Shown: positions 1 through 64,000 of the stretch, in pieces
How the letters are laid out: every line of letters starts with the position of its first letter
Position numbering within the stretch: position 1 is the stretch's first letter
Source of the DNA: Parasphingorhabdus flavimaris
Lineage (GTDB): Bacteria > Pseudomonadota > Alphaproteobacteria > Sphingomonadales > Sphingomonadaceae
DNA length: 64,000 bases
Reading direction: 5' to 3'
NCBI RefSeq assembly: GCF_013371215.1
Contig: NZ_JABWMH010000003.1
Location: 62,001 to 126,000 of the forward strand
The notes under the pieces: generated by a model
What the model saw: the letters and a program-made list of their open reading frames with translations, nothing else
Told to the model about the DNA's origin: nothing
The model's database searches: none
Program-made: the position numbers and the translations under genes

Positions 1-1
1 G

Positions 2-325
2 GCGCTGATCCGGCTGCAGGCTTTTACAACAAATAATGCCGCCGAGCTGGAATTGCGCGTCGTCGCGCAATCGGTGGTCCGCAACCGGGCGGTCGAGCTG
101 CTGACCGATCCGCGCCCGCCCAGCCTCGGTGATAGCAGCGGCGAGGAGCAGAATGGTGGTCTCGACTGGACCTGGACGCAAAGCGCGCGGCTGACCGACG
201 AGGGGCAATTTGTGCAGGTCGATATCATCGCCCGGGAAAAGCTGAGCGGCGCGCCTGCGTCGCTGACCATATTGAGGCCGGCGGGGATGTTGCTCGAAGC
301 CAACGCCCCATTGCCCGCGAACTAA
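2..325 (+). CDS. Type II secretion minor pseudopilin GspI-like, C-terminal part
   Basis: The reading frame is open from the left edge, so the N-terminal prepilin peptide and first helix are outside the window. About 107 residues remain. The pattern of a hydrophobic helix followed by A-x-S-V-V-R-N-R-A-V-E-L, a Pro/Gly-rich turn, and a short beta region with G-L-D-W-T-W-T resembles the C-terminal half of GspI pseudopilins, which sit at the tip of the periplasmic pseudopilus of type II secretion. No gspJ or gspK follows on this strand: the next gene, purU, points the other way. Assignment is from recalled family pattern, so it is tentative. Confidence 0.55.
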   Translation, partial: ALIRLQAFTTNNAAELELRVVAQSVVRNRAVELLTDPRPPSLGDSSGEEQNGGLDWTWTQSARLTDEGQFVQVDIIAREKLSGAPASLTILRPAGMLLEANAPLPAN

Positions 326-340
326 TATCCGCAAACGTCT

Positions 341-1201
341 CTAGCGGAACACCACTGTCCGGTTGCCGTTGAGCAATATCCGCCGCTCGCCTGCCCATTT
401 TACCGCCTTGGCCAGAACCTGCGCCTCGATGTCGCGGCCGATCCGGATCATTTCCTCGACGCTGGCGCGATGGTCGACCCGTTCGACCGCCTGTTCGATG
501 ATCGGACCCTCGTCGAGGTCGGCGCTGACAAAATGGGCGGTCGCGCCGATCAGCTTGACGCCGCGCTCATGCGCCCGGTGATAGGGTTTTGCGCCCTTGA
601 AGCCGGGGAGGAAGCTGTGATGGATGTTGATGCAGCGACCGGCCAGTTTCGCGCTGAGATCGTCGGACAATATCTGCATATAGCGGGCAAGGATCAGATA
701 GTCGGCCTCTCCCGCGTCCATCACATTCAGGATAGCCTGTTCCTGTTCCGCGCGATTGCCGGCGGTTACCGGCAAATGGTGGAACGGCACGTCATGCCAT
801 TCGGTCAGGTCGCGTAGGCTCTCGTGATTGCTGACCACGCCGACAATATTGACCGGCAATCCGCCTGTCTTCCAGCGATGGAGCAGGTCGTTGAGGCAGT
901 GGCTGCCCTTCGATACCGCGATCACGACATTGGGCTTTTCCGCCCCGCTGACCAGAGTCCATTCGAGCGCATATCGCTCTCCGACCAGCGAAAATCTCTC
1001 GCGAAGCGCATCGAGGCCGGCCGGAAATCTCTCGCCCGCGCCCTGGAACTCGACTCGCATGAAAAAACGGTCCTGCTCGAGATCGGCATATTGCTGGCTG
1101 TCGAGAATGAAGCCGTCATGCTCGGCCAGAAATCCGGCCACGGCGGCCACCAGGCCGACCCGGTCTTCTGCGGTGAAGGTAAGAATATAGTTTTCTGTCA
1201 T
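341..1201 (-). CDS. purU: Formyltetrahydrofolate deformylase
   Basis: The product of 286 residues hydrolyses 10-formyl-tetrahydrofolate to formate and tetrahydrofolate in the cytoplasm, balancing one-carbon pools and supplying formate for PurT-type purine synthesis. An N-terminal ACT domain (about 5-80) starts ENYILTFTAEDRVGLVAAV. The formyltransferase domain follows, with VVSNHESL, the catalytic-region motif INIHHSFLPGFKGAKPY and the ADLDEGPIIEQ segment. Length matches the family (about 280-290). The ATG at 1201 is chosen because the ACT domain begins there and AAAAGG lies upstream; the frame stays open further upstream but only antisense to pgl, which is a shadow. Confidence 0.95.
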   Translation of the reverse strand: MTENYILTFTAEDRVGLVAAVAGFLAEHDGFILDSQQYADLEQDRFFMRVEFQGAGERFPAGLDALRERFSLVGERYALEWTLVSGAEKPNVVIAVSKGSHCLNDLLHRWKTGGLPVNIVGVVSNHESLRDLTEWHDVPFHHLPVTAGNRAEQEQAILNVMDAGEADYLILARYMQILSDDLSAKLAGRCINIHHSFLPGFKGAKPYHRAHERGVKLIGATAHFVSADLDEGPIIEQAVERVDHRASVEEMIRIGRDIEAQVLAKAVKWAGERRILLNGNRTVVFR

Positions 1202-1327
1202 ATGGATATCGCCTTTTCGGCCCCCAATTGGCCCAAAGTGGAGAATTTTAAAAGCGGGATTTACCCTTGTGCTGAGGTCTGCAGCGATTAGAAGCGCGGA
1301 AGACTTGATAGAGATCTGGATATCGCG

Positions 1328-2077
1328 ATGAGCAAACTCGAAGACGCATTGGAAAATTTTGACCTGGACGACCTGCCGGAAGACGAGGAATCGATGCTCG
1401 AATGGTGGGATTTCGATGACGCCGACGAGATGGTCGATGCGGTCGCCGGAGATATCCAGTTCATCATCGAGAGCGCGCTTGATGCGCGCGGCGACGCCTT
1501 GCTGGCCTTGCCCGCCAGCGAGGAAGCCTTGCCGGTCCTCGAGGCTCTGGCAGAAAAGCCGATCAAGTGGAAATATGTCACAATCATCCCGACCGACGAT
1601 CTTCTGATTCCACTCGACGATCCGCGCAGCCATGCCAAGAAGCTGGCGCAATTGTTTCTGACGCGCGGCGCGCGGGTGCTGCCACTGGCGCCCGATCACG
1701 ACGATTATCATATGGCCGGCGCCGCTGCCGATGCCCGGCTGCGCGACACAAAATGGCCGGCCGATCTCGTCTGGCTCGGCATGGGTGAGGGCGGCAGCAC
1801 CGCCGGCATCATGGAAAGCGCCGATCTGGAAGAAGCGCTTGACGGCCCGCCGGAAAGACTGGCGGTTGGCCTGCTCCCCGAAGGTGGCGATACGCCGCTG
1901 GTTACGCTGACCAAGGCCGCCATCTGCGAAGCGCGGACGGTGATGGTCCTGCTCAAGGGCGCTGCCAACCAGACGCTGCTCGAGCAGGAAATCGAACAGG
2001 GCGCGACAAGCATGACCCCGATCGGCCGGATTTTCGCCGATCTGACCGTACCGGTGGATATTTACGTCGAAAATTAG
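1328..2077 (+). CDS. pgl: 6-phosphogluconolactonase (SugarP-isomerase family)
   Basis: The 249-residue product matches the DevB/SOL type of 6-phosphogluconolactonase, which hydrolyses 6-phosphogluconolactone to 6-phosphogluconate in the oxidative pentose phosphate and Entner-Doudoroff routes. Seen are an acidic N-terminus, a region reading WKYVTIIPTDDLLIPLDDPRSHAKKL that matches the W-x-x-V-x-x-x-x-x-D-x-R core, and the D-L-V-W-L-G-M-G-E-G-G-S-T-A substrate-loop motif (about 150-165). It is divergent from purU over a 126-bp gap. No zwf or edd gene lies in the window, so it appears to stand alone. Confidence 0.85.
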   Translation: MSKLEDALENFDLDDLPEDEESMLEWWDFDDADEMVDAVAGDIQFIIESALDARGDALLALPASEEALPVLEALAEKPIKWKYVTIIPTDDLLIPLDDPRSHAKKLAQLFLTRGARVLPLAPDHDDYHMAGAAADARLRDTKWPADLVWLGMGEGGSTAGIMESADLEEALDGPPERLAVGLLPEGGDTPLVTLTKAAICEARTVMVLLKGAANQTLLEQEIEQGATSMTPIGRIFADLTVPVDIYVEN

Positions 2078-2122
2078 AGGGTGTTGCCGATTTCTATCGC
2101 TGGTCGCTGTGACTATCGATTG

Positions 2123-2143
2123 ATTTAACTGTTCGATTAAACC
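2123..2143. promoter_or_regulatory. Operator-like site A, upstream of the acyl-CoA ligase operon
   Basis: An imperfect palindrome with half-site TTTAA on each side lies 62 bp before the ligase ATG. Read on the minus strand it has the form TTTAATCG-N2-CAGTTAAA and is identical at 19 of 21 positions to site B at 6626-6646 upstream of the thiolase gene, in opposite orientation. A binding site for a TetR-family regulator, possibly the one at 9720-10349, is inferred. Confidence 0.5.
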
Positions 2144-2205
2144 ATGGTGCTGCAATTGCGAATCGCCAGAACAAGGCGATCGTCCAATTGGAGAGCGCCT
2201 GAACT

Positions 2206-3735
2206 ATGCATCCTTATCTGCACGCACAGAAAAACCCCGACAAACCTGCCGTCATCATGGCTGGCTCCGGCGAAATCATCACTTATGGTAAGCTCGACAG
2301 CCGCTCCAACCAGGTTGCCCAGCTTTACCGCTCCCGCGGCCTGCAGATCGGCGATACCGTCGCGATTTGCATGGAAAACCACCCGGAATTTTTCCCCGTC
2401 ACCTGGGGATCGCAGCGCTCCGGCCTGTTTCAGGTCGCGATTTCCAACCGGCTGACCGCCGAGGAAGTCGGCTATATCCTGAAGGACTCCGGGGCCAAGC
2501 TGCTGATCGGCAGCCAGCAGATGCTGCCGATACTCGATCAGGTGCGCACTTCGAATCCCGATGTCGCTCAGCTGGTATTTGGTGCCGGGGACGAGCGGAA
2601 CATGGATGATGCGCTAGCATCGATGCCGTCTACGCCGATTGCCGATGAGCGCGCGGGTATCGACATGCTCTATTCGTCCGGTACCACCGGCCAGCCCAAG
2701 GGCGTCAAACTGCCTTTACCGGAAGACGAGGATATCGCAGGGCCGAACGGCGTCGCCGGACTCGCGCAGATGATTTTCGGCTTTCATGAAGATTGTGTCT
2801 ATCTGTCTCCCGCGCCGCTCTATCATGCGGCCCCCTTGCGCTGGAATGTCGCGGTACAGGCGCTGGGCGGTACCAGCATCATCATGGAAAAATTTGATCC
2901 CGAGCGGGCGCTGCAACTGATCGAGCAGTATAAATGCGATGTCGGCCAGTTTGTGCCGACCCATTTTGTCCGGATGCTGAAGCTGCCCGAAGAAGTTCGC
3001 ACCAAATATGATGTGTCGTCGATCAAGAGCGCGGTGCATGCCGCTGCCCCGGTACCGGTTCCGATCAAGGAAGCGATGATCAAATGGTGGGGGCCGGTGC
3101 TCAACGAATATTATGCCGGGACCGAAGGCAATGGCTTTGTCTTTTGCAACAGCGAAGGCTGGATGGGGCACAAGGGTACGGTCGGTCAGCCGATCAATTG
3201 CGTGGTCCATATATGTGATGAAAACGGGGAAGAGGTTCCGGTCGGTGAAGAAGGCCAGATCTATTTCGAGAGTGGCTCCAAATTCGAATATCATAATGAT
3301 CCCGAGAAAACCAAGGCGGCGACCCACCCCAGGGGCTGGACCTCGCTCGGTGATGTCGGCAAACTGGACGAGGACGGTTTCCTCTATCTGACCGACCGCA
3401 AGAGCTTCATGATCATTTCCGGCGGGGTGAATATCTATCCGCAGGAAATCGAGAATCTGCTGGTCACCCATGACAAGGTCGCGGACGCAGCGGTTATCGG
3501 CGCGCCGGACGAGGATATGGGCGAGAAGGTGGTAGCCGTGGTGCAGCCGATGGATATGGCCGATGCCGGGCCGGAGCTTGCGCAGGAACTGGAAGCTTTC
3601 CTCCGCCAGTCGCTCTCCGGGGTCAAGATTCCGCGGCGGATCGACTTCCGCGCCGAACTGCCGCGTCACGCGACCGGCAAGCTCTACAAGCGGCTGTTGC
3701 GCGATGAATATTGGAATAAGCAGAAAGCGGGATAG
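2206..3735 (+). CDS. Acyl-CoA synthetase (AMP-forming ligase)
   Basis: The 509-residue protein should activate a carboxylic acid to its CoA thioester with ATP through an acyl-adenylate. The AMP-binding P-loop YSSGTTGQPKG is at 156-166, the A5-like motif NEYYAGTEGNG and the A8 motif DRKSFMIISGGVNIYPQEIE follow, and the catalytic lysine of the C-terminal domain is K492 in RHATGKLYKRLL. It starts an apparent operon with the P450 gene four bases downstream. This gene order suggests activation of the carboxylate of a hydrophobic substrate. It belongs to the fatty-acid/cyclic-acid ligase group; the substrate is not readable. An operator-like palindrome precedes it. Confidence 0.9.
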   Translation: MHPYLHAQKNPDKPAVIMAGSGEIITYGKLDSRSNQVAQLYRSRGLQIGDTVAICMENHPEFFPVTWGSQRSGLFQVAISNRLTAEEVGYILKDSGAKLLIGSQQMLPILDQVRTSNPDVAQLVFGAGDERNMDDALASMPSTPIADERAGIDMLYSSGTTGQPKGVKLPLPEDEDIAGPNGVAGLAQMIFGFHEDCVYLSPAPLYHAAPLRWNVAVQALGGTSIIMEKFDPERALQLIEQYKCDVGQFVPTHFVRMLKLPEEVRTKYDVSSIKSAVHAAAPVPVPIKEAMIKWWGPVLNEYYAGTEGNGFVFCNSEGWMGHKGTVGQPINCVVHICDENGEEVPVGEEGQIYFESGSKFEYHNDPEKTKAATHPRGWTSLGDVGKLDEDGFLYLTDRKSFMIISGGVNIYPQEIENLLVTHDKVADAAVIGAPDEDMGEKVVAVVQPMDMADAGPELAQELEAFLRQSLSGVKIPRRIDFRAELPRHATGKLYKRLLRDEYWNKQKAG

Positions 3736-3739
3736 TCTG

Positions 3740-5038
3740 ATGGCTACACAAGCAGAACCGAGACTGACGGGTGAAGAGGCGCTGGCGATTGTCGACCCCG
3801 CCAATTATGTCGACTGGGACAGTCTGCTCGACCGCTTTGACGCGCTCCGTCGCAAAACGCCGGTGGTGCGGGTGGTCAATGACGAAGTCCACGATCCGTT
3901 CTGGCTGGTCACCAGCTATGACGACGTGATGCGGGTCAGCAAGGATAACAAGCTGTTCCTCAACAGTCCGCGCAGTATCACATTCAGTGACAAGAACAGC
4001 GGCGCTTTTGTCAAATCGATCACTGGCGGCGACCCGAATCTGGTGCGTTCGCTGGTCGCGCTTGATGCCCCGATCCATCCCCAGTATCGCCGGTTGACCC
4101 AAGACTGGTTCATGCCGAAAAACCTGCGCAAGATGGAAGACGAGATCAGGGCACTGGCCAAGGTCACGGTCGACCGGCTGGTCGACGCGGGCGGCGAGGC
4201 CGATTTCGTGCCATTGGTGTCCGCGCCCTATCCGCTGCACGTGGTGATGCAGATATTGGGTGTGCCGGAAGCCGACGAACAAAGGATGCTGTTTCTCACC
4301 CAGCAGATGTTCGGCGGACAGGACGAGGATCTCAACAAGTCCGGCATGGCCAATATGACGCCGGAGCAGGTCATGCAGCTGGTGGTCGGTGCCGTTGCCG
4401 ACTTTGAGGCCTATTTTGCCAAGCTGACCCAGGAAAAGCGCGCCAATCCTACCGACGATGTCGCGAGCGTGATCGCCAATGCGAAAGTGGATGGCGCGCA
4501 TCTCAGCGACCGCGACATGGCGGGCTATTATATCATTCTGGCCGCTGCCGGCCATGATACGACTTCGGCCTCCACCGCGGGCGCGATGCTGGCACTGGCC
4601 CGCGACCCCGAACAATTTGCCCGACTCAAGGCCGACCGCGACCTGTTGCCCGGCATTGTCGAGGAAGCGATCCGCTGGACCACACCGGTGCAGCATTTCA
4701 TGCGCACCGCAGCCGAAGACACCGAACTGGGCGGCCAGAAGATCGCCAAGGACGACTGGCTGATGATCAGCTATATTGCGGCCAATCATGACGAGAGCAT
4801 ATTCCCCGAGCCGCGCAAGTTCGATGCGAGCCGCTCGCCCAACCGGCATCTGTCCTTCGGCGCGGGCGCGCACCAGTGCCTTGGCCTGCATCTGGCGAGA
4901 CTGGAAATGAAGATATTGTTCAACGAGCTGCTCGACCGGATCGAGACGCTGGAACTGGCAGGCGAGCCGAAACGTGCAAAATCAACCTTTGTCGGCGGGC
5001 TGAAAACCCTGCCGATCCGCTTCAGCCTGTCAAAATGA
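3740..5038 (+). CDS. Cytochrome P450 monooxygenase
   Basis: A soluble bacterial class I P450 of 432 residues. The I-helix oxygen-binding motif AGHDT is at 270-274, the K-helix ExxR is E309-A-I-R312, and the haem loop FGAGAHQCLG carries the ligand Cys380. These residues are intact, so it should be active. It lies 4 bp after the acyl-CoA ligase, which indicates coupling. P450s in such clusters hydroxylate a terminal methyl or ring carbon of steroids, terpenes or alkanes. No ferredoxin or reductase gene is present in the window, so its electron donors must be encoded elsewhere. The ATG at 3740 is preferred because the frame upstream overlaps the ligase. Confidence 0.93.
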   Translation: MATQAEPRLTGEEALAIVDPANYVDWDSLLDRFDALRRKTPVVRVVNDEVHDPFWLVTSYDDVMRVSKDNKLFLNSPRSITFSDKNSGAFVKSITGGDPNLVRSLVALDAPIHPQYRRLTQDWFMPKNLRKMEDEIRALAKVTVDRLVDAGGEADFVPLVSAPYPLHVVMQILGVPEADEQRMLFLTQQMFGGQDEDLNKSGMANMTPEQVMQLVVGAVADFEAYFAKLTQEKRANPTDDVASVIANAKVDGAHLSDRDMAGYYIILAAAGHDTTSASTAGAMLALARDPEQFARLKADRDLLPGIVEEAIRWTTPVQHFMRTAAEDTELGGQKIAKDDWLMISYIAANHDESIFPEPRKFDASRSPNRHLSFGAGAHQCLGLHLARLEMKILFNELLDRIETLELAGEPKRAKSTFVGGLKTLPIRFSLSK

Positions 5039-5112
5039 ATGAAGCGCGTGCCCTTGTAATAGCGTATAGACGACTCAAGTAGAAACGAACGGCAGTCCCA
5101 AAGGAGAGCGAA

Positions 5113-6543
5113 ATGGTTACCCAATATAAAAATCTGATCAACGGCGAGATGGTCGGCACATCTGAAGTGCTGGACGTCATCAACCCGGCCAATGAGGAAG
5201 TCATCGGCCAGGTTCCCGCCTGCGGCGAAGCGGAGCTCAATAATGCGGTGTCTGCTGCGCGCGCTGCTTTCAAGACCTGGTCGAAAACACCGATCGAGGA
5301 TCGCCGCAAAGTTGTGCAGGCCATCGCCGGCGTGATCAACGAGAATAATGACGAGCTGTTCCGCCTGCTCACCGCAGAGCAGGGCAAGCCCCATGCGCAG
5401 GCCCAGGGCGAGATTGCCGGTGCCGCCTATATGGCCGGTTCGCAGGCGACTCTCGACATGGACGACGAGATCAACGAGGATACGGAACAGCGGCTCAGCC
5501 GTACTCGCCGGGTGCCCGTCGGTGTCGTCGGCGGCATCGTGCCATGGAATTTTCCGGTGATGATGGCGGTGCAGAAAATCGCTCCGGCTCTCTTGTCCGG
5601 TTGCACGATCGTGCTCAAGCCGTCCCCGTTCACGCCGTTGACCACCCTGCGTCTGGCAGAACTGATCAAGGATGTCGCTCCGGCTGGTGTCGTCAACATC
5701 ATTACCGGCGAAGACAGCCTCGGTCCGTTGATCACGTCACATCCCGATATCGACAAGATCACCTTCACCGGCTCGACCGCGACCGGCAAGAAGATCATGG
5801 AAGGCGCATCGAAGGATCTCAAGCGGATCACGCTGGAACTGGGCGGCAATGACGCCTCGATCGTCCTGCCCGACGCCAATGTGGAAAAGGTTGCCGAGCA
5901 ATTGTTCTGGTCCAGCTTTACCAACGCCGGACAGATCTGTGTCGCGGCGAAGCGCATCTATATCCACGAGGATATTTATGACGAGCTCAGCGCTGCGATC
6001 GCCGCCTATGCCAAGAATGTAAAGGTCGGTGACGGCTCCCAGCAGGGTACCGCGGTTGGTCCGGTCCAGAACAAGAAGCAATATGAGCGGGTGCTCGAAC
6101 TGGTGCAGGATGCCAAGGATAACGGCTATAAGTTTCTGGTCGGTGGCGATCAGAAAGAGGAAGGCATTCCTGGCTATTATGTGCCGATCACGATCCTCGA
6201 CAACCCGCCGGAAGATGCGCGGATTGTCGCCGAGGAACAATTCGGCCCGGTCATGCCGCTGATGAAATTCAGCACCACCGACGAAGCGATCAGCCGCGCC
6301 AATGCCAGTGAATATGGTCTTGCCGGCGCTGTCTGGACCGCCAATCCCGACGAGGGTGTCCGGGTTGCCGAACAGCTCGAAACCGGCACCGTGTGGGTCA
6401 ATGAATTTCTCCACCTGTCGCCGTTCGCTCCCTTTGGCGGCCATAAACAGTCCGGCTTCGGTGCCGAATATGGCAAGGAAGGCCTGCTCGAGTTCACCTA
6501 TCCACAGGTGATCACGGTCAAGAAAGACAATGTGCCTGCCTGA
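5113..6543 (+). CDS. NAD(P)-dependent aldehyde dehydrogenase
   Basis: A complete ALDH-superfamily enzyme of 476 residues that oxidises an aldehyde to a carboxylate. The catalytic set is visible: N146 in PWNFP, E242 in LELGGN and nucleophile C276 in NAGQICVAAK; the NAD-binding FTGSTATGK is near 218. A good ribosome site, AAAGGAGAG, precedes the ATG. It is 74 bp behind the P450 and is followed by a strong terminator, so it closes the ligase-P450-ALDH operon. A plausible role is oxidation of the aldehyde formed after P450 hydroxylation, giving the acid that the ligase activates; this is inferred from order only. Confidence 0.92.
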   Translation: MVTQYKNLINGEMVGTSEVLDVINPANEEVIGQVPACGEAELNNAVSAARAAFKTWSKTPIEDRRKVVQAIAGVINENNDELFRLLTAEQGKPHAQAQGEIAGAAYMAGSQATLDMDDEINEDTEQRLSRTRRVPVGVVGGIVPWNFPVMMAVQKIAPALLSGCTIVLKPSPFTPLTTLRLAELIKDVAPAGVVNIITGEDSLGPLITSHPDIDKITFTGSTATGKKIMEGASKDLKRITLELGGNDASIVLPDANVEKVAEQLFWSSFTNAGQICVAAKRIYIHEDIYDELSAAIAAYAKNVKVGDGSQQGTAVGPVQNKKQYERVLELVQDAKDNGYKFLVGGDQKEEGIPGYYVPITILDNPPEDARIVAEEQFGPVMPLMKFSTTDEAISRANASEYGLAGAVWTANPDEGVRVAEQLETGTVWVNEFLHLSPFAPFGGHKQSGFGAEYGKEGLLEFTYPQVITVKKDNVPA

Positions 6544-6564
6544 TCCGGCACACCACCAGAATTG

Positions 6565-6603
6565 AAAAAGCCGGTTATCACGATGGTGATGACCGGCTTT
6601 TTT
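6565..6603 (+). terminator. Rho-independent terminator after the aldehyde dehydrogenase
   Basis: An 11-bp stem (CCGGTTATCAC pairing with GTGATGACCGG, one G-U pair) closes a GATG loop. It is flanked by an A-run and followed by TTTTTT. It separates the ligase-P450-ALDH operon from the thiolase gene, which has its own operator-like site. Confidence 0.88.
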
Positions 6604-6625
6604 CATTTGACGCTAAGCTCCCGGC

Positions 6626-6646
6626 GGTTTAATCGGTCAGTTAAAT
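6626..6646. promoter_or_regulatory. Operator-like site B, upstream of the thiolase gene
   Basis: This has the same motif as site A (TTTAATCG-N2-CAGTTAAA), 34 bp before the thiolase start codon. Nineteen of 21 bases agree with site A read on its opposite strand. Both are close enough to the start codons to overlap promoters, which suggests repression by one local regulator. Confidence 0.5.
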
Positions 6647-6679
6647 TATGGATTCTTACTTTGCTGAAGGAGCAATAAA

Positions 6680-7852
6680 ATGGCAGTAGCTTATATCGTA
6701 GATGCGGTCCGTACCGCTGGAGGCCGTCGCGGTGGTCGTTTGGCCGGAATCCATGCAGTGGATCTGGGCGCTGCCACATTGAACGCGATTGCTGAGCGCA
6801 ATGATTTCGACCCGAGCGCGATCGAAGACGTGATCACCGGCTGCGTCATGCAGGGCGGCGAGCAGGCCGGCGACGTTGGCCGCAATGCGGTTCTCGCGTC
6901 CAACCTCCCGGACAGCATTCCTTCGGTTTCGATCGATCGCCAGTGCGGTTCCTCGCAGCAGTCGATCCAGTTCGCGGCGCAGGGCGTCATGTCCGGCACC
7001 CAGGATATGGTCCTGGCACACGGTATCGAAAGCATGACCCGGGTCCCGATGGGATCGACGTTCAAATTGTTCAAGGACGCCGGACTCGGCTCGAACAAGT
7101 CGGAAGGCCTCGAGAAAGCCTATCCTGGCATCCAGTTCAGCCAGTTCATGGGCGCCGAAATGCTGGTCAAGAAGCACGGCTTCAACCGCGACGATCTCGA
7201 CCAGTTCGCCCTGGAAAGCCATCAGAAGGCGATCAGGGCCACCGAAGCCGGCGCGTTTGACAACGAGATTGTCGGCGTGAAAATCCAGACACCGGAAGGC
7301 GACGACGTCCATAAGGTCGATGAAGGCATCCGCTTTGATGCAACCAAGGAAAGCATCGGCAGCGTGAAAGTGCTGCAGGAAGGCGGCGCGATTACCGCTG
7401 CCAATGCCAGCCAGATTTGCGACGGGTCGAGCGCGGTGCTGGTCTGTTCCGAACAGGCGCTGAAAGACCATGGCCTGACCCCGCGCGCGCGGATCGTGAA
7501 CCTTACGGTTACCGCCGGTGATCCGGTGATCATGCTCGAAGAGCCCCTGTTCGCGACCGACCGCGCCCTGCAGCGCGCCGGCATGAATATCGGCGATATC
7601 GATCTCTACGAAGTGAACGAAGCTTTTGCACCGGTTCCACTTGCATGGCTCAAGCATGTCGGTGCCGACCGTGACAAGATCAACGTCAATGGCGGCGCGA
7701 TCGCTCTTGGCCACCCGCTTGGTGCGTCCGGTACCAAATTGATGGCGACCCTGCTCAATGCCATGGAATCCCGCGGCAGCAAATACGGCTTGCAGACGAT
7801 GTGCGAAGGCGGCGGGCAGGCGAACGTAACGATCATCGAGCGTCTCGGTTAA
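6680..7852 (+). CDS. Acetyl-CoA acyltransferase (thiolase)
   Basis: A 390-residue thiolase of the FadA/degradative type that cleaves a 3-ketoacyl-CoA with CoA. The acylated nucleophile is C89 in DRQCGSSQQ, the general-base region reads NGGAIALGHPLGASG, and the second catalytic cysteine is C375 in TMCEGGGQAN. The oxyanion/substrate motif NEAFAPVPLAW is also present. A strong ribosome site (GAAGGAG) precedes the ATG. It is followed by an SDR dehydrogenase gene, consistent with the last steps of a beta-oxidation cycle. Confidence 0.93.
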   Translation: MAVAYIVDAVRTAGGRRGGRLAGIHAVDLGAATLNAIAERNDFDPSAIEDVITGCVMQGGEQAGDVGRNAVLASNLPDSIPSVSIDRQCGSSQQSIQFAAQGVMSGTQDMVLAHGIESMTRVPMGSTFKLFKDAGLGSNKSEGLEKAYPGIQFSQFMGAEMLVKKHGFNRDDLDQFALESHQKAIRATEAGAFDNEIVGVKIQTPEGDDVHKVDEGIRFDATKESIGSVKVLQEGGAITAANASQICDGSSAVLVCSEQALKDHGLTPRARIVNLTVTAGDPVIMLEEPLFATDRALQRAGMNIGDIDLYEVNEAFAPVPLAWLKHVGADRDKINVNGGAIALGHPLGASGTKLMATLLNAMESRGSKYGLQTMCEGGGQANVTIIERLG

Positions 7853-7862
7853 ATTAAACATC

Positions 7863-7944
7863 TCGTCATCCTGAACTTGTTTCAGGATCTCGTGCCGCAT
7901 GGCGCAGGCCCGCGAGGGGTCCTGAAACAAGTTCAGGATGACGA
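7863..7944. repeat. Palindromic repeat with 25-bp perfect inverted arms
   Basis: Left arm 7863-7887 and right arm 7920-7944 are exact reverse complements over 25 bases and are separated by 32 bp. The arms carry TCATCCTGAACTTG, a short interspersed repeat I recall from sphingomonad genomes. It lies in the 114-bp gap between the thiolase and SDR genes, ends 22 bp before the SDR start codon, and would fold into a strong hairpin in the transcript. Confidence 0.9.
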
Positions 7945-7966
7945 ATAAAAGAAGAAAGACAAGAAT

Positions 7967-8749
7967 ATGGAACTCAACAGCAATATTTCAGCGGTCATCA
8001 CCGGCGGCGCATCCGGCCTCGGCGCGGCAACCGCCCGCCGTCTCGCTGCCAAGGGCGTCAAGGTCGCCCTGTTCGACCTCAACGAGGAAAAGGGCGAAGC
8101 ACTGGCATCCGAACTCGGCGGCGTTTTCTGCAAGGTCAATGTCACCGAGGACGAGAGCGTCGACGCCGGTTTTGAAAAGGCACGCGCCGCCAATGGCCAG
8201 GAACGCATCCTTGTGAACTGCGCCGGGATCGGCAACGCGATCAAGACCGTCAGCCGCTCCAAGGAAGACGGATCGATCAAGCATTTCCCGCTCGATGCCT
8301 TCAACTTCGTCATCCAGGTCAATCTGGTCGGCACCTTCCGTTGCATCGCCAAATCGGCGGCCGGCATGCTGACCCTCGACCCGCTTGCTGACGGTGATCG
8401 CGGCGCGATGGTCAACACCGCTTCGGTTGCGGCCGAAGACGGCCAGATCGGCCAGGCGGCCTATTCCGCTTCCAAGGGCGGCGTTGTCGGCATGACCCTG
8501 CCGATCGCACGCGACCTGTCCCGCGAAGGCATCCGTCTCAATACCATCCTGCCCGGCATTTTTGATACGCCGCTGCTCGCTGGTGCGCCGCAGAATGTCC
8601 GCGATGCGCTGGGCGCAATGGTCCCGCATCCGCCGCGCCTCGGCCAGCCGGACGAATATGCCGCACTCGCGATGTGCATGATCGAGACGCAATATTTCAA
8701 CGGCGAAGATGTCCGTCTCGATGGCGCCATCCGGATGGCACCGCGCTAA
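7967..8749 (+). CDS. SDR dehydrogenase, 3-hydroxyacyl-CoA dehydrogenase type II-like
   Basis: A 260-residue classical short-chain dehydrogenase. The cofactor motif TGGASGLG is at about 12-19, NCAGIG at about 85, the catalytic serine lies in NTASVAAEDG and the YxxxK is YSASK. The overall pattern, with A-x-x-L-x-x-L/V-F-D-L-N and the long insert near residues 95-110, resembles mitochondrial HSD10/type II 3-hydroxyacyl-CoA dehydrogenases, which act on branched or ring-derived hydroxyacyl-CoA. It is placed between thiolase and enoyl-CoA hydratase, matching a beta-oxidation step. A terminator follows 14 bp after the stop. Confidence 0.88.
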   Translation: MELNSNISAVITGGASGLGAATARRLAAKGVKVALFDLNEEKGEALASELGGVFCKVNVTEDESVDAGFEKARAANGQERILVNCAGIGNAIKTVSRSKEDGSIKHFPLDAFNFVIQVNLVGTFRCIAKSAAGMLTLDPLADGDRGAMVNTASVAAEDGQIGQAAYSASKGGVVGMTLPIARDLSREGIRLNTILPGIFDTPLLAGAPQNVRDALGAMVPHPPRLGQPDEYAALAMCMIETQYFNGEDVRLDGAIRMAPR

Positions 8750-8763
8750 AAAACCCAACCATC

Positions 8764-8793
8764 AAGGGCTGCGAGAAACTCGCGGCCCTTTTT
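8764..8793 (+). terminator. Rho-independent terminator between SDR and enoyl-CoA hydratase
   Basis: The arms AAGGGC-T-GCGAG and CTCGC-G-GCCCTT enclose an AAA loop and run into TTTTT. The T-run ends only 20 bp before the hydratase start, so it excludes the TTG at 8792 as a sensible start and could uncouple or attenuate the downstream genes. Confidence 0.85.
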
Positions 8794-8812
8794 GTATCTG
8801 ATGGAGAAGCCC

Positions 8813-9685
8813 GTGACCGAATATACGCAGATCCTTTACGACGTCGCCGACAATATCGCGACGATCACGCTCAACCGGCCGGAAAAGATGAACGCCTTTA
8901 CCGGCACGATGATGAAGGAAATGATCGACGCCTTCGACCGGATTGATGCCGACGATGATGTCCGCGCAGTGGTGGTCACCGGAGCCGGCGACCGCGCCTT
9001 TTGCGCCGGTGCCGATCTGACCCCCGAACATGGCGGCGGACCCTTTGCCAGCGCCGAACCGGTGAAAGATTATTCCGATCCGCGCGTGCGTGACGGTGGC
9101 GGGTTGCTGGTGCTGCGTATCTATCAGTGTCTGAAGCCGGTCATCGGCGCGATCAACGGTGTTGCTGTCGGGGTCGGTGCGACGATGCTGTTGCCGATGG
9201 ATATGCGGCTGTCCAGCGAGGGAGCGCGGTTCGGTTTTGTCTTTGCTCGTCGCGGCATCGCGCCGGACGGCGCAGCCAGCTGGTTCCTGCCCAATCTGGT
9301 CGGTCGGGCGCAGGCGCTGGAATGGTGCATGACCGGTCGAGTGTTCGACGCGCAGGAAGCGCTGGACGGCGATCTTGTGCGTTCGCTCCACGAGCCGGAG
9401 GATGTGCTGCCCGCCGCTTATGCGCTGGCGCGCGAGATTGTCGACAATACGGCGCCGGTATCGATCGCGGTAACCCGCCAGATGCTCTGGCAATTGCCGG
9501 CTGCCGCCCATCCGATGGAAGCGCATAAAGTCGACAGCCGGATCATCTATAATCGGGCGAAATCAGCCGATGCAAAAGAGGGTATTGCAAGCTTTCTCGA
9601 GAAGCGCAGTCCGGACTATCCGGACAAAGTGTCGAGTGACTTGCCAGACAGCTTCCCTTGGTGGGAAGAACCTGTCTATAAGTGA
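8813..9685 (+). CDS. Enoyl-CoA hydratase/isomerase family protein
   Basis: A crotonase-fold protein of 290 residues that hydrates or isomerises an enoyl-CoA. The CoA-binding and oxyanion-hole segments FCAGADL (about residues 63-69) and INGVAVGVGATM (about 110-121) are present, and the catalytic region has RRGIAPDGAASW, where the usual glutamate is replaced by Asp-Gly, seen in longer-chain or isomerase-like members. The GTG at 8813 is chosen because GGAG lies 6 bp upstream and homologues start at this point; ATG 8801 would destroy that ribosome site. It precedes a TetR gene by 34 bp. Confidence 0.87.
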   Translation: MTEYTQILYDVADNIATITLNRPEKMNAFTGTMMKEMIDAFDRIDADDDVRAVVVTGAGDRAFCAGADLTPEHGGGPFASAEPVKDYSDPRVRDGGGLLVLRIYQCLKPVIGAINGVAVGVGATMLLPMDMRLSSEGARFGFVFARRGIAPDGAASWFLPNLVGRAQALEWCMTGRVFDAQEALDGDLVRSLHEPEDVLPAAYALAREIVDNTAPVSIAVTRQMLWQLPAAAHPMEAHKVDSRIIYNRAKSADAKEGIASFLEKRSPDYPDKVSSDLPDSFPWWEEPVYK

Positions 9686-9719
9686 CAGAAATGTGAATTC
9701 GAATGGTTAGGGGAAGACT

Positions 9720-10349
9720 ATGGGCGTCGACAAATTGGCGGCAAAGGCGAATGAGGCGGGGGCCCGCGACAAGCTGATCGAAACGGCCAGCCAGATCATG
9801 CGGCAGGGCGATACGATCGATATCTCGTTCAGCGAACTATCGGTCCTGTCCGGCCTCAACAGTGCGCTGGTGAAATATTATTTCGGCAACAAGGATGGCC
9901 TGCTCGAGGCGATTCTCGAACGGGATATGGACAATATTCTGGTGCAGGTCGGTCTGTTGATCAAAAAGGACATGCCGCCGGAGGACAAGCTTCGCCATCA
10001 TATCGGCGCGGTGATCGATACCTATTATGAATTTCCCTATCTCAACCGGCTGACCATGCGCCTGATTCGCGAACTGCCGCCCGAAGGCGCGCGCAAGATT
10101 GCCGACAAATATCTCAAGCCGCTTTCCGAGGCCTACAAGACATTTGTAGGCGAAGGCATCAAGTCGGGCGTGTTTCGGGATGTCGATCCCGATCTCTTCT
10201 ATTCCGCCGTTACCGGCGCGGCCGACCGCTTCTTTACCGGCAAGCTGGTCTGGAAATATTGCTATGGCCGGGATGATTTCGACACAAGGATGCGCGACGC
10301 CTATCGCGAGCAGACCGTCGACCTGATCATGGCGGGAATTTTGAAATAA
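9720..10349 (+). CDS. TetR family transcriptional regulator
   Basis: A 209-residue regulator with an N-terminal helix-turn-helix (about 18-65; FSELSVLSGLNSALVKYYFGNKDGLLEAIL) and a C-terminal ligand domain rich in hydrophobic residues. The recognition helix ends in the usual K-Y-Y-F-G-N-K. It sits inside the catabolic block, 34 bp after the hydratase, and AGGGGAAG precedes the ATG. It is the best local candidate to bind the paired operator-like sites at 2123 and 6626 and to sense an acyl-CoA intermediate. That link is inferred from position only. Confidence 0.9.
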   Translation: MGVDKLAAKANEAGARDKLIETASQIMRQGDTIDISFSELSVLSGLNSALVKYYFGNKDGLLEAILERDMDNILVQVGLLIKKDMPPEDKLRHHIGAVIDTYYEFPYLNRLTMRLIRELPPEGARKIADKYLKPLSEAYKTFVGEGIKSGVFRDVDPDLFYSAVTGAADRFFTGKLVWKYCYGRDDFDTRMRDAYREQTVDLIMAGILK

Positions 10350-10375
10350 TCGGAAAAACGAAACGGGGAGTGCTT

Positions 10376-11353
10376 ATGAAAAGGTCTTTGGCAAGTCTGG
10401 GACTGGCTCTCGCCGCAACGGTTGCATCACCTGCTTTCGCTCATGGCAGCGCGCCAGCGGAACACGCGGCGCATGGGCCGGTGATGAGCGCCGATCAAAT
10501 CTATACGGCGTTCGGCTGGGACTTTGACAAGGCCGAGATCAAGACCGAGAAGGTGGCGGACGGCCTCTATGTCCTGTTCGGACTGGGCGGCAATATCGCG
10601 GTGTCGGTCGGCAAGGACGGCACGCTGATCGTCGATGACCAGTTCCCGCAGCTAATGCCCAAGATCAAGGCGGCGCTCAAGGACATCGGCAGCGACAAGG
10701 TTGATTTCGTGATCAACACCCACTGGCATTTCGACCATGCCGACGGCAATATCACGCTTGGCAAGGAGGGCAGCTGGATCGTCAGCCAGTCCAACAGCCG
10801 GGCGATGATGCTGGACGATCACATCGTCAATTTCGGTCCCTTTGCCGGCGAGCAGAAAGCCTATCCCGAACATGCGCTGTCCGACATCACCTTTGACCGG
10901 ACCATGCAGTTTCACATCAATGGTGAGACAATCGAACTGCTGCATGTCGGTCCGGCGCACACCAATGGCGATGCGGCGGTTATCTTTCGCGGCGTCAACG
11001 CGGTCCATCTCGGCGATGTGTTCAACAACGCCGGCTATCCGTTCATCGACGCCGACAATGGTGGTGACCTGGCCGGCATGATCGCTTTCTGCCAGGCAGT
11101 CCACGACGCGATCGACGATGATACGAAAGTCATCCCCGGCCACGGACCGGTGACAGACCGCGCGAAGCTTGCCCGTTATATCGAGGTGCTGACGATCATC
11201 CAGGGGCGGGTGCAGGCGCTGATTGACGATGGCAAAAGCCTCGAGGAAATCATGGCCGCCAAACCGACGGCGGACTTCGACGCCGAATTTCAGGCTAATG
11301 AAATGATGCTGCCCAGCTTCCTCAGCCGCGTTTACGCGAGTTTGACGCGCTAG
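10376..11353 (+). CDS. Exported metallo-beta-lactamase-fold hydrolase
   Basis: A 325-residue protein starting with a clear signal peptide (MKRSLASLGLALAATVASPAFA, cleavage near 22), so it acts in the periplasm. The metal-binding motif HxHxDH appears as T-H-W-H-F-D-H-A-D-G-N near 120, with a later PGHGP and H-V-G-P-A-H-T-N-G-D. The fold family includes lactamases, glyoxalase II and lactonases; the substrate is not readable and this one looks like a general hydrolase rather than an antibiotic enzyme. ATG 10376 is preferred over the in-frame GTG at 10370 because GGGGAG is 5 bp upstream of it. Confidence 0.85.
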   Translation: MKRSLASLGLALAATVASPAFAHGSAPAEHAAHGPVMSADQIYTAFGWDFDKAEIKTEKVADGLYVLFGLGGNIAVSVGKDGTLIVDDQFPQLMPKIKAALKDIGSDKVDFVINTHWHFDHADGNITLGKEGSWIVSQSNSRAMMLDDHIVNFGPFAGEQKAYPEHALSDITFDRTMQFHINGETIELLHVGPAHTNGDAAVIFRGVNAVHLGDVFNNAGYPFIDADNGGDLAGMIAFCQAVHDAIDDDTKVIPGHGPVTDRAKLARYIEVLTIIQGRVQALIDDGKSLEEIMAAKPTADFDAEFQANEMMLPSFLSRVYASLTR

Positions 11354-11362
11354 TAGCGGCCT

Positions 11363-12253
11363 CTACTCCGCCGCTTCGCCTTCCGGTTCGAGCTTGTCCT
11401 GGGTGCGCAGTTCGAAATCGCTGGCATCATGGCGTTCGCGCAGCTGGCCTTCGAGATCACCCCAGGCGCGGTTGACCATCTTTCCGCGCTGCACCGCAGG
11501 ACGCTCGCCGATCATGTCTGTCCAGCGGTTCATATTCTTGTAGGATGCGGTGTCGAGAAATTCGGATGCTTCATAGACGATATTCTTGACCAGCGCGCCA
11601 TACCAGGGCCAGATAGCCATATCGGCGATGCTATATTCGTCGCCCGCCATATATTCATTGTCCGCAAGATGGCGGTCGAGCACGTCGAGCTGGCGTTTCA
11701 CCTCCATCGCGAAGCGGTCGATGCAATATTCGATCTTCACCGGCGCATAAGCATAGAAATGGCCAAAGCCGCCGCCGAGATAAGGCGCGCTGCCCATTTG
11801 CCAGAACAGCCAGTTCAGCGCTTCGGTGCGCTTGTTGTGATCGCTGGGGAGGAATGCACCGAATTTCTCGGCGAGATAAAGCAGCATCGAGCCGGATTCG
11901 AACAGGCGGGTCGGTGTCTCGGTGCTGTGATCCATCAGCGCCGGAATCTTGCTGTTCGGGTTGATGTCGACAAAGCCGCTGCCGAATTGGTCGCCTTCGC
12001 CGATATTGATGAAATAGGCGTCATATTCGGCGCCCTTGTGCCCGAGCGCAAGCAACTCCTCGAGCATCACGGTGACCTTCACGCCATTGGGCGTTGCCAT
12101 TGAATAGAGCTGGAACGGATGCTTGCCGACCGGCAGTTCGACTTCCTTGGTCGGGCCGGCGATCGGGCGATTGATATTGGCAAAGCGGCCGCCATTGGCC
12201 TTGTCCCATTTCCAGACTTTCGGGGGCGTGTAATCGGGCAGATTGTCGGTCAT
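11363..12253 (-). CDS. yghU: Glutathione S-transferase family protein, YghU-like
   Basis: A 296-residue GST-fold protein of the Nu class. The N-terminal extension KVWKWDKANGGRFANINRPIAG is characteristic of YghU disulfide-bond oxidoreductases, followed by a thioredoxin-like domain and the S-K-I-P-A-L motif, and a helical C-terminal domain with YSIADMAIWPWYG. YghU binds two glutathiones and reduces disulfides. ATG at 12253 is chosen because the family N-terminus starts there. It is convergent with the metallo-hydrolase gene, 9 bp apart, and may be unrelated to the catabolic block. Confidence 0.9.
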   Translation of the reverse strand: MTDNLPDYTPPKVWKWDKANGGRFANINRPIAGPTKEVELPVGKHPFQLYSMATPNGVKVTVMLEELLALGHKGAEYDAYFINIGEGDQFGSGFVDINPNSKIPALMDHSTETPTRLFESGSMLLYLAEKFGAFLPSDHNKRTEALNWLFWQMGSAPYLGGGFGHFYAYAPVKIEYCIDRFAMEVKRQLDVLDRHLADNEYMAGDEYSIADMAIWPWYGALVKNIVYEASEFLDTASYKNMNRWTDMIGERPAVQRGKMVNRAWGDLEGQLRERHDASDFELRTQDKLEPEGEAAE

Positions 12254-12368
12254 GGGATCATTCCTTTTTGGATTGGCCGTTGTTGCTATGGGCAAGCGAT
12301 AGCATCGGTAAGCGCACTGATCACGCAAGATTTTCTGCGTCCGCTCCAAGCGGATTTATGACCGCGGC

Positions 12369-12683
12369 TTAATTGCGCGGCGGAATGCTGTGCACCATGG
12401 TGATAAATTGCAGCGTCGTCCCGGCGCGGCGATGTTCGGACAGGGCCTGGTAATCGGGATCATTATACCAAGCGGTGGCCGCTGCCTCGTGCGGGAAGCG
12501 GAACATCACGACGCGGCCTTGCGGCGGGGCCGCGCCTTCAAAGGTGATGCTGCCGTCATCATAGGTGATGAACTCCCCGCCATGCCGTTTCAGGATCGGG
12601 AAAAATCCCTTTTCATATTCCCGATATTTCGCCGCGTCCTGCACGGTGAAATTGGCTACGACATGGACGGGTTGTTCGGTCAT
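12369..12683 (-). CDS. DUF1330 family protein
   Basis: A 104-residue cytoplasmic protein with the ferredoxin-like pattern of DUF1330: H-V-V-A-N-F-T-V-Q-D near the start, K-R-H-G-G-E-F-I-T-Y-D-D in the middle and F-R-F-P-H-E-A-A-A-T-A-W-Y-N-D-P-D-Y-Q near 70-88. No function is established for most members. It follows the acyl-CoA dehydrogenase gene by 11 bp on the same strand, so it is probably the last gene of the CaiB-dehydrogenase operon. Confidence 0.82.
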   Translation of the reverse strand: MTEQPVHVVANFTVQDAAKYREYEKGFFPILKRHGGEFITYDDGSITFEGAAPPQGRVVMFRFPHEAAATAWYNDPDYQALSEHRRAGTTLQFITMVHSIPPRN

Positions 12684-12694
12684 ATTTCTGCTTC

Positions 12695-13891
12695 CTAGTT
12701 CATTTCCGCGAAGGTCTTGTCCTTGTCGACCCGCACATCCTGCGGCAGTCCCAAGACCCGTTCGGCGATTATATTTTTCAGGATTTCATCGGTACCGCCG
12801 GCGATCCTGAGGCCCGGTGCCCACATGAAGCTTTCCTGGAAAATCGCGTCCGAGGGCACTTCGTCCTTGTCGGCAATGATGCCGAAATGGTCCTGCATTT
12901 CGATCGCGCTGTTGCAGATATCCTGCAGATGGTTGGCGTTGATGATCTTGCCGATGGCATTTTCCGGACCGGGTGTTTCGCCGCGAGACAAGGCGGTCTG
13001 GGTGCGGAACTTGGTCAGTTTGTAGCCCTGCGCCGCGACATACCAGTCGGCCAGCTTGGCACGGAATGCCTGGTCGGACATGGTGCCGGCGGACCGCGCA
13101 TAATCCATGATTTCCTTCCAGTCGGGACCCGGAGAGCCGCCGACCGCCAGCCGTTCGTTCATCAGGGTGACGAGCGCGACTTTCCAGCCCATGCCCGGTT
13201 CGCCGAGCCGGTCGCTGTCCGGAATGCGGACGTCGCTGAAATAGACTTCGTTAAATTCCTTGCCGCCGGAGGCCTGGTGGATCGGCCGGACATCGACGCC
13301 CTTCTGCTTCATGTCGACGATGAACATGGTCAGTCCCTTGTGCTTGGGCACATTGGGGTCGGTACGGACCAGAAGGATACCATAATCGGAATAATGTGCC
13401 CCGGAAGTCCACACTTTCTGGCCATTTATGACCCATTCGTCCCCATCCTTGACCGCTTTTGTCTTGAGACCGGCAACATCCGACCCGGCTGCCGGTTCGG
13501 AGAAGAGCTGGCACCAGATTTCCTCGCCCATCAGCGCTTTCTGGACATAGCGTTTCTTGTGCTCGTCCGATCCAAAGGCAATCACGGTTGGCACGCACAT
13601 GCCGAGACCGATGGCAAAGGGGCCGGTCGGCGCGTCAAATTTGGCCTCTTCCTGTCCCCAGATGACCTGCTGCATCACGGTGCCGCCGCGGCCGCCCATT
13701 TCCTTGGGCCAGGTGATCTGCGCAAAGCCGCCTTGCGCCTTGGTCTTCTGCCACGCCTTGGCGCGCTCAAGAAAATCCTCGCGGCCACCGGAGCGCAGGG
13801 CGCCCGGCGTCTTGGGCTTGAGATGCTGCGACAGAAAGGCATGGGCCTCGGCGCGAAATTCTGCTTCTTCTGCTGTGTCGTTGAAATCCAT
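12695..13891 (-). CDS. Acyl-CoA dehydrogenase, long-chain/FadE26-like subunit
   Basis: A 398-residue FAD-dependent acyl-CoA dehydrogenase. It has the FAD-binding W-C-Q-L-F-S-E-P-A-A-G-S-D segment and the C-terminal A-G-G-T-D-E-I-L-K-N-I-I-A-E-R-V-L-G. At the position of the MCAD catalytic glutamate (Y-E-G-T) it reads A-G-G-T, as in the FadE26/ChsE type where the base lies elsewhere. A second, quite different acyl-CoA dehydrogenase lies just upstream, and such pairs form alpha2beta2 heterotetramers in steroid and terpenoid side-chain oxidation. It is in an operon reading CaiB, dehydrogenase, dehydrogenase, DUF1330. Confidence 0.92.
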   Translation of the reverse strand: MDFNDTAEEAEFRAEAHAFLSQHLKPKTPGALRSGGREDFLERAKAWQKTKAQGGFAQITWPKEMGGRGGTVMQQVIWGQEEAKFDAPTGPFAIGLGMCVPTVIAFGSDEHKKRYVQKALMGEEIWCQLFSEPAAGSDVAGLKTKAVKDGDEWVINGQKVWTSGAHYSDYGILLVRTDPNVPKHKGLTMFIVDMKQKGVDVRPIHQASGGKEFNEVYFSDVRIPDSDRLGEPGMGWKVALVTLMNERLAVGGSPGPDWKEIMDYARSAGTMSDQAFRAKLADWYVAAQGYKLTKFRTQTALSRGETPGPENAIGKIINANHLQDICNSAIEMQDHFGIIADKDEVPSDAIFQESFMWAPGLRIAGGTDEILKNIIAERVLGLPQDVRVDKDKTFAEMN

Positions 13892-13928
13892 AGTCTATTC
13901 CTTTGCTCTTTTGACCCACGCACCAACG

Positions 13929-13996
13929 CCCGTTCGTGCTGAGCTTGTCGAAGTACGAGTGCGCACGTCAGGCTGTCCAGGCTCAGGTCGAACGGC
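13929..13996. repeat. Imperfect CGTTCG-type palindromic repeat
   Basis: The gap between the two acyl-CoA dehydrogenase genes contains CCCGTTCGTGCTGAGC, TTGTCGAAG and, at the other end, GCTCAGGTCGAACGG, which are degenerate copies of the CGTTCGTGTCGAG inverted repeat found also at 23462 and 31152. The arms are imperfect, so this copy is eroded. Confidence 0.6.
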
Positions 13997-14012
13997 ACTC
14001 ATGGCTAGAAAT

Positions 14013-15125
14013 TCAATCATTTTTTGCTTCGAGCGCGCTGACCAATTTCTCTTTCCAGACCGCCGGGCTACCCGCCTGCACGGCCAGCAATTTGGCGCGG
14101 CGGTAGAAGAGGTGGCAATCCACTTCCCAGGTGAAGCCCATGCCGCCGTGGGTCTGGATATTCTCTTTCGAGGCGAACCAGTAAGCTTCCGATGCCGCGA
14201 CCCGCGCTGCGGCGGCCGCTTCGGGCAGTTCCGCGGCATTGCTCGATAGCGCCCAGGCACCATAATAAGCATTGGAACGGGCGACCTCGTTCTTGACATA
14301 CATGTCCGCTAGCTTGTGCTTGATCGCCTGGTTGCCGCCGATGGCGCGACCGAAAGCGACGCGTTCCTTGGCATATTCATTGGCCATTTCGAGACAGCGC
14401 GAGGCGCCGCCCAATTGTTCGAAGGCGAGCAGAACCGCCGCCCGGTCGTTGATCTGGTCGAGCAGGGCCATGCCGTTGCCGGATTCACCGAGCAGTTCTG
14501 CCGCTGCGCCATCGAAGCTGATCGTTGCATGGCTGCGGGTCGGCTCGAGCGTCTTGATCGGTTCCCGCGATACGCCGCTCTGATTCAGATCGACGATGAC
14601 GAGGCTTTCGCCGCTGCCGTCTTTTACCAGCACCACCGCATGGGTGGCGATATCGCCGTCGGTCACCGGGATCTTCTTGCCCGATATCGTGCCTCCGCCC
14701 AGCCGGGTGGCGACATTGCCGGCCTTGATCTCGCCCGGTCCTTCGCTGATCGCGATACAGCCGATCAGGCTGCCGTCGGCGACCTTGGGCAGCAGTTCCA
14801 GCTTCTGTTCTTCGCTACCCGCCAGCTTCAGCGCTTCGGCGAAGAAAAAGGCCGATGATCCGAATGGCACGGGCGCGAGAACGCGGCCCAGTTCTTCGGC
14901 AATCACGCAAAGCTCGAGCATGCCGAGGCCAAGCCCGCCATATTCTTCGGGAATGGCGGCGCCGAGCCAGCCCATTCCCACAATCTTTTTCCACACGCCG
15001 TCATTGTGGCTCATATTTTCATCATCGAGCACGGCTCGGACATGGGCGCTGGTGCATTGTGCCTCGAGAAACTTGCGTGCTTCGTCGCGGAGAAACTTCT
15101 GATCGTCAGAGAAATCAAAATTCAT
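14013..15125 (-). CDS. Acyl-CoA dehydrogenase, FadE28-like subunit
   Basis: A 370-residue acyl-CoA dehydrogenase-fold protein starting MNFDFSDDQKFLRDEARKF. It shows A-I-P-E-E-Y-G-G-L-G-L-G, F-E-Q-L-G-G-A-S-R-C-L-E-M and, near the C-terminus, I-Q-T-H-G-G-M-G-F-T-W-E. These are features of the small-subunit type that pairs with FadE26/FadE29-like partners. The partner is probably the product of the next gene downstream (12695-13891). The two genes are 121 bp apart with a palindromic repeat in the gap. Confidence 0.9.
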   Translation of the reverse strand: MNFDFSDDQKFLRDEARKFLEAQCTSAHVRAVLDDENMSHNDGVWKKIVGMGWLGAAIPEEYGGLGLGMLELCVIAEELGRVLAPVPFGSSAFFFAEALKLAGSEEQKLELLPKVADGSLIGCIAISEGPGEIKAGNVATRLGGGTISGKKIPVTDGDIATHAVVLVKDGSGESLVIVDLNQSGVSREPIKTLEPTRSHATISFDGAAAELLGESGNGMALLDQINDRAAVLLAFEQLGGASRCLEMANEYAKERVAFGRAIGGNQAIKHKLADMYVKNEVARSNAYYGAWALSSNAAELPEAAAAARVAASEAYWFASKENIQTHGGMGFTWEVDCHLFYRRAKLLAVQAGSPAVWKEKLVSALEAKND

Positions 15126-15154
15126 GGTTCAAACCTCGTCCTGTTTTATCATTA

Positions 15155-16366
15155 TCATTCGTCGTTGGCGGGCATGCCGAGGGCACCCCGTATTTCGTCA
15201 TTGTCCGCGCCGAGTGTCGGCGGGTCGGCATAGATATTGGCCGGGCTGGCAGAATAATGGACCGGATGTTTGATCGTCCGGTATTTGCCGATCTTCGGTC
15301 CCTCGCGTTCCTGCCAGAAACCGACCTGCTGGAGATGCGGATCGTCGAGGACATCGGCGATCTTGTTATAGCGCATGGCCGGGATATTATGCTCGTCGAG
15401 CAAGGGCAGCCACTCGTCGGTTGTCTTGGTGGCGGCGATTTCCTCGATCAGCGCATAGAGCGCGGTGATGTTCTTGGTGCGCTCGGTATAGGTTGCAAAG
15501 CGCGGTTCCTGAAACACGCCGGGCTTGCCGCCAAGCTCGAAGAATTTCTCCCATTGCGCGTCGCTATAGGGGACCAGGCCGATATAGCCGTCCTTGGTCG
15601 GATAGGGTTTGCGATTGGGGTTAATCGACCTTGTATAGGCCATCTTGCCGTTGCCCGGGATGAAGGTCTCTCCCCACAGATTTTCGACCATGTTGAACCA
15701 GGTAAAGGCTTCGAACATCGGCACCTGGACAAATTGCCCCTCGCCGGTCTTTTCCTTGTGATACATGGCCGCGAGCGTGGCGTTGACCGCGAACAGACCG
15801 ATGGTCTTGTCGGCGACCAGCGACGGCATGTAGAGCGGGCGCCCGCTGTCGCCGCGCATTTCGAACAGGCTGGCAAAGCCGGAGGCGCACTGGATCAGGT
15901 CGTCATAGGCCTGGCGCTTTTCATATTCGCCGCCCTGGCCAAAACCGGCGCAGTGGACATAGACGATGCCCGGATTGATCGCCTTGACGCTTTCATAGTC
16001 GAGCCCGAGACGCGCCATGCCGGCGAGCCGCACATTGTGAAAGAAAACGTCGGCATGTTTGAGAAGTTCGAGGATGACCGCCTTGTCGTCATCATCCTTG
16101 CCGTTGAGCGTTACCGATTTCTTGTTGCGGTTGAGCGAGGAAAAGATCGGGCCGAGATCGCCGGTCGGACTGTCGCCGGCATGGCGCATCATGTCGCCGG
16201 CGAATTTGCCCTCGCCATTTTCCACCTTGATGACGTCTGCGCCCATGTCGGCAAAATTGACGGTCGCGAAAGGGCCAAGCACAACGGTCGACATATCGAC
16301 GATCTTCAGCCCCTTGAGCGGACCGGTCGGTTCGGTATCCCATTGCAGCTCTGGCCATCCGCTCAT
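15155..16366 (-). CDS. CaiB/BaiF family CoA transferase
   Basis: A 403-residue class III CoA transferase that moves CoA between acids. It shows the N-terminal GPLKGLKIVDMS-T-V-V-L-G-P, the A-D-M-G-A-D-V-I-K-V-E nucleotide-loop, the S-V-T-L-N segment and the G-R-P-L-Y-M-P-S-L-V-A-D-K region around the catalytic aspartate. It heads the minus-strand operon with the two acyl-CoA dehydrogenases and is divergent from the SCP2-like thiolase. Some relatives act as alpha-methylacyl-CoA racemases, which would fit branched side chains; sequence alone does not decide between the two. Confidence 0.88.
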   Translation of the reverse strand: MSGWPELQWDTEPTGPLKGLKIVDMSTVVLGPFATVNFADMGADVIKVENGEGKFAGDMMRHAGDSPTGDLGPIFSSLNRNKKSVTLNGKDDDDKAVILELLKHADVFFHNVRLAGMARLGLDYESVKAINPGIVYVHCAGFGQGGEYEKRQAYDDLIQCASGFASLFEMRGDSGRPLYMPSLVADKTIGLFAVNATLAAMYHKEKTGEGQFVQVPMFEAFTWFNMVENLWGETFIPGNGKMAYTRSINPNRKPYPTKDGYIGLVPYSDAQWEKFFELGGKPGVFQEPRFATYTERTKNITALYALIEEIAATKTTDEWLPLLDEHNIPAMRYNKIADVLDDPHLQQVGFWQEREGPKIGKYRTIKHPVHYSASPANIYADPPTLGADNDEIRGALGMPANDE

Positions 16367-16410
16367 TCGATCGTCCCCAATTTATTTAGGTGCATTGATT
16401 CCCCCGTCTG

Positions 16411-16439
16411 TTATCATGTTTAATCGATTGATGAACTGT
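16411..16439. promoter_or_regulatory. Possible operator C in the CaiB/thiolase divergent promoter
   Basis: The 92-bp divergent gap contains GTTTAATCGATTGATGAAC followed by TGTTT. It shares CAT-GTTTAATCGA and CGATTGAT with operator-like site A, but the half-sites are arranged differently. It may be a diverged member of the same operator set. Confidence 0.3.
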
Positions 16440-16458
16440 TTATTTTTGGGGATTTTAT

Positions 16459-17970
16459 ATGGCTTTGGCAGATCCGAAGGCTCCGGTGTTGGTTGGTGTG
16501 GGGGAAGCGAGCGGCGGATCTCTGGGGCTGGAATGGCCCTCGACGGTTGATCTGGCGGCGGCTGCGGTCAAGGCGGCGCTGGATGACAGCGGCGCGGCAG
16601 AAAAGCTGGCAGCGTCGATCGATTGCCTGCTGTCGATTCGCCTGTTCCACGATAGCGGCTTGCCACATGAATTTGGTTCGCCGGAAAATCATCCCGAAGC
16701 GGTCGCCGCGGCTTCGGGCCTGAATCCCGAAACGCTTTTATATGGCGATGTCGGGGGCCAGAGCCCCCAGAAACATCTCAACAAGTTGGCGGCCCAGGTG
16801 CACAGCGGCGAATATAAGGCGGTGATGCTCTCCAGCGCTGAGAATATGGGAACCGTCAAGCGGGCGCGGCGGAGCGGTCACAAGCTTGACTGGAACCAGC
16901 CTGCGACCCGCGAGATGACCGATCTGATCACCAGCGAAGACAAGATGCTGACCGCATATGAATGGCGACAGGGGATCATCAGCATGCCGATGGCCTACGG
17001 CATCGTCGAGAACGCCCGGCGCGCCCGGCTGGGCATGAACCGTGTCAGCTACGCCAAGGAGATGGCCGAATTGTGGGAAGCCTTTGCTGGCGTATCTCTG
17101 ACCCGCGACCATGCGCAATTCGCGCGCGACTGGACCGCAGAGGAATTGCTCGCCGATGATCACGGCAATTACCGGCTCAACGATCCCTATCGCCGCTGGA
17201 TGGTGGCGCAGGATGCGGTCGAGCTGGGCGCGGCGGTCATCCTGACCACGGCGGGGTATGCCGCGGAACTGGGCATATCCGAAGACAAGATGATCTATCT
17301 GCACAGCGGCGCCGACGCGAGCGTGCCGCTGATGAGCCATCAGGACGACTTGTCGGTTTCGCCGGCGATGCAGGTCGCCTTTCCCAAGGCGCTGGAACTG
17401 GCGGAAGTGGAAGCCGCCGATCTCGGTCCGATGGATATCTACAGCTGTTTCCCGGTAGCGGTCTCGCTGGCGATGGACGCGCTGGGTTCGCCGGACCGCT
17501 CGCTGGCGTCCTATACGCTGACCGGCGGACTGAGCTTCTTTGGCGGGCCGGGCAACAGCTACAGCGCCCACGGGATGGTCGCTCTGGTCCAGGCGTTGCG
17601 CAAGGATGGCAGCAAGCCGGGCATGATCTCGGCCAATGGCGGGGTGATCAACAAGGAATCGGTGGGTATCTACGCAGCCCAGCCTGTTGCTGGCGGCTGG
17701 ACCCCCGCCCGGATTGCAGAGCCGGTGCGCATCCCGAAGCCGGACCATGTCAAGGAAGAGCATTATTTCAACGGCAAGGCGGTGATCAGAAGCTATGTCA
17801 TGCCTTATGGCAAGGCGAGCCGCGGCGCGGCGAGCCTGTGGCTGGAAGACGAGCAGGGATTGCCCGCAATCGGTGTCCTGCCCGATGCGCCGGAAGATAC
17901 CGACCTGATCGGTCTTTCCGTCGATGTCACCGCCGCCGATGATCGCAATATCGCGAAGCTCAGCGAATAG
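16459..17970 (+). CDS. SCP2-type thiolase / acetyl-CoA acetyltransferase-like protein
   Basis: A 503-residue thiolase-superfamily protein of the lipid-transfer (SCP2/Ltp2-like) type. Seen are PVLVGVGEASGG at the start, the Q-S-P-Q-K-H-L-N region and G-G-L-S-F-F-G-G-P-G-N-S-Y-S-A-H-G, which corresponds to the glycine-histidine loop. The canonical thiolase C-x-S-x nucleophile segment is not evident; the equivalent segment reads DVGGQSPQK, as in relatives that perform retro-aldol side-chain cleavage. An OB-like C-terminal extension (about 400-503) fits the longer family form. It is divergent from the CaiB gene. Confidence 0.8.
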   Translation: MALADPKAPVLVGVGEASGGSLGLEWPSTVDLAAAAVKAALDDSGAAEKLAASIDCLLSIRLFHDSGLPHEFGSPENHPEAVAAASGLNPETLLYGDVGGQSPQKHLNKLAAQVHSGEYKAVMLSSAENMGTVKRARRSGHKLDWNQPATREMTDLITSEDKMLTAYEWRQGIISMPMAYGIVENARRARLGMNRVSYAKEMAELWEAFAGVSLTRDHAQFARDWTAEELLADDHGNYRLNDPYRRWMVAQDAVELGAAVILTTAGYAAELGISEDKMIYLHSGADASVPLMSHQDDLSVSPAMQVAFPKALELAEVEAADLGPMDIYSCFPVAVSLAMDALGSPDRSLASYTLTGGLSFFGGPGNSYSAHGMVALVQALRKDGSKPGMISANGGVINKESVGIYAAQPVAGGWTPARIAEPVRIPKPDHVKEEHYFNGKAVIRSYVMPYGKASRGAASLWLEDEQGLPAIGVLPDAPEDTDLIGLSVDVTAADDRNIAKLSE

Positions 17971-18997
17971 TCTGCATATCCAGCAGTTCGATTTTCGGGG
18001 TCAGATAGCAGTCCCGGCATGGTTCTTCCTTCGCCAGGTCGGTCGAGAGATATTTGCTGTTGCTGTCCGGGAACACCGTGGCCACGGCGCGATATTTGCC
18101 GTCGGCGTCCGGTTCCTGCTGCAAGGCGCAGCGGATCGCGGCGATCAGATTGCCGCCGCTGGAAATGCCGACGCCCAGCCCGAACTGCTTGCACAGTTTC
18201 TGCGCCATCAGGATGGAATCGCCGTCATTCACCGCGATTATCGAATCGACCTGGTCGAGCTTGACGATTTCCGGGATGAATTCGTCCGAAACGCCCTGGA
18301 TGCGATGGTGGCCGACCTTGTGGCCGGTTGACAGGGTCGGAGATTCGACCGGTTCGACCGGATGGACCGAAATGCTGGGGTCGCGTTCCTTCAGGAAGCG
18401 CCCGACGCCCATCACCGTGCCGCCGGTGCCGACACCGGCGACAAAGCCGCCGATCTGGCCACCGTCACCCGCGACCTGGCTCCAGATTTCCGGCGCGGTG
18501 CCCTGGCAATGGGCGTTGCAATTGTCATCGTTGGAGAATTGCCGCGGCAGGAACGCGCCTTCATTCTTGCCCAAGGCTTCGGCCATGGCGATCGAGCCGA
18601 GGAAGCCGCCTTCCTCCTTCGACACCAGCCGGATATCGGCGCCGTGGCTGGCGATGATGGCGCGCCGTTCGACGCTCATCCAGTCGGGCATGTAGATGGT
18701 AACCGGGTGGCCGAGCGCGGTGCCGAGCGCGGCCATCGCGATCCCGGCATTGCCGCTGGTCGCCTCGGCGATCCGCTGGCCGGGCTTCAGCGCGCCCGAG
18801 CGGGTGGCGTTGCGGATTATGTTGAGCGCCATCCGGTCCTTGATGCTGCCGGAGAAATTATACATTTCCGCCTTGGCATAGACGGTGATGTCCCGTCCCT
18901 CGCAGCGGGCATCGATCCGCAGCATCGGGGTGTTGCCGATCAGTCCGGAAAGGCAGTGAAATTTGTCGTCTGATGTGCGTCCGACCCGATCGAGCAT
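17960..18997 (-). CDS. PLP-dependent cysteine synthase family protein
   Basis: A 345-residue fold-type II PLP enzyme. The PLP lysine is in F-S-G-S-I-K-D-R (about 51), the substrate loop reads E-A-T-S-G-N-A-G-I-A, and the phosphate loop is G-V-G-T-G-G-T-V-M-G. Its C-terminus carries a C-R-D-C-Y motif. Members make cysteine from O-acetylserine or degrade cysteine to sulfide. The divergently placed Lrp gene suggests a DecR/CutR-like cysteine-responsive system, which would favour a cysteine-degrading role; this is inferred. Its 3' end overlaps the thiolase gene by 11 bp, tail to tail. Confidence 0.87.
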   Translation of the reverse strand: MLDRVGRTSDDKFHCLSGLIGNTPMLRIDARCEGRDITVYAKAEMYNFSGSIKDRMALNIIRNATRSGALKPGQRIAEATSGNAGIAMAALGTALGHPVTIYMPDWMSVERRAIIASHGADIRLVSKEEGGFLGSIAMAEALGKNEGAFLPRQFSNDDNCNAHCQGTAPEIWSQVAGDGGQIGGFVAGVGTGGTVMGVGRFLKERDPSISVHPVEPVESPTLSTGHKVGHHRIQGVSDEFIPEIVKLDQVDSIIAVNDGDSILMAQKLCKQFGLGVGISSGGNLIAAIRCALQQEPDADGKYRAVATVFPDSNSKYLSTDLAKEEPCRDCYLTPKIELLDMQTIR

Positions 18998-19039
18998 ATT
19001 GGTTCCCCCTTGAACAGGGGCCCGTTATGGATGGGCGGA

Positions 19040-19057
19040 TGGCAAATATCTTTGCCA
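19040..19057. promoter_or_regulatory. Palindromic operator in the cysteine synthase/Lrp divergent promoter
   Basis: A perfect 7-bp inverted repeat TGGCAAA-TATC-TTTGCCA lies 44 bp before the lrp start and 43 bp before the start of the PLP enzyme gene. A related TTTG-N5-GCAAAA follows at about 19064. This is a likely binding site for the adjacent Lrp-type protein. Confidence 0.6.
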
Positions 19058-19100
19058 ATAATCCTTTGATGGAGCAAAACATTGTGATAAAAATCTGATA

Positions 19101-19571
19101 ATGACCTCAAAGATAAAAAATATTGATGATAATGACCGCAATATCCTGAAAGCCTTGCAGCGCGATGCCAGCCTGTCGCTGGAAAATCTCGCGGCGCAGC
19201 TCAGCCTGTCGACCAACGCCTGCTGGCGGCGGATCAAGCGGATGGAGGCGGACGGCATCATTGCCCGCCGGGTGGCGATCATCGATCCGGAAGCGGTGGG
19301 CCTGTCGATGACCGTCTTCGTCGCCGTGCGGACCAGCGACCACAGCGACCAATGGCTGACAAAATTCGCCGCTGCTGCCTCGTCTATCGAGGAGGTGGTC
19401 GAATTCTACCGGATGGCGGGGGAGGTCGACTATATGCTCAAACTGCTGGTCCGCGATGTCGCCGACTATGACCGGGTCTACAAGAAACTGATCAAGGCGG
19501 TGCCGCTATCCGATGTGTCGGCGAGCTTTGCGATGGAGCGGATCAAATATGAGACGGCGGTGCCGGTTTGA
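19101..19571 (+). CDS. Lrp/AsnC family transcriptional regulator
   Basis: A 156-residue regulator with an N-terminal helix-turn-helix (about 8-55; DRNILKALQRDASLSLENLA, then STNACWRRIKRMEADGII) and a C-terminal RAM ligand domain (about 70-150). It is divergent from the cysteine-synthase-like gene, as in cysteine-responsive DecR/YbaO pairs. The last 120 bp (19452-19571) are repeated almost exactly at 21627-21746, encoding the same residues with only synonymous changes from codon two onward. This makes the 3' end of the gene the boundary of a duplicated segment. Confidence 0.92.
   Translation: MTSKIKNIDDNDRNILKALQRDASLSLENLAAQLSLSTNACWRRIKRMEADGIIARRVAIIDPEAVGLSMTVFVAVRTSDHSDQWLTKFAAAASSIEEVVEFYRMAGEVDYMLKLLVRDVADYDRVYKKLIKAVPLSDVSASFAMERIKYETAVPV
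19452..19571 (+). repeat. Left copy of a 120-bp direct repeat (3' end of lrp)
   Basis: This segment encodes the last 39 residues of the Lrp regulator and its stop codon. It matches 21627-21746 in the same orientation with only five visible differences, all third-codon-position. Similarity ends exactly after the stop codon on the right and near codon boundary on the left. Together the two copies enclose about 2.05 kb. Confidence 0.9.
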
Positions 19572-19602
19572 ATATCCTAAGAAACCCGCCGCATCCCGAT
19601 CA

Positions 19603-20313
19603 TCAAATATCCCACTGCATGTACATCGCGGTGAACGAGAATGAGTTTATCGCCGCATGGGCCAGGGCCAGAGGCCAAATGTTGCGCTTGTAGAGGATGA
19701 ACAGGATGCCAAGCGCCGCTGCGACACTGCCCGTTACGATCAATCCCCGAAGGCCTTGATAATATATATGGCCGACCCCGAAGAGAATGGCCGGAATTAG
19801 AATGCTGCAAACGGTCGCCCAGCGTGAACGGCCAAGTATCTCCCGCAACTGCCCGATCATGAAGCCCCTGAAGAAAAGCTCTTCGGCGGGACCGGCGAAC
19901 CAGATGATGGCAAGCCAGGTCAGATAGGCCGACATATTTCCCGCCAGATCACCGAAGCGGTTTTCGGCCGCTGCCAGATCGGGTTCCATAAACGCCAGAC
20001 CCAAGGCCGCGCCGCCAAAATTGATGCCGGCACCGACCGCCCCCATCACAATCATGGCGAGCAGAAATTGCGGGAGCAGGAGCAGCCAGTTTCCGGCGGA
20101 CTTGAGCGGAACCAGCCCGATCCATGACAAGGGCCGTCCGCGCCAGCGAAGATAGAAGAAGGTCAGCACCAGAATTATCGCCAGCGAAACCGGTCCGCTA
20201 TAGCGCCATATATAGGCATCAAGCGCAAATTTGAGCAGAAACCACAAGCCGACCAGAATGGTGAATTCGAGAAGAAGCCGCAGACGTCTGGGTGAAGGGG
20301 CGGTTTCGGTCAT
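19603..20313 (-). CDS. CPBP family intramembrane metalloprotease
   Basis: A 236-residue membrane protein with about six to eight hydrophobic helices and the CPBP/Abi-domain motifs: E-E-L-F-F-R-G-F (about 143-150), F-G-V-G-H (near 176) and H-A-A-I-N near the C-terminus. These carry the glutamates and histidines that bind the catalytic metal in type II CAAX prenyl endopeptidase relatives. Bacterial members can process peptides or confer bacteriocin immunity; the substrate here is unknown. It lies in the segment bounded by the lrp 3'-end repeats. Confidence 0.88.
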   Translation of the reverse strand: MTETAPSPRRLRLLLEFTILVGLWFLLKFALDAYIWRYSGPVSLAIILVLTFFYLRWRGRPLSWIGLVPLKSAGNWLLLLPQFLLAMIVMGAVGAGINFGGAALGLAFMEPDLAAAENRFGDLAGNMSAYLTWLAIIWFAGPAEELFFRGFMIGQLREILGRSRWATVCSILIPAILFGVGHIYYQGLRGLIVTGSVAAALGILFILYKRNIWPLALAHAAINSFSFTAMYMQWDI

Positions 20314-20412
20314 GGCGTCAGCTTATCCATCGGATTGTTTTCTTGTGTTTTCTGGCCATGCCGCGGCTTGCAGGCGGGGTGACGCTGGCTCCGGATCCGG
20401 ACAGCAGAGCAA

Positions 20413-20844
20413 TTACTGCGCTGTGGCCTGGTTTTGGGTTTCTGGTTCTGCCGGGCGGAACAGTGCCAGGCTCAGCAGCAGCAGAGAGGACATGATCAGG
20501 GCGACAAGCACCCCGAGATTCATGCCCCAGACGGCCAGTTGCGTGCCATCGGAGTGCAGCATCGAGCCGCCGTAAGTTGCGCTCGCGGCAAAGGCCAGCA
20601 GGAACGGGACACTGATTAGCAGGGACAATATGATCGCCAGGCGCGGCGCCCGGCCGGACCAGATGAGAAACACGGCGAGCGCCGACAGGGCAGAGTTGGT
20701 CATCAGCTGCCAGGCTTCATGAAGCCGCGCATGGGCAGGCCAGTCGGGATTGAAAAGATGGGTTTCGTTGAGTTCCAGAACGGGGATGACGATTCCCGAT
20801 ATCAGCGCGCTCAGGGTCACCACAATTGCTGCGAATCTGTACAT
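20413..20844 (-). CDS. Small integral membrane protein, DUF6640-like
   Basis: A 143-residue protein with four predicted membrane helices (about 5-22, 48-64, 69-88 and 105-128). Between the first two is HLFNPDWPAHARLHEAW, a motif I recall from DUF6640-type proteins whose function is unknown. It is divergent from a TetR gene, with a perfect 19-bp palindrome in the gap, so it is likely the repressor's target. The pair would fit a small-molecule response, but no function can be given. Confidence 0.75.
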   Translation of the reverse strand: MYRFAAIVVTLSALISGIVIPVLELNETHLFNPDWPAHARLHEAWQLMTNSALSALAVFLIWSGRAPRLAIILSLLISVPFLLAFAASATYGGSMLHSDGTQLAVWGMNLGVLVALIMSSLLLLSLALFRPAEPETQNQATAQ

Positions 20845-20888
20845 TGAATTAGCACTCCACGATATTGACGCTGTCTACATACGGCCAT

Positions 20889-20907
20889 AAATTGACAGTG
20901 TCAATTT
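20889..20907. promoter_or_regulatory. Perfect 19-bp TetR-type operator
   Basis: AAATTGACAGTGTCAATTT is a perfect palindrome around a central G. It lies midway between the membrane protein gene (start 20844) and the TetR gene (start 20990). A partial half-site, ATTGACGCTGTC, is found 24 bp to its left. It is the obvious target for autoregulation by the adjacent TetR. Confidence 0.75.
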
Positions 20908-20989
20908 TATTCCCCGGGTGGCATCCGCGAAATTGCCACACAGCATTTTGAGAATTTGACTTTGATGTTGGCGCCGCCAATATGAGCCC

Positions 20990-21595
20990 ATGGCGAAAGC
21001 GAAACAATTTCATCACGGTGACCTTAAGCGCGCGCTGCTCGATGCCGCGCTGGAACTTCTGGATGAACAGGGCGATTCGGGCGTCGGCATACGGGCGGTC
21101 GCCCGCAAGGCCGGCGTATCCCATGCGGCGCCGGTCAATCATTTCAAGGATCGCCGCGCCTTGCTGACCGGTCTGGCCGTCACGCTGTTCGACGATATCC
21201 AGGCCCGTATATCAGAGCGGCTGGAACGCACGTCAGATGATCCCGTCTTGCGGATCGAAAGCGTGGTCCGGTGTTTTTTCGAATATGGCGCCAATCATCC
21301 CCATCGGTACGCCTTGCTCTGGCGCAACGATGTCGTCGACCATGAATGCGAGGCAATGCGCATCCGCGAGGACGCCGTCTATGACCATATCTGCGACGAG
21401 ATCGACAGGCTGGTCGCCGGACGCAATGTCGATAAACATACGGTCGCCATCGGCCTCTGGTCGATGATGCATGGCTATATCGACCTGAAAATCGTCGGCA
21501 TGTTCGAAGACCGGGCAGACAGCACCAGCGGCGAAGATCGCCCCGAAGCCCTCCTCAAGATGTTCCGCACCATATTTGACCATTATGGTCTGTGA
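20990..21595 (+). CDS. TetR/AcrR family transcriptional regulator
   Basis: A 201-residue regulator. The helix-turn-helix (about 9-56) reads DLKRALLDAALELLDEQG, then I-R-A-V-A-R-K-A-G-V-S-H-A-A-P-V-N-H-F-K-D. The C-terminal domain contains W-R-N-D and G-L-W-S-M-M-H-G-Y, the TetR_C/WHG pattern seen in many members. It is divergent from the DUF6640-like gene across a perfect palindrome. It ends 31 bp before the truncated second copy of the lrp 3' end. Confidence 0.9.
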   Translation: MAKAKQFHHGDLKRALLDAALELLDEQGDSGVGIRAVARKAGVSHAAPVNHFKDRRALLTGLAVTLFDDIQARISERLERTSDDPVLRIESVVRCFFEYGANHPHRYALLWRNDVVDHECEAMRIREDAVYDHICDEIDRLVAGRNVDKHTVAIGLWSMMHGYIDLKIVGMFEDRADSTSGEDRPEALLKMFRTIFDHYGL

Positions 21596-21626
21596 TCGAT
21601 TTGATTTGGATCCGGAACGGATAGGT

Positions 21627-21746
21627 CGCGATGTCGCCGACTATGACCGGGTGTACAAGAAACTGATCAAGGCGGTGCCGCTGTCCGACGTGTCGGCGAG
21701 CTTCGCGATGGAGCGGATTAAATATGAGACGGCGGTGCCGGTTTGA
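21627..21746 (+). pseudogene. Truncated lrp: C-terminal 39 codons only
   Basis: This stretch repeats the final 120 bp of the lrp gene at 19101-19571. All differences seen are silent (for example GTC to GTG, CTA to CTG, GAT to GAC, TTT to TTC and ATC to ATT), and the stop codon is preserved. There is no helix-turn-helix part upstream; the preceding 31 bp follow directly on the TetR stop. It is a gene remnant, or the far end of a segment inserted at the lrp 3' end. Confidence 0.88.
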
Positions 21747-21788
21747 GAGTGTGGTGCAGCACGTGTGGAGGTGAGGCTGCGCCACGCC

Positions 21789-21818
21789 AATGTCCGCTTC
21801 GGCGTAAAAGCGAACATT
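21789..21818. repeat. Short hairpin repeat
   Basis: AATGTCCGCTT and AAGCGAACATT pair with one mismatch across a 8-base loop. The A-A-T-G-T-C-C-G-C-T-T arm resembles a short interspersed palindrome of sphingomonads. It lies in the otherwise featureless gap 21747-21924 before the AT-rich ORF. Confidence 0.55.
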
Positions 21819-21924
21819 GGGTAATCTATAGAGAGCAGGACCATTGGTAGGAAACAATGTCGCTGCACGAAGGAGCAATTGATGTTATCCGCCAATCAGC
21901 ATGGACATTTCGGACGGTTGATCA

Positions 21925-22380
21925 ATGAACAGTGGAATCAATGAATGGAAACAGCGCGGCACACTTCACTTGTGGCGCTTCAAGCCAGACAAACGCGGAC
22001 TAAAGGGCTGGCATTTTTTTGCTGATCATATCGGCTGCGAAAATATCGTTGAGCTTCTGGACCTTTTAAAACAAGCAAATTACCCGGTGAAGAGGACGAT
22101 AAGGCTAGAAAAAACACCACAAGCGATAGCAAACAGGCCAGCCGCCTTGAACAAAAGTTACAAGGTCTTCACCCCTGAATCTCTTCGTTTTGTGAAAAAC
22201 CCTGATACCGAACAAGACCAATGGTCATCGAAAATGAGCGGACAGTGTTTGGAAATAGAGTTGGGATATTATCGGATTGAGGAACTCGCTGATTCAATCC
22301 GGAAAGTAAGAAAGGGTGACTACGACTTTTCAATAGGTCCCAATGATGGTGAGCAGCCTCAGAATATTTGGTTTTGGTGA
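21925..22380 (+). CDS. Hypothetical protein, AT-rich orphan gene
   Basis: The frame encodes 151 residues starting MNSGINEWKQRGTLHLWRFKPDKRGLKGWHFFADHIGCENIVELLDLL. It is rich in Trp, Lys and Phe and has no membrane segment or signal peptide. The base composition is clearly lower in GC than its neighbours and codon third positions are often A/T. I do not recognise the family. The composition and position next to the lrp remnant suggest recent acquisition. Start choice rests on the first ATG in frame. Confidence 0.6.
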   Translation: MNSGINEWKQRGTLHLWRFKPDKRGLKGWHFFADHIGCENIVELLDLLKQANYPVKRTIRLEKTPQAIANRPAALNKSYKVFTPESLRFVKNPDTEQDQWSSKMSGQCLEIELGYYRIEELADSIRKVRKGDYDFSIGPNDGEQPQNIWFW

Positions 22381-22429
22381 TCGATTAGGGATAAAGCGGC
22401 CACCAAAGGCCACCCAACAACCAACCCCA

Positions 22430-23440
22430 TCAAACCGCCACAACCTCCTGCCGGATGGCGCCGAAGATCGAGTGACCGTCCGCGTCCAGCATCTGGATTT
22501 TCACCGTATCGCCGGCGCTCATAAACGGGGTCTTGGCTTCGCCGGTGTTGATCGTCTCGATCATCCGGATTTCGGCGATGCAGCTGTAGCCGAGGCCGCC
22601 TTCTGACACGGGCTTGCCGGGGTCGCCGTCGGGGCCCTGGTTGGAGACGGTGCCGGAGCCGATGATCGTGCCGGCGCACAAGGGGCGCGTCTTGGCGGCG
22701 TGGGCGACCAGATCGGCGAGGCTGAAGGTGGCGTCCTTGCCGGCATTGGCGCGGCCGAACGGCTCGCGGTTATAGTCGACCTGCAGCGGCAGATGGATGA
22801 CCGAGCCTTTCCACGCGTCGCCCAGTTCGTCGGGGGTGACGCAGACCGGGGAGAAAGCCGATGGCGGTTTCGACTGGAAGAAGCCGAAGCCCTTGGCCAG
22901 CTCGCCGGGGATCAGGCCGCGCAGGGAGACATCATTGCACAGCATGATCAGCTTGATATGGCCGGCGGCGTCGGCGGCGCTGGTGCCGGCGGGCACATCG
23001 TCGGTGATCACCGCAATTTCGCCTTCCATGTCGCAGCCCCATTTCGGGTCGCCGAGCGGGATATCGTCGCGCGGGCCGAGAAAGGCGTCGCTGCCGCCCT
23101 GATACATTAATGGATCGCTGTAGAAACTCTCCGGCACTTCCGCGCCGCGTGCTTTCCGGACCAGTTCGACATGGTTGATATAGGCGCTGCCATCGGCCCA
23201 TTGATAGGCGCGGGGCAGGGGGGATTCGGCGAGCCGCTCGTGAAAGCGCTCGCACGGCACGGCCTCATGCTCGACATCGCGGTAGAGCGCTTCCAGTTTT
23301 GGCGCGCATTGCTCCCAGTCGTCGAGCGCCGCCTGCAGGGTCGGGGCGATATGGCTCGCTTCGCTGCAGCGGGTGAGATCCTTGGAGACCACGACCAGGC
23401 GGCCGTCGCGGGTGTCATTTTTCAGGGTGGCGAGTTTCAT
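22430..23440 (-). CDS. Fumarylacetoacetate hydrolase family protein
   Basis: A 336-residue FAH-fold hydrolase. The metal-binding part includes the acidic W-G-C-D-M-E-G-E-I-A (about 137-146), the downstream N-D-V-S-L-R and K-S-P-P/F-x-x-V core, and G-S-G-T-V-S-N near residue 265. It lies 141 bp downstream of a VOC-family gene and hppD on the same strand, so it most likely cleaves fumarylacetoacetate, the last step of tyrosine and phenylalanine breakdown. The homogentisate dioxygenase and maleylacetoacetate isomerase genes are not in the window. A palindromic repeat separates it from the VOC gene. Confidence 0.88.
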   Translation of the reverse strand: MKLATLKNDTRDGRLVVVSKDLTRCSEASHIAPTLQAALDDWEQCAPKLEALYRDVEHEAVPCERFHERLAESPLPRAYQWADGSAYINHVELVRKARGAEVPESFYSDPLMYQGGSDAFLGPRDDIPLGDPKWGCDMEGEIAVITDDVPAGTSAADAAGHIKLIMLCNDVSLRGLIPGELAKGFGFFQSKPPSAFSPVCVTPDELGDAWKGSVIHLPLQVDYNREPFGRANAGKDATFSLADLVAHAAKTRPLCAGTIIGSGTVSNQGPDGDPGKPVSEGGLGYSCIAEIRMIETINTGEAKTPFMSAGDTVKIQMLDADGHSIFGAIRQEVVAV

Positions 23441-23461
23441 GTGCGTTCCTCGGTCTGTCTG

Positions 23462-23549
23462 CCGTTCGTCTCGAGCCCTTCGACAAGCTCAGGATTCGAG
23501 AGACCGGTGCGTGTGGGCTCAGTGTCTCGACTACGCTCGACACGAACGG
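23462..23549. repeat. CGTTCGT-type palindromic repeat
   Basis: CCGTTCGT-C-TCGAGC on the left and GCTCGACACGAACGG on the right form outer inverted arms separated by about 58 bp. Inside is CTTCGACAAGCTCAGG. It is the same family as the repeat at 31152-31259 and sits between the VOC and FAH genes. Confidence 0.8.
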
Positions 23550-23580
23550 TAATAAAGGAGCTTATGCGGCGCAAGGCAAG

Positions 23581-24129
23581 CTAATGCTCGTCGCGCGCCT
23601 TTTCGTGGAGCCAGGCGGCGTGCTGCGGCGCTTTCTTGGTGCGGCTCCATTCCTCGAGCATCTCCGGCGCGACGCGGCGCAATTCGGTCATCTCTTCTTC
23701 GGTGCCGATATCGCAGGCCAGTTCCAGCCGGTGGCCGTTGGGATCGAAGAAATAGATCGACTTGAAAATCCCGTGATGGGTGGGGCCGAGCACTTCCAGT
23801 CCTTCGGCCTCGGCATTGGCCTTGGCCGCCATCAGATCGTCGAGGGAGTCGACCTTGAAGGCGATATGCTGGACCCAGGCCGGGGTATTCTGGTCGCGGT
23901 CCATGTCCGGCTGCTCGGGCAACTCGAAAAAGGCGAGGACATTGCCGCCGCCGGCGTCGAGAAAGATATGCATATAGGGATCATGCTCGCCGGTCGACGG
24001 CACTTCATTCTCGGCAAAGGCGAGCTGGAAATCCATGCCCATCACGCGCTGGTAGAAATCGACCGTCTCTTTCGCATCCTTGCAGCGATAGGCGACATGG
24101 TGGATGCCGTTGATCTTTGGTGCGGTCAT
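23581..24129 (-). CDS. VOC family protein (glyoxalase/dioxygenase fold)
   Basis: A 182-residue vicinal oxygen chelate protein. Two beta-alpha-beta-beta-beta modules are visible: G-I-H-H-V-A-Y-R at 9-16 and W-V-Q-H-I-A-F-K-V near 84-92, each with a histidine ligand, and R-L-E-L-A-C with the glutamate near 134. Its start codon overlaps the stop of hppD by one base, so the two are translationally coupled. Its exact reaction is unknown; coupling suggests an accessory step in tyrosine catabolism. Confidence 0.85.
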   Translation of the reverse strand: MTAPKINGIHHVAYRCKDAKETVDFYQRVMGMDFQLAFAENEVPSTGEHDPYMHIFLDAGGGNVLAFFELPEQPDMDRDQNTPAWVQHIAFKVDSLDDLMAAKANAEAEGLEVLGPTHHGIFKSIYFFDPNGHRLELACDIGTEEEMTELRRVAPEMLEEWSRTKKAPQHAAWLHEKARDEH

Positions 24130-25229
24130 CAGGCAGGCTCCTCTACGTTGAGCACCCCGCGCGATACCTGGTCGCGTTCGATGCTTTCGAACAGGGCCTT
24201 GAAATTGCCCTCGCCAAAGCCGTCATCGCCCTTGCGCTGGATGAATTCAAAGAAAACCGGACCGACCTGCGCTTCGGCGAAAATCTGCAGGAGCAGACGC
24301 GGTTCGCCGCCGTCCGTGGTGCCGTCGAGCAAGATGCCGCGGGTCTGCAGCGCGTTCACATCCTCGCCATGGCCGGGCAGGCGGCCGTCGAGCATTTCGT
24401 AATAGGTGTTTGGCGGCGCGGTCATGAAGGGTACGCCGAGTTTCTTGAGCCGGTCCCAGCAGGCGATCAGGTCGTCACAGATCAATGCGATATGCTGGAT
24501 GCCCTCGCCGTTGAACTCGCGCAGGAACTCCTCGATCTGGCCCTTGCCGCCTTCGCCTTCTTCATTCAGCGGAATCCGGATCTTGCCATCGGGTGCGGTC
24601 AGTGCCTTGGAGGTCAGGCCGGTATATTCGCCCTTGATGTCGAAGAAACGGATCTCGCGGAAATTGAACAAAGTCTCGTAATAGTCCGCCCAATATTTCA
24701 TCCGGCCGCCATAGACATTGTGGGTCAGGTGATCGATGATCTGGAAACCCGCGCCCACCGGATGGCGGTCGATACCGGGCAGATATTCAAAGTCGATATC
24801 ATAGATCGACAGATTTTCGCCACGCTCGCCGCCCTCGTAGCGGTCGACGAGATAGAGGATTGCGCCGCCGATGCCGCGAATCGCCGGGATCCGCAATTCC
24901 ATCGGCCCGGTTTCCACGTTAACCGGCTCGGCGCCTTTTTCGAGCAGATAGGCATAGGCCTTGCGCGCGTCCTTTACGCGGAAGGCCATGCCGCAGGCCG
25001 AGGGGCCGTGCTCGCGGGCAAAATACCAGGCGGCGGATTTCGGTTCATAGTTGATGATCAGATTGATCCCGCCCTGCCGCCAGAGATGGACATCCTTGCT
25101 GCGATGCTGGGCGATCTCGGTAAAGCCCATGACCGCAAATACCGGTTCGAGCACGCCGCGCTCGGGCGCACAGAATTCGACAAATTCAAAGCCGTCCAGA
25201 CCGACGGGATTTTCAAACAGATCAGCCAC
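24129..25229 (-). CDS. hppD: 4-hydroxyphenylpyruvate dioxygenase
   Basis: A 366-residue Fe(II)-dependent dioxygenase converting 4-hydroxyphenylpyruvate to homogentisate. The N-terminal VOC module starts DGFEFVEF, the catalytic half contains D-H-L-T-H-N-V (first histidine), Q-H-I-A-L-I-C-D-D (second histidine) and [10 protein letters not shown] (glutamate ligand), followed by [16 protein letters not shown]. These ligands are all present. It leads a three-gene tyrosine-degradation operon with the VOC and FAH genes. A palindromic operator-like site lies 39 bp upstream of the start. Confidence 0.95.
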
Positions 25230-25267
25230 AAAAATTTCCTCGAGATAATGATGCGCGGAGACGCAAT

Positions 25268-25287
25268 ATAGTTACAACTGATACTAT
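25268..25287. promoter_or_regulatory. Operator-like palindrome upstream of hppD
   Basis: ATAGT-N2-CA-N2-TG-N2-ACTAT is a 20-bp imperfect palindrome, 39 bp before the hppD start codon. The 14 matching positions suggest a binding site for a MarR- or Lrp-type regulator of tyrosine catabolism; no such regulator gene is adjacent. Confidence 0.5.
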
Positions 25288-25408
25288 AGTGTGTTTCTGC
25301 CGGGTTTGCAAGTTCCGGATTCTTTGTGCCGCTGGTCCGAAAGCATGCATCATTCCCGGTCATTTGCACCTGCGAAGGGCATGTTAAGTATTTCGATATA
25401 TGGCCGTA

Positions 25409-25424
25409 AATATTGTACAATATT
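25409..25424. promoter_or_regulatory. 16-bp perfect palindrome before the GGDEF-EAL gene
   Basis: AATATTGTACAATATT is its own reverse complement and lies 32 bp before the start codon. It may be a regulator-binding site or an AT-rich -10 region. No dedicated regulator is next to it. Confidence 0.4.
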
Positions 25425-25455
25425 GCTATTTGGAATGTCCTCGCCGCTGTAAATC

Positions 25456-27372
25456 ATGATCATTGCACCCGCCTCGACCACTCCGGATACTGCTCCGTTC
25501 GTAGAACAGATTTACCGCCCCATGCTGAAAGGCTATTTCGGGCTCGCCGCCATCTATTATATGGTGTTGACGCTGGTGCATTTCGGCACGGAAAGTGGCA
25601 CAAACTTGCTGGTAATCGCGACAGCATCGAGTGTCGCCAGCATGGTCTTTGCCGGCTCCTGGTGGGCGATCGGCAATGCTGTCGCCATTGCAAGGGTACC
25701 TGTTTTCATCACGATCGCCAATTTGCTCATGCTCGCAAATGTGATGCTGGCGATGGAAATCGGATTTGCCCAGGAAAATCTGATCTATTTCATCCTCATG
25801 GTCATGATATTCTCGCTGGCCTGCACCAGCATTAGGCAAGCGCTTGTCTCGACCGTGCCAGTGCTTGCCGGCTTATATTATGTGCTCCAGGAACATGCTC
25901 CCGAGGAGATGGTCCTCTACGGGTTCGTCACATTTGCTGCGGTGTTGGGCGCAATGTCGATCACCTTTTTCTTGCGCAGGGCGCTCGGCCTGACAGCCTT
26001 TGCCAAGCATGAAGCGGAAAACAGGCTTCAGGAAGCCCAGGATCTCGGTGAAAAAATGCGGCATCGCTCGCTGTCGGACAGTTTGACGGGGTTGCCGAAC
26101 CGGCGCGCTTTTTTCGAAACGTTCAAAGAGAGCAAGACGGAAGCGGAATCGGGCGTCGATAGCTGGCTTGTCCTGCTCGATCTGGACGGATTCAAGGCGG
26201 TCAATGACGGGCACGGACATTCGATCGGTGACGAACTGTTGAGACAGGCCGCCACCCGCATGCGGGATTATTGTGGTGGCAAGGCGTATCTCAGCCGTAT
26301 CGGTGGTGACGAATTCAATATCATACTTCCCGACATGTCGGAAGAAGCTGTTGTCGATGCCTGGTGTCAGGGGCTGCTGGAATATATCGCCCGCGTATAT
26401 CTGATCGAAGACCGGCTGATCCAGATTTCCGCGTCTATGGGTTGCCAGCAGATCAACCCTGAAGAAAGCGACGCACAACTCATCCGAGATGCCGACTATG
26501 CGCTTTTGCATGCGAAAAAGAACGGTAAAAACAAAGTGGTCGTCTTTCGCGACGAGCATGCCAGGGTGGCCGCAGAACGGTACAAGATCGAACGGGCCCT
26601 GCGCGGCGCCAATTTCGCTGCCGAAATCGAGCTGCTCTTTCAGCCGCAATTTGACTTGGGACATGAGAGGATCGTCCGTGCTGAAGCGCTTGCTCGATGG
26701 ACCAGCCCGACGCTTGGCGCTGTCATGCCGGGTCGTTTCATAGAGATTGCCGAGGAAAGCGGCCTGATTGCCAATATCACCCTTGTTGTGGTGGAAAAGG
26801 CGCTGGCCGCCCTCAAATCCTGGGACGACCCGATTCCGCTATCGGTAAATCTTTCGGGCAATGACCTGCTTTCCGATCATATCATCGCCCGGATCATTGA
26901 CAAAGTCGAAGACAGCGGTCTGGATCCGGCGCTGCTCGAATTTGAAATCACCGAAACGGCGATGATGGCGGATACGGGCAAAGCGACCCGCAATATGCTT
27001 CGCCTGTCCGAACGTGGCCACCCGCTGGCGCTTGATGATTTTGGCACCGGCTATTCCAATTTCAACTATCTGCGCGAACTGCCGATCAGCAAGCTGAAAG
27101 TGGACCGGTCTTTCCTGACGGATGTCGGCGACCCCATGACCGAGAAAATTCTTCATTCACTGGTCGGTATGGCGCGAACCCTGGGCATCGATTGCCTGTT
27201 CGAAGGGGTGGAAGATGAAATCCAGCTGATCATTGCGAAACGGGCGGGCACGCATCTGGTTCAGGGATATCTGTTCGGAAAGCCGATGACCGGGATGCAA
27301 CTGCTCTGCGCAGTTGACGAGCATAATAGGGTGCCTCTCAGACAGGCCGGGCGCAACGCGTTGGGCGGATGA
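25456..27372 (+). CDS. Membrane-anchored GGDEF-EAL cyclic di-GMP enzyme
   Basis: A 638-residue protein with about six N-terminal membrane helices (25-175), a GGDEF domain (about 205-370) and an EAL domain (about 375-620). The GGDEF signature at 283-287 is intact and the EAL triplet is intact at 410-412, with DDFGTGYSNF and the Q-G-Y-L-F-G-K-P loop. Both catalytic activities are therefore possible: making c-di-GMP from GTP and hydrolysing it to pGpG. Which dominates depends on signals sensed by the membrane part. It is transcribed away from hppD. Confidence 0.93.
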   Translation: MIIAPASTTPDTAPFVEQIYRPMLKGYFGLAAIYYMVLTLVHFGTESGTNLLVIATASSVASMVFAGSWWAIGNAVAIARVPVFITIANLLMLANVMLAMEIGFAQENLIYFILMVMIFSLACTSIRQALVSTVPVLAGLYYVLQEHAPEEMVLYGFVTFAAVLGAMSITFFLRRALGLTAFAKHEAENRLQEAQDLGEKMRHRSLSDSLTGLPNRRAFFETFKESKTEAESGVDSWLVLLDLDGFKAVNDGHGHSIGDELLRQAATRMRDYCGGKAYLSRIGGDEFNIILPDMSEEAVVDAWCQGLLEYIARVYLIEDRLIQISASMGCQQINPEESDAQLIRDADYALLHAKKNGKNKVVVFRDEHARVAAERYKIERALRGANFAAEIELLFQPQFDLGHERIVRAEALARWTSPTLGAVMPGRFIEIAEESGLIANITLVVVEKALAALKSWDDPIPLSVNLSGNDLLSDHIIARIIDKVEDSGLDPALLEFEITETAMMADTGKATRNMLRLSERGHPLALDDFGTGYSNFNYLRELPISKLKVDRSFLTDVGDPMTEKILHSLVGMARTLGIDCLFEGVEDEIQLIIAKRAGTHLVQGYLFGKPMTGMQLLCAVDEHNRVPLRQAGRNALGG

Positions 27373-27415
27373 TCCGGCCAAGCGGTGCCTCGCAAGCCGT
27401 TGCAATCGGTCTCTG

Positions 27416-30400
27416 CTAGTGAAAATCCCGTGACTTTGGCAATATCCGGACGTTGCGCGGATGGCCGTGGCGGGGATAGGCGGGCTGCGGTCCTGTCGCC
27501 TGCTCTTCCTGCCGGGCTGCCCAGCGGTCCTCGTTGCGATAGATGGGCCGCTTCACCTCGTCGGCGCGGGATAGTGGCATGTCCGGCCGGTCGCGGTCGG
27601 AAATGTCGTCGAGCATGAAGCTATAATCCTCGACCCGCGTCGTCATCAAATGGGTCACGCCCTCGACGCTGCGCTGGACCTCGCCGGTGGCGAGCATCAG
27701 CCGCGCGGCCATTACCGGCCGACGCATTTTCTCGAAGCGGCTGGCCCAGAGCAGCAGGTTGGCGACGCCGCTTTCATCCTCCAGCGTGATGAACACCGCA
27801 TTGCCCTTGCCCGGTCGCTGGCGGATCAGGACAACGCCGGCGACCTTCGCCTGCGAGCCGTTTTTGGCCTTGGCCAGTTCGGCGCAGCTGAGCACGCCCA
27901 GTTCCCGCAAGCGCTCGCGCAGAAATTCCATCGGATGGCCTTTCAGCGACAGGCGGACGCTTTGATAGTCCGCGACGACATGCTCGCCCTTGGTCATGGC
28001 CGGCAGATGTGCGTCTTGCTCCCGACCCAGTTCCTTCGCCTGTGCCGCCTCGAACAGCGGCAATGTATTGACCGGCGTCCGGCGCACTTCCCACAGCGCC
28101 TGCCGCCGGTCGAGCCCCAGCGACCGGCAGGCATCGGCATCGGCGAGCAGGCGCAGCGCGCGGGCGGGGAGGTCGGCCTTGTGGGCCAGTTCCTCGATCG
28201 TGCGGAAAGGCCGCGCGGCGCGGATCTGATCGGCCCAGGCTTCGCGAAACCCGTCGATCTGGCGCAGCCCGATGCGGAGAAAGTTTTCCTCCCCGCGCGA
28301 AGCGTGGGGAGGGGGACCATCCGAAGGATGGTGGAGGGGCCGCTGCGCAGAGGTTCTCCCGCCGCCGGCCCCTCCACCATCAGACGCCGCTGCGCTCTGG
28401 CTGACGGTCCCCCTCCCCGAAGCTGAAGCTTCGGGGAGGATGTTTTTCTCCACCCGGTTATCCCAGTCGCTGAAATTCACATCCGGTTCCCGCACCTCCA
28501 CCCCGTGCTCGCGCGCGTCGCGGACCAGCTGGGCCGGCGCATAGAAACCCATTGGCTGCGAATTGAGCAAAGCCGCGGCGAACACCGCCGGGTGGTGGCA
28601 TTTGATCCAGCTCGAGACATAGACCAGCCGGGCAAAGCTGATCGCGTGGCTCTCCGGAAAGCCATAGCTGCCAAAGCCCTGGATCTGCTTGTAGCAGCGC
28701 TCGGCGAAATCCCGTTCATAGCCCTTGGCGGTCATGCCGGTAATCATCTTTTCCTCGAAATGATGGATCGTCCCGACATTGCGAAAGGTCGCCATCGCCC
28801 GGCGCAGCTTGTTGGCATCGCCGGGGGAGAAATCGGCGGTGACGATCGCCAGCTTCATCGCCTGTTCCTGGAACAGGGGCACGCCAAAGGTCCGGCCGAG
28901 CACGGATTTCAGCTCGTCCGGATCATGCGGCGGGGCGGGCGAGGGCAGGGTCACCTTTTCCACGCCCGAACGCCGCCGCAGATAGGGATGGACCATCTCC
29001 CCCTCGATCGGCCCCGGCCGGACAATCGCCACCTGGATCACCAGATCATAAAATTCGCGCGGTTTCAGCCGCGGCAGCATGTTGATCTGGGCCCGGCTCT
29101 CGACCTGAAACACGCCGATACTGTCGCCCCTGCACAGCATGCGATAGGTCGCGGGGTCCTCGTGCGGGATATTCTGGAGAGTCCATTTTTCCTCCTCGTG
29201 CGCAGCATGGGGAGGGGGACCATCCGCAGGATGGTGGAGGGGCATCTCCAGTGCAGCGATCCCGGCGGCGGCCCCTCCACCATCAGCCGCCGCTGCGCTC
29301 TGGCTGACGGTCCCCCTCCCCGAAGCTGCCGCTTCGGGGAGGATGTTTAGGCTCTCCAGCATATCAAACGCCTTGCGGATGCAGGTCAGCATACCGAGCG
29401 CCAAAATATCGACCTTCATCAGGCCGAGCGTGTCGATGTCATTCTTGTCCCACTCGATGAAAGTGCGGTCGTCCATCGCCGCATTGTGGATCGGTACGGT
29501 CTCGTCGAGCCGGTCCTGGGTCAGCACGAAGCCGCCGACATGTTGCGACAGGTGGCGGGGAAATTGCAGGATCTGCTGGACCAGATCGCCGAGCCGCCGG
29601 ATTTCCGGATTGTCGGGATCGAGGCCGGTTTCGGCAAAGCGCTTGTCGGGCTTTTTGCCGCCGTGGCTGCCCCAGACGGTGCTGGAGAGACGGCTGGTGA
29701 TATCCTCCGACAGGCCGAGCGCCTTGCCGACCTCGCGGATCGCGCTGCGCGAGCGATAGTGGATCACGGTCGCGGCAATGCCGGCGCGGTGGCGGCCATA
29801 GCGGGCATAGATATATTGAATCACTTCCTCGCGCCGCTCATGTTCGAAATCGACGTCGATATCCGGTGGTTCGCGGCGCTCTTCGGAAATGAAGCGCGAG
29901 AAGAGCAGGTCATGCTCCATCGGATCGGCCGAGGTGATGCCGAGCAGGTAGCAGACCGCGCTGTTCGCCGCCGACCCGCGCCCCTGGCAGAGTATGCCCT
30001 GATCCTGGGCGAATTTGACGATGTCGTGGACGGTCAGGAAATAGGGCGCATATTTCATCTTTTCGATCAGCCGCAATTCCTCCTCGACCTTGGCGCGCAA
30101 CCGTTCGGGCAGGGTCTCGCCATGGCGATCATGGGCGGCGGTCCAGGTCAGATGCGCAAGCCAGCCCTGCGGCGTCCAGCCTGCGGGCACCGGTTCGTCG
30201 GGATAATGGTAGCTGAGTTCATCGAGCGTGAAATCGACCATGCCGAGCAGTTTTTGCGTCTCGGCAATCGCTTCGGGATGATCGCGGAACAGGCGCGCCA
30301 TTTCTGACGGGGGTTTGAGAAACCGCTCGGCATTGGCGGCGAGCAGGCGGCCCGCCTTGGGGATCGTCGTCTTCTCGGCGATGCAGGTGAGGATGTCGTG

Positions 30401-31138
30401 CAGCGGGCGCTGTTCGGGCGTTGCATAGAGCGGGTCGTTGGTGGCGATAAGCGGAATGCCGGTCGCCTGGGAGAGACCGTGCAATCTGGCGAGATAGCGC
30501 TTGTCCGGCCCCGAGCGCGGCATGGTCGCGCCAAGCCAGACACGGGGGGTGCGGGAACGAAGCCGCCCAAATATTTCCTCCCCGTGCGCAGCATGGGGAG
30601 GGGGACCATCCGCAGGATGGTGGAGGGGCCGCTCCGCAAAGACTCTCCCGCCGCCGGCCCCTCCACCATCAGCCGCCGCTGCGCTCTGGCTGACGGTCCC
30701 CCTCCCCGAAGCTGGCGCTTCGGGGAGGATGATCAGCGCCCAATCCTCGCTGCACCACTCCAGCAAGTCCGCCTCGTAGAGAAAGCAATCGCCCTTCTCC
30801 GCCCGCAAATTGCCGGTCGAGAGCAGCCGTGTCAGCCGCCCCCAGCCGCGCCGGTTCAGCGGATAGACAATCACTTCCGGCGTCTCGTCGGCAAAGACCA
30901 GCCGTGATCCGACGATCAGTTTGAAATCCGGCAGCAGCAGCCCTTCCTCCGCGGCATCCTCATGCGCCCGGCGCAGCGCGGCATGGGCGCGCACGACACC
31001 GGCGACGCTGTTGCGGTCGGCGATGCCGATACCGGTCATACCCAGCGCCATCGCCTGCAGCACCATGTCGGCGGGGGACGAGGCGCCGCGCAGGAAGCTG
31101 TAATGGGTGGAGGCGGCGAGTTCCGCGAAAACCGTCAT
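27416..31138 (-). CDS. dnaE2: Error-prone DNA polymerase III alpha subunit DnaE2 (ImuC) with three in-frame palindromic insertions
   Basis: The 1240-residue C-family polymerase performs SOS-induced translesion synthesis with ImuA and ImuB. A PHP domain opens the protein (THYSFLRGASSPADMVLQA; GIADRNSVAGVVRAH). The palm has PDIDVDFEHERREEVI with the catalytic aspartates. The C-terminal part carries an HhH region and an OB fold. Family members are about 1040-1090 residues, so this one is about 150 longer. The excess is three insertions of about 52 residues at 137-188, 599-650 and 900-951, each encoded by the same 154-bp palindromic element in the same frame. The frame is uninterrupted, so the gene may still be functional. 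A palindromic repeat precedes the start. Confidence 0.93.
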   Translation of the reverse strand: MTVFAELAASTHYSFLRGASSPADMVLQAMALGMTGIGIADRNSVAGVVRAHAALRRAHEDAAEEGLLLPDFKLIVGSRLVFADETPEVIVYPLNRRGWGRLTRLLSTGNLRAEKGDCFLYEADLLEWCSEDWALIILPEAPASGRGTVSQSAAAADGGGAGGGRVFAERPLHHPADGPPPHAAHGEEIFGRLRSRTPRVWLGATMPRSGPDKRYLARLHGLSQATGIPLIATNDPLYATPEQRPLHDILTCIAEKTTIPKAGRLLAANAERFLKPPSEMARLFRDHPEAIAETQKLLGMVDFTLDELSYHYPDEPVPAGWTPQGWLAHLTWTAAHDRHGETLPERLRAKVEEELRLIEKMKYAPYFLTVHDIVKFAQDQGILCQGRGSAANSAVCYLLGITSADPMEHDLLFSRFISEERREPPDIDVDFEHERREEVIQYIYARYGRHRAGIAATVIHYRSRSAIREVGKALGLSEDITSRLSSTVWGSHGGKKPDKRFAETGLDPDNPEIRRLGDLVQQILQFPRHLSQHVGGFVLTQDRLDETVPIHNAAMDDRTFIEWDKNDIDTLGLMKVDILALGMLTCIRKAFDMLESLNILPEAAASGRGTVSQSAAAADGGGAAAGIAALEMPLHHPADGPPPHAAHEEEKWTLQNIPHEDPATYRMLCRGDSIGVFQVESRAQINMLPRLKPREFYDLVIQVAIVRPGPIEGEMVHPYLRRRSGVEKVTLPSPAPPHDPDELKSVLGRTFGVPLFQEQAMKLAIVTADFSPGDANKLRRAMATFRNVGTIHHFEEKMITGMTAKGYERDFAERCYKQIQGFGSYGFPESHAISFARLVYVSSWIKCHHPAVFAAALLNSQPMGFYAPAQLVRDAREHGVEVREPDVNFSDWDNRVEKNILPEASASGRGTVSQSAAASDGGGAGGGRTSAQRPLHHPSDGPPPHASRGEENFLRIGLRQIDGFREAWADQIRAARPFRTIEELAHKADLPARALRLLADADACRSLGLDRRQALWEVRRTPVNTLPLFEAAQAKELGREQDAHLPAMTKGEHVVADYQSVRLSLKGHPMEFLRERLRELGVLSCAELAKAKNGSQAKVAGVVLIRQRPGKGNAVFITLEDESGVANLLLWASRFEKMRRPVMAARLMLATGEVQRSVEGVTHLMTTRVEDYSFMLDDISDRDRPDMPLSRADEVKRPIYRNEDRWAARQEEQATGPQPAYPRHGHPRNVRILPKSRDFH
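28287..28440. repeat. 154-bp palindromic element, copy 3 within dnaE2
   Basis: The element runs from TCCTCCCC to GGGGAGGA and contains nested hairpins (CCATCC-GAA-GGATGG; GGTGGAGGGGCCG paired with CGGCCCCTCCACC). It encodes residues 900-951 of DnaE2, ILPEASASGRG onward, before the LRIGLRQIDGF segment. Length and ends equal those of the other two copies; the central loop differs. Confidence 0.93.
29190..29343. repeat. 154-bp palindromic element, copy 2 within dnaE2
   Basis: Same ends, length and orientation as the copies at 28287 and 30576. It encodes residues 599-650, between AFDMLESLN and the native segment W-T-L-Q-N-I-P-H-E-D-P-A. Its central loop (about 27 bp after GGAGGGG) is the most diverged of the three, and the left end has one change (TCCTCCTC). 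Confidence 0.93.
30576..30729. repeat. 154-bp palindromic element, copy 1 within dnaE2
   Basis: It encodes residues 137-188 in the PHP domain, between E-D-W-A-L-I and F-G-R-L-R-S-R-T. The same TCCTCC/GGAGGA ends bound 154 bp, in the same orientation and reading frame as the other two. The encoded peptide is Ala/Gly/Pro/His-rich and of low complexity. Confidence 0.93.
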
Positions 31139-31151
31139 TGCGAGGGGCCAT

Positions 31152-31259
31152 ATCCGTTCGTGTCGAGCGAAGTCGAGACACCGCTAACGGCCTCTCGCCT
31201 TCGGCAGGAACTGCCGAAGTTTATCCTGAGCCTGTCGAAGGGCTCGACACGAACGGATT
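31152..31259. repeat. CGTTCGTGTCGAG palindromic repeat between imuB and dnaE2
   Basis: Outer arms 31152-31168 and 31243-31259 are exact reverse complements of 17 bp. An inner hairpin CTTCGGCAG-GAA-CTGCCGAAG is at 31199-31219. It fills most of the 142-bp imuB-dnaE2 gap and would form a large hairpin in the operon transcript. Confidence 0.9.
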
Positions 31260-31280
31260 CAGGGCAACAGATATTCTCCA

Positions 31281-32828
31281 TCACGCAAACAGCCCATGCA
31301 CATACCAGTCCGGGTTCGCTTTCTCTTCGCCGTAAAGCCCGTGCCGGAACAGCCAGTAGCGCCGGCCGCGGGCATCCTCGACGCGGTAATAGTCGCGGGT
31401 CAGGCCGCCCTTGCCCGGCTGTTGCCCGTCCTTGCGCTGCCACCATTCCGAGGCGATCCGCTCCGGCCCTTCATAGCGCATCACCTGATGGCTCTTGCGC
31501 CGCCAGGTGAAGCGATAGGGCGGGCCGTCGGGGACCTCGGCGATCACCTGCACCCGTTGCGGCGGGTCGAACATGTGCAAGGGGCGCATCGGCGGATTGT
31601 CGGGAGACTGCCGCTTCCACGGCACCGGCGGCGGAGCGTTGAGCGCGGGCAGCGCGAGCAGGCCCTGTTCCGGGATATGGCTGTCGGCGGGGGCAAATTT
31701 CTGCACCCGGTCGCGGCCCAGCCTTGTGCTGAGCTGGCTGACCAGAGCAACCTCATCGCCGCGCCGGTCCTCGCCGCCCTCGAGCCGCAATTGTTGCGGT
31801 GCCAGCACCTCCGAAGCGACAATGCTCAGCCGGATCAGATCATAGCCGAAGCCCGGATTGAGTTCGTCGTTGAGCGCGGCGATCCGTTCGCGCAGCAGGC
31901 GCTGGAACAGGGGCGCATCGCGGGTTGGCGCGCCGGTTTCCAGACCGAGCCGCGCGACATCGCCATCGCAGCGGAACAGCATCATCCGGATCATCCGCGC
32001 GCCCTGGCCGCGCTCGTTGAGCCGTTCGGCGGCCTCGGCAAACAGTTCCGACAGGCAGGCAAGCGCGGCATCAATATGGGTCAGCGGCTCGGCAAAGCGG
32101 CGCTCGGTGACGATATTGCCGATCCGGCGCAGCGGATCGATCGGCCGGTCCTCCAGTCCCAATATCCGGTCCAGCCGCAAGGTGAGCTCCATCCCGAAGC
32201 GCGCCGCCAGATTGGCGCGCGGCCGCTCGGCCAGATCGCCGATCCTGTACAGCCCCGCCCGTTCCAGCGACTGGTGGGTCTTTGCGTCCATCGCCAGCGC
32301 GGCGACCGGCAGTTGCGCCTCCGCGCCTTCCTTCAGGCCATGCCGGGCCAGCGCCAGCGCCGCATCGGCGGTTCCGGCCAGAGCCCAGCGGGCGTTATAA
32401 CCCGCGGCATCAAGCCGGTCCTCGGCATCCTGCGCCAGCCTTTCCTCATCACCGTGGAGATGCGCCGCGCCGGTGATATCGAGGATCAGCGCATGAGGCG
32501 GCTCGACCGCGACCATTGGCGTGTAGCGCTCGCAGGCCTCGGCCAGCCGCGACAGCAGGTCGGCGTCGGCCAGCGGCTGATGGTCGAAGGCGAGCAGGTC
32601 GGGCACCCGCGCCCGCGCGTCGGCGAGCTTCATGCCCGTGCCCAGACCGAGAGACACGGCCTGCCGGTCCGCCGCCATGATCACCATCGCGCCGCGGATT
32701 TTCTCGGTCAGTACGAAGGGATGGTCAGGCGGCCCGTGTGCCCTGATGATCCGTTCGGACGGCAGCCAGGGCAGGGACAGCGCCAGTATCCGGCGCGCCT
32801 TGCTGCTCGCGGAAGACTTGATCGTCAC
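31281..32828 (-). CDS. imuB: Y-family polymerase homologue ImuB
   Basis: A 515-residue Y-family DNA polymerase-like protein that bridges ImuA, DnaE2 and the beta clamp in SOS mutagenesis and is thought to be inactive as a polymerase. The N-terminus R-R-I-L-A-L-S-L-P-W-L-P-S-E-R matches the family, with the central P-P-H-A-L-I-L-D-I-T-G-A-A-H-L-H-G segment. The C-terminus ends in a conserved YRVEDARGRRYWLFRHGLYG block. The GTG at 32828 is chosen because GGAG lies about 8 bp upstream and the family motif starts just downstream. It overlaps imuA by 104 bp in another frame. Confidence 0.92.
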   Translation of the reverse strand: MTIKSSASSKARRILALSLPWLPSERIIRAHGPPDHPFVLTEKIRGAMVIMAADRQAVSLGLGTGMKLADARARVPDLLAFDHQPLADADLLSRLAEACERYTPMVAVEPPHALILDITGAAHLHGDEERLAQDAEDRLDAAGYNARWALAGTADAALALARHGLKEGAEAQLPVAALAMDAKTHQSLERAGLYRIGDLAERPRANLAARFGMELTLRLDRILGLEDRPIDPLRRIGNIVTERRFAEPLTHIDAALACLSELFAEAAERLNERGQGARMIRMMLFRCDGDVARLGLETGAPTRDAPLFQRLLRERIAALNDELNPGFGYDLIRLSIVASEVLAPQQLRLEGGEDRRGDEVALVSQLSTRLGRDRVQKFAPADSHIPEQGLLALPALNAPPPVPWKRQSPDNPPMRPLHMFDPPQRVQVIAEVPDGPPYRFTWRRKSHQVMRYEGPERIASEWWQRKDGQQPGKGGLTRDYYRVEDARGRRYWLFRHGLYGEEKANPDWYVHGLFA

Positions 32829-33633
32829 GGTTCCACTCCAGTCGGGCGTTCAGCCCGTAAAGACCGCTGCGATGGCGCAGCAGATTGATGTCGAAAGCAG
32901 GATGGCCCGGAGCGTTGGCCTCGAGCGCGAGCGACGGCGCCGCAGCCACTGACCAGCGGCTGAAGGCGGCGGTCGGCAGAGGATTGTCCGGATCGCTGCC
33001 GGAGCGCAGGATCAGGCTGAGGGTGCCGGACTTCTGCGCCGACAGCGACAGGCGGCGGGTGGCGGTCAGGTCGAGGCCCTTGGGCTTCTTGCCCGCCAGT
33101 TCGATGATCACCGCCGCCATCGCCGAGGACCGCACCCCATCGGCGGCCGCGCGCAGCGCCGCGATAGCATCCGGCGCATCGACATGGAGGATGCTGTCCG
33201 GATCGATGCCCAGTTCCGCCAGTCCCGGCGGATAGAGCCGGCCCTGCCGTCTCGCTTCGCCGCTTTCGCTGATCCACAGGACGGGGCGCGCTTCCTGATC
33301 CAGGTTCCGGCAACGCTGCGCCATCAGCAGCGCCATCGCCGCGGCACTGGTCCGGTCATCCCTGTTCTCTGCATGCAGTTCGTGCAGCGCCGCGCGCGGC
33401 AGACCATCGGCTTTCGCATTGCCACGCAAGGCGGCGTCGATCCGTTCGACCCCGAAACCGAAATGCGACGGCGCGCCGTCATCCTCCGATGTTCTCACAC
33501 CGGACGCCGCCAATATTCTCGCAAGCCGCGCCCGCAAGACAGAGGGTTTGGCTGGTATCGCCGGAGGCACAGCAGAGGGGTTGTCCGGTGAAGGCTCAAG
33601 AGCCTGACCCGAATCCGAATCGATATTGTTCAT
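32725..33633 (-). CDS. imuA: SOS mutagenesis protein ImuA (RecA-like)
   Basis: A 302-residue protein of the ImuA family, a RecA-fold partner of ImuB and DnaE2. The core shows A-L-H-E-L-H-A-E-N-R-D-D, V-L-W-I-S-E-S-G-E-A and R-L-S-L-S-A-Q-K-S-G-T-L-S-L-I-L-R, typical of the family. The ATG at 33633 is chosen over the upstream in-frame codon at 33702, because a LexA-type box overlaps 33633 and puts the promoter just upstream. Its 3' end overlaps imuB by 104 bp. Confidence 0.87.
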   Translation of the reverse strand: MNNIDSDSGQALEPSPDNPSAVPPAIPAKPSVLRARLARILAASGVRTSEDDGAPSHFGFGVERIDAALRGNAKADGLPRAALHELHAENRDDRTSAAAMALLMAQRCRNLDQEARPVLWISESGEARRQGRLYPPGLAELGIDPDSILHVDAPDAIAALRAAADGVRSSAMAAVIIELAGKKPKGLDLTATRRLSLSAQKSGTLSLILRSGSDPDNPLPTAAFSRWSVAAAPSLALEANAPGHPAFDINLLRHRSGLYGLNARLEWNRDDQVFREQQGAPDTGAVPALAAVRTDHQGTRAA

Positions 33634-33642
33634 GATTTGTTC
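33628..33642. promoter_or_regulatory. LexA-type SOS box overlapping the imuA start codon
   Basis: GTTC-N7-GTTC, the alphaproteobacterial LexA box, covers 33628-33642 and includes the start codon of imuA. Nearby on the minus strand are a TTGACC element and an AT-rich TATTTT with 16-bp spacing. Repression by LexA and induction by DNA damage are inferred. The site's overlap with the start suggests a very short or no 5' leader. Confidence 0.75.
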
Positions 33643-33771
33643 TAAAATATAGAACGGACGGATTTGGTCAAGCCTGTTCACGATTTGCGAGATCAGGCGC
33701 AACAGGCTTTATCGCATAATGCTTGACCGGAGGCGAGGGGAAGATGAACATGGTCCAACAGGAGGAATGCT

Positions 33772-34572
33772 ATGAAAACCACTTTGCTGAAACTGTCTGT
33801 CCTTGGCCTTGCGACCACGGCCCTTGCGCCCTTGCCATTGCTGGCCAAGCATCATGAAGCCGCTGAAACGGAGACAATGGGGACTATCGACGTGGCCGCG
33901 ACCCAGGCTGCGCTGACCGCTGCACAAGGCCGGTCGGACGAAGACAAGACCCGTGATGCCAGCCGAAAGCCGGCGGAAGTATTGGCCTTTCTCGGCTTGG
34001 AAAAAGGCGATGTCGTGCTCGACCTGATCGCATCCGGCGGCTGGTATAGCGTAGCGGCGGCGATTGCGACCGGGCCGGAAGGCAAGGTCTATGCGCAGAA
34101 TCCGGCGGAGGCGCTGAAAATACGTGACGGCGCCTATGAAACGGAAATAGCGGCCAGACTCGCGGCTAATGACTTGCCGCAGATCGAACGGCTGAACCGC
34201 GAAATCACCGATCTTGGCGTCGCCAACGATAGTGTCGACGTGGCGATCACCGCGCTCAATTTTCATGATGTCTACAATAGTTACGGGGCCACAGCGGCAA
34301 CCGGCATGTTGCTTGCGGTGAAGGCCAAGCTGAAACCGGGCGGGAGTTTCGGGCTGATCGATCATGTCGGCGATCCCGATGGTGACAATAAGGCCCATCA
34401 CCGGATTGATCCGGCTTTAGCGGTGGCTGTCGCGGAGGCGGCGGGCTTCATCGTCGAACGCGATGAAAATCTGCTCGCGGGTGATGGCGATGATCATGGC
34501 AAGAATGTCTTTGATCCTGCCGTACGCGGAAAGACCGACCGGTTCATATTGAAGCTGACCAAGCCGGAGTAA
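33772..34572 (+). CDS. Exported class I methyltransferase-like protein
   Basis: A 266-residue protein with a signal peptide (about 1-25, ending LPLLAK region) followed by a methyltransferase-like fold. Motif I reads V-V-L-D-L-I-A-S-G-G-W-Y-S rather than D-x-G-x-G, and D-V-A-I-T-A-L-N-F-H-D-V and P-G-G-S-F-G-L-I-D-H follow. SAM-dependent methyltransferase-fold proteins with signal peptides are common in sphingomonads but their role is unclear; the altered motif I makes catalysis uncertain. It is divergent from imuA. Confidence 0.78.
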   Translation: MKTTLLKLSVLGLATTALAPLPLLAKHHEAAETETMGTIDVAATQAALTAAQGRSDEDKTRDASRKPAEVLAFLGLEKGDVVLDLIASGGWYSVAAAIATGPEGKVYAQNPAEALKIRDGAYETEIAARLAANDLPQIERLNREITDLGVANDSVDVAITALNFHDVYNSYGATAATGMLLAVKAKLKPGGSFGLIDHVGDPDGDNKAHHRIDPALAVAVAEAAGFIVERDENLLAGDGDDHGKNVFDPAVRGKTDRFILKLTKPE

Positions 34573-34587
34573 AAACGGCCATCCCAT

Positions 34588-34619
34588 AAAAAACCGCTCC
34601 TGCGCGAGGCAGGAGCGGT
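34588..34619 (-). terminator. Terminator of the dps operon on the minus strand
   Basis: An 11-bp perfect stem (ACCGCTCCTGC with GCAGGAGCGGT) closes a five-base loop. Read on the minus strand it is followed by TTTTTT. It lies 29 bp beyond the small membrane protein stop codon. Confidence 0.85.
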
Positions 34620-34647
34620 AGGAGGCACTTGGGACTCTGAAACCGGT

Positions 34648-34770
34648 TCAGACAAAACCCGTCACAACCGCTAGCGCAACGATCGCAAGCAGCGTCGATA
34701 CACCAAGGACAATAGTCATATGGCGGGTGGTAAAGCCCTGACGGGCGCTGGTTTTATCTAGTTTTTTCAT
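34648..34770 (-). CDS. 40-residue single-pass membrane protein downstream of dps
   Basis: The frame encodes 40 residues, beginning MKKLDKTSARQGFTTRHMT and ending in one hydrophobic helix (about 19-39, IVLGVSTLLAIVALAVVTGFV in pieces). The ribosome site AGGA lies 8 bp before the ATG. The gap to dps is 33 bp, and the hairpin terminator follows, so it is probably co-transcribed with dps as a stress-induced gene. I do not recognise a family. The positively charged N-terminus predicts it faces the cytoplasm. Confidence 0.72.
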   Translation of the reverse strand: MKKLDKTSARQGFTTRHMTIVLGVSTLLAIVALAVVTGFV

Positions 34771-34803
34771 AGAATATTCCTGTCATTCTTGTGAGGGGAT
34801 TGA

Positions 34804-35298
34804 TTACAGGTTGGCAGAGAGCATCCACGACGCTTCTTCCAGCGCACCAATCCGCGCGGTGAGGAGGTCGGCGGTGAACACGTCATCGGCTTCCTCCGCA
34901 ATTTTGACGAACTCGCGCATCTGGTCGGCGACGGCGAGATTATCGCTCGTCAGCTGTTTGAGCATGTCTTCGACGTCGCCCCATTCGGTCAGGTCATCAA
35001 TGACGCTGTTTTTCACATAGGTTGAAAGGCCAACCGGCGTTTTTGCGCCCAGAGCCCGAATCCGCTCGGCGATCTCGTCAATCGATGCGGCAAGGTCTTC
35101 ATACTGGCCTTCGGTCAGCTGGTGAACAGTGCCGAACAGGGGGCCGGTCACGTTCCAGTGAACCGATTGCGTCTTGTAATAGAGTACGACGGTCGAGGCC
35201 AGGGCATCCCCAAGCTTCGCGGCCATCTCGGCGCGATCGGCTTTCTTGATGTCGGTTTTCATCTCGCGAAGTTCTGCTGATTTGATCGTGGTGGTCAT
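34804..35298 (-). CDS. dps: Dps-type DNA-binding ferritin
   Basis: A 164-residue starvation-induced ferritin that stores iron and protects DNA. The di-iron/ferroxidase motif appears as H-W-N-V-T-G-P-L-F-G-T-V-H-Q-L-T-E-G-Q-Y and D-E-I-A-E-R-I-R-A-L-G. A lysine-rich N-terminus (about 1-30) could bind DNA. It has an EcfG-like promoter upstream on its strand, in keeping with general stress regulation, and is divergent from a DJ-1/PfpI gene with a similar promoter. Confidence 0.93.
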   Translation of the reverse strand: MTTTIKSAELREMKTDIKKADRAEMAAKLGDALASTVVLYYKTQSVHWNVTGPLFGTVHQLTEGQYEDLAASIDEIAERIRALGAKTPVGLSTYVKNSVIDDLTEWGDVEDMLKQLTSDNLAVADQMREFVKIAEEADDVFTADLLTARIGALEEASWMLSANL

Positions 35299-35362
35299 GA
35301 AATTATCTTCCTTCCGTTATGAAGCGCTCGACGAACTGGCGGAGCGCGTTATCTGCTAAAAT

Positions 35363-35387
35363 TACGCGTCCCCTGTCATTTGGTTCC
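35363..35387 (-). promoter_or_regulatory. EcfG-like general stress promoter of dps
   Basis: On the minus strand GGAAC is followed after 16 bases by CGTA, close to the alphaproteobacterial EcfG consensus GGAAC-N16/17-CGTT. It lies 65 bp before the dps start codon. Confidence 0.7.
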
Positions 35388-35423
35388 CAGACTGTGGGAG
35401 AAACATCCTGTCCGGATTGCGGG

Positions 35424-35449
35424 GGAACCAATTCTCTTTCCGCTGCGTA
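35424..35449 (+). promoter_or_regulatory. EcfG-like general stress promoter of the DJ-1/PfpI gene
   Basis: GGAAC, 17 bases, then CGTA on the plus strand, 36 bp before the start codon. With the dps promoter 37 bp away on the other strand, the two genes would form one stress-activated divergent unit. Confidence 0.7.
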
Positions 35450-35484
35450 GACCTGTTGTAACCTCTAACGAAAGGACAGCAGAA

Positions 35485-36051
35485 ATGACGAACATTTCAA
35501 ACGCAAAAATAGCAATCCTGGCGACGGACGGTTTTGAGAAATCGGAGCTTTTTGAGCCACGGAAACAACTCGTGGACGCAGGAGCGGACGTAACCATCGT
35601 GTCGCTTGAATCCGGTTCGATAAAGAGCTGGGACAAGAAGGACTGGGGCGAAAGCGTCGACGTCGACATGACTCTGGATGATGCCAGCGAAGATGATTTT
35701 GACGCGCTGGTTCTGCCGGGCGGACAGATCAACCCGGACCTGTTGCGGGTCGAAGACAAGGCGGTCGATTTTGTGAAGGCCTTTTTCAGTGCCGGCAAAC
35801 CGGTCGCGGCAATCTGTCACGCACCCTGGCTGCTGATCGAGGCCGATCTGGTGAAGGGCCGCAAGGTCACCGGCTATCCTTCGATCAAGACCGATCTGAT
35901 CAACGCCGGCGGATTATTCGAGGATAGCGAAGTGGTGGTCGACAACGGCCTGATCACGTCGCGCGACCCCGGTGATCTCGACGCCTTCAGCGCCAAGATT
36001 ATCGAGGAAGTCAAGGAAGGCATCCACAAGCGGATGCAGAAAGCGGCATAG
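35485..36051 (+). CDS. DJ-1/PfpI family protein (type 1 glutamine amidotransferase-like)
   Basis: A 188-residue DJ-1/PfpI protein. The nucleophile elbow is A-I-C-H-A-P-W with cysteine in the sharp turn, and the upstream acidic residue is in D-G-F-E-K-S-E. Members include stress chaperones, proteases and glyoxalase III-like enzymes. The start at 35485 is chosen because AAAGGA precedes it and family homology begins just downstream. An EcfG-like promoter lies upstream, implying stress induction together with dps. Confidence 0.87.
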   Translation: MTNISNAKIAILATDGFEKSELFEPRKQLVDAGADVTIVSLESGSIKSWDKKDWGESVDVDMTLDDASEDDFDALVLPGGQINPDLLRVEDKAVDFVKAFFSAGKPVAAICHAPWLLIEADLVKGRKVTGYPSIKTDLINAGGLFEDSEVVVDNGLITSRDPGDLDAFSAKIIEEVKEGIHKRMQKAA

Positions 36052-36072
36052 TCGAGGCCAGTCGCACAAACC

Positions 36073-36099
36073 GGGGCCGGCTCAAAAAGAGCCGGCCTC
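36073..36099 (+). terminator. Hairpin after the DJ-1/PfpI gene
   Basis: GGCCGGCTC pairs with GAGCCGGCC across an AAAAA loop 22 bp after the stop codon. No T-run follows, so it may be a weak or Rho-assisted terminator. Confidence 0.55.
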
Positions 36100-36276
36100 G
36101 CAGTAGCGTAAATCCCCCCGATGGCTGCGCGCAACGGCATGTTCGCGACGCAACCACCTTTCATCCCACGCATGGCTCGGCTTGCCTCAATCGCCTTAAC
36201 AAATCCGGCCATCGTTTTTTAGCGCGGGGTTCTGTGGCGGATTACCGCCATTTTTTTTAATATTAAGGAATGATAT

Positions 36277-36795
36277 ATGAAGAACTTTCTAACCCTGTTG
36301 ACCGGTGCTGCGTTGCTTGCTGCAACCCCGGCTCTGGCTCAAGATACCGCTCCGACTGTCGAAGCAAAGGTGGGTATGAAAGTTGTCGGTCCCAATGGCG
36401 CTGATGTCGGTACCGTCGATTTCGTAGACGCTGGCGTGGTGGTCGTGGACACCGGCAAGAACAAGGCCGCGCTCGCGCCCGACGCCTTTGCCAAGGAAGA
36501 CAACGGACTGTCGATCATGATGACCAAGGTCGATCTTGATGCTGCGGTCGAAAAAGCCGCTGCCGACGCCAAAGCCAAATTGCTCGCCAGCCTGACCCCC
36601 GGCACCGAAGTCAAATCGGTCACCGGCGCTGCGGTCATCGGCACCATCAAGGAAAGCGATGCCAAATTTGTCACCGTCGAACATAATGGTCAGCCGGTGC
36701 AACTGCCGGTTGCTGCCTTCATGACCAATGCCGACGGTGTTGCGATCTCGATGACCGAAGAGCAGTTCGAAGCCGCGCTCGCCGGTACTCAATAA
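36277..36795 (+). CDS. Exported protein with two PRC-barrel-like repeats
   Basis: A 172-residue protein with a signal peptide (1-21, cleaved after A-L-A-Q region). Two similar units follow: K-V-G-M-K-V-V-G-P-N-G-A-D-V-G-T-V near 31-47 and E-V-K-S-V-T-G-A-A-V-I-G-T-I-K near 109-123, each with the G-x-x-V-G-x-V turn of PRC-barrel or KOW-like strands. The function is unknown. It is common in sphingomonads as an abundant periplasmic protein. It has its own upstream region of about 225 bp; no promoter is claimed. Confidence 0.65.
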   Translation: MKNFLTLLTGAALLAATPALAQDTAPTVEAKVGMKVVGPNGADVGTVDFVDAGVVVVDTGKNKAALAPDAFAKEDNGLSIMMTKVDLDAAVEKAAADAKAKLLASLTPGTEVKSVTGAAVIGTIKESDAKFVTVEHNGQPVQLPVAAFMTNADGVAISMTEEQFEAALAGTQ

Positions 36796-36848
36796 GCCAA
36801 GACTCTGGCGGCGGCGGGCCCAGGCCTGCCGCCGCCGACTTTCTGCCT

Positions 36849-37271
36849 TCAGGTGGTGAACTTCATCGCCAGTTCGTGCATCGCAATCGCTGCCTGGGCC
36901 GCTTCGCCGCCCTTGTTCTTGCGGCTCTTGTCCGCACGCGCCAGCGCCTGATCCTCATTCTCGACCGTCAATATGCCGTTGCCGATGGCCGCGCCGTCCA
37001 TGGTCAGCGCCATGATACCGCGCGCGCTTTCGCCGGCGACGATTTCGAAATGATAGGTCTCGCCGCGGATCACCACGCCGATCGCGACAAAACCGTCATA
37101 GAGATCGCTATCGATCGCCAACGAGATGGCGCTGGGAATTTCGAGCGCGCCGGGAACGGTGATGACCTCATATTCGTGCCCCGCCGCCTTGAGCGCATCG
37201 GTCGCGCCCTCGATCAGCATGTCGTTGAGCTTGTCATAGAAACGCGCTTCGACGATCAGGAATTTTGCCAT
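36849..37271 (-). CDS. ribH: 6,7-dimethyl-8-ribityllumazine synthase
   Basis: A 140-residue lumazine synthase that condenses 5-amino-6-ribitylaminouracil with dihydroxybutanone phosphate, the step before riboflavin. Core motifs are present: V-P-G-A-L-E-I-P (about 46-53), [12 protein letters not shown] (catalytic His near 83) and the downstream N-G-I-L-T-V-E-N. The ATG at 37271 gives the expected length. It lies 91 bp after ribB on the same strand, so the two make one riboflavin operon interrupted by a palindromic repeat. Confidence 0.95.
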
Positions 37272-37291
37272 TTTTGTCTCTTTCAATTTCA

Positions 37292-37352
37292 ATATCCTGA
37301 ACGTTTTTCAGGACAGGGTGGATGTTCGCTGGAAGTCCTGAACATTCAGGAT
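37292..37352. repeat. Degenerate CCTGAAC-type palindromic repeat in the ribB-ribH gap
   Basis: ATATCCTGAAC-G-TTTTTCAGGAC at left and GTCCTGAACATTCAGGAT at right pair imperfectly. The units are related to the 25-bp arms at 7863. It occupies the gap between ribB and ribH. Confidence 0.6.
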
Positions 37353-37362
37353 GTCGAGCCGG

Positions 37363-38679
37363 TCAGGCGTTTTCCAGCTCTCGATCTGCAGCTGTGCTGC
37401 CGCTGGGAGGGACCTCGCGCTGTGCGACAATCCGCAACCCGTAGGCATCGAGCCCGACCAGATCATGGCTGGTGTTGGTCAGCAATTCCATGTCATGGAC
37501 GCCAAGCTCGCTGAGGATCTGGGCGCCGACGCCATAGTCGCGCTGCTGATCCATCGGTGGCGGCTTGACCCCCGCCAGGCTGCGGACCTGCTGCGAGAAG
37601 AAATCGGGCTGGCGCGGATTGATGAAGACGATCACGCCGGCCCCTTCCTCGCCGATGATTTTCATCGATTCCTCGATCATGCTGGGCCGGCCGTTGTCCT
37701 GCGCGAACAGGTCGGGGAACATGGTGGTCGCGTGCATCCGCACCAGCGTCGGCCGTTCGGGGTCGACATGGCCCTTCTGCAATACGATCTGCTCGCTTTC
37801 GGTGGCCATGTTATAATAGGTGATCGCATTCCATTCGCCACCCCAGCGGCTGGTGAAGCGGGCCTCTGCGCGCCGTTCGGTCAGATGGTCGTGGCGCAGG
37901 CGATAGGCGATCAGGTCGCGGATCGTGCCGATTTTCATGCCGTGATGCTGGGCAAATTCGATCAGGTCATCGAGCCGCGCCATTTCACCGTCATCCTTCA
38001 TGATCTCGCAGATCACGCCGGAGGGGTTGAGACCGGCCAGCCGCGAGACATCGACCGCGGCTTCGGTATGGCCGGCGCGAACGAGCACGCCGCCATTGCG
38101 CGCCTGCAGCGGGAAGACATGGCCGGGGGTGACTATCTCTTCCTTGCCCTTGGTCCGGTCGATCGCCACCGCCACGGTGCGCGCGCGGTCGGCGGCGCTG
38201 ATCCCGGTGGTGACGCCGTCGCGCGCCTCGATCGAGATGGTGAAGGCGGTTTCATAGGCGCCGCGGTTGTTCTGGCTCATCATGTCGAGGCCCAGTTCCT
38301 CGACCCGGTCGCGCGTCATCGCCAGACAGATCAGGCCGCGACCATATTTGGCCATGAAGTTGATCGCGTCGGGGGTCGCCATTTGCGCCGGGATGATCAG
38401 ATCACCCTCATTCTCACGGTCCTCGTCATCGACGAGGATATACATGCGCCCGTTGCGCGCCTCGTTGATAATCTCTTCCGCCGACGCCATGACCCCGCTG
38501 CCGCCGCGCGCAAGATAGGTCTCCAGCTTGCCGAGCGTTTCCGCCGTCGGGTTCCAGTCCTCCTGCCCCAGGCTGCGCAGGCTGTTGGCGTGGAGCCCGG
38601 CGGCGCGCGCCAGGCCGGCACGGGTTTCCTCGCCGGATTCGATCAGGGCGACCAGTTTTTCGATCAGGATCTTGCTCAT
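37363..38679 (-). CDS. ribB: HTH-fused 3,4-dihydroxy-2-butanone 4-phosphate synthase with degenerate GTP cyclohydrolase II domain (RibBX-like)
   Basis: A 438-residue three-part protein. Residues about 19-55 form a helix-turn-helix ([19 protein letters not shown], then the [16 protein letters not shown] helix), residues about 65-265 form the RibB domain with [11 protein letters not shown] and G-H-V-F-P-L, and 270-438 resemble GTP cyclohydrolase II. The last domain has no cysteines at all, so it cannot bind the catalytic zinc that active RibA needs; it resembles RibBX proteins of other alphaproteobacteria. It makes dihydroxybutanone phosphate from ribulose 5-phosphate. The upstream ATCACATTG repeats could be a target of the HTH. 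It is followed by ribH. Confidence 0.9.
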
Positions 38680-38692
38680 GGACTCGGCCTTT

Positions 38693-38758
38693 CAATGTGA
38701 TGTTGGGAATCGGATATCACATTGGAGTGTGATTGGTCTAGGGGGAATATCACATTGG
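38693..38758. promoter_or_regulatory. Array of CACATTG operator-like repeats upstream of ribB
   Basis: The 12-mer ATATCACATTGG occurs at 38714-38725 and 38747-38758, 33 bp apart, about three helical turns. An inverted CAATGTGAT is at 38693-38701. All lie within 80 bp of the ribB start codon. Binding by the HTH domain of the RibB protein itself, or by another repressor, is inferred. Confidence 0.5.
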
Positions 38759-38803
38759 GTTCACATGATGTGTTGCGCTCTCGTCATCCTGAAAGCGCAT
38801 TTA

Positions 38804-38961
38804 AGCCCCTCCTTTTAAAGGAGGGGTTGGGGTGGTTTCGCTCGTCGGAAAAGGGTCCTTCGATTTCAAAGTTATTTCTATCGGTACTTTCGTCGTTCGC
38901 TGGCGCGAGCGATTCTTGCGCATCGCCACCACCCCAACCCCTCCTCTAAAGAGGAGGGGCT
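38804..38961. repeat. Palindromic element of the CCCCTCC type, left copy
   Basis: AGCCCCTCC-TTTTAAA-GGAGGGG starts the element and a similar hairpin (CCCCTCC-TCTAAAG-AGGAGGGG) ends it; the two ends are inverted copies over about 33 bp, including GGGGTGGT and ACCACCCC. It lies 59 bp before the exonuclease gene and has a near-identical copy at 41645 in the same orientation. Confidence 0.9.
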
Positions 38962-39020
38962 GAGTGAAAGCCCCCCCGCCCTTGACCGGAACCTTTCCCC
39001 CGCCAATACGCTATTACACA

Positions 39021-40022
39021 ATGGCAAAAGCGAAACACTGGATCGAGCCGCATCCGCAGGGCATTTACGTGCGACCTGCCGACGTCTGGATCGATCCGTC
39101 CGTCCCTAAGGAAAACGCGGTCGTGACCCATGGCCACGCCGATCATGCGCGTGGCGGTCATGGCGATGTCTGGGCGACGCCGGAGACGCTGGCGATCATG
39201 GGTTTGCGCTATGGGACCGAGGCGGGGACGCCGATCGGCTATGGCGAGGGCTTCGAGCGCGGCGGGGTGCGGTTCAGCCTGCATTCGGCGGGCCATGTGC
39301 TGGGCTCGGCGCAGGTGCTGATGGAATATCAGGGCGAGCGGGTGGTCGTCACCGGCGACTACAAGCGCCGCCCCGATCCGACCTGCGCCCCGTTCGCGCT
39401 GGTGCCCTGCGATATTTTCATCACCGAGGCGACCTTCGGCCTGCCGGTGTTTCAGCACCCGCCGATCGCGGGCGAGATCGCAAAAATCTTTGCCCGGCTG
39501 GAAGCCGAACCGGACAGCAGCATTCTCGTCGGCGCCTATGCGCTGGGCAAGGCGCAGCGGGTGATTGCCGAGCTGCGCCGCGCCGGCTGGGACCAGCCGA
39601 TCTATCTGCACGGGGCTCAGGTCCGGATGTGCGAATTATACGAAGAGCTCGGCGTTTCGCTGGGCGAATTGCGGTTGGTGATGGACACGCCGAAGGAAGA
39701 TATGCGCGGCCAGATCATCATCGCGCCGCCCTCGGCATTGACCGACAAATGGAGCCGGAGGCTGCCCAATCCGGTGACCGCCATGGCCTCGGGCTGGATG
39801 CGGGTGCGCGGACGGGCGCGGCAGCGTGGGGTCGAGATCCCGCTGGTCATTTCCGACCATGCCGACTGGGACGAGCTGACCGCCACGATCCGCGAACTGG
39901 CGCCAAAGGAAACCTGGATCACCCATGGCAGCGAGGATGGCCTGCTGCGCTGGTGCGAGCTGCACCAGATCAAGGCGCGGGCGCTGGCGATGGTCGGGCG
40001 CGAAGACGGGGATGACGGCTGA
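39021..40022 (+). CDS. Ligase-associated metallo-beta-lactamase-fold DNA exonuclease
   Basis: A 333-residue member of the SNM1/CPSF-like nuclease fold. Motif HxHxDH is visible as T-H-G-H-A-D-H-A-R-G-G-H (about residues 36-47), with D-Y-K-R-R-P, E-A-T-F-G-L-P and S-D-H-A-D-W-D downstream. In many bacteria such genes form a lhr-exo-pdeM-ligase repair cluster; here only the exonuclease and ligase are present. The ATG at 39021 fits the family N-terminus, although an in-frame GTG 57 bp upstream would add a Pro-rich leader. The ATG overlaps no ribosome site of note. Confidence 0.87.
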   Translation: MAKAKHWIEPHPQGIYVRPADVWIDPSVPKENAVVTHGHADHARGGHGDVWATPETLAIMGLRYGTEAGTPIGYGEGFERGGVRFSLHSAGHVLGSAQVLMEYQGERVVVTGDYKRRPDPTCAPFALVPCDIFITEATFGLPVFQHPPIAGEIAKIFARLEAEPDSSILVGAYALGKAQRVIAELRRAGWDQPIYLHGAQVRMCELYEELGVSLGELRLVMDTPKEDMRGQIIIAPPSALTDKWSRRLPNPVTAMASGWMRVRGRARQRGVEIPLVISDHADWDELTATIRELAPKETWITHGSEDGLLRWCELHQIKARALAMVGREDGDDG

Positions 40023-41593
40023 TGCGCCGCTTTGCCGCCCTGATCGACAGTCTGGTCTATACCAGATCGCGCAACGCCAAGCTGGCGGCGATATCCGCAT
40101 ATTTGCGCGCAACGCCCGATCCCGATCGCGGCTGGGCGCTGGCGGCGCTGACCGACAGTCTCGATTTTCCAGCGGTCAAGTCCGCCACCATCCGCAATCT
40201 CGCGGGCACAAGAATCGATCCCGAACTGTTCCGCCTGTCGCGCCATCATGTCGGCGACACCGCCGAGACCGTGGCTTTGGTCTGGCCGGAAGCGGAGGGA
40301 CGGGAACAGAGCGACCCGAACATCGACGAGGTCGTGCAGGCGCTGTCCGCCGCCAATCGTGCGACCGCTCCCGACATTGTTGCCTCCCTGCTCGACAGTC
40401 TGGATTCGAACAGCCGCTATGCGATGCTCAAGCTGGCGGTCGGCGGGATGCGGGTCGGTGTCTCGGCGCGGCTGGCCAAGACCGCCTTCGCGCAGGCCTT
40501 TGATGTGGCGCTTGATGATGTCGAGGAGCTCTGGCACGCGCTTGACCCGCCCTATGAAGCCTTGTTTCAATGGGCGGAGAAGGGCGGCGAGCGTCCCGAC
40601 CTTTCGGCAACGCCCTTCTTCCGGCCGTTCATGCTGTCGCATCCATTCGAGGGCGACCATCTCGATCTCGACCAATATGCGGTCGAGTGGAAATGGGACG
40701 GCATCCGGGTGCAGGCGGTGCATCTTGGCGGCGAGACCCGGCTCTACAGCCGCGGCGGCGATGATATCAGCGCGTCCTTCCCCGATATTGTCGAGGCGTT
40801 CGACCGCGACGGCGTAATCGACGGCGAATTGCTGGTGCGCGGCACCGACCAGGGTGGCGAGGCAGCGAGTTTCAACGCGCTGCAGAAACGGCTCGGTCGC
40901 AAGACGGTTTCCAAGAAAATGCGGCAGGAATTTCCGGCCTTCGTCCGGGTCTATGACCTGCTGATGGACGGAGAGGATGATCTGCGCCTGTCGCCCTGGC
41001 ACGAAAGGCGGCAGCGGCTCGAAAGCTTTGTCCCCACACTCAATGCCGACCATTTTGACCTGTCGGCGGTGGTCGATGTCGATGATTTTGCCGCGCTGGA
41101 AGTGATGCGCGCCGGTGCCCGCGATGCGGCGATCGAAGGGGTGATGCTGAAGCGGCGCGAAAGCCCCTATCTGGCGGGTCGGGTGACCGGCCACTGGTAT
41201 AAATGGAAGCGCGACCCGCTGAATGCCGACTGCGTGATGATGTATGCCCAGCGCGGCAACGGGCGGCGCGCCTCCTTCTATTCCGACTATACATTCGGCT
41301 GCTGGACCCAGGATGGCGAGCTGCTGCCGGTCGGCAAGGCCTATTCCGGCTTCACCGACGAAGAGCTGAAATGGCTCGACCGCTTTGTCCGACAGAACAC
41401 GCTGAACCGTTTCGGGCCGGTGCGCGAGGTGAAGAAGTCGCTGGTGCTGGAAGTGGCGTTCGATTCGATCCACAAGAGCAAGCGGCATAAATCCGGTCTC
41501 GCGATGCGGTTCCCGCGCATCCACCGCATCCGCAAGGACAAGCCGGCAGAGGAAGCCGACCGGATTGCGACCTTGCAGGCGATGATTGGCTGA
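40022..41593 (+). CDS. ATP-dependent DNA ligase
   Basis: A 523-residue ligase with an N-terminal DNA-binding domain (about 1-200), an adenylation domain with the active-site lysine K224 in E-W-K-W-D-G-I-R, and a C-terminal OB domain. Motifs include I-D-G-E-L-L-V, the R-x-Y-D-L-L-M segment and E-G-V-M-L-K-R-R. It joins DNA nicks using ATP and probably works with the exonuclease, whose stop codon overlaps its start (TGATG). The Lhr helicase and PdeM phosphoesterase usually found with it are missing. Confidence 0.93.
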   Translation: MRRFAALIDSLVYTRSRNAKLAAISAYLRATPDPDRGWALAALTDSLDFPAVKSATIRNLAGTRIDPELFRLSRHHVGDTAETVALVWPEAEGREQSDPNIDEVVQALSAANRATAPDIVASLLDSLDSNSRYAMLKLAVGGMRVGVSARLAKTAFAQAFDVALDDVEELWHALDPPYEALFQWAEKGGERPDLSATPFFRPFMLSHPFEGDHLDLDQYAVEWKWDGIRVQAVHLGGETRLYSRGGDDISASFPDIVEAFDRDGVIDGELLVRGTDQGGEAASFNALQKRLGRKTVSKKMRQEFPAFVRVYDLLMDGEDDLRLSPWHERRQRLESFVPTLNADHFDLSAVVDVDDFAALEVMRAGARDAAIEGVMLKRRESPYLAGRVTGHWYKWKRDPLNADCVMMYAQRGNGRRASFYSDYTFGCWTQDGELLPVGKAYSGFTDEELKWLDRFVRQNTLNRFGPVREVKKSLVLEVAFDSIHKSKRHKSGLAMRFPRIHRIRKDKPAEEADRIATLQAMIG

Positions 41594-41644
41594 TTTTAGT
41601 AGGTCAGGAATTGCTGCGGGAGAGCCATCCCTAGTGCGATTTTT

Positions 41645-41804
41645 AGCCCCTCCTTTTCAAAGGAGGGGTTGGGGTGGTTTCTCTCGTCGGATCATTGCCT
41701 TTTGGTATTCGTACCATTGAAGCCTAAACCATCCTCTTCGCTGACGCGAGCGATGCTGGCGCATCGCCACCACCCCTTGATCCCCTCCTCTGAAGAGGAG
41801 GGGC
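41645..41804. repeat. Palindromic element of the CCCCTCC type, right copy
   Basis: Same structure and orientation as the copy at 38804, about 160 bp, beginning 52 bp after the ligase stop. With the first copy it brackets the exonuclease-ligase operon. Internal spacer sequence differs from the left copy. Confidence 0.88.
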
Positions 41805-41818
41805 GAAATGTCTCCCCA

Positions 41819-41918
41819 TCACCTCTTGGCAATACATTCCACTTCCACCCGCGCCCAGCGCGAGGCCGCTGGCAGCAAAAGCGCTGCGGGCGGGGTAGTT
41901 GCCGTCAAAATAGTCACC
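41819..41918 (-). pseudogene. Remnant of a RidA-family gene (C-terminus)
   Basis: Read on the minus strand, the segment encodes G-D-Y-F-D-G-N-Y-P-A-R-S-A-F-A-A-S-G-L-A-L-G-A, then, after a one-base shift, V-E-V-E-C-I-A-K-R and a stop. This is the conserved end of RidA endoribonuclease-like proteins (P-A-R-S near the arginine that binds carboxylates). The N-terminal three quarters are absent and a stop lies just upstream, so it is non-functional. It sits 14 bp after the palindromic element and 5 bp from an AT-rich ORF. Confidence 0.65.
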
Positions 41919-41922
41919 GAAA

Positions 41923-42156
41923 TCATATTAAATGGGATAGGATCCGATTGATTGAACGCTCGGTCAATGGGTTCGACGATTCTGCAATCCCCTTCAATAG
42001 CAGTTGGTCGATCAACTGATCATCGCTCGCCAATACTCTAAGATAACCACTAAGACGATAAATTGCTTCATTCCCCAATCGAATTTTTGATAACCCATCG
42101 GCTTCATCATAATGGTGCCGATTATACACGGTTAGCTCATGGATTGCGCCGATCAA
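41923..42156 (-). CDS. Small AT-rich hypothetical protein
   Basis: An open frame of 77 codons starting at TTG 42156, with helical, charged composition (ELTVYNRHHYDEADGLSK; NEAIYRLSGYLRVLASD). The frame has no stop back to 42228, the stop codon of the neighbouring hydrolase, so the coding signal could be longer but no ATG is available. AGAGAG lies upstream. GC content is lower than the surroundings. The plausible protein pattern suggests a real gene, but no family is recognised and the start is uncertain. Confidence 0.5.
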   Translation of the reverse strand: MIGAIHELTVYNRHHYDEADGLSKIRLGNEAIYRLSGYLRVLASDDQLIDQLLLKGIAESSNPLTERSINRILSHLI

Positions 42157-42225
42157 GAATTTCCCTAAATTCTCTCTGGAAATGCTTGCGAGTTTTGCTT
42201 GGAGAGATTTGTTGTCTATCGTTTT

Positions 42226-43098
42226 TTACAAAAACTCCCTCAGCGTCCCGACAAATTCATCAAACTGGTCATGGTGCAGCCAGTGGCCGGCATCGGCAAA
42301 TTCCTTCACCGACACATTGTCGCCGAAATATTGCATCCGGCCGTCCCCCTCCGGATTGCTCGCCCAGCTGTCGGCACCGTAATGCAGCTGGGTCGGGCAG
42401 CTGATATTGCCCCACAGCTCGTGGATCGCGTCCTGCGACAGGTCGATGCTGTCCCAGTGCTGCACATAGGGATCGAATTTCCAGCTGTAGCTGCCGTCCT
42501 CGTTGCGGATCACCGCGTGGGTGGTGAGATGCCGGGCCTGCTCGTCGGAAAGATGCTGGTTCGCGTCCTGCATCCGGTTCAGCGCGTCGTCGAATGTCGG
42601 ATAGCGTTTGACCTGTCGGCCAGCGGACCGGCGCTTTTCCTCGATACTGTCGCGCACCCGTTGCAGCTCCCCGATCTTGTTGCGTTCGGCGAGCATGTCC
42701 GGACTCGGTCCCAGCCCCTCGATCGCGACCAGCTTGCGCACCGTGTCCGGATAGAGGCCGGTGTAGCGCAGCGCGATATTGCCGCCCATGCTGTGCGCGA
42801 CAATGGTGACTGGCGACAGGTCGAGCTGGTGGATCAGCTGGGCCAGATCGGTCACCATCGGCATGATCGCGTAATTGCCGTCGGTGCTCCACTGGCTGTC
42901 GCCATGGCCGCGGACATCGGGGGCGATGATGTGCCAGTCTTCGCGCAATTCCTGCGCCACCCAGTCCCAGTTGCGGCAATGATCCCGGCCCCCGTGGAGC
43001 AGGATCAGCGGCGGTTTGTCCTCATTGCCCCAGTCGGCATAATGCAGCTTGAGCCGCTGGGAGAAATAGCTGTGCGAGGCGGGGCCGTTGAGGGTCAT
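42226..43098 (-). CDS. Alpha/beta hydrolase
   Basis: A 290-residue alpha/beta hydrolase. Seen are the oxyanion region I-L-L-H-G-G-R-D-H, the nucleophile elbow A-H-S-M-G-G (serine near 107) and the C-terminal catalytic histidine in A-D-A-G-H-W-L-H-H. The lid region is about 150-215. The ATG at 43098 gives the usual length; the open frame further upstream looks non-coding. Substrate is unknown. The gene stands alone, with the AT-rich small ORF immediately downstream. Confidence 0.88.
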   Translation of the reverse strand: MTLNGPASHSYFSQRLKLHYADWGNEDKPPLILLHGGRDHCRNWDWVAQELREDWHIIAPDVRGHGDSQWSTDGNYAIMPMVTDLAQLIHQLDLSPVTIVAHSMGGNIALRYTGLYPDTVRKLVAIEGLGPSPDMLAERNKIGELQRVRDSIEEKRRSAGRQVKRYPTFDDALNRMQDANQHLSDEQARHLTTHAVIRNEDGSYSWKFDPYVQHWDSIDLSQDAIHELWGNISCPTQLHYGADSWASNPEGDGRMQYFGDNVSVKEFADAGHWLHHDQFDEFVGTLREFL

Positions 43099-43220
43099 TT
43101 GGGGGTTCCGATGATGGTGATATTGTCGAACCGGGACCCTAGAATGATCGGCGGGGTTCGACAAGCGTCCGGGTGAAGGCATCGCATCTGATGACCGGAA
43201 ATGTGCGGACATCGGGCAGC

Positions 43221-44123
43221 TCAGGCTGTCTGGGGCTCCCACTGTCGATTTGGACATTGGCTTTTCGGGCCGGAAATAGAGCCGGCCAGCCAGCGTGCGC
43301 CGATCGCAAGATCAAGCTCCGGCGGATCAAACGGATCGAGACCCGACCCGGGATAGAAGGTGACCTCGCCAAATTTGGGCTCTCCGGCGATTTCGTAAAA
43401 GTCGATCCGGGCAAAATCGAAACGGGGCGCAATTTTCTCTGCGCTATCCAGCATCTTCGCCAGACTTTCAGGGGCTGGCGGAAGATCAACATCGTTGAGC
43501 CGGGAAAGCTGGTTCCATTGGGGATCGAACAATATCCACCGGTGGTCGGACTGGCGGTCGAGATGAACCTGGATCAAGGCTGCCTTGCCGGAAAATACGT
43601 AAATCTTGTAATCCACCGGCAGGGCCGACGCGGTGCCGAGATAGGGTTCTACGATATAGCCGCGCGGGATATCGCGATAGGCCCATTCGTCGAGCCAGAG
43701 GCCGTACGGCGCGTCGATCCATCTGATCGCCCGCCGCCGCGCACTCTCCCAGTCAGCCGGATCGCGGCAGATGATATTCTGGTTGCAGCCATGGCTCGCC
43801 TTGAGGATGAACGGATAGGGCCAGGACGGCTGCTCGGGCAGAGTCGGACCGCTCCAGCAGGTCGGGATGGTCCATTCGTCGCCCAACAGGCGTGCAACAT
43901 GTTTTTTCGCGGCAATCTTGTCGGCGAGAAAAGGCATCATCGGGTCGTGGTCGTGGAGTTTGCGCCACTGGACAAGCTCGGAAAACCGTTTTGGCTTGAT
44001 CAGGTCCGGCCAGCGACGATGCCGCCACAAATAGATGATATATATTCGCAAGATTGCCGAGGGGACGAGCCAGTGCGGCAGGGAGGGCAGACGCCGCAGG
44101 TTCATGCTCATCTTACGCATCAT
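43221..44123 (-). CDS. TupA-like ATP-grasp protein
   Basis: A 300-residue protein resembling TupA-like ATP-grasp enzymes, which occur in teichuronopeptide and capsule synthesis and join amino acids to polymers. Seen are P-F-I-L-K-A-S-H-G-C-N-Q-N-I-I (about 112-126), V-E-P-Y-L-G and D-Y-K-I-Y-V-F-S-G-K, plus F-D-F-A-R-I-D-F-Y near 254, matching the ATP-grasp lysine and metal-binding strands. The first of two adjacent ATGs (44123) is used; the second is 44120. No glycan synthesis genes are nearby, so its product is unknown. Confidence 0.82.
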   Translation of the reverse strand: MMRKMSMNLRRLPSLPHWLVPSAILRIYIIYLWRHRRWPDLIKPKRFSELVQWRKLHDHDPMMPFLADKIAAKKHVARLLGDEWTIPTCWSGPTLPEQPSWPYPFILKASHGCNQNIICRDPADWESARRRAIRWIDAPYGLWLDEWAYRDIPRGYIVEPYLGTASALPVDYKIYVFSGKAALIQVHLDRQSDHRWILFDPQWNQLSRLNDVDLPPAPESLAKMLDSAEKIAPRFDFARIDFYEIAGEPKFGEVTFYPGSGLDPFDPPELDLAIGARWLAGSISGPKSQCPNRQWEPQTA

Positions 44124-44297
44124 GGGGTTTCCGGTTCCCTCCGCCTGACTTTTCCGGTTCGACAGGCCCGCCGGATCGGGAGAGCCCACGCCCCGTCCGT
44201 TCCTGATCGGCCCGGGCACATTACCGGAAGCACCGATCCGCCATATTCCGCACCATAGGTGGCGATGTGACCGGGATCATAGTCAGGAGATCAGAAA

Positions 44298-45122
44298 ATG
44301 CTAGGTCATGTCCGGATTAAACAGAATGGGGATGGGAAAATGGCGGGACGTAAATTGAAAATCGGTATCATATTCGCAATGGCAGCGGTCGCGGGGATGC
44401 CGGCAGCGGCTTCTGCCTGCGACATATCCCACGGGGTGCGGGCCAAGATTGACTCGGGCAGCTATCGCGCCACCCTGAACGGGGTCTTGCTGAAGGACAC
44501 AGGCGTCAAAGTCTCTTCCGGCACCGAGCCGGTGAGCCAGCCGTCCACCGAATATATACTCTCCGAATGGCTGGTTCCCGGCAAGAATATCGTGAACATC
44601 GATTATAAGGGAAGCGCCGCGGCGTTCGAAATTTTTGCGCGGTGCAAGGGGGAATATGATGATCATGATATCGTCGACAGCGTGCGCTTCACGTCATCAT
44701 CTTCCGGGCAACTCAGCTTCGAACATGAGGGGCCGCTCGATTATAACTATCTCAAGGCCGACATCGCCGGTGACGAAGGTTTGCAGGATGCGGTAAAGAA
44801 GCTGCAGGACGCGGCGCGCTCGGGCGATGTCGAAACGGTTGTGCGGATGCACGAACCGATGATCGAGGAATTTGGAAAATATATCGGAGGCGCGGACCGG
44901 TTCAGAACCTATCTGCGGACGATATTGTCGAGCCATCCGGCAGTAATAGCGGAAACATATACCGTAACACCGGTGATGGGCGGACGCGTCTATGAAATAT
45001 TCGGTCCGGACAATCAGCCGCTTATTTCGGTGTCGGGCAAAATGGACGGGGGAAGCTTCTCCTGGCCGGGCGGCGTCTATTGGGCACGGTTCGGCGACGA
45101 ATGGGCGGTTGTTTCCAATTAG
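44298..45122 (+). CDS. Hypothetical exported protein
   Basis: A 274-residue protein with an N-terminal signal region ending near A-A-S-A-C (about 40), so it is periplasmic or, if the cysteine is lipidated, a lipoprotein. The mature part has alternating beta strands and a helical segment (about 165-200, LQDAVKKLQDAARSGDVETVV) followed by an E-x-F-G-K-Y-I-G motif. No family is recognised. ATG 44298 is chosen as AGGAGA is 7 bp upstream; ATG 44340 would shorten the leader. It may belong to the FecR signalling group downstream. Confidence 0.6.
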   Translation: MLGHVRIKQNGDGKMAGRKLKIGIIFAMAAVAGMPAAASACDISHGVRAKIDSGSYRATLNGVLLKDTGVKVSSGTEPVSQPSTEYILSEWLVPGKNIVNIDYKGSAAAFEIFARCKGEYDDHDIVDSVRFTSSSSGQLSFEHEGPLDYNYLKADIAGDEGLQDAVKKLQDAARSGDVETVVRMHEPMIEEFGKYIGGADRFRTYLRTILSSHPAVIAETYTVTPVMGGRVYEIFGPDNQPLISVSGKMDGGSFSWPGGVYWARFGDEWAVVSN

Positions 45123-45228
45123 GACATAGCGGGGTTTTTTCCCGATATTCCGACATTCTCGTGCGGCTGACGATAGGAAACCGCTGGTCTCTATGCTAGA
45201 AACCGGATTGAAAGAGGAGGCACGGGTC

Positions 45229-45603
45229 TTGCAACACGAATATATCAAGGGCTTGGCCGCTGCGCTCTTCATCGTCGCGCAGCCGGTCACCGCGGTTTAT
45301 GCCGAAACGCTCCCCGAACTGGATGCGATGGCGGAAGTCGTCGTCGAGGAGGAGAAAGGCATTGCCTTCGCCCAGCAACAATCGGAGCGCGGCGAATATC
45401 TCGAGGCGATTGCCACGCTCGAACGGGTATTGGCGCTCCACCCCAAGTCGGACAGCGCGCGGCTGCTGCACGCGGTAAACCTCTGCAAGATCGACGATCA
45501 GCTGGGCGGCGCGGTGGAGCTCGGCAAATTGAAGCAAAAGAATTTCGCCCCCGAGCTTTGGGCCGATGTCATGAAATTATGCCCGTTGGCGGACAAGGAT
45601 TAA
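45229..45603 (+). CDS. Periplasmic TPR-like protein
   Basis: A 124-residue protein. The TTG at 45229 is chosen because AGGAGG lies exactly 8 bp upstream and it yields a clean signal peptide of about 25 residues ending V-T-A-V-Y-A; the ATG at 45193 lacks a ribosome site. The mature part has a TPR-like helical pair (G-E-Y-L-E-A-I-A-T-L-E-R-V-L-A-L-H-P). It is 3 bp before the FecR gene, so it is coupled to it. Such TPR/FecR pairs appear in envelope sensing systems. Confidence 0.68.
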   Translation: MQHEYIKGLAAALFIVAQPVTAVYAETLPELDAMAEVVVEEEKGIAFAQQQSERGEYLEAIATLERVLALHPKSDSARLLHAVNLCKIDDQLGGAVELGKLKQKNFAPELWADVMKLCPLADKD

Positions 45604-45606
45604 GTC

Positions 45607-46473
45607 ATGATATCCTTTCAATCCTTGTCGATCAAAACCGCCTTGTTGGCCCCGGCCCTGTTATTCCTCGCTCTGACCCCGGCTGCCTCCGCGCCGGTAC
45701 AGGTCGGGATTGCCGCGACCGTTGTCGGTGATGTGCGGATGAGCAATGCGACGATCAAGAAAGCGGTCAAGATACCGCGCCGCCAGCGGCTGGCCTGGGG
45801 CGATGCGCTGAGCACCAGGAAAAAGAGCAAGTTGCAGATATTGCTGCTCGACCGGTCGAGCCTGACCATCGGGTCCAACGCCCAATTGACAATCAACCGC
45901 TTCGTCTATGACCCGGGCAAGGAACGCTCGCTAACCGCAACGGTGAGCAAGGGTGCCTTCCGTTTCATGTCGGGGCGCAAGTCGAAGAAATCCTCCGCCT
46001 CGGTCAGCAGTTCGGTCGGTACCATCGGTATCCGCGGAACCGCGCTCGACGGCGTGGTCGGCAAGGATGCGGTGGAGATAGCCAGGAAGGAACCGTTTCT
46101 CGACGGCGTGAAAAGCGACAAGGACAGCGCGATGCTGGTCGTGCTGCGCGGCCCGGGTGCCAATCGCAGCGGCGACCTCGATGTCGGTCTGGCCGAGGTC
46201 AGCGCAGCGGGCAAGACGGTGACGCTGGATCAGCCGATCCTGGCGGCCTATATTCCCCGGCCGGGCGCGCAACCCATTGGTCCGTTCAGGCTTTCATCCG
46301 GCGGCCTGTCGAAACTGCAGGACCAGCTCGCGCCGAAAGTGGCCGGGGCCGGAAAAAGCGGTTTGCTGAAAGCCTTGATACCCGCCGCGATCATCGGTGT
46401 CGGCGTGGGCCTGTTGCTGCCCGGCGGCGATGAAGCTTGCACCAACGCAACCGTCGGCGGACCCAATTGCTAG
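45607..46473 (+). CDS. FecR-domain exported protein
   Basis: A 288-residue protein with a signal peptide (about 1-28) and a FecR-type domain (about 35-175): R-L-A-W-G-D-A-L-S-T, L-L-L-D-R-S-S-L-T-I-G, and S-S-V-G-T-I-G-I-R-G-T-A. FecR domains act as periplasmic sensors; those not paired with a sigma factor often bind ligands for cyclase or kinase systems. A hydrophobic stretch near the C-terminus (about 255-275, LIPAAIIGVGVGLLLPGG) may anchor it. It is convergent with a CHASE2 cyclase gene, 22 bp apart. Confidence 0.85.
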   Translation: MISFQSLSIKTALLAPALLFLALTPAASAPVQVGIAATVVGDVRMSNATIKKAVKIPRRQRLAWGDALSTRKKSKLQILLLDRSSLTIGSNAQLTINRFVYDPGKERSLTATVSKGAFRFMSGRKSKKSSASVSSSVGTIGIRGTALDGVVGKDAVEIARKEPFLDGVKSDKDSAMLVVLRGPGANRSGDLDVGLAEVSAAGKTVTLDQPILAAYIPRPGAQPIGPFRLSSGGLSKLQDQLAPKVAGAGKSGLLKALIPAAIIGVGVGLLLPGGDEACTNATVGGPNC

Positions 46474-46495
46474 AGCCAAAAGCCTGACGGACGGT

Positions 46496-48763
46496 CTATT
46501 TGCGGGTTGCCTCGAAGACGCCGTCCCAGTCGTCCTCGACCGGACCCTTTGACAGCAGCTCGATCCGCCCGCGGTAAACCGAGAGCAGCACCGAGAGCCC
46601 GGCATCGCTATATGCCGCTTCATGCTCTTCCAGCAAATGGCTGGCTGCGGTCCAGTTCTGCGCCCGATAGAGGGTCAGGAATTCATCATGCCAGCTTTGC
46701 AGGATCCCGAAAGCCGGATCCCGGTTGAGCGTCTCGTCGCCGAGCAGCGCGTAGACCGTGTCCGACGCATCGCGGCCGACGACCTTGACCCGGTCCAGTT
46801 CAAGCAGGGCAAATCCCTCCAATTGCTTGGCGAGGGCGCTGCCGATCAGGATTTGCACGCCATATTGCTTGGTCAGGCCTTCGAAGCGGGACGCGATATT
46901 CACCGTGTCGCCGATCAACGTATAGGACAGTCGCTGCTCCGATCCCATATTGCCGACGCAGCACAGGCCGGCGTTCATCCCGATCCCGATTTTCACATCC
47001 GGCGGCCAGACCTGTCCCGGCTTTTGCGGCAGCTCGCGGTTGAGCCGTTCGAGACTTTCGACCATTTGCAGCGCGGCGCGCGCGCCGTTGCGGAACTGGT
47101 CCGGATCGTCGAGCGGCGCGTTCCAGAAGGCGAGAATGGCGTCGCCGATAAATTTATCGACCGTGGCCTTTCTCTCCAGCAAGATATTGCACATCGGGGT
47201 CAGGAAGCCGGTCAGGAAGTTGATCACCTGCTTCGGGTCATATTGTTCGGAAATCCTCGAAAAACCGCGGATATCGCAGAACAGCACCGTCATCTCGCGC
47301 TCTTCGCCGCCGAGCTGCAACCGTTCGGGATTGGCGGCAATCTGCCGGACCATCTCGGGCGACAAATAGCGGTCAAAGGCGGTGTGGATGTAGGCCCGTT
47401 GCTGTTCTTCCTGGCGGAAACTCAGCAGGGTCTGGACCGCGTAAACCAGGATCAGCGCGATGACCGGCCATGTCGGATCGAGCAGATAGTGCAGCTGGTC
47501 AAAGGCCAGCCAGCTGCCAGCGGTTACCGCGGCCGTCGCAGCGAGGCCGATCGCTGCACCGATCGTGGCTCCAGCGCCGGGCAGCAAGAGCGCCAGCCCG
47601 CCGCCGAGCAGCAGGATCAGGAAAAACTCCAGGCCCGGTGCCCAGTCGGGGCGGATCAGAAATTCGCCGAGGATCATCTGCTCGGCGGCTTGGGCGTGGA
47701 CGGTGACGCCCGGCTCGTTCTCGGCCAGAGGTGTCGAGATCAAATCGCGCAAGCCGGTTGCGCTGGCGCCGACGAAGACGATCTGTCCCTCGACCGCTGT
47801 GGCTATCTCGTCTGCGGACATATCGCCCGACAGCAGCCGCCAGGCCGCGATCGTGCGTTCGGGCGCCGGCTCGCTGAAATGCATCCACAATTCGCCAGCG
47901 GCGGTGGTCGGCACCTCGAAATCGCCGACCCTTAGATTGACGATGGCTCCGGGCGCGCCCGCTGTCTCGCCGCTGCCGTCGCTGGTCTTGACCAGAATCG
48001 AGCCCGCTTGCTGCGCCACCCGCAAGGCTTCGAGCGAAAGCGACGGCACCAGCTTGTCCTTGTAGAGAAATACCAGCGGCGCTCGGCGCAATATCCCGTC
48101 GGCATCGCCGACGATGCTCAGCGATCCGAGACCGGCTGACGCCTGTTGCAATTGTGGCAGCGATTGCACCGTCCCCCGATATTGTTCGACCTGTCCGTCT
48201 GGTGAGGACCCGAGTATCGCCATGCCGGTCGGCAGTTCGATTGGCCCCCCGCGATCCTCGTGCAACAGAAAGAATCCGCCGACCACCGGCGCAAGAGCGA
48301 AACTGTCGGCCAATATGTCGTCATTGTCGGGCAGATCCGACAGCGAGCGCAGCAGATTTTCATTGCCCTCCGCTCGCGGCAATCGCGCGGCAATCTGGCC
48401 GGGCGATGTCCGGTCGGGCTCGGAAAAGACGATATCGAAGGCAATCGCCGCCGCGCCGGCATCGGACAGCTTTTGCGTCAGCCTCGCGATCTCGGTCCGC
48501 GACCATGGCCATTGCCCCAGCCGTTCGACCGATTCCTCGTCAATGTCGATGATCCGCACGCCCGCATCCTGATAGGCGCGCGGTGCGGCGTTCTGATAGC
48601 TGTCAAAGACCATCAGGCCCAGCCGGTCAAATCCCGGGATGGCGGAAAATTGCAGCGCCGCTATGGCCAGCACCACCAGCAACCCGGCGATGATTGGACC
48701 GGTTTTCAGCAACCCCAGCCAGCGGCCGGCGCTCTCCCCCAAATTCCTGATCCCCAATCCCAT
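46496..48763 (-). CDS. CHASE2-domain adenylate/guanylate cyclase
   Basis: A 755-residue membrane protein. Residues about 25-45 are a membrane helix, about 60-365 form an extracytoplasmic CHASE2 sensor (V-R-I-I-D-I-D-E-E-S-V-E-R-L-G-Q-W-P-W-S-R), three helices follow (about 385-455), and a class III cyclase domain (about 500-690) shows V-L-F-C-D-I-R-G-F-S-R, D-K-F-I-G-D-A-I-L-A-F-W and Y-T-L-I-G-D-T-V-N-I-A-S-R. Both metal-binding aspartates are present. It should make cAMP. The start at ATG 48763 is preferred; a TTG at 48799 is possible. Confidence 0.9.
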   Translation of the reverse strand: MGLGIRNLGESAGRWLGLLKTGPIIAGLLVVLAIAALQFSAIPGFDRLGLMVFDSYQNAAPRAYQDAGVRIIDIDEESVERLGQWPWSRTEIARLTQKLSDAGAAAIAFDIVFSEPDRTSPGQIAARLPRAEGNENLLRSLSDLPDNDDILADSFALAPVVGGFFLLHEDRGGPIELPTGMAILGSSPDGQVEQYRGTVQSLPQLQQASAGLGSLSIVGDADGILRRAPLVFLYKDKLVPSLSLEALRVAQQAGSILVKTSDGSGETAGAPGAIVNLRVGDFEVPTTAAGELWMHFSEPAPERTIAAWRLLSGDMSADEIATAVEGQIVFVGASATGLRDLISTPLAENEPGVTVHAQAAEQMILGEFLIRPDWAPGLEFFLILLLGGGLALLLPGAGATIGAAIGLAATAAVTAGSWLAFDQLHYLLDPTWPVIALILVYAVQTLLSFRQEEQQRAYIHTAFDRYLSPEMVRQIAANPERLQLGGEEREMTVLFCDIRGFSRISEQYDPKQVINFLTGFLTPMCNILLERKATVDKFIGDAILAFWNAPLDDPDQFRNGARAALQMVESLERLNRELPQKPGQVWPPDVKIGIGMNAGLCCVGNMGSEQRLSYTLIGDTVNIASRFEGLTKQYGVQILIGSALAKQLEGFALLELDRVKVVGRDASDTVYALLGDETLNRDPAFGILQSWHDEFLTLYRAQNWTAASHLLEEHEAAYSDAGLSVLLSVYRGRIELLSKGPVEDDWDGVFEATRK

Positions 48764-48901
48764 ATCACGCTGATTGCCCCACTCGCGTCGAAACTGCAAG
48801 CCGGCGGGATCAGGAAGGTGACAGGACTAGCGCCGGTCACTCGAACGGGTGCGGGTGGCCCGTGAAAATTTCTCGGTTCACACAAGCATTGCGCTGCCGG
48901 A

Positions 48902-51229
<2,328 letters not shown>

Positions 51230-51597
51230 GTTCCCGTCCGGATTGATCGCGCGCCTGAATTGCTGTTCATATCATATGTCCGTTCAGGCAGGCTCCTGGC
51301 CATCCCTGTCCGATCGATGCGTCGCCGTTCGCTATCGCTGCTTGTGCCACCGGACATTCCCTTTCCTGGCCTGGCAAAACAAGATTACCGACCAGCATCA
51401 TTGCAAAAGTTGATCTGCGCCAAAAAGGCGCGCCCAGTTTGATACGGCATTTGCGGGCCAGACTTAACGCGGGCGGCTATTCCTCTGCTCGATCCAGCCG
51501 ATGGCGATCGCCCGCGATTTCGTTCCGGAATCTTAACATTGTCGCAGAATGCCCGTCATTAGACACAGACTGAACTGCAACCATGGGAAGCCGGCCA
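51230..51597. other. Divergent intergenic region, nothing specific found
   Basis: The 368 bp between the hybrid kinase and the GAF gene contain no credible ORF, RNA gene or repeat that I can name. It should hold the two promoters. Several short inverted segments are present but none is convincing. Confidence 0.4.
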
Positions 51598-52104
51598 ATG
51601 AGCCTAGTCACAATACTCGACGACGAGGTGGGAAGGATAGCCGCCTTAAACCGCTACAATATTCTCGACACAGGGCACGAGGAACGATTTGACCGTATAA
51701 CAAAGGTGGTCGAAATGGCGCTCAATTGCCCGATAACCGCCATCTCGCTGGTCGATGTCGAACGGCAATGGTTCAAGTCCCAACGGGGTCTCGATGTAAA
51801 CGAAACGCCGAGGGACATGGCCTTTTGCGCCCATACCATTCAGGACAGCAAGCCAATGATCGTTGAGGATGCGCGTCAAGATCCCCGTTTCAGTGATAAT
51901 CCGCTCGTTTTAGGCGATCCCAATATAGGAAGCTATCTTGGCGTGCCGCTCTTGTCCCCCGAGGGATATAATATCGGCACATTATGCGCGATCGATACCG
52001 CACCGCGGAAATTCGATGACAAGGCGGTCGAGCTATTGAGCCAGTTGGCTCAGCTGGTAATCCACGAACTGGAATTGCGGCAGCGATCCGACAAGGATGA
52101 ATGA
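51598..52104 (+). CDS. Stand-alone GAF domain protein
   Basis: A 168-residue protein that is a single GAF domain (about 18-158). Seen are L-N-R-Y-N-I-L-D-T-G, D-R-I-T-K-V-V-E-M-A-L-N-C-P-I-T-A-I-S-L-V-D, W-F-K-S-Q-R-G-L, A-F-C-A-H-T-I and Y-L-G-V-P-L. GAF domains bind cyclic nucleotides, haem or other small molecules, and a stand-alone GAF may be a partner to the CHASE hybrid kinase, which is divergent. The ATG at 51598 is preferred to 51583 because GGAAG lies upstream of it. Confidence 0.83.
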   Translation: MSLVTILDDEVGRIAALNRYNILDTGHEERFDRITKVVEMALNCPITAISLVDVERQWFKSQRGLDVNETPRDMAFCAHTIQDSKPMIVEDARQDPRFSDNPLVLGDPNIGSYLGVPLLSPEGYNIGTLCAIDTAPRKFDDKAVELLSQLAQLVIHELELRQRSDKDE

Positions 52105-52198
52105 CCCGGATATTCTTGCCTGTCAGGCTGCGGCCAACCAGCTGGTCACGGGAAGCTGAAATATCATGTGCAACGGGCCTGCGCACGTTCGCATCATG

Positions 52199-53023
52199 CT
52201 AGGCCAGAGCCACGCCCTCGATCGTGATCCGGTTGAGATAACGCCGGTGACCCTGATAATCGTTCAGCGCATAATGCCAGGTCGACCGGTTGTCCCACAT
52301 CGCCAGATCGCCGGCGCTCCATTTGTGGCGATAGTGAAAGCGGTCCTGCTGTATATGCTCATAGAGTTGTCGCAGCAGCGCCACGCTTTCCTCCGGCGCC
52401 ATATCGACGATTTCCAGCGTGAACCCGGGATTGACATAGAGGCCCTTCACACCGCTTTCCGGATGGGTCAGCACCACCGGGTGGATCGCCGTCTGCCCGG
52501 CCTGATCGGCATTGGTATAGCGGTCGCCGATTGCCTTGCGATATTCGCTCTCCTCGCCAAACACATGGGCATTGCCGTGGCGCGCCTGCAAATTTTCAAC
52601 CCGCGCCTTCATTTCATCATCGAGCGCTGCATAGGCGGCGGCCATGCCGGCAAATAATGTATCACCCCCGCTCGGCGGGATTTCCAGTGCGTAGAGGATC
52701 GACCCCATGGCGGGCGCTTCGTCATAGCTGTGATCGGTGTGCCAGCCGCCACCGATATTGAGCTGCTGGCCTGCTTCCTTCAGCACCTCGGCAATTTCGG
52801 GATAGCCCTCGCGCCGCTTGAAAAACCGGTTGAGGTCGATTGCGCCCCAGCGTTCGGCAAAGGCGATATGCGCTTCGGGGGTCAGATTCTGGTCGCGGAA
52901 AAACAGAGCGCCATGGTCGCGAAATGCGGCGCGGACTTCTGCAAATTGTTGATCACTCAATTTCGTCACATCGACATCGTCAACGACCGCGCCGACCGCT
53001 TCGCCGGCTTTTGAAATCTGCAT
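52199..53023 (-). CDS. TauD/TfdA family alpha-ketoglutarate-dependent dioxygenase
   Basis: A 274-residue Fe(II)/2-oxoglutarate dioxygenase. The HxD motif is in G-G-W-H-T-D-H-S-Y (about 93-101) and the distal histidine lies in M-W-D-N-R-S-T-W-H-Y-A. The second ligand set and the R-x-x-x-R for oxoglutarate (R-R-Y-L-N-R) are present. Members hydroxylate taurine, 2,4-D or other substrates; the substrate cannot be read. It is divergent from a Tat-signal SDR gene, across an 81-bp gap with a likely promoter. Confidence 0.9.
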   Translation of the reverse strand: MQISKAGEAVGAVVDDVDVTKLSDQQFAEVRAAFRDHGALFFRDQNLTPEAHIAFAERWGAIDLNRFFKRREGYPEIAEVLKEAGQQLNIGGGWHTDHSYDEAPAMGSILYALEIPPSGGDTLFAGMAAAYAALDDEMKARVENLQARHGNAHVFGEESEYRKAIGDRYTNADQAGQTAIHPVVLTHPESGVKGLYVNPGFTLEIVDMAPEESVALLRQLYEHIQQDRFHYRHKWSAGDLAMWDNRSTWHYALNDYQGHRRYLNRITIEGVALA

Positions 53024-53104
53024 CTCGCTCTCCCTTTTCCAGTTTCCTTCTGGAACTTATATCATGATCGTGTAGCATGAAATCTGATATTGAGGAGTCC
53101 GACA

Positions 53105-54109
53105 ATGACCGAACATAGCCAGATGCCATCTTTCAACCGTCGTCAGTTGCTTGCTGCCACCGCCGCCACCGGGGCTGCGCTCTCCGCAGGTCCGGCGCGT
53201 GCCGTTGCCGAGAGCAAGCCGGATTTGACCGGCAAGTCGATATTGATCACCGGCTGTTCTTCGGGCTTCGGTAATCTCGGTGCGGTTCTTTATGCCCAAC
53301 TGGGCGCGAAAGTTTTTGCCACGATGCGCAATCTTCCGCGCGCCGAAGGGACCGCACTGGCAAAGACCGCCAAGGCGGGCAAGCTTGATATCACTATTCT
53401 CGAACTCGACGTATTGTCCGATGAATCGGTTGAGACGGCGGTCGCCGAGGCCGAACGGCTGAGTGGCGGCGCGCTCGACGTAGTCATCAATAATGCGGGG
53501 ATCGGTACCGGCGCTCCGGTCGAGCTGCAGGATATCGAAACGATGCAGCTGCTCTTCAACACCAATGTGATGGGCTACCAGCGGGTCGCCCGCGCCGCAT
53601 TGCCGAAGATGCGTGCCAAAAAATCCGGCCTGATCGTCAATGTCTCCTCCCAGCTCGGCCGGGTGATGGTGCCGGGCATGGGGCTCTACAGTTCGACCAA
53701 ATTCGCGGTGGAATCGATGAGCGAGCAAATGGCCTATGAGCTGGTTCCGCACGGCGTCGATGTCACCATCGTCCAGCCCGGCGGTTTCCCGACCAAGATA
53801 TGGGACAATGGCAACAAGCTGACCGCACCGATGCTCGAAAAGGCTTCGGACGAACGCAAGGCTGCCTATCCCGCGCTGGTCGCCGGCGCCCTGCGCGATG
53901 GGGGCGGTTCGTCCGATCCGATGGATGTTCCCCGCGCCATCGCCCGGACCATCGCCATGGCTCCGGGGACAAGGCCACTGCGGCTTCCGGTCCATCCCGG
54001 TGCCAAGCCGCAGGAGGCGATCAATACGGTCAGCGCCCAGACCCAGGTGGCCATGCTCGGCAACTCGCCCTTTGGCCCGTGGGTCAAGGACGTGAACGGA
54101 CGCAGCTAG
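53105..54109 (+). CDS. Short-chain dehydrogenase with a Tat-type leader
   Basis: A 334-residue SDR whose first 40 residues contain F-N-R-R-Q-L-L-A-A-T-A-A-T-G-A-A-L-S-A, a twin-arginine signal, unusual for the family. The dehydrogenase begins after about residue 48: T-G-C-S-S-G-F-G cofactor motif, N-N-A-G-I-G, catalytic serine in N-V-S-S-Q-L-G and Y-S-S-T-K. Cofactor-dependent enzymes with Tat leaders are folded before export. GAGGAG precedes the ATG. It is divergent from the dioxygenase gene. Confidence 0.86.
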   Translation: MTEHSQMPSFNRRQLLAATAATGAALSAGPARAVAESKPDLTGKSILITGCSSGFGNLGAVLYAQLGAKVFATMRNLPRAEGTALAKTAKAGKLDITILELDVLSDESVETAVAEAERLSGGALDVVINNAGIGTGAPVELQDIETMQLLFNTNVMGYQRVARAALPKMRAKKSGLIVNVSSQLGRVMVPGMGLYSSTKFAVESMSEQMAYELVPHGVDVTIVQPGGFPTKIWDNGNKLTAPMLEKASDERKAAYPALVAGALRDGGGSSDPMDVPRAIARTIAMAPGTRPLRLPVHPGAKPQEAINTVSAQTQVAMLGNSPFGPWVKDVNGRS

Positions 54110-54124
54110 CGGAGCACAACCGTT

Positions 54125-54547
54125 TCAGGCGGTGCGCTTCACGAGAAACAAGGGCGCCAGATAGACGATCAGAAACACGCTATTGGGGATGACGTTGGCG
54201 GCATTGCCGGACGCCGCCGATGCGCCGCTGTCGACCGCGAACCAGATCAGGATTGTGGTAATCGTGCCCTTGCGGATCAACTCGCTGCCTTGCTCCACAC
54301 CCGGCGCGGTGATGAAGACATACATGGCCATCAGGCCAGCAAAGACCCCGCCGGCAATCGCCATCGCCATTTTCGCTTCCGGCGTGTCCAGACCGGCCAC
54401 GCCATTGCCGCCGGAGGAGGCGAGCTGGAAGAATATCTCGTTCGCGCCGGTAAAGTCGTTCACTCCGGCGAAGGCAAATATGATGGCAACGATAATCGAA
54501 AAACTGCCGACGATACGGATATAGCGGCCAGCGGCTTGTGGTGACAT
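54125..54547 (-). CDS. Four-helix integral membrane protein
   Basis: A 140-residue membrane protein with helices at about 10-27, 58-78, 91-107 and 117-136. No motif is recognised. ATG 54547 is used since AGGAGG lies 8 bp before it; an in-frame upstream ATG has no such site. It is convergent with the Tat-signal SDR gene, 15 bp apart, and is divergent from an XRE regulator, which may control it. Confidence 0.6.
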   Translation of the reverse strand: MSPQAAGRYIRIVGSFSIIVAIIFAFAGVNDFTGANEIFFQLASSGGNGVAGLDTPEAKMAMAIAGGVFAGLMAMYVFITAPGVEQGSELIRKGTITTILIWFAVDSGASAASGNAANVIPNSVFLIVYLAPLFLVKRTA

Positions 54548-54682
54548 GATCTGCTCCTCCTTCTGTTTCATCATCCTTAGACCATGGAGCGGTCATCAAA
54601 ACAATTACCTCCCGGGTAAGTGCATGGGGATCGATCCGTGCTATCTCTCGCTGACGCGACGGACGGCGGAAAGGAGACGATC

Positions 54683-55444
54683 ATGGCCAGTGAATTTGGC
54701 GCGATATTGAAGGACTGGCGCAAAACGCGCCGTTTCAGCCAGCTTGACCTCAGTCTGGAGGCCGAGATGTCGGCCCGGCATCTGAGTTTTCTCGAATCGG
54801 GCCGCGCCAATCCCAGTCGCGAGATGGTGCTGCGGCTTTCCGAAGCCTTGCAATTGCCAAGGCCCGCCGCCAATCAGGCGCTCAATGCGGCTGGCTTTGC
54901 GCCGGTCTATCCCAGCCTGTCCGACGACGCGCCCGAACTGGCGCCGGTCCATCAGGCAATCAGCGCGATGCTCGACCATCATGATCCGTTCCCCGGCTAT
55001 GCCATCGACCGCCACTGGAATGTCGTCAACAGCAACCAGGGTGCGCAGATGCTCCTCGCGCTGGCCAGTCCCGGCGGCCCCGCCAATCTGATCGACATAT
55101 TGATCAACAGTGCGGGACTCGACCTGATCAAGAACTGGGACGAGGTCGCCATCCTCTCCCTCTCGCGCCTGCGCACCGAGATACTGGAACTGGGGGGCGA
55201 CGAACAACTGTCCGCGCTGGCCGGTCGGCTGGCCTCCCATGAACGGGTCCGCAAGGTCGACATGGCATCGGTCAATCTCAACCAGGCGGTGATCCCGACG
55301 ATCTTTCAGGTAGGGGAAAATCGCCTGTCGCTCTTCTCGGTGATCGCACAATTCGGCTCGGTGCTGGATATCAGGGCGGGCGAGACGCGGATCGAACTGA
55401 TGTTCCCGATGGACGAGGCGACGGTTCAGTTTTTCGCAAGATAG
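54683..55444 (+). CDS. XRE-family regulator with MmyB-like C-terminal domain
   Basis: A 253-residue protein. Residues about 5-65 form a helix-turn-helix of the XRE type (FSQLDLSLEAEMSARHLSFLESGRANPSREMV), and the C-terminal part (about 85-250) resembles the PAS-like MmyB ligand domain, including P-G-Y-A-I-D-R-H-W-N-V-V-N-S-N. Such regulators respond to acyl compounds. AAGGAG precedes the ATG. It is 52 bp upstream of the metallo-beta-lactamase-like gene on the same strand. Confidence 0.85.
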   Translation: MASEFGAILKDWRKTRRFSQLDLSLEAEMSARHLSFLESGRANPSREMVLRLSEALQLPRPAANQALNAAGFAPVYPSLSDDAPELAPVHQAISAMLDHHDPFPGYAIDRHWNVVNSNQGAQMLLALASPGGPANLIDILINSAGLDLIKNWDEVAILSLSRLRTEILELGGDEQLSALAGRLASHERVRKVDMASVNLNQAVIPTIFQVGENRLSLFSVIAQFGSVLDIRAGETRIELMFPMDEATVQFFAR

Positions 55445-55496
55445 TGGTTGGCATAGTCTGCCAACGCTTCATAAGAAGCGAAAAATGGAGGGACGG

Positions 55497-56456
55497 ATGC
55501 GGACAATCAAAAATGGTCTGATAGTTGGGATATGCGGCCTCGCTGCCTGTGCAATGGTGGAGCCTGCAGAAAATCCGGCCCCCGTCGCTCCCGTGACGGC
55601 AAGCAGCGCAGAGGCGCCGGATCTCGAATTCCAGAAACTTTACCAGACATGGTTTGAAAATATCGAACCGTTTCGCGTGATCGGAGAGGGCCAACGGGGG
55701 ATTTACTTTGTCGGCACGCGCGGGCTTGGCATGTTCTTCATCCCGACTTCCCAGGGCCATATCGTGATCGACGGCGGCATGCCGGGCCAGGGCAAGCAGG
55801 TCTGGGACAATATCATAAAGCTCGGCTACGATCCCGCCGATGTCAAAATCCTGCTCAACAGCCACGCCCATCTTGACCATAGCGGAGGGCTCGCCGAGCT
55901 GAAGCAACTGACCGGCGCGACGCTGCTGGCGAGTGAAGGCGACCGGTCGGCGCTGGAAGGCGGCTTCTATCTCGGTTCGGAGGATGATGCCTCGATGGGC
56001 GCGCCACCGGTCAAGGTCGACAAAATCATTGCCGACGGTGATGTCGTGACGCTCGGTCCGGTTTCGCTCACCGCACATCTGACTCCCGGCCACACCCGCG
56101 GCTGCACCTCATGGACGATGGATGTTCGCCAAGGCGGCGAGACCTATCAGACACTGTTTTTCTGTTCCGCTTCGGTCGCCGCCAACCGGCTGGTCGGACC
56201 GCCGCAATATCCCGGCATCGTCGCGGATTACCGCAAGACTTTCGCGATCACCCGCGACTGGAAACCGGACATTTTCCTGTCCAACCATCCCGAGTTTTTC
56301 GGCATGGCGGAGAAGCAGGAAAAGCTGGCGGTCGGCGATCCGCTGGCCTTTGTCGACGACAGCGGTTTTCCGCGGTTCATCGGGAAGATGGAACTCTGGT
56401 TCGAGGCAGCGCTGGAAAAACAGATGCTAAAATATAACGCGATCATGAAAGACTGA
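55497..56456 (+). CDS. Subclass B3 metallo-beta-lactamase-like lipoprotein
   Basis: A 319-residue protein. The leader carries a lipobox (G-L-A-A-C, Cys 18), so it is a predicted lipoprotein. All B3-type zinc ligands are visible: H-x-H-x-D-H in N-S-H-A-H-L-D-H-S-G-G, the second histidine in P-G-H-T-R-G-C-T-S-W, and the third in S-N-H-P-E-F-F. It also has L-L-A-S-E-G-D-R-S-A-L-E-G-G, typical of B3 enzymes. It may hydrolyse beta-lactams, but other lactone substrates cannot be excluded. ATG 55497 follows GGAGG by 5 bp. An XRE regulator precedes it. Confidence 0.87.
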   Translation: MRTIKNGLIVGICGLAACAMVEPAENPAPVAPVTASSAEAPDLEFQKLYQTWFENIEPFRVIGEGQRGIYFVGTRGLGMFFIPTSQGHIVIDGGMPGQGKQVWDNIIKLGYDPADVKILLNSHAHLDHSGGLAELKQLTGATLLASEGDRSALEGGFYLGSEDDASMGAPPVKVDKIIADGDVVTLGPVSLTAHLTPGHTRGCTSWTMDVRQGGETYQTLFFCSASVAANRLVGPPQYPGIVADYRKTFAITRDWKPDIFLSNHPEFFGMAEKQEKLAVGDPLAFVDDSGFPRFIGKMELWFEAALEKQMLKYNAIMKD

Positions 56457-56483
56457 AGATCAGACGCCGCTCATAGCAACCGG

Positions 56484-57758
56484 TCAGTCTTCCGCTATCC
56501 ATTCCTTTTTCAGCGGCCTCGCGGCGAGCGCCATCAGTGCCGCAGCGATGACATAGAAGGTCAGCGAGTAGAGCATCGAATAGCGCAGTCCGTCCTCGCC
56601 GTAGATCGGGGTCAGGCTGTCGGACAGCGCGCCGAGGAAGAAAATTCCGCCGCCGATCCCGATCAGGTTGTTGATCAGCAGGAACAGCGCCGATGCGGTC
56701 GCGCGGGATTCTGCCGGAACCAGATGCTGGACCGCAGAGAGCACCGGGCCGAGCCAGAAATAGGCCAATGCCTGCGGGATAAGGAAGAGGATGAAGGCGA
56801 TGGTCGCGGAGCCGCTCATGATGCCGGCGGCGAATAATGGCACCGCCAGCAGGAAGGCAGCAGCGGGAACCAGACCATAAGCCGCCTTGTTGTTCTTGCC
56901 GAGCCGGTCGCCGATCATCCCGCCGCCAAGCACGCCGGCAACCCCGCCGAACAACAATATCGCGCCATAGAATAGCGAGGTATCGATCAGGCTCAGGCCA
57001 AAGCTGCGCTGCAACAGGCTGGGCAACCAGAAAGCGATGCCATAGCCCAGCATCGAACTGGACGCGGCGCCAAAGGCGAGCAGCCAGAAGGCTCTCTTTC
57101 TGGCCAGAATGTGCACGGTTCCCATGAAGCTGTAAGGCGCGACCGTCTGTTCGGCGGGAGCCGGCACCTTGGCCTTGTCGCGCACGAAATATTTGAACAA
57201 AGGCGCGATCAGCAGGCCGGAGAGTCCGACGACAAAAAAGGCGAGGCGCCAGTCGACGGTGGCGGCGATATAACCGCCGGCGATCACCCCGGTGGCGGAG
57301 CCGAGCGGAATGCCGAGCGAATAGATTGCCAGAGCCCGGGCGCGCTTCTCGCTCGGGAAATGGTCCGAGATCAGGGCATAGGAAGGGGCGACGCCGCCCG
57401 CTTCGCCGACACCGACGCCCAGCCGCATCAGAAAGATGGACCAGAAACCCTGCGCCAGGCCGGTCAGGGCGGTGAAGCCGCTCCACACCGCCAGCGAGAC
57501 GGTGATCACCCAGCTGCGGCTGGTCTTGTCGGCGACCCACGCCAGCGGCACTGCCAGCGTTGAATAGAGCAAGGCGAACGCAAGGCCGCCGAGCAGACCC
57601 ATCTGGGTGTCGCTGAGCCCGAGATCGGCCTGGATCGGCCCGGCCAGAATCGCCAGTATCTGGCGATCGACGAAATTGAAAATATAGACCAGCAGCAACA
57701 TGCCGAGCGCAACATTGGGCGAAGTGGTCCGGCTGATATTGCTCTGCTGATCGGCCAT
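56484..57758 (-). CDS. MFS transporter
   Basis: A 424-residue major facilitator with about twelve membrane helices. The N-terminal F-N-F-V-D-R-Q-I-L-A-I-L-A-G-P-I-Q and the G-L-L-G-G-L-A-F-A-L-L-Y-S and R-L-G-V-G-V-G-E-A-G-G segments recall the Spns/lactate-like uptake families. It lies directly after the hydrolase gene with no gap, in a TonB receptor-hydrolase-MFS operon, so it could import the product that the hydrolase makes, or the uptake substrate. Confidence 0.9.
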   Translation of the reverse strand: MADQQSNISRTTSPNVALGMLLLVYIFNFVDRQILAILAGPIQADLGLSDTQMGLLGGLAFALLYSTLAVPLAWVADKTSRSWVITVSLAVWSGFTALTGLAQGFWSIFLMRLGVGVGEAGGVAPSYALISDHFPSEKRARALAIYSLGIPLGSATGVIAGGYIAATVDWRLAFFVVGLSGLLIAPLFKYFVRDKAKVPAPAEQTVAPYSFMGTVHILARKRAFWLLAFGAASSSMLGYGIAFWLPSLLQRSFGLSLIDTSLFYGAILLFGGVAGVLGGGMIGDRLGKNNKAAYGLVPAAAFLLAVPLFAAGIMSGSATIAFILFLIPQALAYFWLGPVLSAVQHLVPAESRATASALFLLINNLIGIGGGIFFLGALSDSLTPIYGEDGLRYSMLYSLTFYVIAAALMALAARPLKKEWIAED

Positions 57759-58619
57759 TTATTTTCCTATGTTCGCAAAAAATTCGTCGATCGCAGCCAG
57801 TGCTTCAGGTTCGTCGAGCATCGGGGCGTGGCCACGATCCGGGATTTCCACGGCGCTGATAGGCCCGGGATGACGGGCTATCATCTCCGCAACGGTAGCG
57901 GGAGAGAGTATGTCTGACAACGCCCCGCGGATGATCAGCACGGGCAGGGCTGACAGCCGGTCCCATATCTCCCAGAGATCGGGGGGAACAGCCGAGCTTC
58001 CATCACCTGAAAGCCCGTCGGAGATGGCCGGATCATATGCAAAGCATATTTTGCCGTCCGGCATTTCGGTGCAGGTGCGCCGGGCGAAGGACAACCAGTC
58101 CTGTGCCTGATATCCGATCAAGGCGTCGCCATGTACGGACTGGCATTGATCGGCCGCCTGTTGCCAATCGTCGAACGGTGCGCGCGCGCCGACATAGCTC
58201 TGGATCCGGTCGAGCCCTTCCGCTTCGACCACCGGACCGATATCGTTCACCACCAGCCCGTCGAAGCGAGCGGGCGAAATTGCCGCCATCATCATCGCCA
58301 TCAGACCGCCGAGCGACGTGCCGATCAGGCCAAGCTTTGCGAGGCGCAAGCCGTCGATCAGGGCAAACATGTCCTGGACATAGACGGCGGGCGTGTAATT
58401 TTCAGGGTCGGGATCATATTCTGATCGTCCGCGACCGCGCTGGTCGGGGACGATCAGTTGATATTGGCCCGACAGATGCCCGGCCAGCGCCTCGAAATCG
58501 GCGCTGTTCCGGGTCAGCCCGTGCATCAGCAGCAGTGGCGGACCTTCTTCCCCGTAGATGCGGGCATGAAGGTCCAGCCGGTTGTCTGCGCTGCGGTAGA
58601 CATGGTCCGCATATTTCAT
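57759..58619 (-). CDS. Alpha/beta hydrolase
   Basis: A 286-residue alpha/beta hydrolase. Seen are L-L-M-H-G-L-T-R-N-S-A-D-F, nucleophile elbow G-T-S-L-G-G (serine near 100), catalytic acid region near I-I-R-G-A-L-S-D and catalytic His in D-R-G-H-A-P. It lies between a TonB-dependent receptor and an MFS transporter in one operon; the MFS start follows its stop directly. An esterase or lactonase acting on an imported compound is plausible. Confidence 0.9.
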   Translation of the reverse strand: MKYADHVYRSADNRLDLHARIYGEEGPPLLLMHGLTRNSADFEALAGHLSGQYQLIVPDQRGRGRSEYDPDPENYTPAVYVQDMFALIDGLRLAKLGLIGTSLGGLMAMMMAAISPARFDGLVVNDIGPVVEAEGLDRIQSYVGARAPFDDWQQAADQCQSVHGDALIGYQAQDWLSFARRTCTEMPDGKICFAYDPAISDGLSGDGSSAVPPDLWEIWDRLSALPVLIIRGALSDILSPATVAEMIARHPGPISAVEIPDRGHAPMLDEPEALAAIDEFFANIGK

Positions 58620-58639
58620 CAGTTTTGCCTATGCGCCGG

Positions 58640-60988
58640 TTAGAATTTCACCCCGGCGGAAATGAAGACCTGACGCGGGTTGCCGTAGAATGCAGTCAGC
58701 GTTCCTTCGGGTCCGAGCGTCGGGATCGGCTGGCCGTTCGCGCCGGGAATAATCGCTCCGGTCGTCGGGTCGGCGGCGATAAAGGTATAGCCCGATGTCT
58801 TGTAACGCTTGTTGGTCAGGTTCTTGCCGTGCAGTCCAATGCTCCAGCGTTTGTCTGGCGCGTTATAGACAAGATTGGCATCAAGCAGCGCGAATCCCTC
58901 TTGATCGATAAAGGGGTTGGCAATCTCGAACTGGTTGGTCTTGCTGCGATAGGACAATGTGGTCCCGAGGTACAGATCACCGTCTCCCACCGGAGTGGTA
59001 TAGGAAAATGTTCCGCTGGCCGTCCATTCGGGCGTATTCTGCACCGAGCGGAAATCCGCAACATCGGTCGGGACACCTCCAATATTGGTGATATATTCAT
59101 CATATTCGGCGTCGATATAGCCAAGCGAGCCAGAGAGCATCACCCGGTCACCACCGGCCAGCAGGTCTTCGCCAAGCCGTGCCGAGGCCTCGAACTCGAT
59201 GCCCTTCAGTGTCGCCTTGCCGGCGTTGTTGATCACGCCGCAGAAGGACGGAAGGCCAGCGACCGTACAGGCGACCGAACCGGGAATCTGCACATCCGTA
59301 TAATCGGTGTAGAAACCGGCCAGCGCGATATTGAGCGCGCCGTCGAGCAGGCTGCCCTTGTAGCCGACTTCATAGCTGTCGACCGATTCTGGCTGGAAGC
59401 TGAGGAAGGATGCGACCTCGTCATCACTTGGGATGCCGCTGGCGTTGGTCGTCGGTGCGTTGACGCCAACACCGCGCGGATCAAACCCGCCGCCCTTGAA
59501 GCCCTGCGAGAAGCTGGCGTAGATATTGTGGTCCGGAGTCGGCTTGTAGCTCAGCGATGCGCGCGGCGTAAATTTCTTGAATTTCGCGTCGCCCTGAAAG
59601 TCGGTTCCGGGAGCGCCGAAAGGAATGCCCGCGCCGCCGAATGTCGGCGAACCGCCGCCAAGGTAGTTTTGCCGGAAGATGCTCGCTGTCCGCTCATCCC
59701 ATGTATAACGACCGCCGAGCGACAGGCTCAGCTGCTCGGTGAAATCATAGGTGAAGTCGGCGAAAACCGCATAGGTTTCGGTGTCGACTTCGGCCTGGGT
59801 GAAGGCGGTCAGGCCAGCGAAGGTCGTGAACAGGCGAACATCGAAGAGGGTGTCGGCGCTGGCGTCGAGATAATAGAAGCCGACCAGTCCGTTGAGCTTG
59901 TCGCCTTCATAGAGCAGCTGGAATTCCTGGCTGATCTGCTCGTTCAGATATAATCCCGGGACGTCGAGATCGACCGCCGGCAGCGCGTCAAAATCGATTG
60001 GCGTTGCCGTGTCGTCCTTGCGCCATGCGCTGATCGACCGGAACGTCACCGTGTCGCTCAGATTGGCGGTGATGTTCATCGCCAGACCATAAGCCTCGAT
60101 TTCCTGAACCGGGTCGTTGAGACCGCCGCGGGTATCGAAAACATTGTCCAGTACCGGAGCACCGGAGACGGCGCCCGGGATTAGCCGGTGCCCGCCGCGC
60201 GGATTGCTCTTGTCTTTTGTATAGTCGCCGGAAATCCGGACCAGGACGGGCTCGCCATAGCCGCCCAGCTCTACGGTACCCCGTGCAGCCCAGATATCCT
60301 TGTTGTAATTTTCCAGACCATTGGTCAGATTGTCGCCGAAACCGCCGCGCGACAGCCGTGCGCCCGATGCGCCGACGCGGACCAGATCACCAATCGGCAT
60401 GCTGGCGGTGACCACGGCTTCTGCCTGATCATAAGTACCGTAGGTCGCCCGCGCCTTGAACGAAGGTTCGTCGGGCAGCCGCTTGGTCACATATTTGACC
60501 GCGCCGCCGATGGTGTTGCGACCGTAAAGCGTGCCCTGTGGACCGCGCAATACTTCGATCCGTTCGACGTCATAAATGTCAAGAACCGCGGCTTGCGGAC
60601 GGTTGAGATAGACATCGTCAAGATAGATGCCGACGCCCTGCTCGAAACCGGAAACCGGATCCTGCTGGCCGATGCCGCGGATGAAGGCGGAAAGTGTCGA
60701 GTTGGTGCCGCGCGAGGCTTCCAGCGTCGTATTGGGCGTCGTCAATCCGATATCGGTAATATCGACCGCACCCTGCCGTTCGAGCTTCTCGGCGGAGAAT
60801 GCGGTGATGGCGATCGGAACATCGACCAGCCGTTCGTCCCGGCGGCGGGCGGAGACGATGATGATATTGTCATCGGCGCCCTGTTCGGCCGACTCGGATG
60901 CCTGCGCATGGACTGCGGCAGGAGCGACAAGGCCGCCCGCGAGACCGGTGACAATCGCTGCATAGCTAACGGTTTGATGGAATTTCAT
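58640..60988 (-). CDS. TonB-dependent outer-membrane receptor
   Basis: A 782-residue receptor with a signal peptide (1-29, cleaved near H-A-Q-A), a TonB box-like region (D-N-I-I-I-V-S-A-R-R), a plug domain (about 50-160, R-G-I-G-Q-Q-D; E-V-L-R-G-P-Q-G-T-L-Y-G-R-N) and a 22-stranded barrel ending in a C-terminal phenylalanine. AAGGAGG lies 8 bp before ATG 60988. It is the first gene of an operon with the hydrolase and MFS genes and is controlled in part by the divergent TetR. Substrate is unknown. Confidence 0.93.
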   Translation of the reverse strand: MKFHQTVSYAAIVTGLAGGLVAPAAVHAQASESAEQGADDNIIIVSARRRDERLVDVPIAITAFSAEKLERQGAVDITDIGLTTPNTTLEASRGTNSTLSAFIRGIGQQDPVSGFEQGVGIYLDDVYLNRPQAAVLDIYDVERIEVLRGPQGTLYGRNTIGGAVKYVTKRLPDEPSFKARATYGTYDQAEAVVTASMPIGDLVRVGASGARLSRGGFGDNLTNGLENYNKDIWAARGTVELGGYGEPVLVRISGDYTKDKSNPRGGHRLIPGAVSGAPVLDNVFDTRGGLNDPVQEIEAYGLAMNITANLSDTVTFRSISAWRKDDTATPIDFDALPAVDLDVPGLYLNEQISQEFQLLYEGDKLNGLVGFYYLDASADTLFDVRLFTTFAGLTAFTQAEVDTETYAVFADFTYDFTEQLSLSLGGRYTWDERTASIFRQNYLGGGSPTFGGAGIPFGAPGTDFQGDAKFKKFTPRASLSYKPTPDHNIYASFSQGFKGGGFDPRGVGVNAPTTNASGIPSDDEVASFLSFQPESVDSYEVGYKGSLLDGALNIALAGFYTDYTDVQIPGSVACTVAGLPSFCGVINNAGKATLKGIEFEASARLGEDLLAGGDRVMLSGSLGYIDAEYDEYITNIGGVPTDVADFRSVQNTPEWTASGTFSYTTPVGDGDLYLGTTLSYRSKTNQFEIANPFIDQEGFALLDANLVYNAPDKRWSIGLHGKNLTNKRYKTSGYTFIAADPTTGAIIPGANGQPIPTLGPEGTLTAFYGNPRQVFISAGVKF

Positions 60989-61045
60989 GAAAGCATCCTC
61001 CTTGAATTTTATGCCTGGCATTTCCAGGTCGTGAAGCCGCCTATA

Positions 61046-61068
61046 TTGAAACATGAACCAACATTCAA
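61046..61068. promoter_or_regulatory. Operator-like palindrome between TonB receptor and TetR genes
   Basis: TTGAA-N3-TG-N3-CA-N3-TTCAA, a 23-bp inverted repeat, lies 58 bp before the receptor start and 46 bp before the TetR start. It is a likely TetR operator. Confidence 0.55.
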
Positions 61069-61113
61069 CTTAGAAATTTGCTTATCCAGTGAAATGCGGT
61101 TAGCCGTGACATT

Positions 61114-61740
61114 ATGGCCACCGAATATTCCGAACATATTGAGTCAAAAGACAAACAGCCGCGCACTGCGCGCGGGCTCAAGACCAAGCGCAAGCTGCTA
61201 GACGCCGCGGCGCTGGAATTTGGCGAGAAAGGCTTTCACGAAGCGTCGATCACCGGGATCACCCAGCGGGCGGGTACCGCCCTGGGCAGTTTCTACACCT
61301 ATTTCGATTCGAAGGACGAACTGTTCAGCGCCCTCGTCCGGGACATGAGCAGCCGGGTGAAAAGCCACGCCGCGAGCGCGATGACCGAATGGCAAGACGC
61401 GCTCGAACGGGAGAAGCTGGCGCTCGAGGCGTTCATGACCTTTGCCCGCGAGCACAAGGAAATCTACCGGATCATCGACGAAGCCGAATTTGTCGATCCC
61501 GATAGCTATCGCTCGCATTATGAAGAGACCGCCAAGCGGATCCACGAGCGCCTCGAAGAAGGCAGCGCCGCCGGCGATTTTCGCGGCGGGCTGGAAGAAG
61601 CCCATGCCTGGGCGATCATGGGGATGAATGTCTTCCTCGGGTTGCGCTATGGGATTTGGAGCGAAGAAAAGTCCGCCGTCCAGATCGCGGAAATCGCGAG
61701 CGACATCCTGGCAAGAGGGATAGCAACGGACAAGGACTAG
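61114..61740 (+). CDS. TetR family transcriptional regulator
   Basis: A 208-residue regulator with an N-terminal HTH (about 20-66; KRKLLDAAALEFGEKGF, then S-I-T-G-I-T-Q-R-A-G-T-A-L-G-S-F-Y-T-Y-F-D-S-K-D-E-L-F) and a helical ligand domain. It is divergent from the TonB receptor operon across a palindrome and probably represses it until a ligand binds. Confidence 0.92.
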   Translation: MATEYSEHIESKDKQPRTARGLKTKRKLLDAAALEFGEKGFHEASITGITQRAGTALGSFYTYFDSKDELFSALVRDMSSRVKSHAASAMTEWQDALEREKLALEAFMTFAREHKEIYRIIDEAEFVDPDSYRSHYEETAKRIHERLEEGSAAGDFRGGLEEAHAWAIMGMNVFLGLRYGIWSEEKSAVQIAEIASDILARGIATDKD

Positions 61741-61790
61741 GCGATATCGAGGGCGAGACCCGTTCTCGCCGTTTCATCGCGACATTCCCG

Positions 61791-63806
61791 CTAGAGCGAA
61801 TATCCGTAGCGCCGAACCCAAGGCTCCAGCACCGGCAGGACCGGTTCAAGATTTTCGCGGTAGCGGGTCCAGCGACCGCTGGCCCGTTTGTAGATCGGCT
61901 CGGTGACCTGCGAATAGCTTGCGGTGGTAATCAGTCCGCGTGCCTTGGCCGTGCGCTGGTGATCGAGCACCTGGTCGCGCCATTCGAGGCCCAGAAAATC
62001 AAACAGGGGCCGGACCTCGGCTTCGACATCCTCGACCAGATTTTCATATTTGACGACGTGAACATTGGTCGGGAATAGTTCGCAGGACCGCTGCCAGTGC
62101 CGGAAGGTGAGGTCATAAAATTGCGCCGCGTCCTCGAGCCGGAGAAAATTCGACATCGCGGAGTTGAGCCGGAAATTGCTCATGAAGCAGCTCAGCAGGA
62201 CATCGCAGGGATGGCGCATGGCGAGGATGAAGCGCGCATCGGGAAACAGCCGCTGGATCAGCGGCACTTTCTGCAAGAAAAGCGGCGACTTGTCGATCAG
62301 CAGATTTGAGGCAGGCACGTCCCCGATCTTTTCCACTTCGGCAAAATATTGCCCGCGGGCCCGCGCTATATCTTCCGTCTCGAGAGCGGGCAGCCTTGCC
62401 AGCCCGCCGATTGTTTCATCGACAATGTTCAGCGGCGGCTGTTCCTCCAGCACCGTGGCATCGGGATGGCCCATCAATATGGTATCGAGCAAGGTGGTCC
62501 CGGATCGTGGAAATCCGACCAGAAATATCGGGTCTGGCCGATCGGCCCCAGCCTTGTCCGGCGACCATGTTGATATCCATTCGGGGGTGAGCAGATCCAG
62601 TTCGGCGCTCAGTTCGTGCCGAAGCTCTGCGGCGCGCCGGAGCGGTTCGGTCGGATTGTCCTCGTGTAGCCGCGCGGCCTCCTCGAAGGCGGCAAATGCC
62701 TCCTGCGATCGGCCAAGACGGTCGAGCAGCGTCGCCCGGATATGCGCGCTGCGCTCGGTTTCTATCTCCGCCGGGACTTTCGACAGGGCTTCCAGACCTT
62801 TCGCAAATTGGCCCGCCCGCCGATGTTCCAGCGCGCGGAGAAAGCCAAGCGCGCCGTCGTCCACACCATTGGCTTCGGCCAGCGCGATCAGCGGCGCCAA
62901 TTCCTCTTCGCGATTGCTATGCTCATATTGAATGGCGAGGCCGAGATAGGCGTCAACCACGTCCGGCTCGAGTTCAATCGCTCGTCGGTAGGCGCGTTCG
63001 GCTTCCCCGATCTGTCGCAAAACGCCACGCTCTATGCCAAGCTTCAGCCAGATATCGGCAGAACCCGGGTCGCGGTCCGAAGCTTGCAACAGGGCCGCAA
63101 GCGCCTCTTCCTGCTGGAGCTGCGCCTTGTAGAATATGTAGAGCCGATAGGGCAGCTGCGATTCATCCGGAAATTCATCGATCGCCCTGACCAGCTCCGC
63201 TTCGGCTTCCTCAAACCGATCGAGGGCCTCGAGCGCAGAAACCAGATTGAGCCGGGCCGGCGCGGCACCCGGATCAATCTTTATCGCCCGCCGCAATGCG
63301 GTCTCCGCCTTCTCGTGCTCGCCCAGCCCGGCGCGGGCATTGCCAAGATTGTTCCAGCATTCGAAATCGCCGGGCTGTTGCGCGACGATCAACTCATAGG
63401 CCTCGACCGCGGCTGAAAATTCTTCCAGATTCTGCGCGAGAAATCCGCGAAAGCGTGCAACGCGCAGGCTCTCGTCCCGGCGCATCAGCTCGGCACTTGC
63501 GACCTCCAGAGCATCGGCTTCGCGCTTCTGGTCCATCAGGATCGAAACCAGATTGCAGGCGATCGTGATATCCTGCGGTCGCAGCGCATGCGCCTGTTCC
63601 AGATGCTGGGTCGCGGCGGAGAGCTCACCCGAGCGCGCGCAGATCATGCCGAGGAAGCCATGAAAGGCCGCCGGATCGCCCCGGCCGTCCTCGAGAGCCT
63701 CCTCCGCTACCGTCCTGGCGCGCGCGAAATCGCCCTCGCTGGCCGCTTGCACGGCCTGGTCCAGCATATCTCTGTCGTCGATCATGTCGGAAGATAGTCC
63801 GGCCAT
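61791..63806 (-). CDS. TPR protein with C-terminal sulfotransferase domain
   Basis: A 671-residue protein. Residues about 10-400 consist of TPR-like helical repeats (for example C-W-N-N-L-G-N-A-R-A-G-L-G and D-I-W-L-K-L-G-I-E). The C-terminal sulfotransferase (about 425-670) has the PAPS-binding F-L-V-G-F-P-R-S-G-T-T-L-L-D and later R-H-P-C-D-V-L-L-S-C-F. It should transfer sulfate to a carbohydrate or protein. ATG 63806 is preferred; an upstream TTG at 63890 is possible. It is convergent with the TetR gene. Confidence 0.88.
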   Translation of the reverse strand: MAGLSSDMIDDRDMLDQAVQAASEGDFARARTVAEEALEDGRGDPAAFHGFLGMICARSGELSAATQHLEQAHALRPQDITIACNLVSILMDQKREADALEVASAELMRRDESLRVARFRGFLAQNLEEFSAAVEAYELIVAQQPGDFECWNNLGNARAGLGEHEKAETALRRAIKIDPGAAPARLNLVSALEALDRFEEAEAELVRAIDEFPDESQLPYRLYIFYKAQLQQEEALAALLQASDRDPGSADIWLKLGIERGVLRQIGEAERAYRRAIELEPDVVDAYLGLAIQYEHSNREEELAPLIALAEANGVDDGALGFLRALEHRRAGQFAKGLEALSKVPAEIETERSAHIRATLLDRLGRSQEAFAAFEEAARLHEDNPTEPLRRAAELRHELSAELDLLTPEWISTWSPDKAGADRPDPIFLVGFPRSGTTLLDTILMGHPDATVLEEQPPLNIVDETIGGLARLPALETEDIARARGQYFAEVEKIGDVPASNLLIDKSPLFLQKVPLIQRLFPDARFILAMRHPCDVLLSCFMSNFRLNSAMSNFLRLEDAAQFYDLTFRHWQRSCELFPTNVHVVKYENLVEDVEAEVRPLFDFLGLEWRDQVLDHQRTAKARGLITTASYSQVTEPIYKRASGRWTRYRENLEPVLPVLEPWVRRYGYSL

Positions 63807-63918
63807 CTCTTGCCCTCGCTCTGCAATATCCTGGCGGGCCGATTCATGTGCCGGCCCGCCAGATGAAGATGGAGGGTTGCTCCGCTGCAACCCCCCAATA
63901 TCATGGATCCGCCCGGTT

Positions 63919-64000
63919 TCAGAAGTCGAGCGTGACGCCGGCGAAGAAATAGCGTCCGAGCGCGTCCCAGGTTGCCGGATAGGTGTTCCCGTTGCACGGA
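63919..64000 (-). CDS. TonB-dependent receptor, C-terminus only
   Basis: The frame enters from the right edge and ends in C-N-G-N-T-Y-P-A-T-W-D-A-L-G-R-Y-F-F-A-G-V-T-L-D-F and a stop. The last strand with a terminal aromatic residue is characteristic of outer-membrane TonB receptors. The rest lies beyond the window. It is upstream of, and on the same strand as, the TPR-sulfotransferase gene. Confidence 0.75.
   Translation of the reverse strand, partial: PCNGNTYPATWDALGRYFFAGVTLDF

Follow-up and report, generated by a model that had tools for sequence, protein, structure and literature searches.

Palindromic repeats carried in frame in three loops of dnaE2 in a sphingomonad, with related hairpins in truB and ileS

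Described systems and the dnaE2 elements

REPs of the GTAG and CGTC superfamilies lying within genes were published in 2013, with DnaE2, tRNA synthetases, and TruB named as hosts, the same proteins that carry the palindromes described below (PMC3733652). That paper places tRNA synthetase and TruB REPs in species that include S. alaskensis and E. litoralis, notes that recB of two Xanthomonas species holds different REPs at nearly the same site, and records a Rickettsia palindromic element (RPE) in TruB of R. conorii (PMC3733652). The initial annotation of the present locus had regarded its arrangement as not described, a view not supported by this publication, which already names DnaE2. RPEs are palindromes of ~150 bp lying in frame in unrelated genes (PMC10969869). 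The genus studied here resembles them in carrying palindromes of about this size in frame in DnaE2, IleS, and TruB, and differs in that the hosts are free-living sphingomonads and one subtype was found only in dnaE2; the likeness is one of size and placement. REPINs and BIMEs, which are moved by RAYT transposases, share with our elements the composite inverted hairpins and the variable centre. In our genome no RAYT was recognized among the PF01797 matches, one of which is intact and was read by eye as IS200-like TnpA, the other being broken, and these matches offer no candidate for a RAYT as the mover.

The window, that is, the whole 64,000-nt stretch of DNA that was analysed, contains dnaE2, whose product scores 1369 bits against an NCBIfam cut-off of 939 for error-prone DNA polymerase. 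The three 154-nt elements reported in this gene by the initial annotation were found with the coordinates and shared orientation that it had given (Table 1); identity to the first copy is 87% for the second and 93% for the third, and repeat finding returned a 163-nt family with 85% and 92% identity. The ends, TCCTCC...GGAGGA, are terminal inverted repeats, as in MITEs. Folded as RNA, the first element reaches z = −8.6, with 0 of 200 shuffles as good, and with flanks the values are −5.4, −8.3, and −6.7 for S1, S2, and S3. A separate hairpin scan of the window missed the three elements and was not used for them.

Table 1. Features of the dnaE2 region (window coordinates).
Feature	Coordinates	Strand	Remarks
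dnaE2 (imuC), error-prone DNA polymerase	27416..31138	-	1240 aa, intact, frame open from 31138 to 27416, three inserts
S3 element, subtype A	28287..28440	-	154 nt; ~residues 900-951; between two strands, within Pfam HHH_6 match 879-1014
S2 element, subtype A	29190..29343	-	154 nt; ~residues 599-650; between Pfam matches for polymerase core (326-580) and finger domain (646-806)
S1 element, subtype A of family 0	30576..30729	-	154 nt; ~residues 137-188; shortly past Pfam PHP match 11-113
Another palindromic repeat	31154..31256	.	gap between imuB-like stop and dnaE2 start; read directly from sequence
imuB-like gene	31281..32828	-	only weak DNA polymerase IV matches; name presumed from position
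imuA-like gene	32725..33702	-	name presumed from position

The claim that each element adds about 52 residues in the same frame and leaves the gene open also stands. Alignment with relatives, which the initial annotation had proposed, revealed empty sites; relative G003, in which S3 is empty, has 66 nt at this loop against 222 nt here, and the reading frame is kept, although 154 is not divisible by three, because the net gain is 156 nt, or 52 codons. By eye, this difference between a 156-nt gain and a 154-nt element shows no clear target-site duplication. In the AlphaFold model of DnaE2 (mean pLDDT 72.9), the longest stretches with pLDDT <50 are residues 142–185, 605–648, and 902–949, the next longest being 17 residues, and the S3 insert sits between strands 895–898 and 952–955. 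The inserts are thus predicted to be disordered and would be translated into a working enzyme. That they are instead removed from the RNA or protein, as an intron, an intein, or by ribosome bypass, is scarcely credible, as nothing in its favour came to light and the frame is kept in 26 whole dnaE2 genes of the genus. No Rfam family reached its cut-off in 28000–31400 and no intein model matched in the family scans of DnaE2, and a self-splicing intron or intein was rejected on the same scans, with neither a splicing-domain nor a catalytic-RNA match.

Related copies in the genome and genus

A search of the own genome with the element, which the initial annotation had also suggested, gave 26 match rows. 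Its outer hairpins recur in 20 of these, elsewhere in the genome, over ~34–71 nt and mostly with one end of the element; the only full-length matches are the three dnaE2 copies, and the remaining three rows are reverse-strand self-matches inside them. Short palindromes are repeated in the genome, often as inverted pairs, as is usual for GTAG/CGTC REPs. Those REPs, however, bear a tetranucleotide tag (CGTC or GTAG) at the hairpin foot, whereas a crude hairpin-plus-tag scan of the window's family found it in none of its 32 members; CGTC-like members occurred in 5 of 13 families in the same crude scan, all at TruB or IleS loops.

Across 32 genus genomes, the core motif of subtype A (at most three mismatches) occurs at 15 places in nine genomes, and 15 of 15 lie in dnaE2, while a control pattern had 0 occurrences in the same search. 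This confinement holds only for the motif-defined subtype, since the matches listed include distant full-length ones outside dnaE2, at C1:3538906 of G015 (72%) and in truB of G003 at C2:1224360 (68%); a length scan of intergenic copies caught few and supplied only truB coordinates. By translation, family-0 inserts share one frame in 20 of 20 cases in DnaE2, and the 12 copies in IleS and TruB are read in other frames. The description of a palindromic repeat inside the gene holds as to its frame, the empty sites in relatives, and the outer hairpins elsewhere, but genome-wide mobility of this subtype does not, and subtype A is not supported as a general mobile repeat.

The initial annotation had counted three independent copies, and a history in which one mobile palindrome transposed three times into dnaE2 out of a genomic pool could draw on the 20 related rows outside the gene, including in-frame hairpins in ileS and truB, and on the distant full-length relatives just listed for G015 and truB of G003. 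Because the 32 genomes of the genus hold no copy of the subtype core motif beyond dnaE2, and because all three loops have the same frame and strand, we judge this course unlikely. The motif found only in dnaE2 and the single DnaE2 frame point to copying within the gene, and loop-to-loop copying is likelier than three independent arrivals. The centre of the window's S3 element is identical at 26 of 30 positions to that of its own S1, compared with 21 of 30 for S3 of the nearest relative, G044; this signal comes from 30 nt, and shuffled centres reach 0.88, with a 95th percentile of 0.75. G044 has subtype B at S2. More generally, these data argue against taking multiple inserts of such a kind as independent arrivals.

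Loop occupancy in DnaE2, TruB, and IleS

The DnaE2 comparison used 26 intact proteins from the 32 genus genomes, the others being G001, G002, and G004 (none found), G017 (partial), G042 (on two contigs), and G022 (interrupted); the G042 halves were kept in the fold and family counts, and the G005 S1 element, which contains N, was left out. Minority insertions of 8 or more residues are present at S1 in 12 genomes, at S2 in 10, and at S3 in 13, and the only two other insertion places, seen in 3 genomes and 1 genome, both belong to the C-terminal tail. The same DnaE2 loops in other species hold unrelated palindromes or scars, or are empty. Among culturable members, Parasphingorhabdus marina DSM 22363 has an insert at S3, and Sphingorhabdus sp. 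109 has one each at S1 and S2.

Related hairpins also lie in frame in ileS and truB. TruB was matched in 29 of 32 genomes, with 28 aligned (without G041) and 26 folded, and 28 genomes entered the fold step for IleS, without G022. Of 94 segments of at least 75 nt from seven loops of the three proteins, shorter ones being left out, 78 had z ≤ −2.5 and 75 had z ≤ −3, as against 2 and 1 of 78 core-window controls (mean z −0.19). The 78 palindromic inserts fall into 13 families; by loop, there are two families at S1, two at S2, three at S3, eight in TruB, four at IleS502, and one each at IleS370 and IleS914. Long loops that are not palindromic do exist, with 16 of the 94 genus segments above z −2.5 and, outside the genus, 19 of 21 long DnaE2 loops above −3, and would suit ordinary length-variable loops whose palindromy arose by chance or codon bias; we nevertheless consider this highly improbable, given the z-scores against controls, hairpins that are almost perfect, and the recurrence of these families in other genes. 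An ordinary conserved loop is likewise disfavoured by the fold scores and the unrelated families at one loop.

Outside the genus, 21 loops in 61 DnaE2 proteins exceeded the median by 30 nt or more, and two reached z ≤ −3 (L142 at S1 and L164 at S3), so that the DnaE2 pattern is mostly confined to this genus. For TruB, 59 of 60 genomes were matched and loci were taken from the best 30 of the 59; two of the 29 new loci were dropped because they had no single open frame. Among these, inserts with z ≤ −3 occur in 7 of 12 loci from other genera of the same family; the 15 loci that represent other families of the order have none, judged from loop lengths of 14–19 residues. S. alaskensis and E. litoralis are sphingomonads.

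Unlike the situation with the 2013 intragenic REPs, several loops here each take elements of more than one family, and one subtype was found in a single gene. What is new here is the dnaE2-confined, untagged subtype together with the fixed loops filled by unrelated families, and certain protein loops seem to be recurrent parking places for hairpin repeats. The TruB and IleS loops appear to have undergone the same loop-by-loop turnover as those of DnaE2. Inner nodes are poorly supported in the tree built from 26 core sequences, with 0.34 for the grouping of G000 and G044.

Selection, stem conservation, and proposed origin

The DnaE2 core is under purifying selection and the inserts are near neutral, with omega of 0.06–0.14 for the core against 0.31–2.12 for insert pairs in 35 comparisons, and pooled pN/pS of 0.48–1.35 for inserts; the comparisons used chosen groups of same-family inserts, without G005 and G042 at S3 and without G009 and G042 at S1. 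Stems are 90–98% identical between species at a core dS of ~0.2–1.1, and old inserts drifting neutrally do not account for this identity. In 13 elements, we counted 44 G-U cells against 9 A-C cells and found a single stem pair in which both partners had changed; counted by columns, conserved stems give about 5 G-U to 4 A-C.

Stems better conserved than core synonymous sites, the 44-to-9 excess, and the two-sided change would fit elements kept for function, with mRNA or DNA hairpins tuning expression or with peptides altering DnaE2 activity, the latter being the mutator idea of the 2013 paper, which argues that repair genes are hit beyond chance (PMC3733652). Loops empty or scarred in several species, interchangeable families, and a peptide omega near 1 speak against this, the column count lends no support to selection for mRNA pairing, and we regard function as improbable.

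The reading that we favour, with a probability of roughly 0.7, is that the inserts are translated REP-like composite hairpins in three tolerant loops, subject to conversion within dnaE2 and to turnover by loss or replacement; insertion, conversion, and replacement are the mechanisms that we infer. Composite palindromes of the genome-wide kind would have inserted into permissive loops, frame-keeping copies alone surviving, and extra disordered residues would do little harm in these three loops. One subtype would then have spread among the loops of dnaE2, probably through gene conversion across shared hairpins, and the one orientation and frame in all loops would follow, because conversion carries both along. 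Over time, elements would have been shortened, lost in frame with scars left behind, or swapped for unrelated palindrome families. Interspecies recombination of dnaE2 alleles could also give the patchwork.

More tentatively, certain loops of housekeeping and repair proteins may be long-lived landing sites where, after a first palindrome is in place, later ones of any family target or replace it, with the gene-confined dnaE2 subtype spreading between loops by conversion. In that case, protein loops would form a niche in which element turnover runs its own course. The material offers a natural experiment, with few loops, three conserved proteins, unrelated palindromes by species, and empty sites and scars for comparison. 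It allows one to ask how palindromes enter genes, whether they favour existing palindromes or simply survive in tolerant loops, and whether the extra peptides change an error-prone polymerase.

Two genes served as controls. Of 18 named relatives, 17 have no more than 14 gap positions in ImuB, while one gave no match, and DnaE1 gives open frames of 1168–1182 aa in the 28 genomes where it is whole. ImuA is not a clean control, as its length varies by up to 18 residues in the N-terminal part. By eye, the palindrome just upstream of dnaE2 (Table 1) is similar to the family that G041 and G015 carry at S3.

Palindromic elements and the loops of DnaE2

The dnaE2 gene of the window contains three 154-nt elements, all on one strand and in one frame, with TCCTCC...GGAGGA ends, as the initial annotation had described. 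The first folds far better than shuffled sequence (RNA fold score z = −8.6), and comparison of the filled loop with the empty S3 loop of a relative (G003) gives a net gain of 156 nt. We refer to this element as subtype A and to its cousin as subtype B; both belong to family 0.

Locations of features in the window and, with contig names C1–C3, elsewhere in the same genome
Feature	Location	Strand	Remarks
dnaE2/imuC, error-prone DNA polymerase	31138 to 27416	minus	open frame, 1240 residues; adjoins imuB-like gene
Element in DnaE2 loop S1	30576-30729		
Element in DnaE2 loop S2	29190-29343		
Element in DnaE2 loop S3	28287-28440		
Other palindromic repeat	31154-31256		between imuB-like stop and dnaE2 start
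Strong hairpin, then run of T	6565-6602		terminator-like
Partial match in ileS	C3:583291-583415		in frame
Partial match in truB	C1:853968-854092		in frame
Intact transposase gene	C2:67825-68178		IS200-like look

DnaE2 was sought in 32 genomes of the genus; a match was obtained in 31, two of them to DnaE1 only, and a complete single-frame gene in 26. Minority insertions of at least eight residues occur in these 26 at five places only, namely S1 (12 genomes), S2 (10), S3 (13) and two positions in the C-terminal tail (three genomes and one). Ordinary loops with the same peptide in all relatives, the alternative raised initially, are not what we observed: the loops hold subtype A, subtype B, unrelated palindromes, short scars or nothing. 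The nearest relative by DnaE2 (G044, 94%) carries A, B, A versus A, A, A in the window, and none of the three inserts in G015 belongs to subtype A. Outside the genus, palindromic inserts were seen at the same loops in Rhizorhapis suberifaciens (S1) and Sphingomonas sp. ERG5 (S3). In the single-contig genome G022, palindromic inserts lie close to interruptions of both dnaE2 and ileS, where we suspect assembly errors in hairpins.

Over 35 comparisons, omega was 0.06–0.14 for the DnaE2 core (outside the inserts) versus 0.31–2.12 for insert pairs, and pooled pN/pS of the inserts was 0.48–1.35 by group, indicating that the enzyme is kept by selection while the insert peptides drift. In the predicted DnaE2 model (residues 1–1200, mean pLDDT 72.9), the three inserts form the longest low-confidence stretches (142-185, 605-648 and 902-949), shorter ones being present elsewhere; the S3 insert lies between two strands. 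As controls, DnaE1, whole in 28 genomes, has open frames of 1168–1182 aa there, and gap positions in ImuB number no more than 14 among 17 named relatives. The N-terminal part of ImuA differs in length by as much as 18 residues among the relatives inspected, so this protein is no clean control.

Inserts in TruB and IleS, palindrome families and published repeats

Of 28 aligned TruB sequences of the genus, 26 had a segment long enough for folding, and all 26 reached z ≤ −2.5; the loop is short in G017 and G020. On the M. tuberculosis chain (1sgv), the position of the insert corresponds to the stretch between residues 151 and 162. Three IleS loops (IleS370, IleS502 and IleS914) carry such inserts. 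Over the seven loops of DnaE2, TruB and IleS, 78 of 94 folded segments had z ≤ −2.5; we interpret the other 16 (one DnaE2 S3 and 15 IleS502) as scarred and native loops. Core windows, used as a control, gave a mean z of −0.19, with z ≤ −2.5 in 2/78 and ≤ −3 in 1/78. By blastn single linkage the 78 palindromic inserts form 13 families, with two to eight families per loop at five of the seven loops and three families present at more than one loop, where the z thresholds and linkage rule are of our choosing and family 0 merges subtypes A and B.

The initial annotation considered three independent copies in one polymerase gene to be undescribed. This view is not supported: palindromic repeats (REPs) inside genes were reported in 2013, with DnaE2, tRNA synthetases and TruB named (PMC3733652). 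That survey also notes a Rickettsia palindromic element (RPE; summarized in PMC10969869) within R. conorii TruB and describes recB of two Xanthomonas species, where, unlike in other genes, different REPs occupy roughly the same site; flexible loops or, alternatively, mutator effects are suggested as reasons for intragenic REPs (PMC3733652). Published REP superfamilies are defined by tags, whereas the window's family lacks them (0/32 members, crude scan). In the portions of the open-licence literature covered, we found no description of loops common to many families, nor of any subtype confined to dnaE2.

Subtype A and proposed copying between dnaE2 loops

Searching the own genome with the element gave 26 match rows: the three elements, three self-matches within them and 20 elsewhere, all partial. 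Sixteen places of partial matches, in ten regions, were inspected. Two lie within other genes, ileS and truB, both over the NCBIfam cut-off, and are read in frames other than those of the dnaE2 elements; at the remaining places no recognisable gene across the element was seen by eye. Across the genus, ileS and truB each have a loop common to several palindrome families.

A search for the subtype A core motif (up to three mismatches, thus missing more diverged copies) found 15 places in nine of the 32 genus genomes, all 15 inside dnaE2, and a control pattern gave none in the same genomes. Among the matches listed for the 154-nt query, those full-length outside dnaE2 were 72% (G015) and 68% (G003, in truB) identical. 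The outer hairpin is read in one frame in the 20 related DnaE2 inserts (S1 7, S2 6, S3 7) and in other frames in the 12 from IleS and TruB; three or four frames are stop-free in each of four full-length elements checked. At their 30-nt centres, the S3 and S1 elements of the window agree at 26/30 positions, versus 21/30 for the window's S3 and S3 of G044, a weak comparison, since shuffled centres reach 0.88. Motif confinement, the single frame and the S3 centre likeness point to within-gene copying, and on these sequence comparisons we favour copying between dnaE2 loops over the three independent arrivals proposed initially.

Overall, the phenomenon is well supported as real. Its most likely mechanism combines tolerance, conversion and turnover: disordered loops would tolerate elements, conversion within the gene would copy them, and palindrome families would turn over at the loops. 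Stems are 90–98% identical between species with a core synonymous divergence of 0.2–1.1, and the element centres are far more diverged than the stems. This stem conservation does not sit well with that mechanism; constraint on the hairpin, copying in recent times or allele exchange at dnaE2 from species to species could account for it, and stem pairing counts do not discriminate among these. A transposase search of the own genome identified no mover of the elements; the gene on C2 that looks IS200-like showed no visible link to the palindromes. By eye, the repeat preceding dnaE2 is similar to the family occupying loop S3 of G041 and G015.
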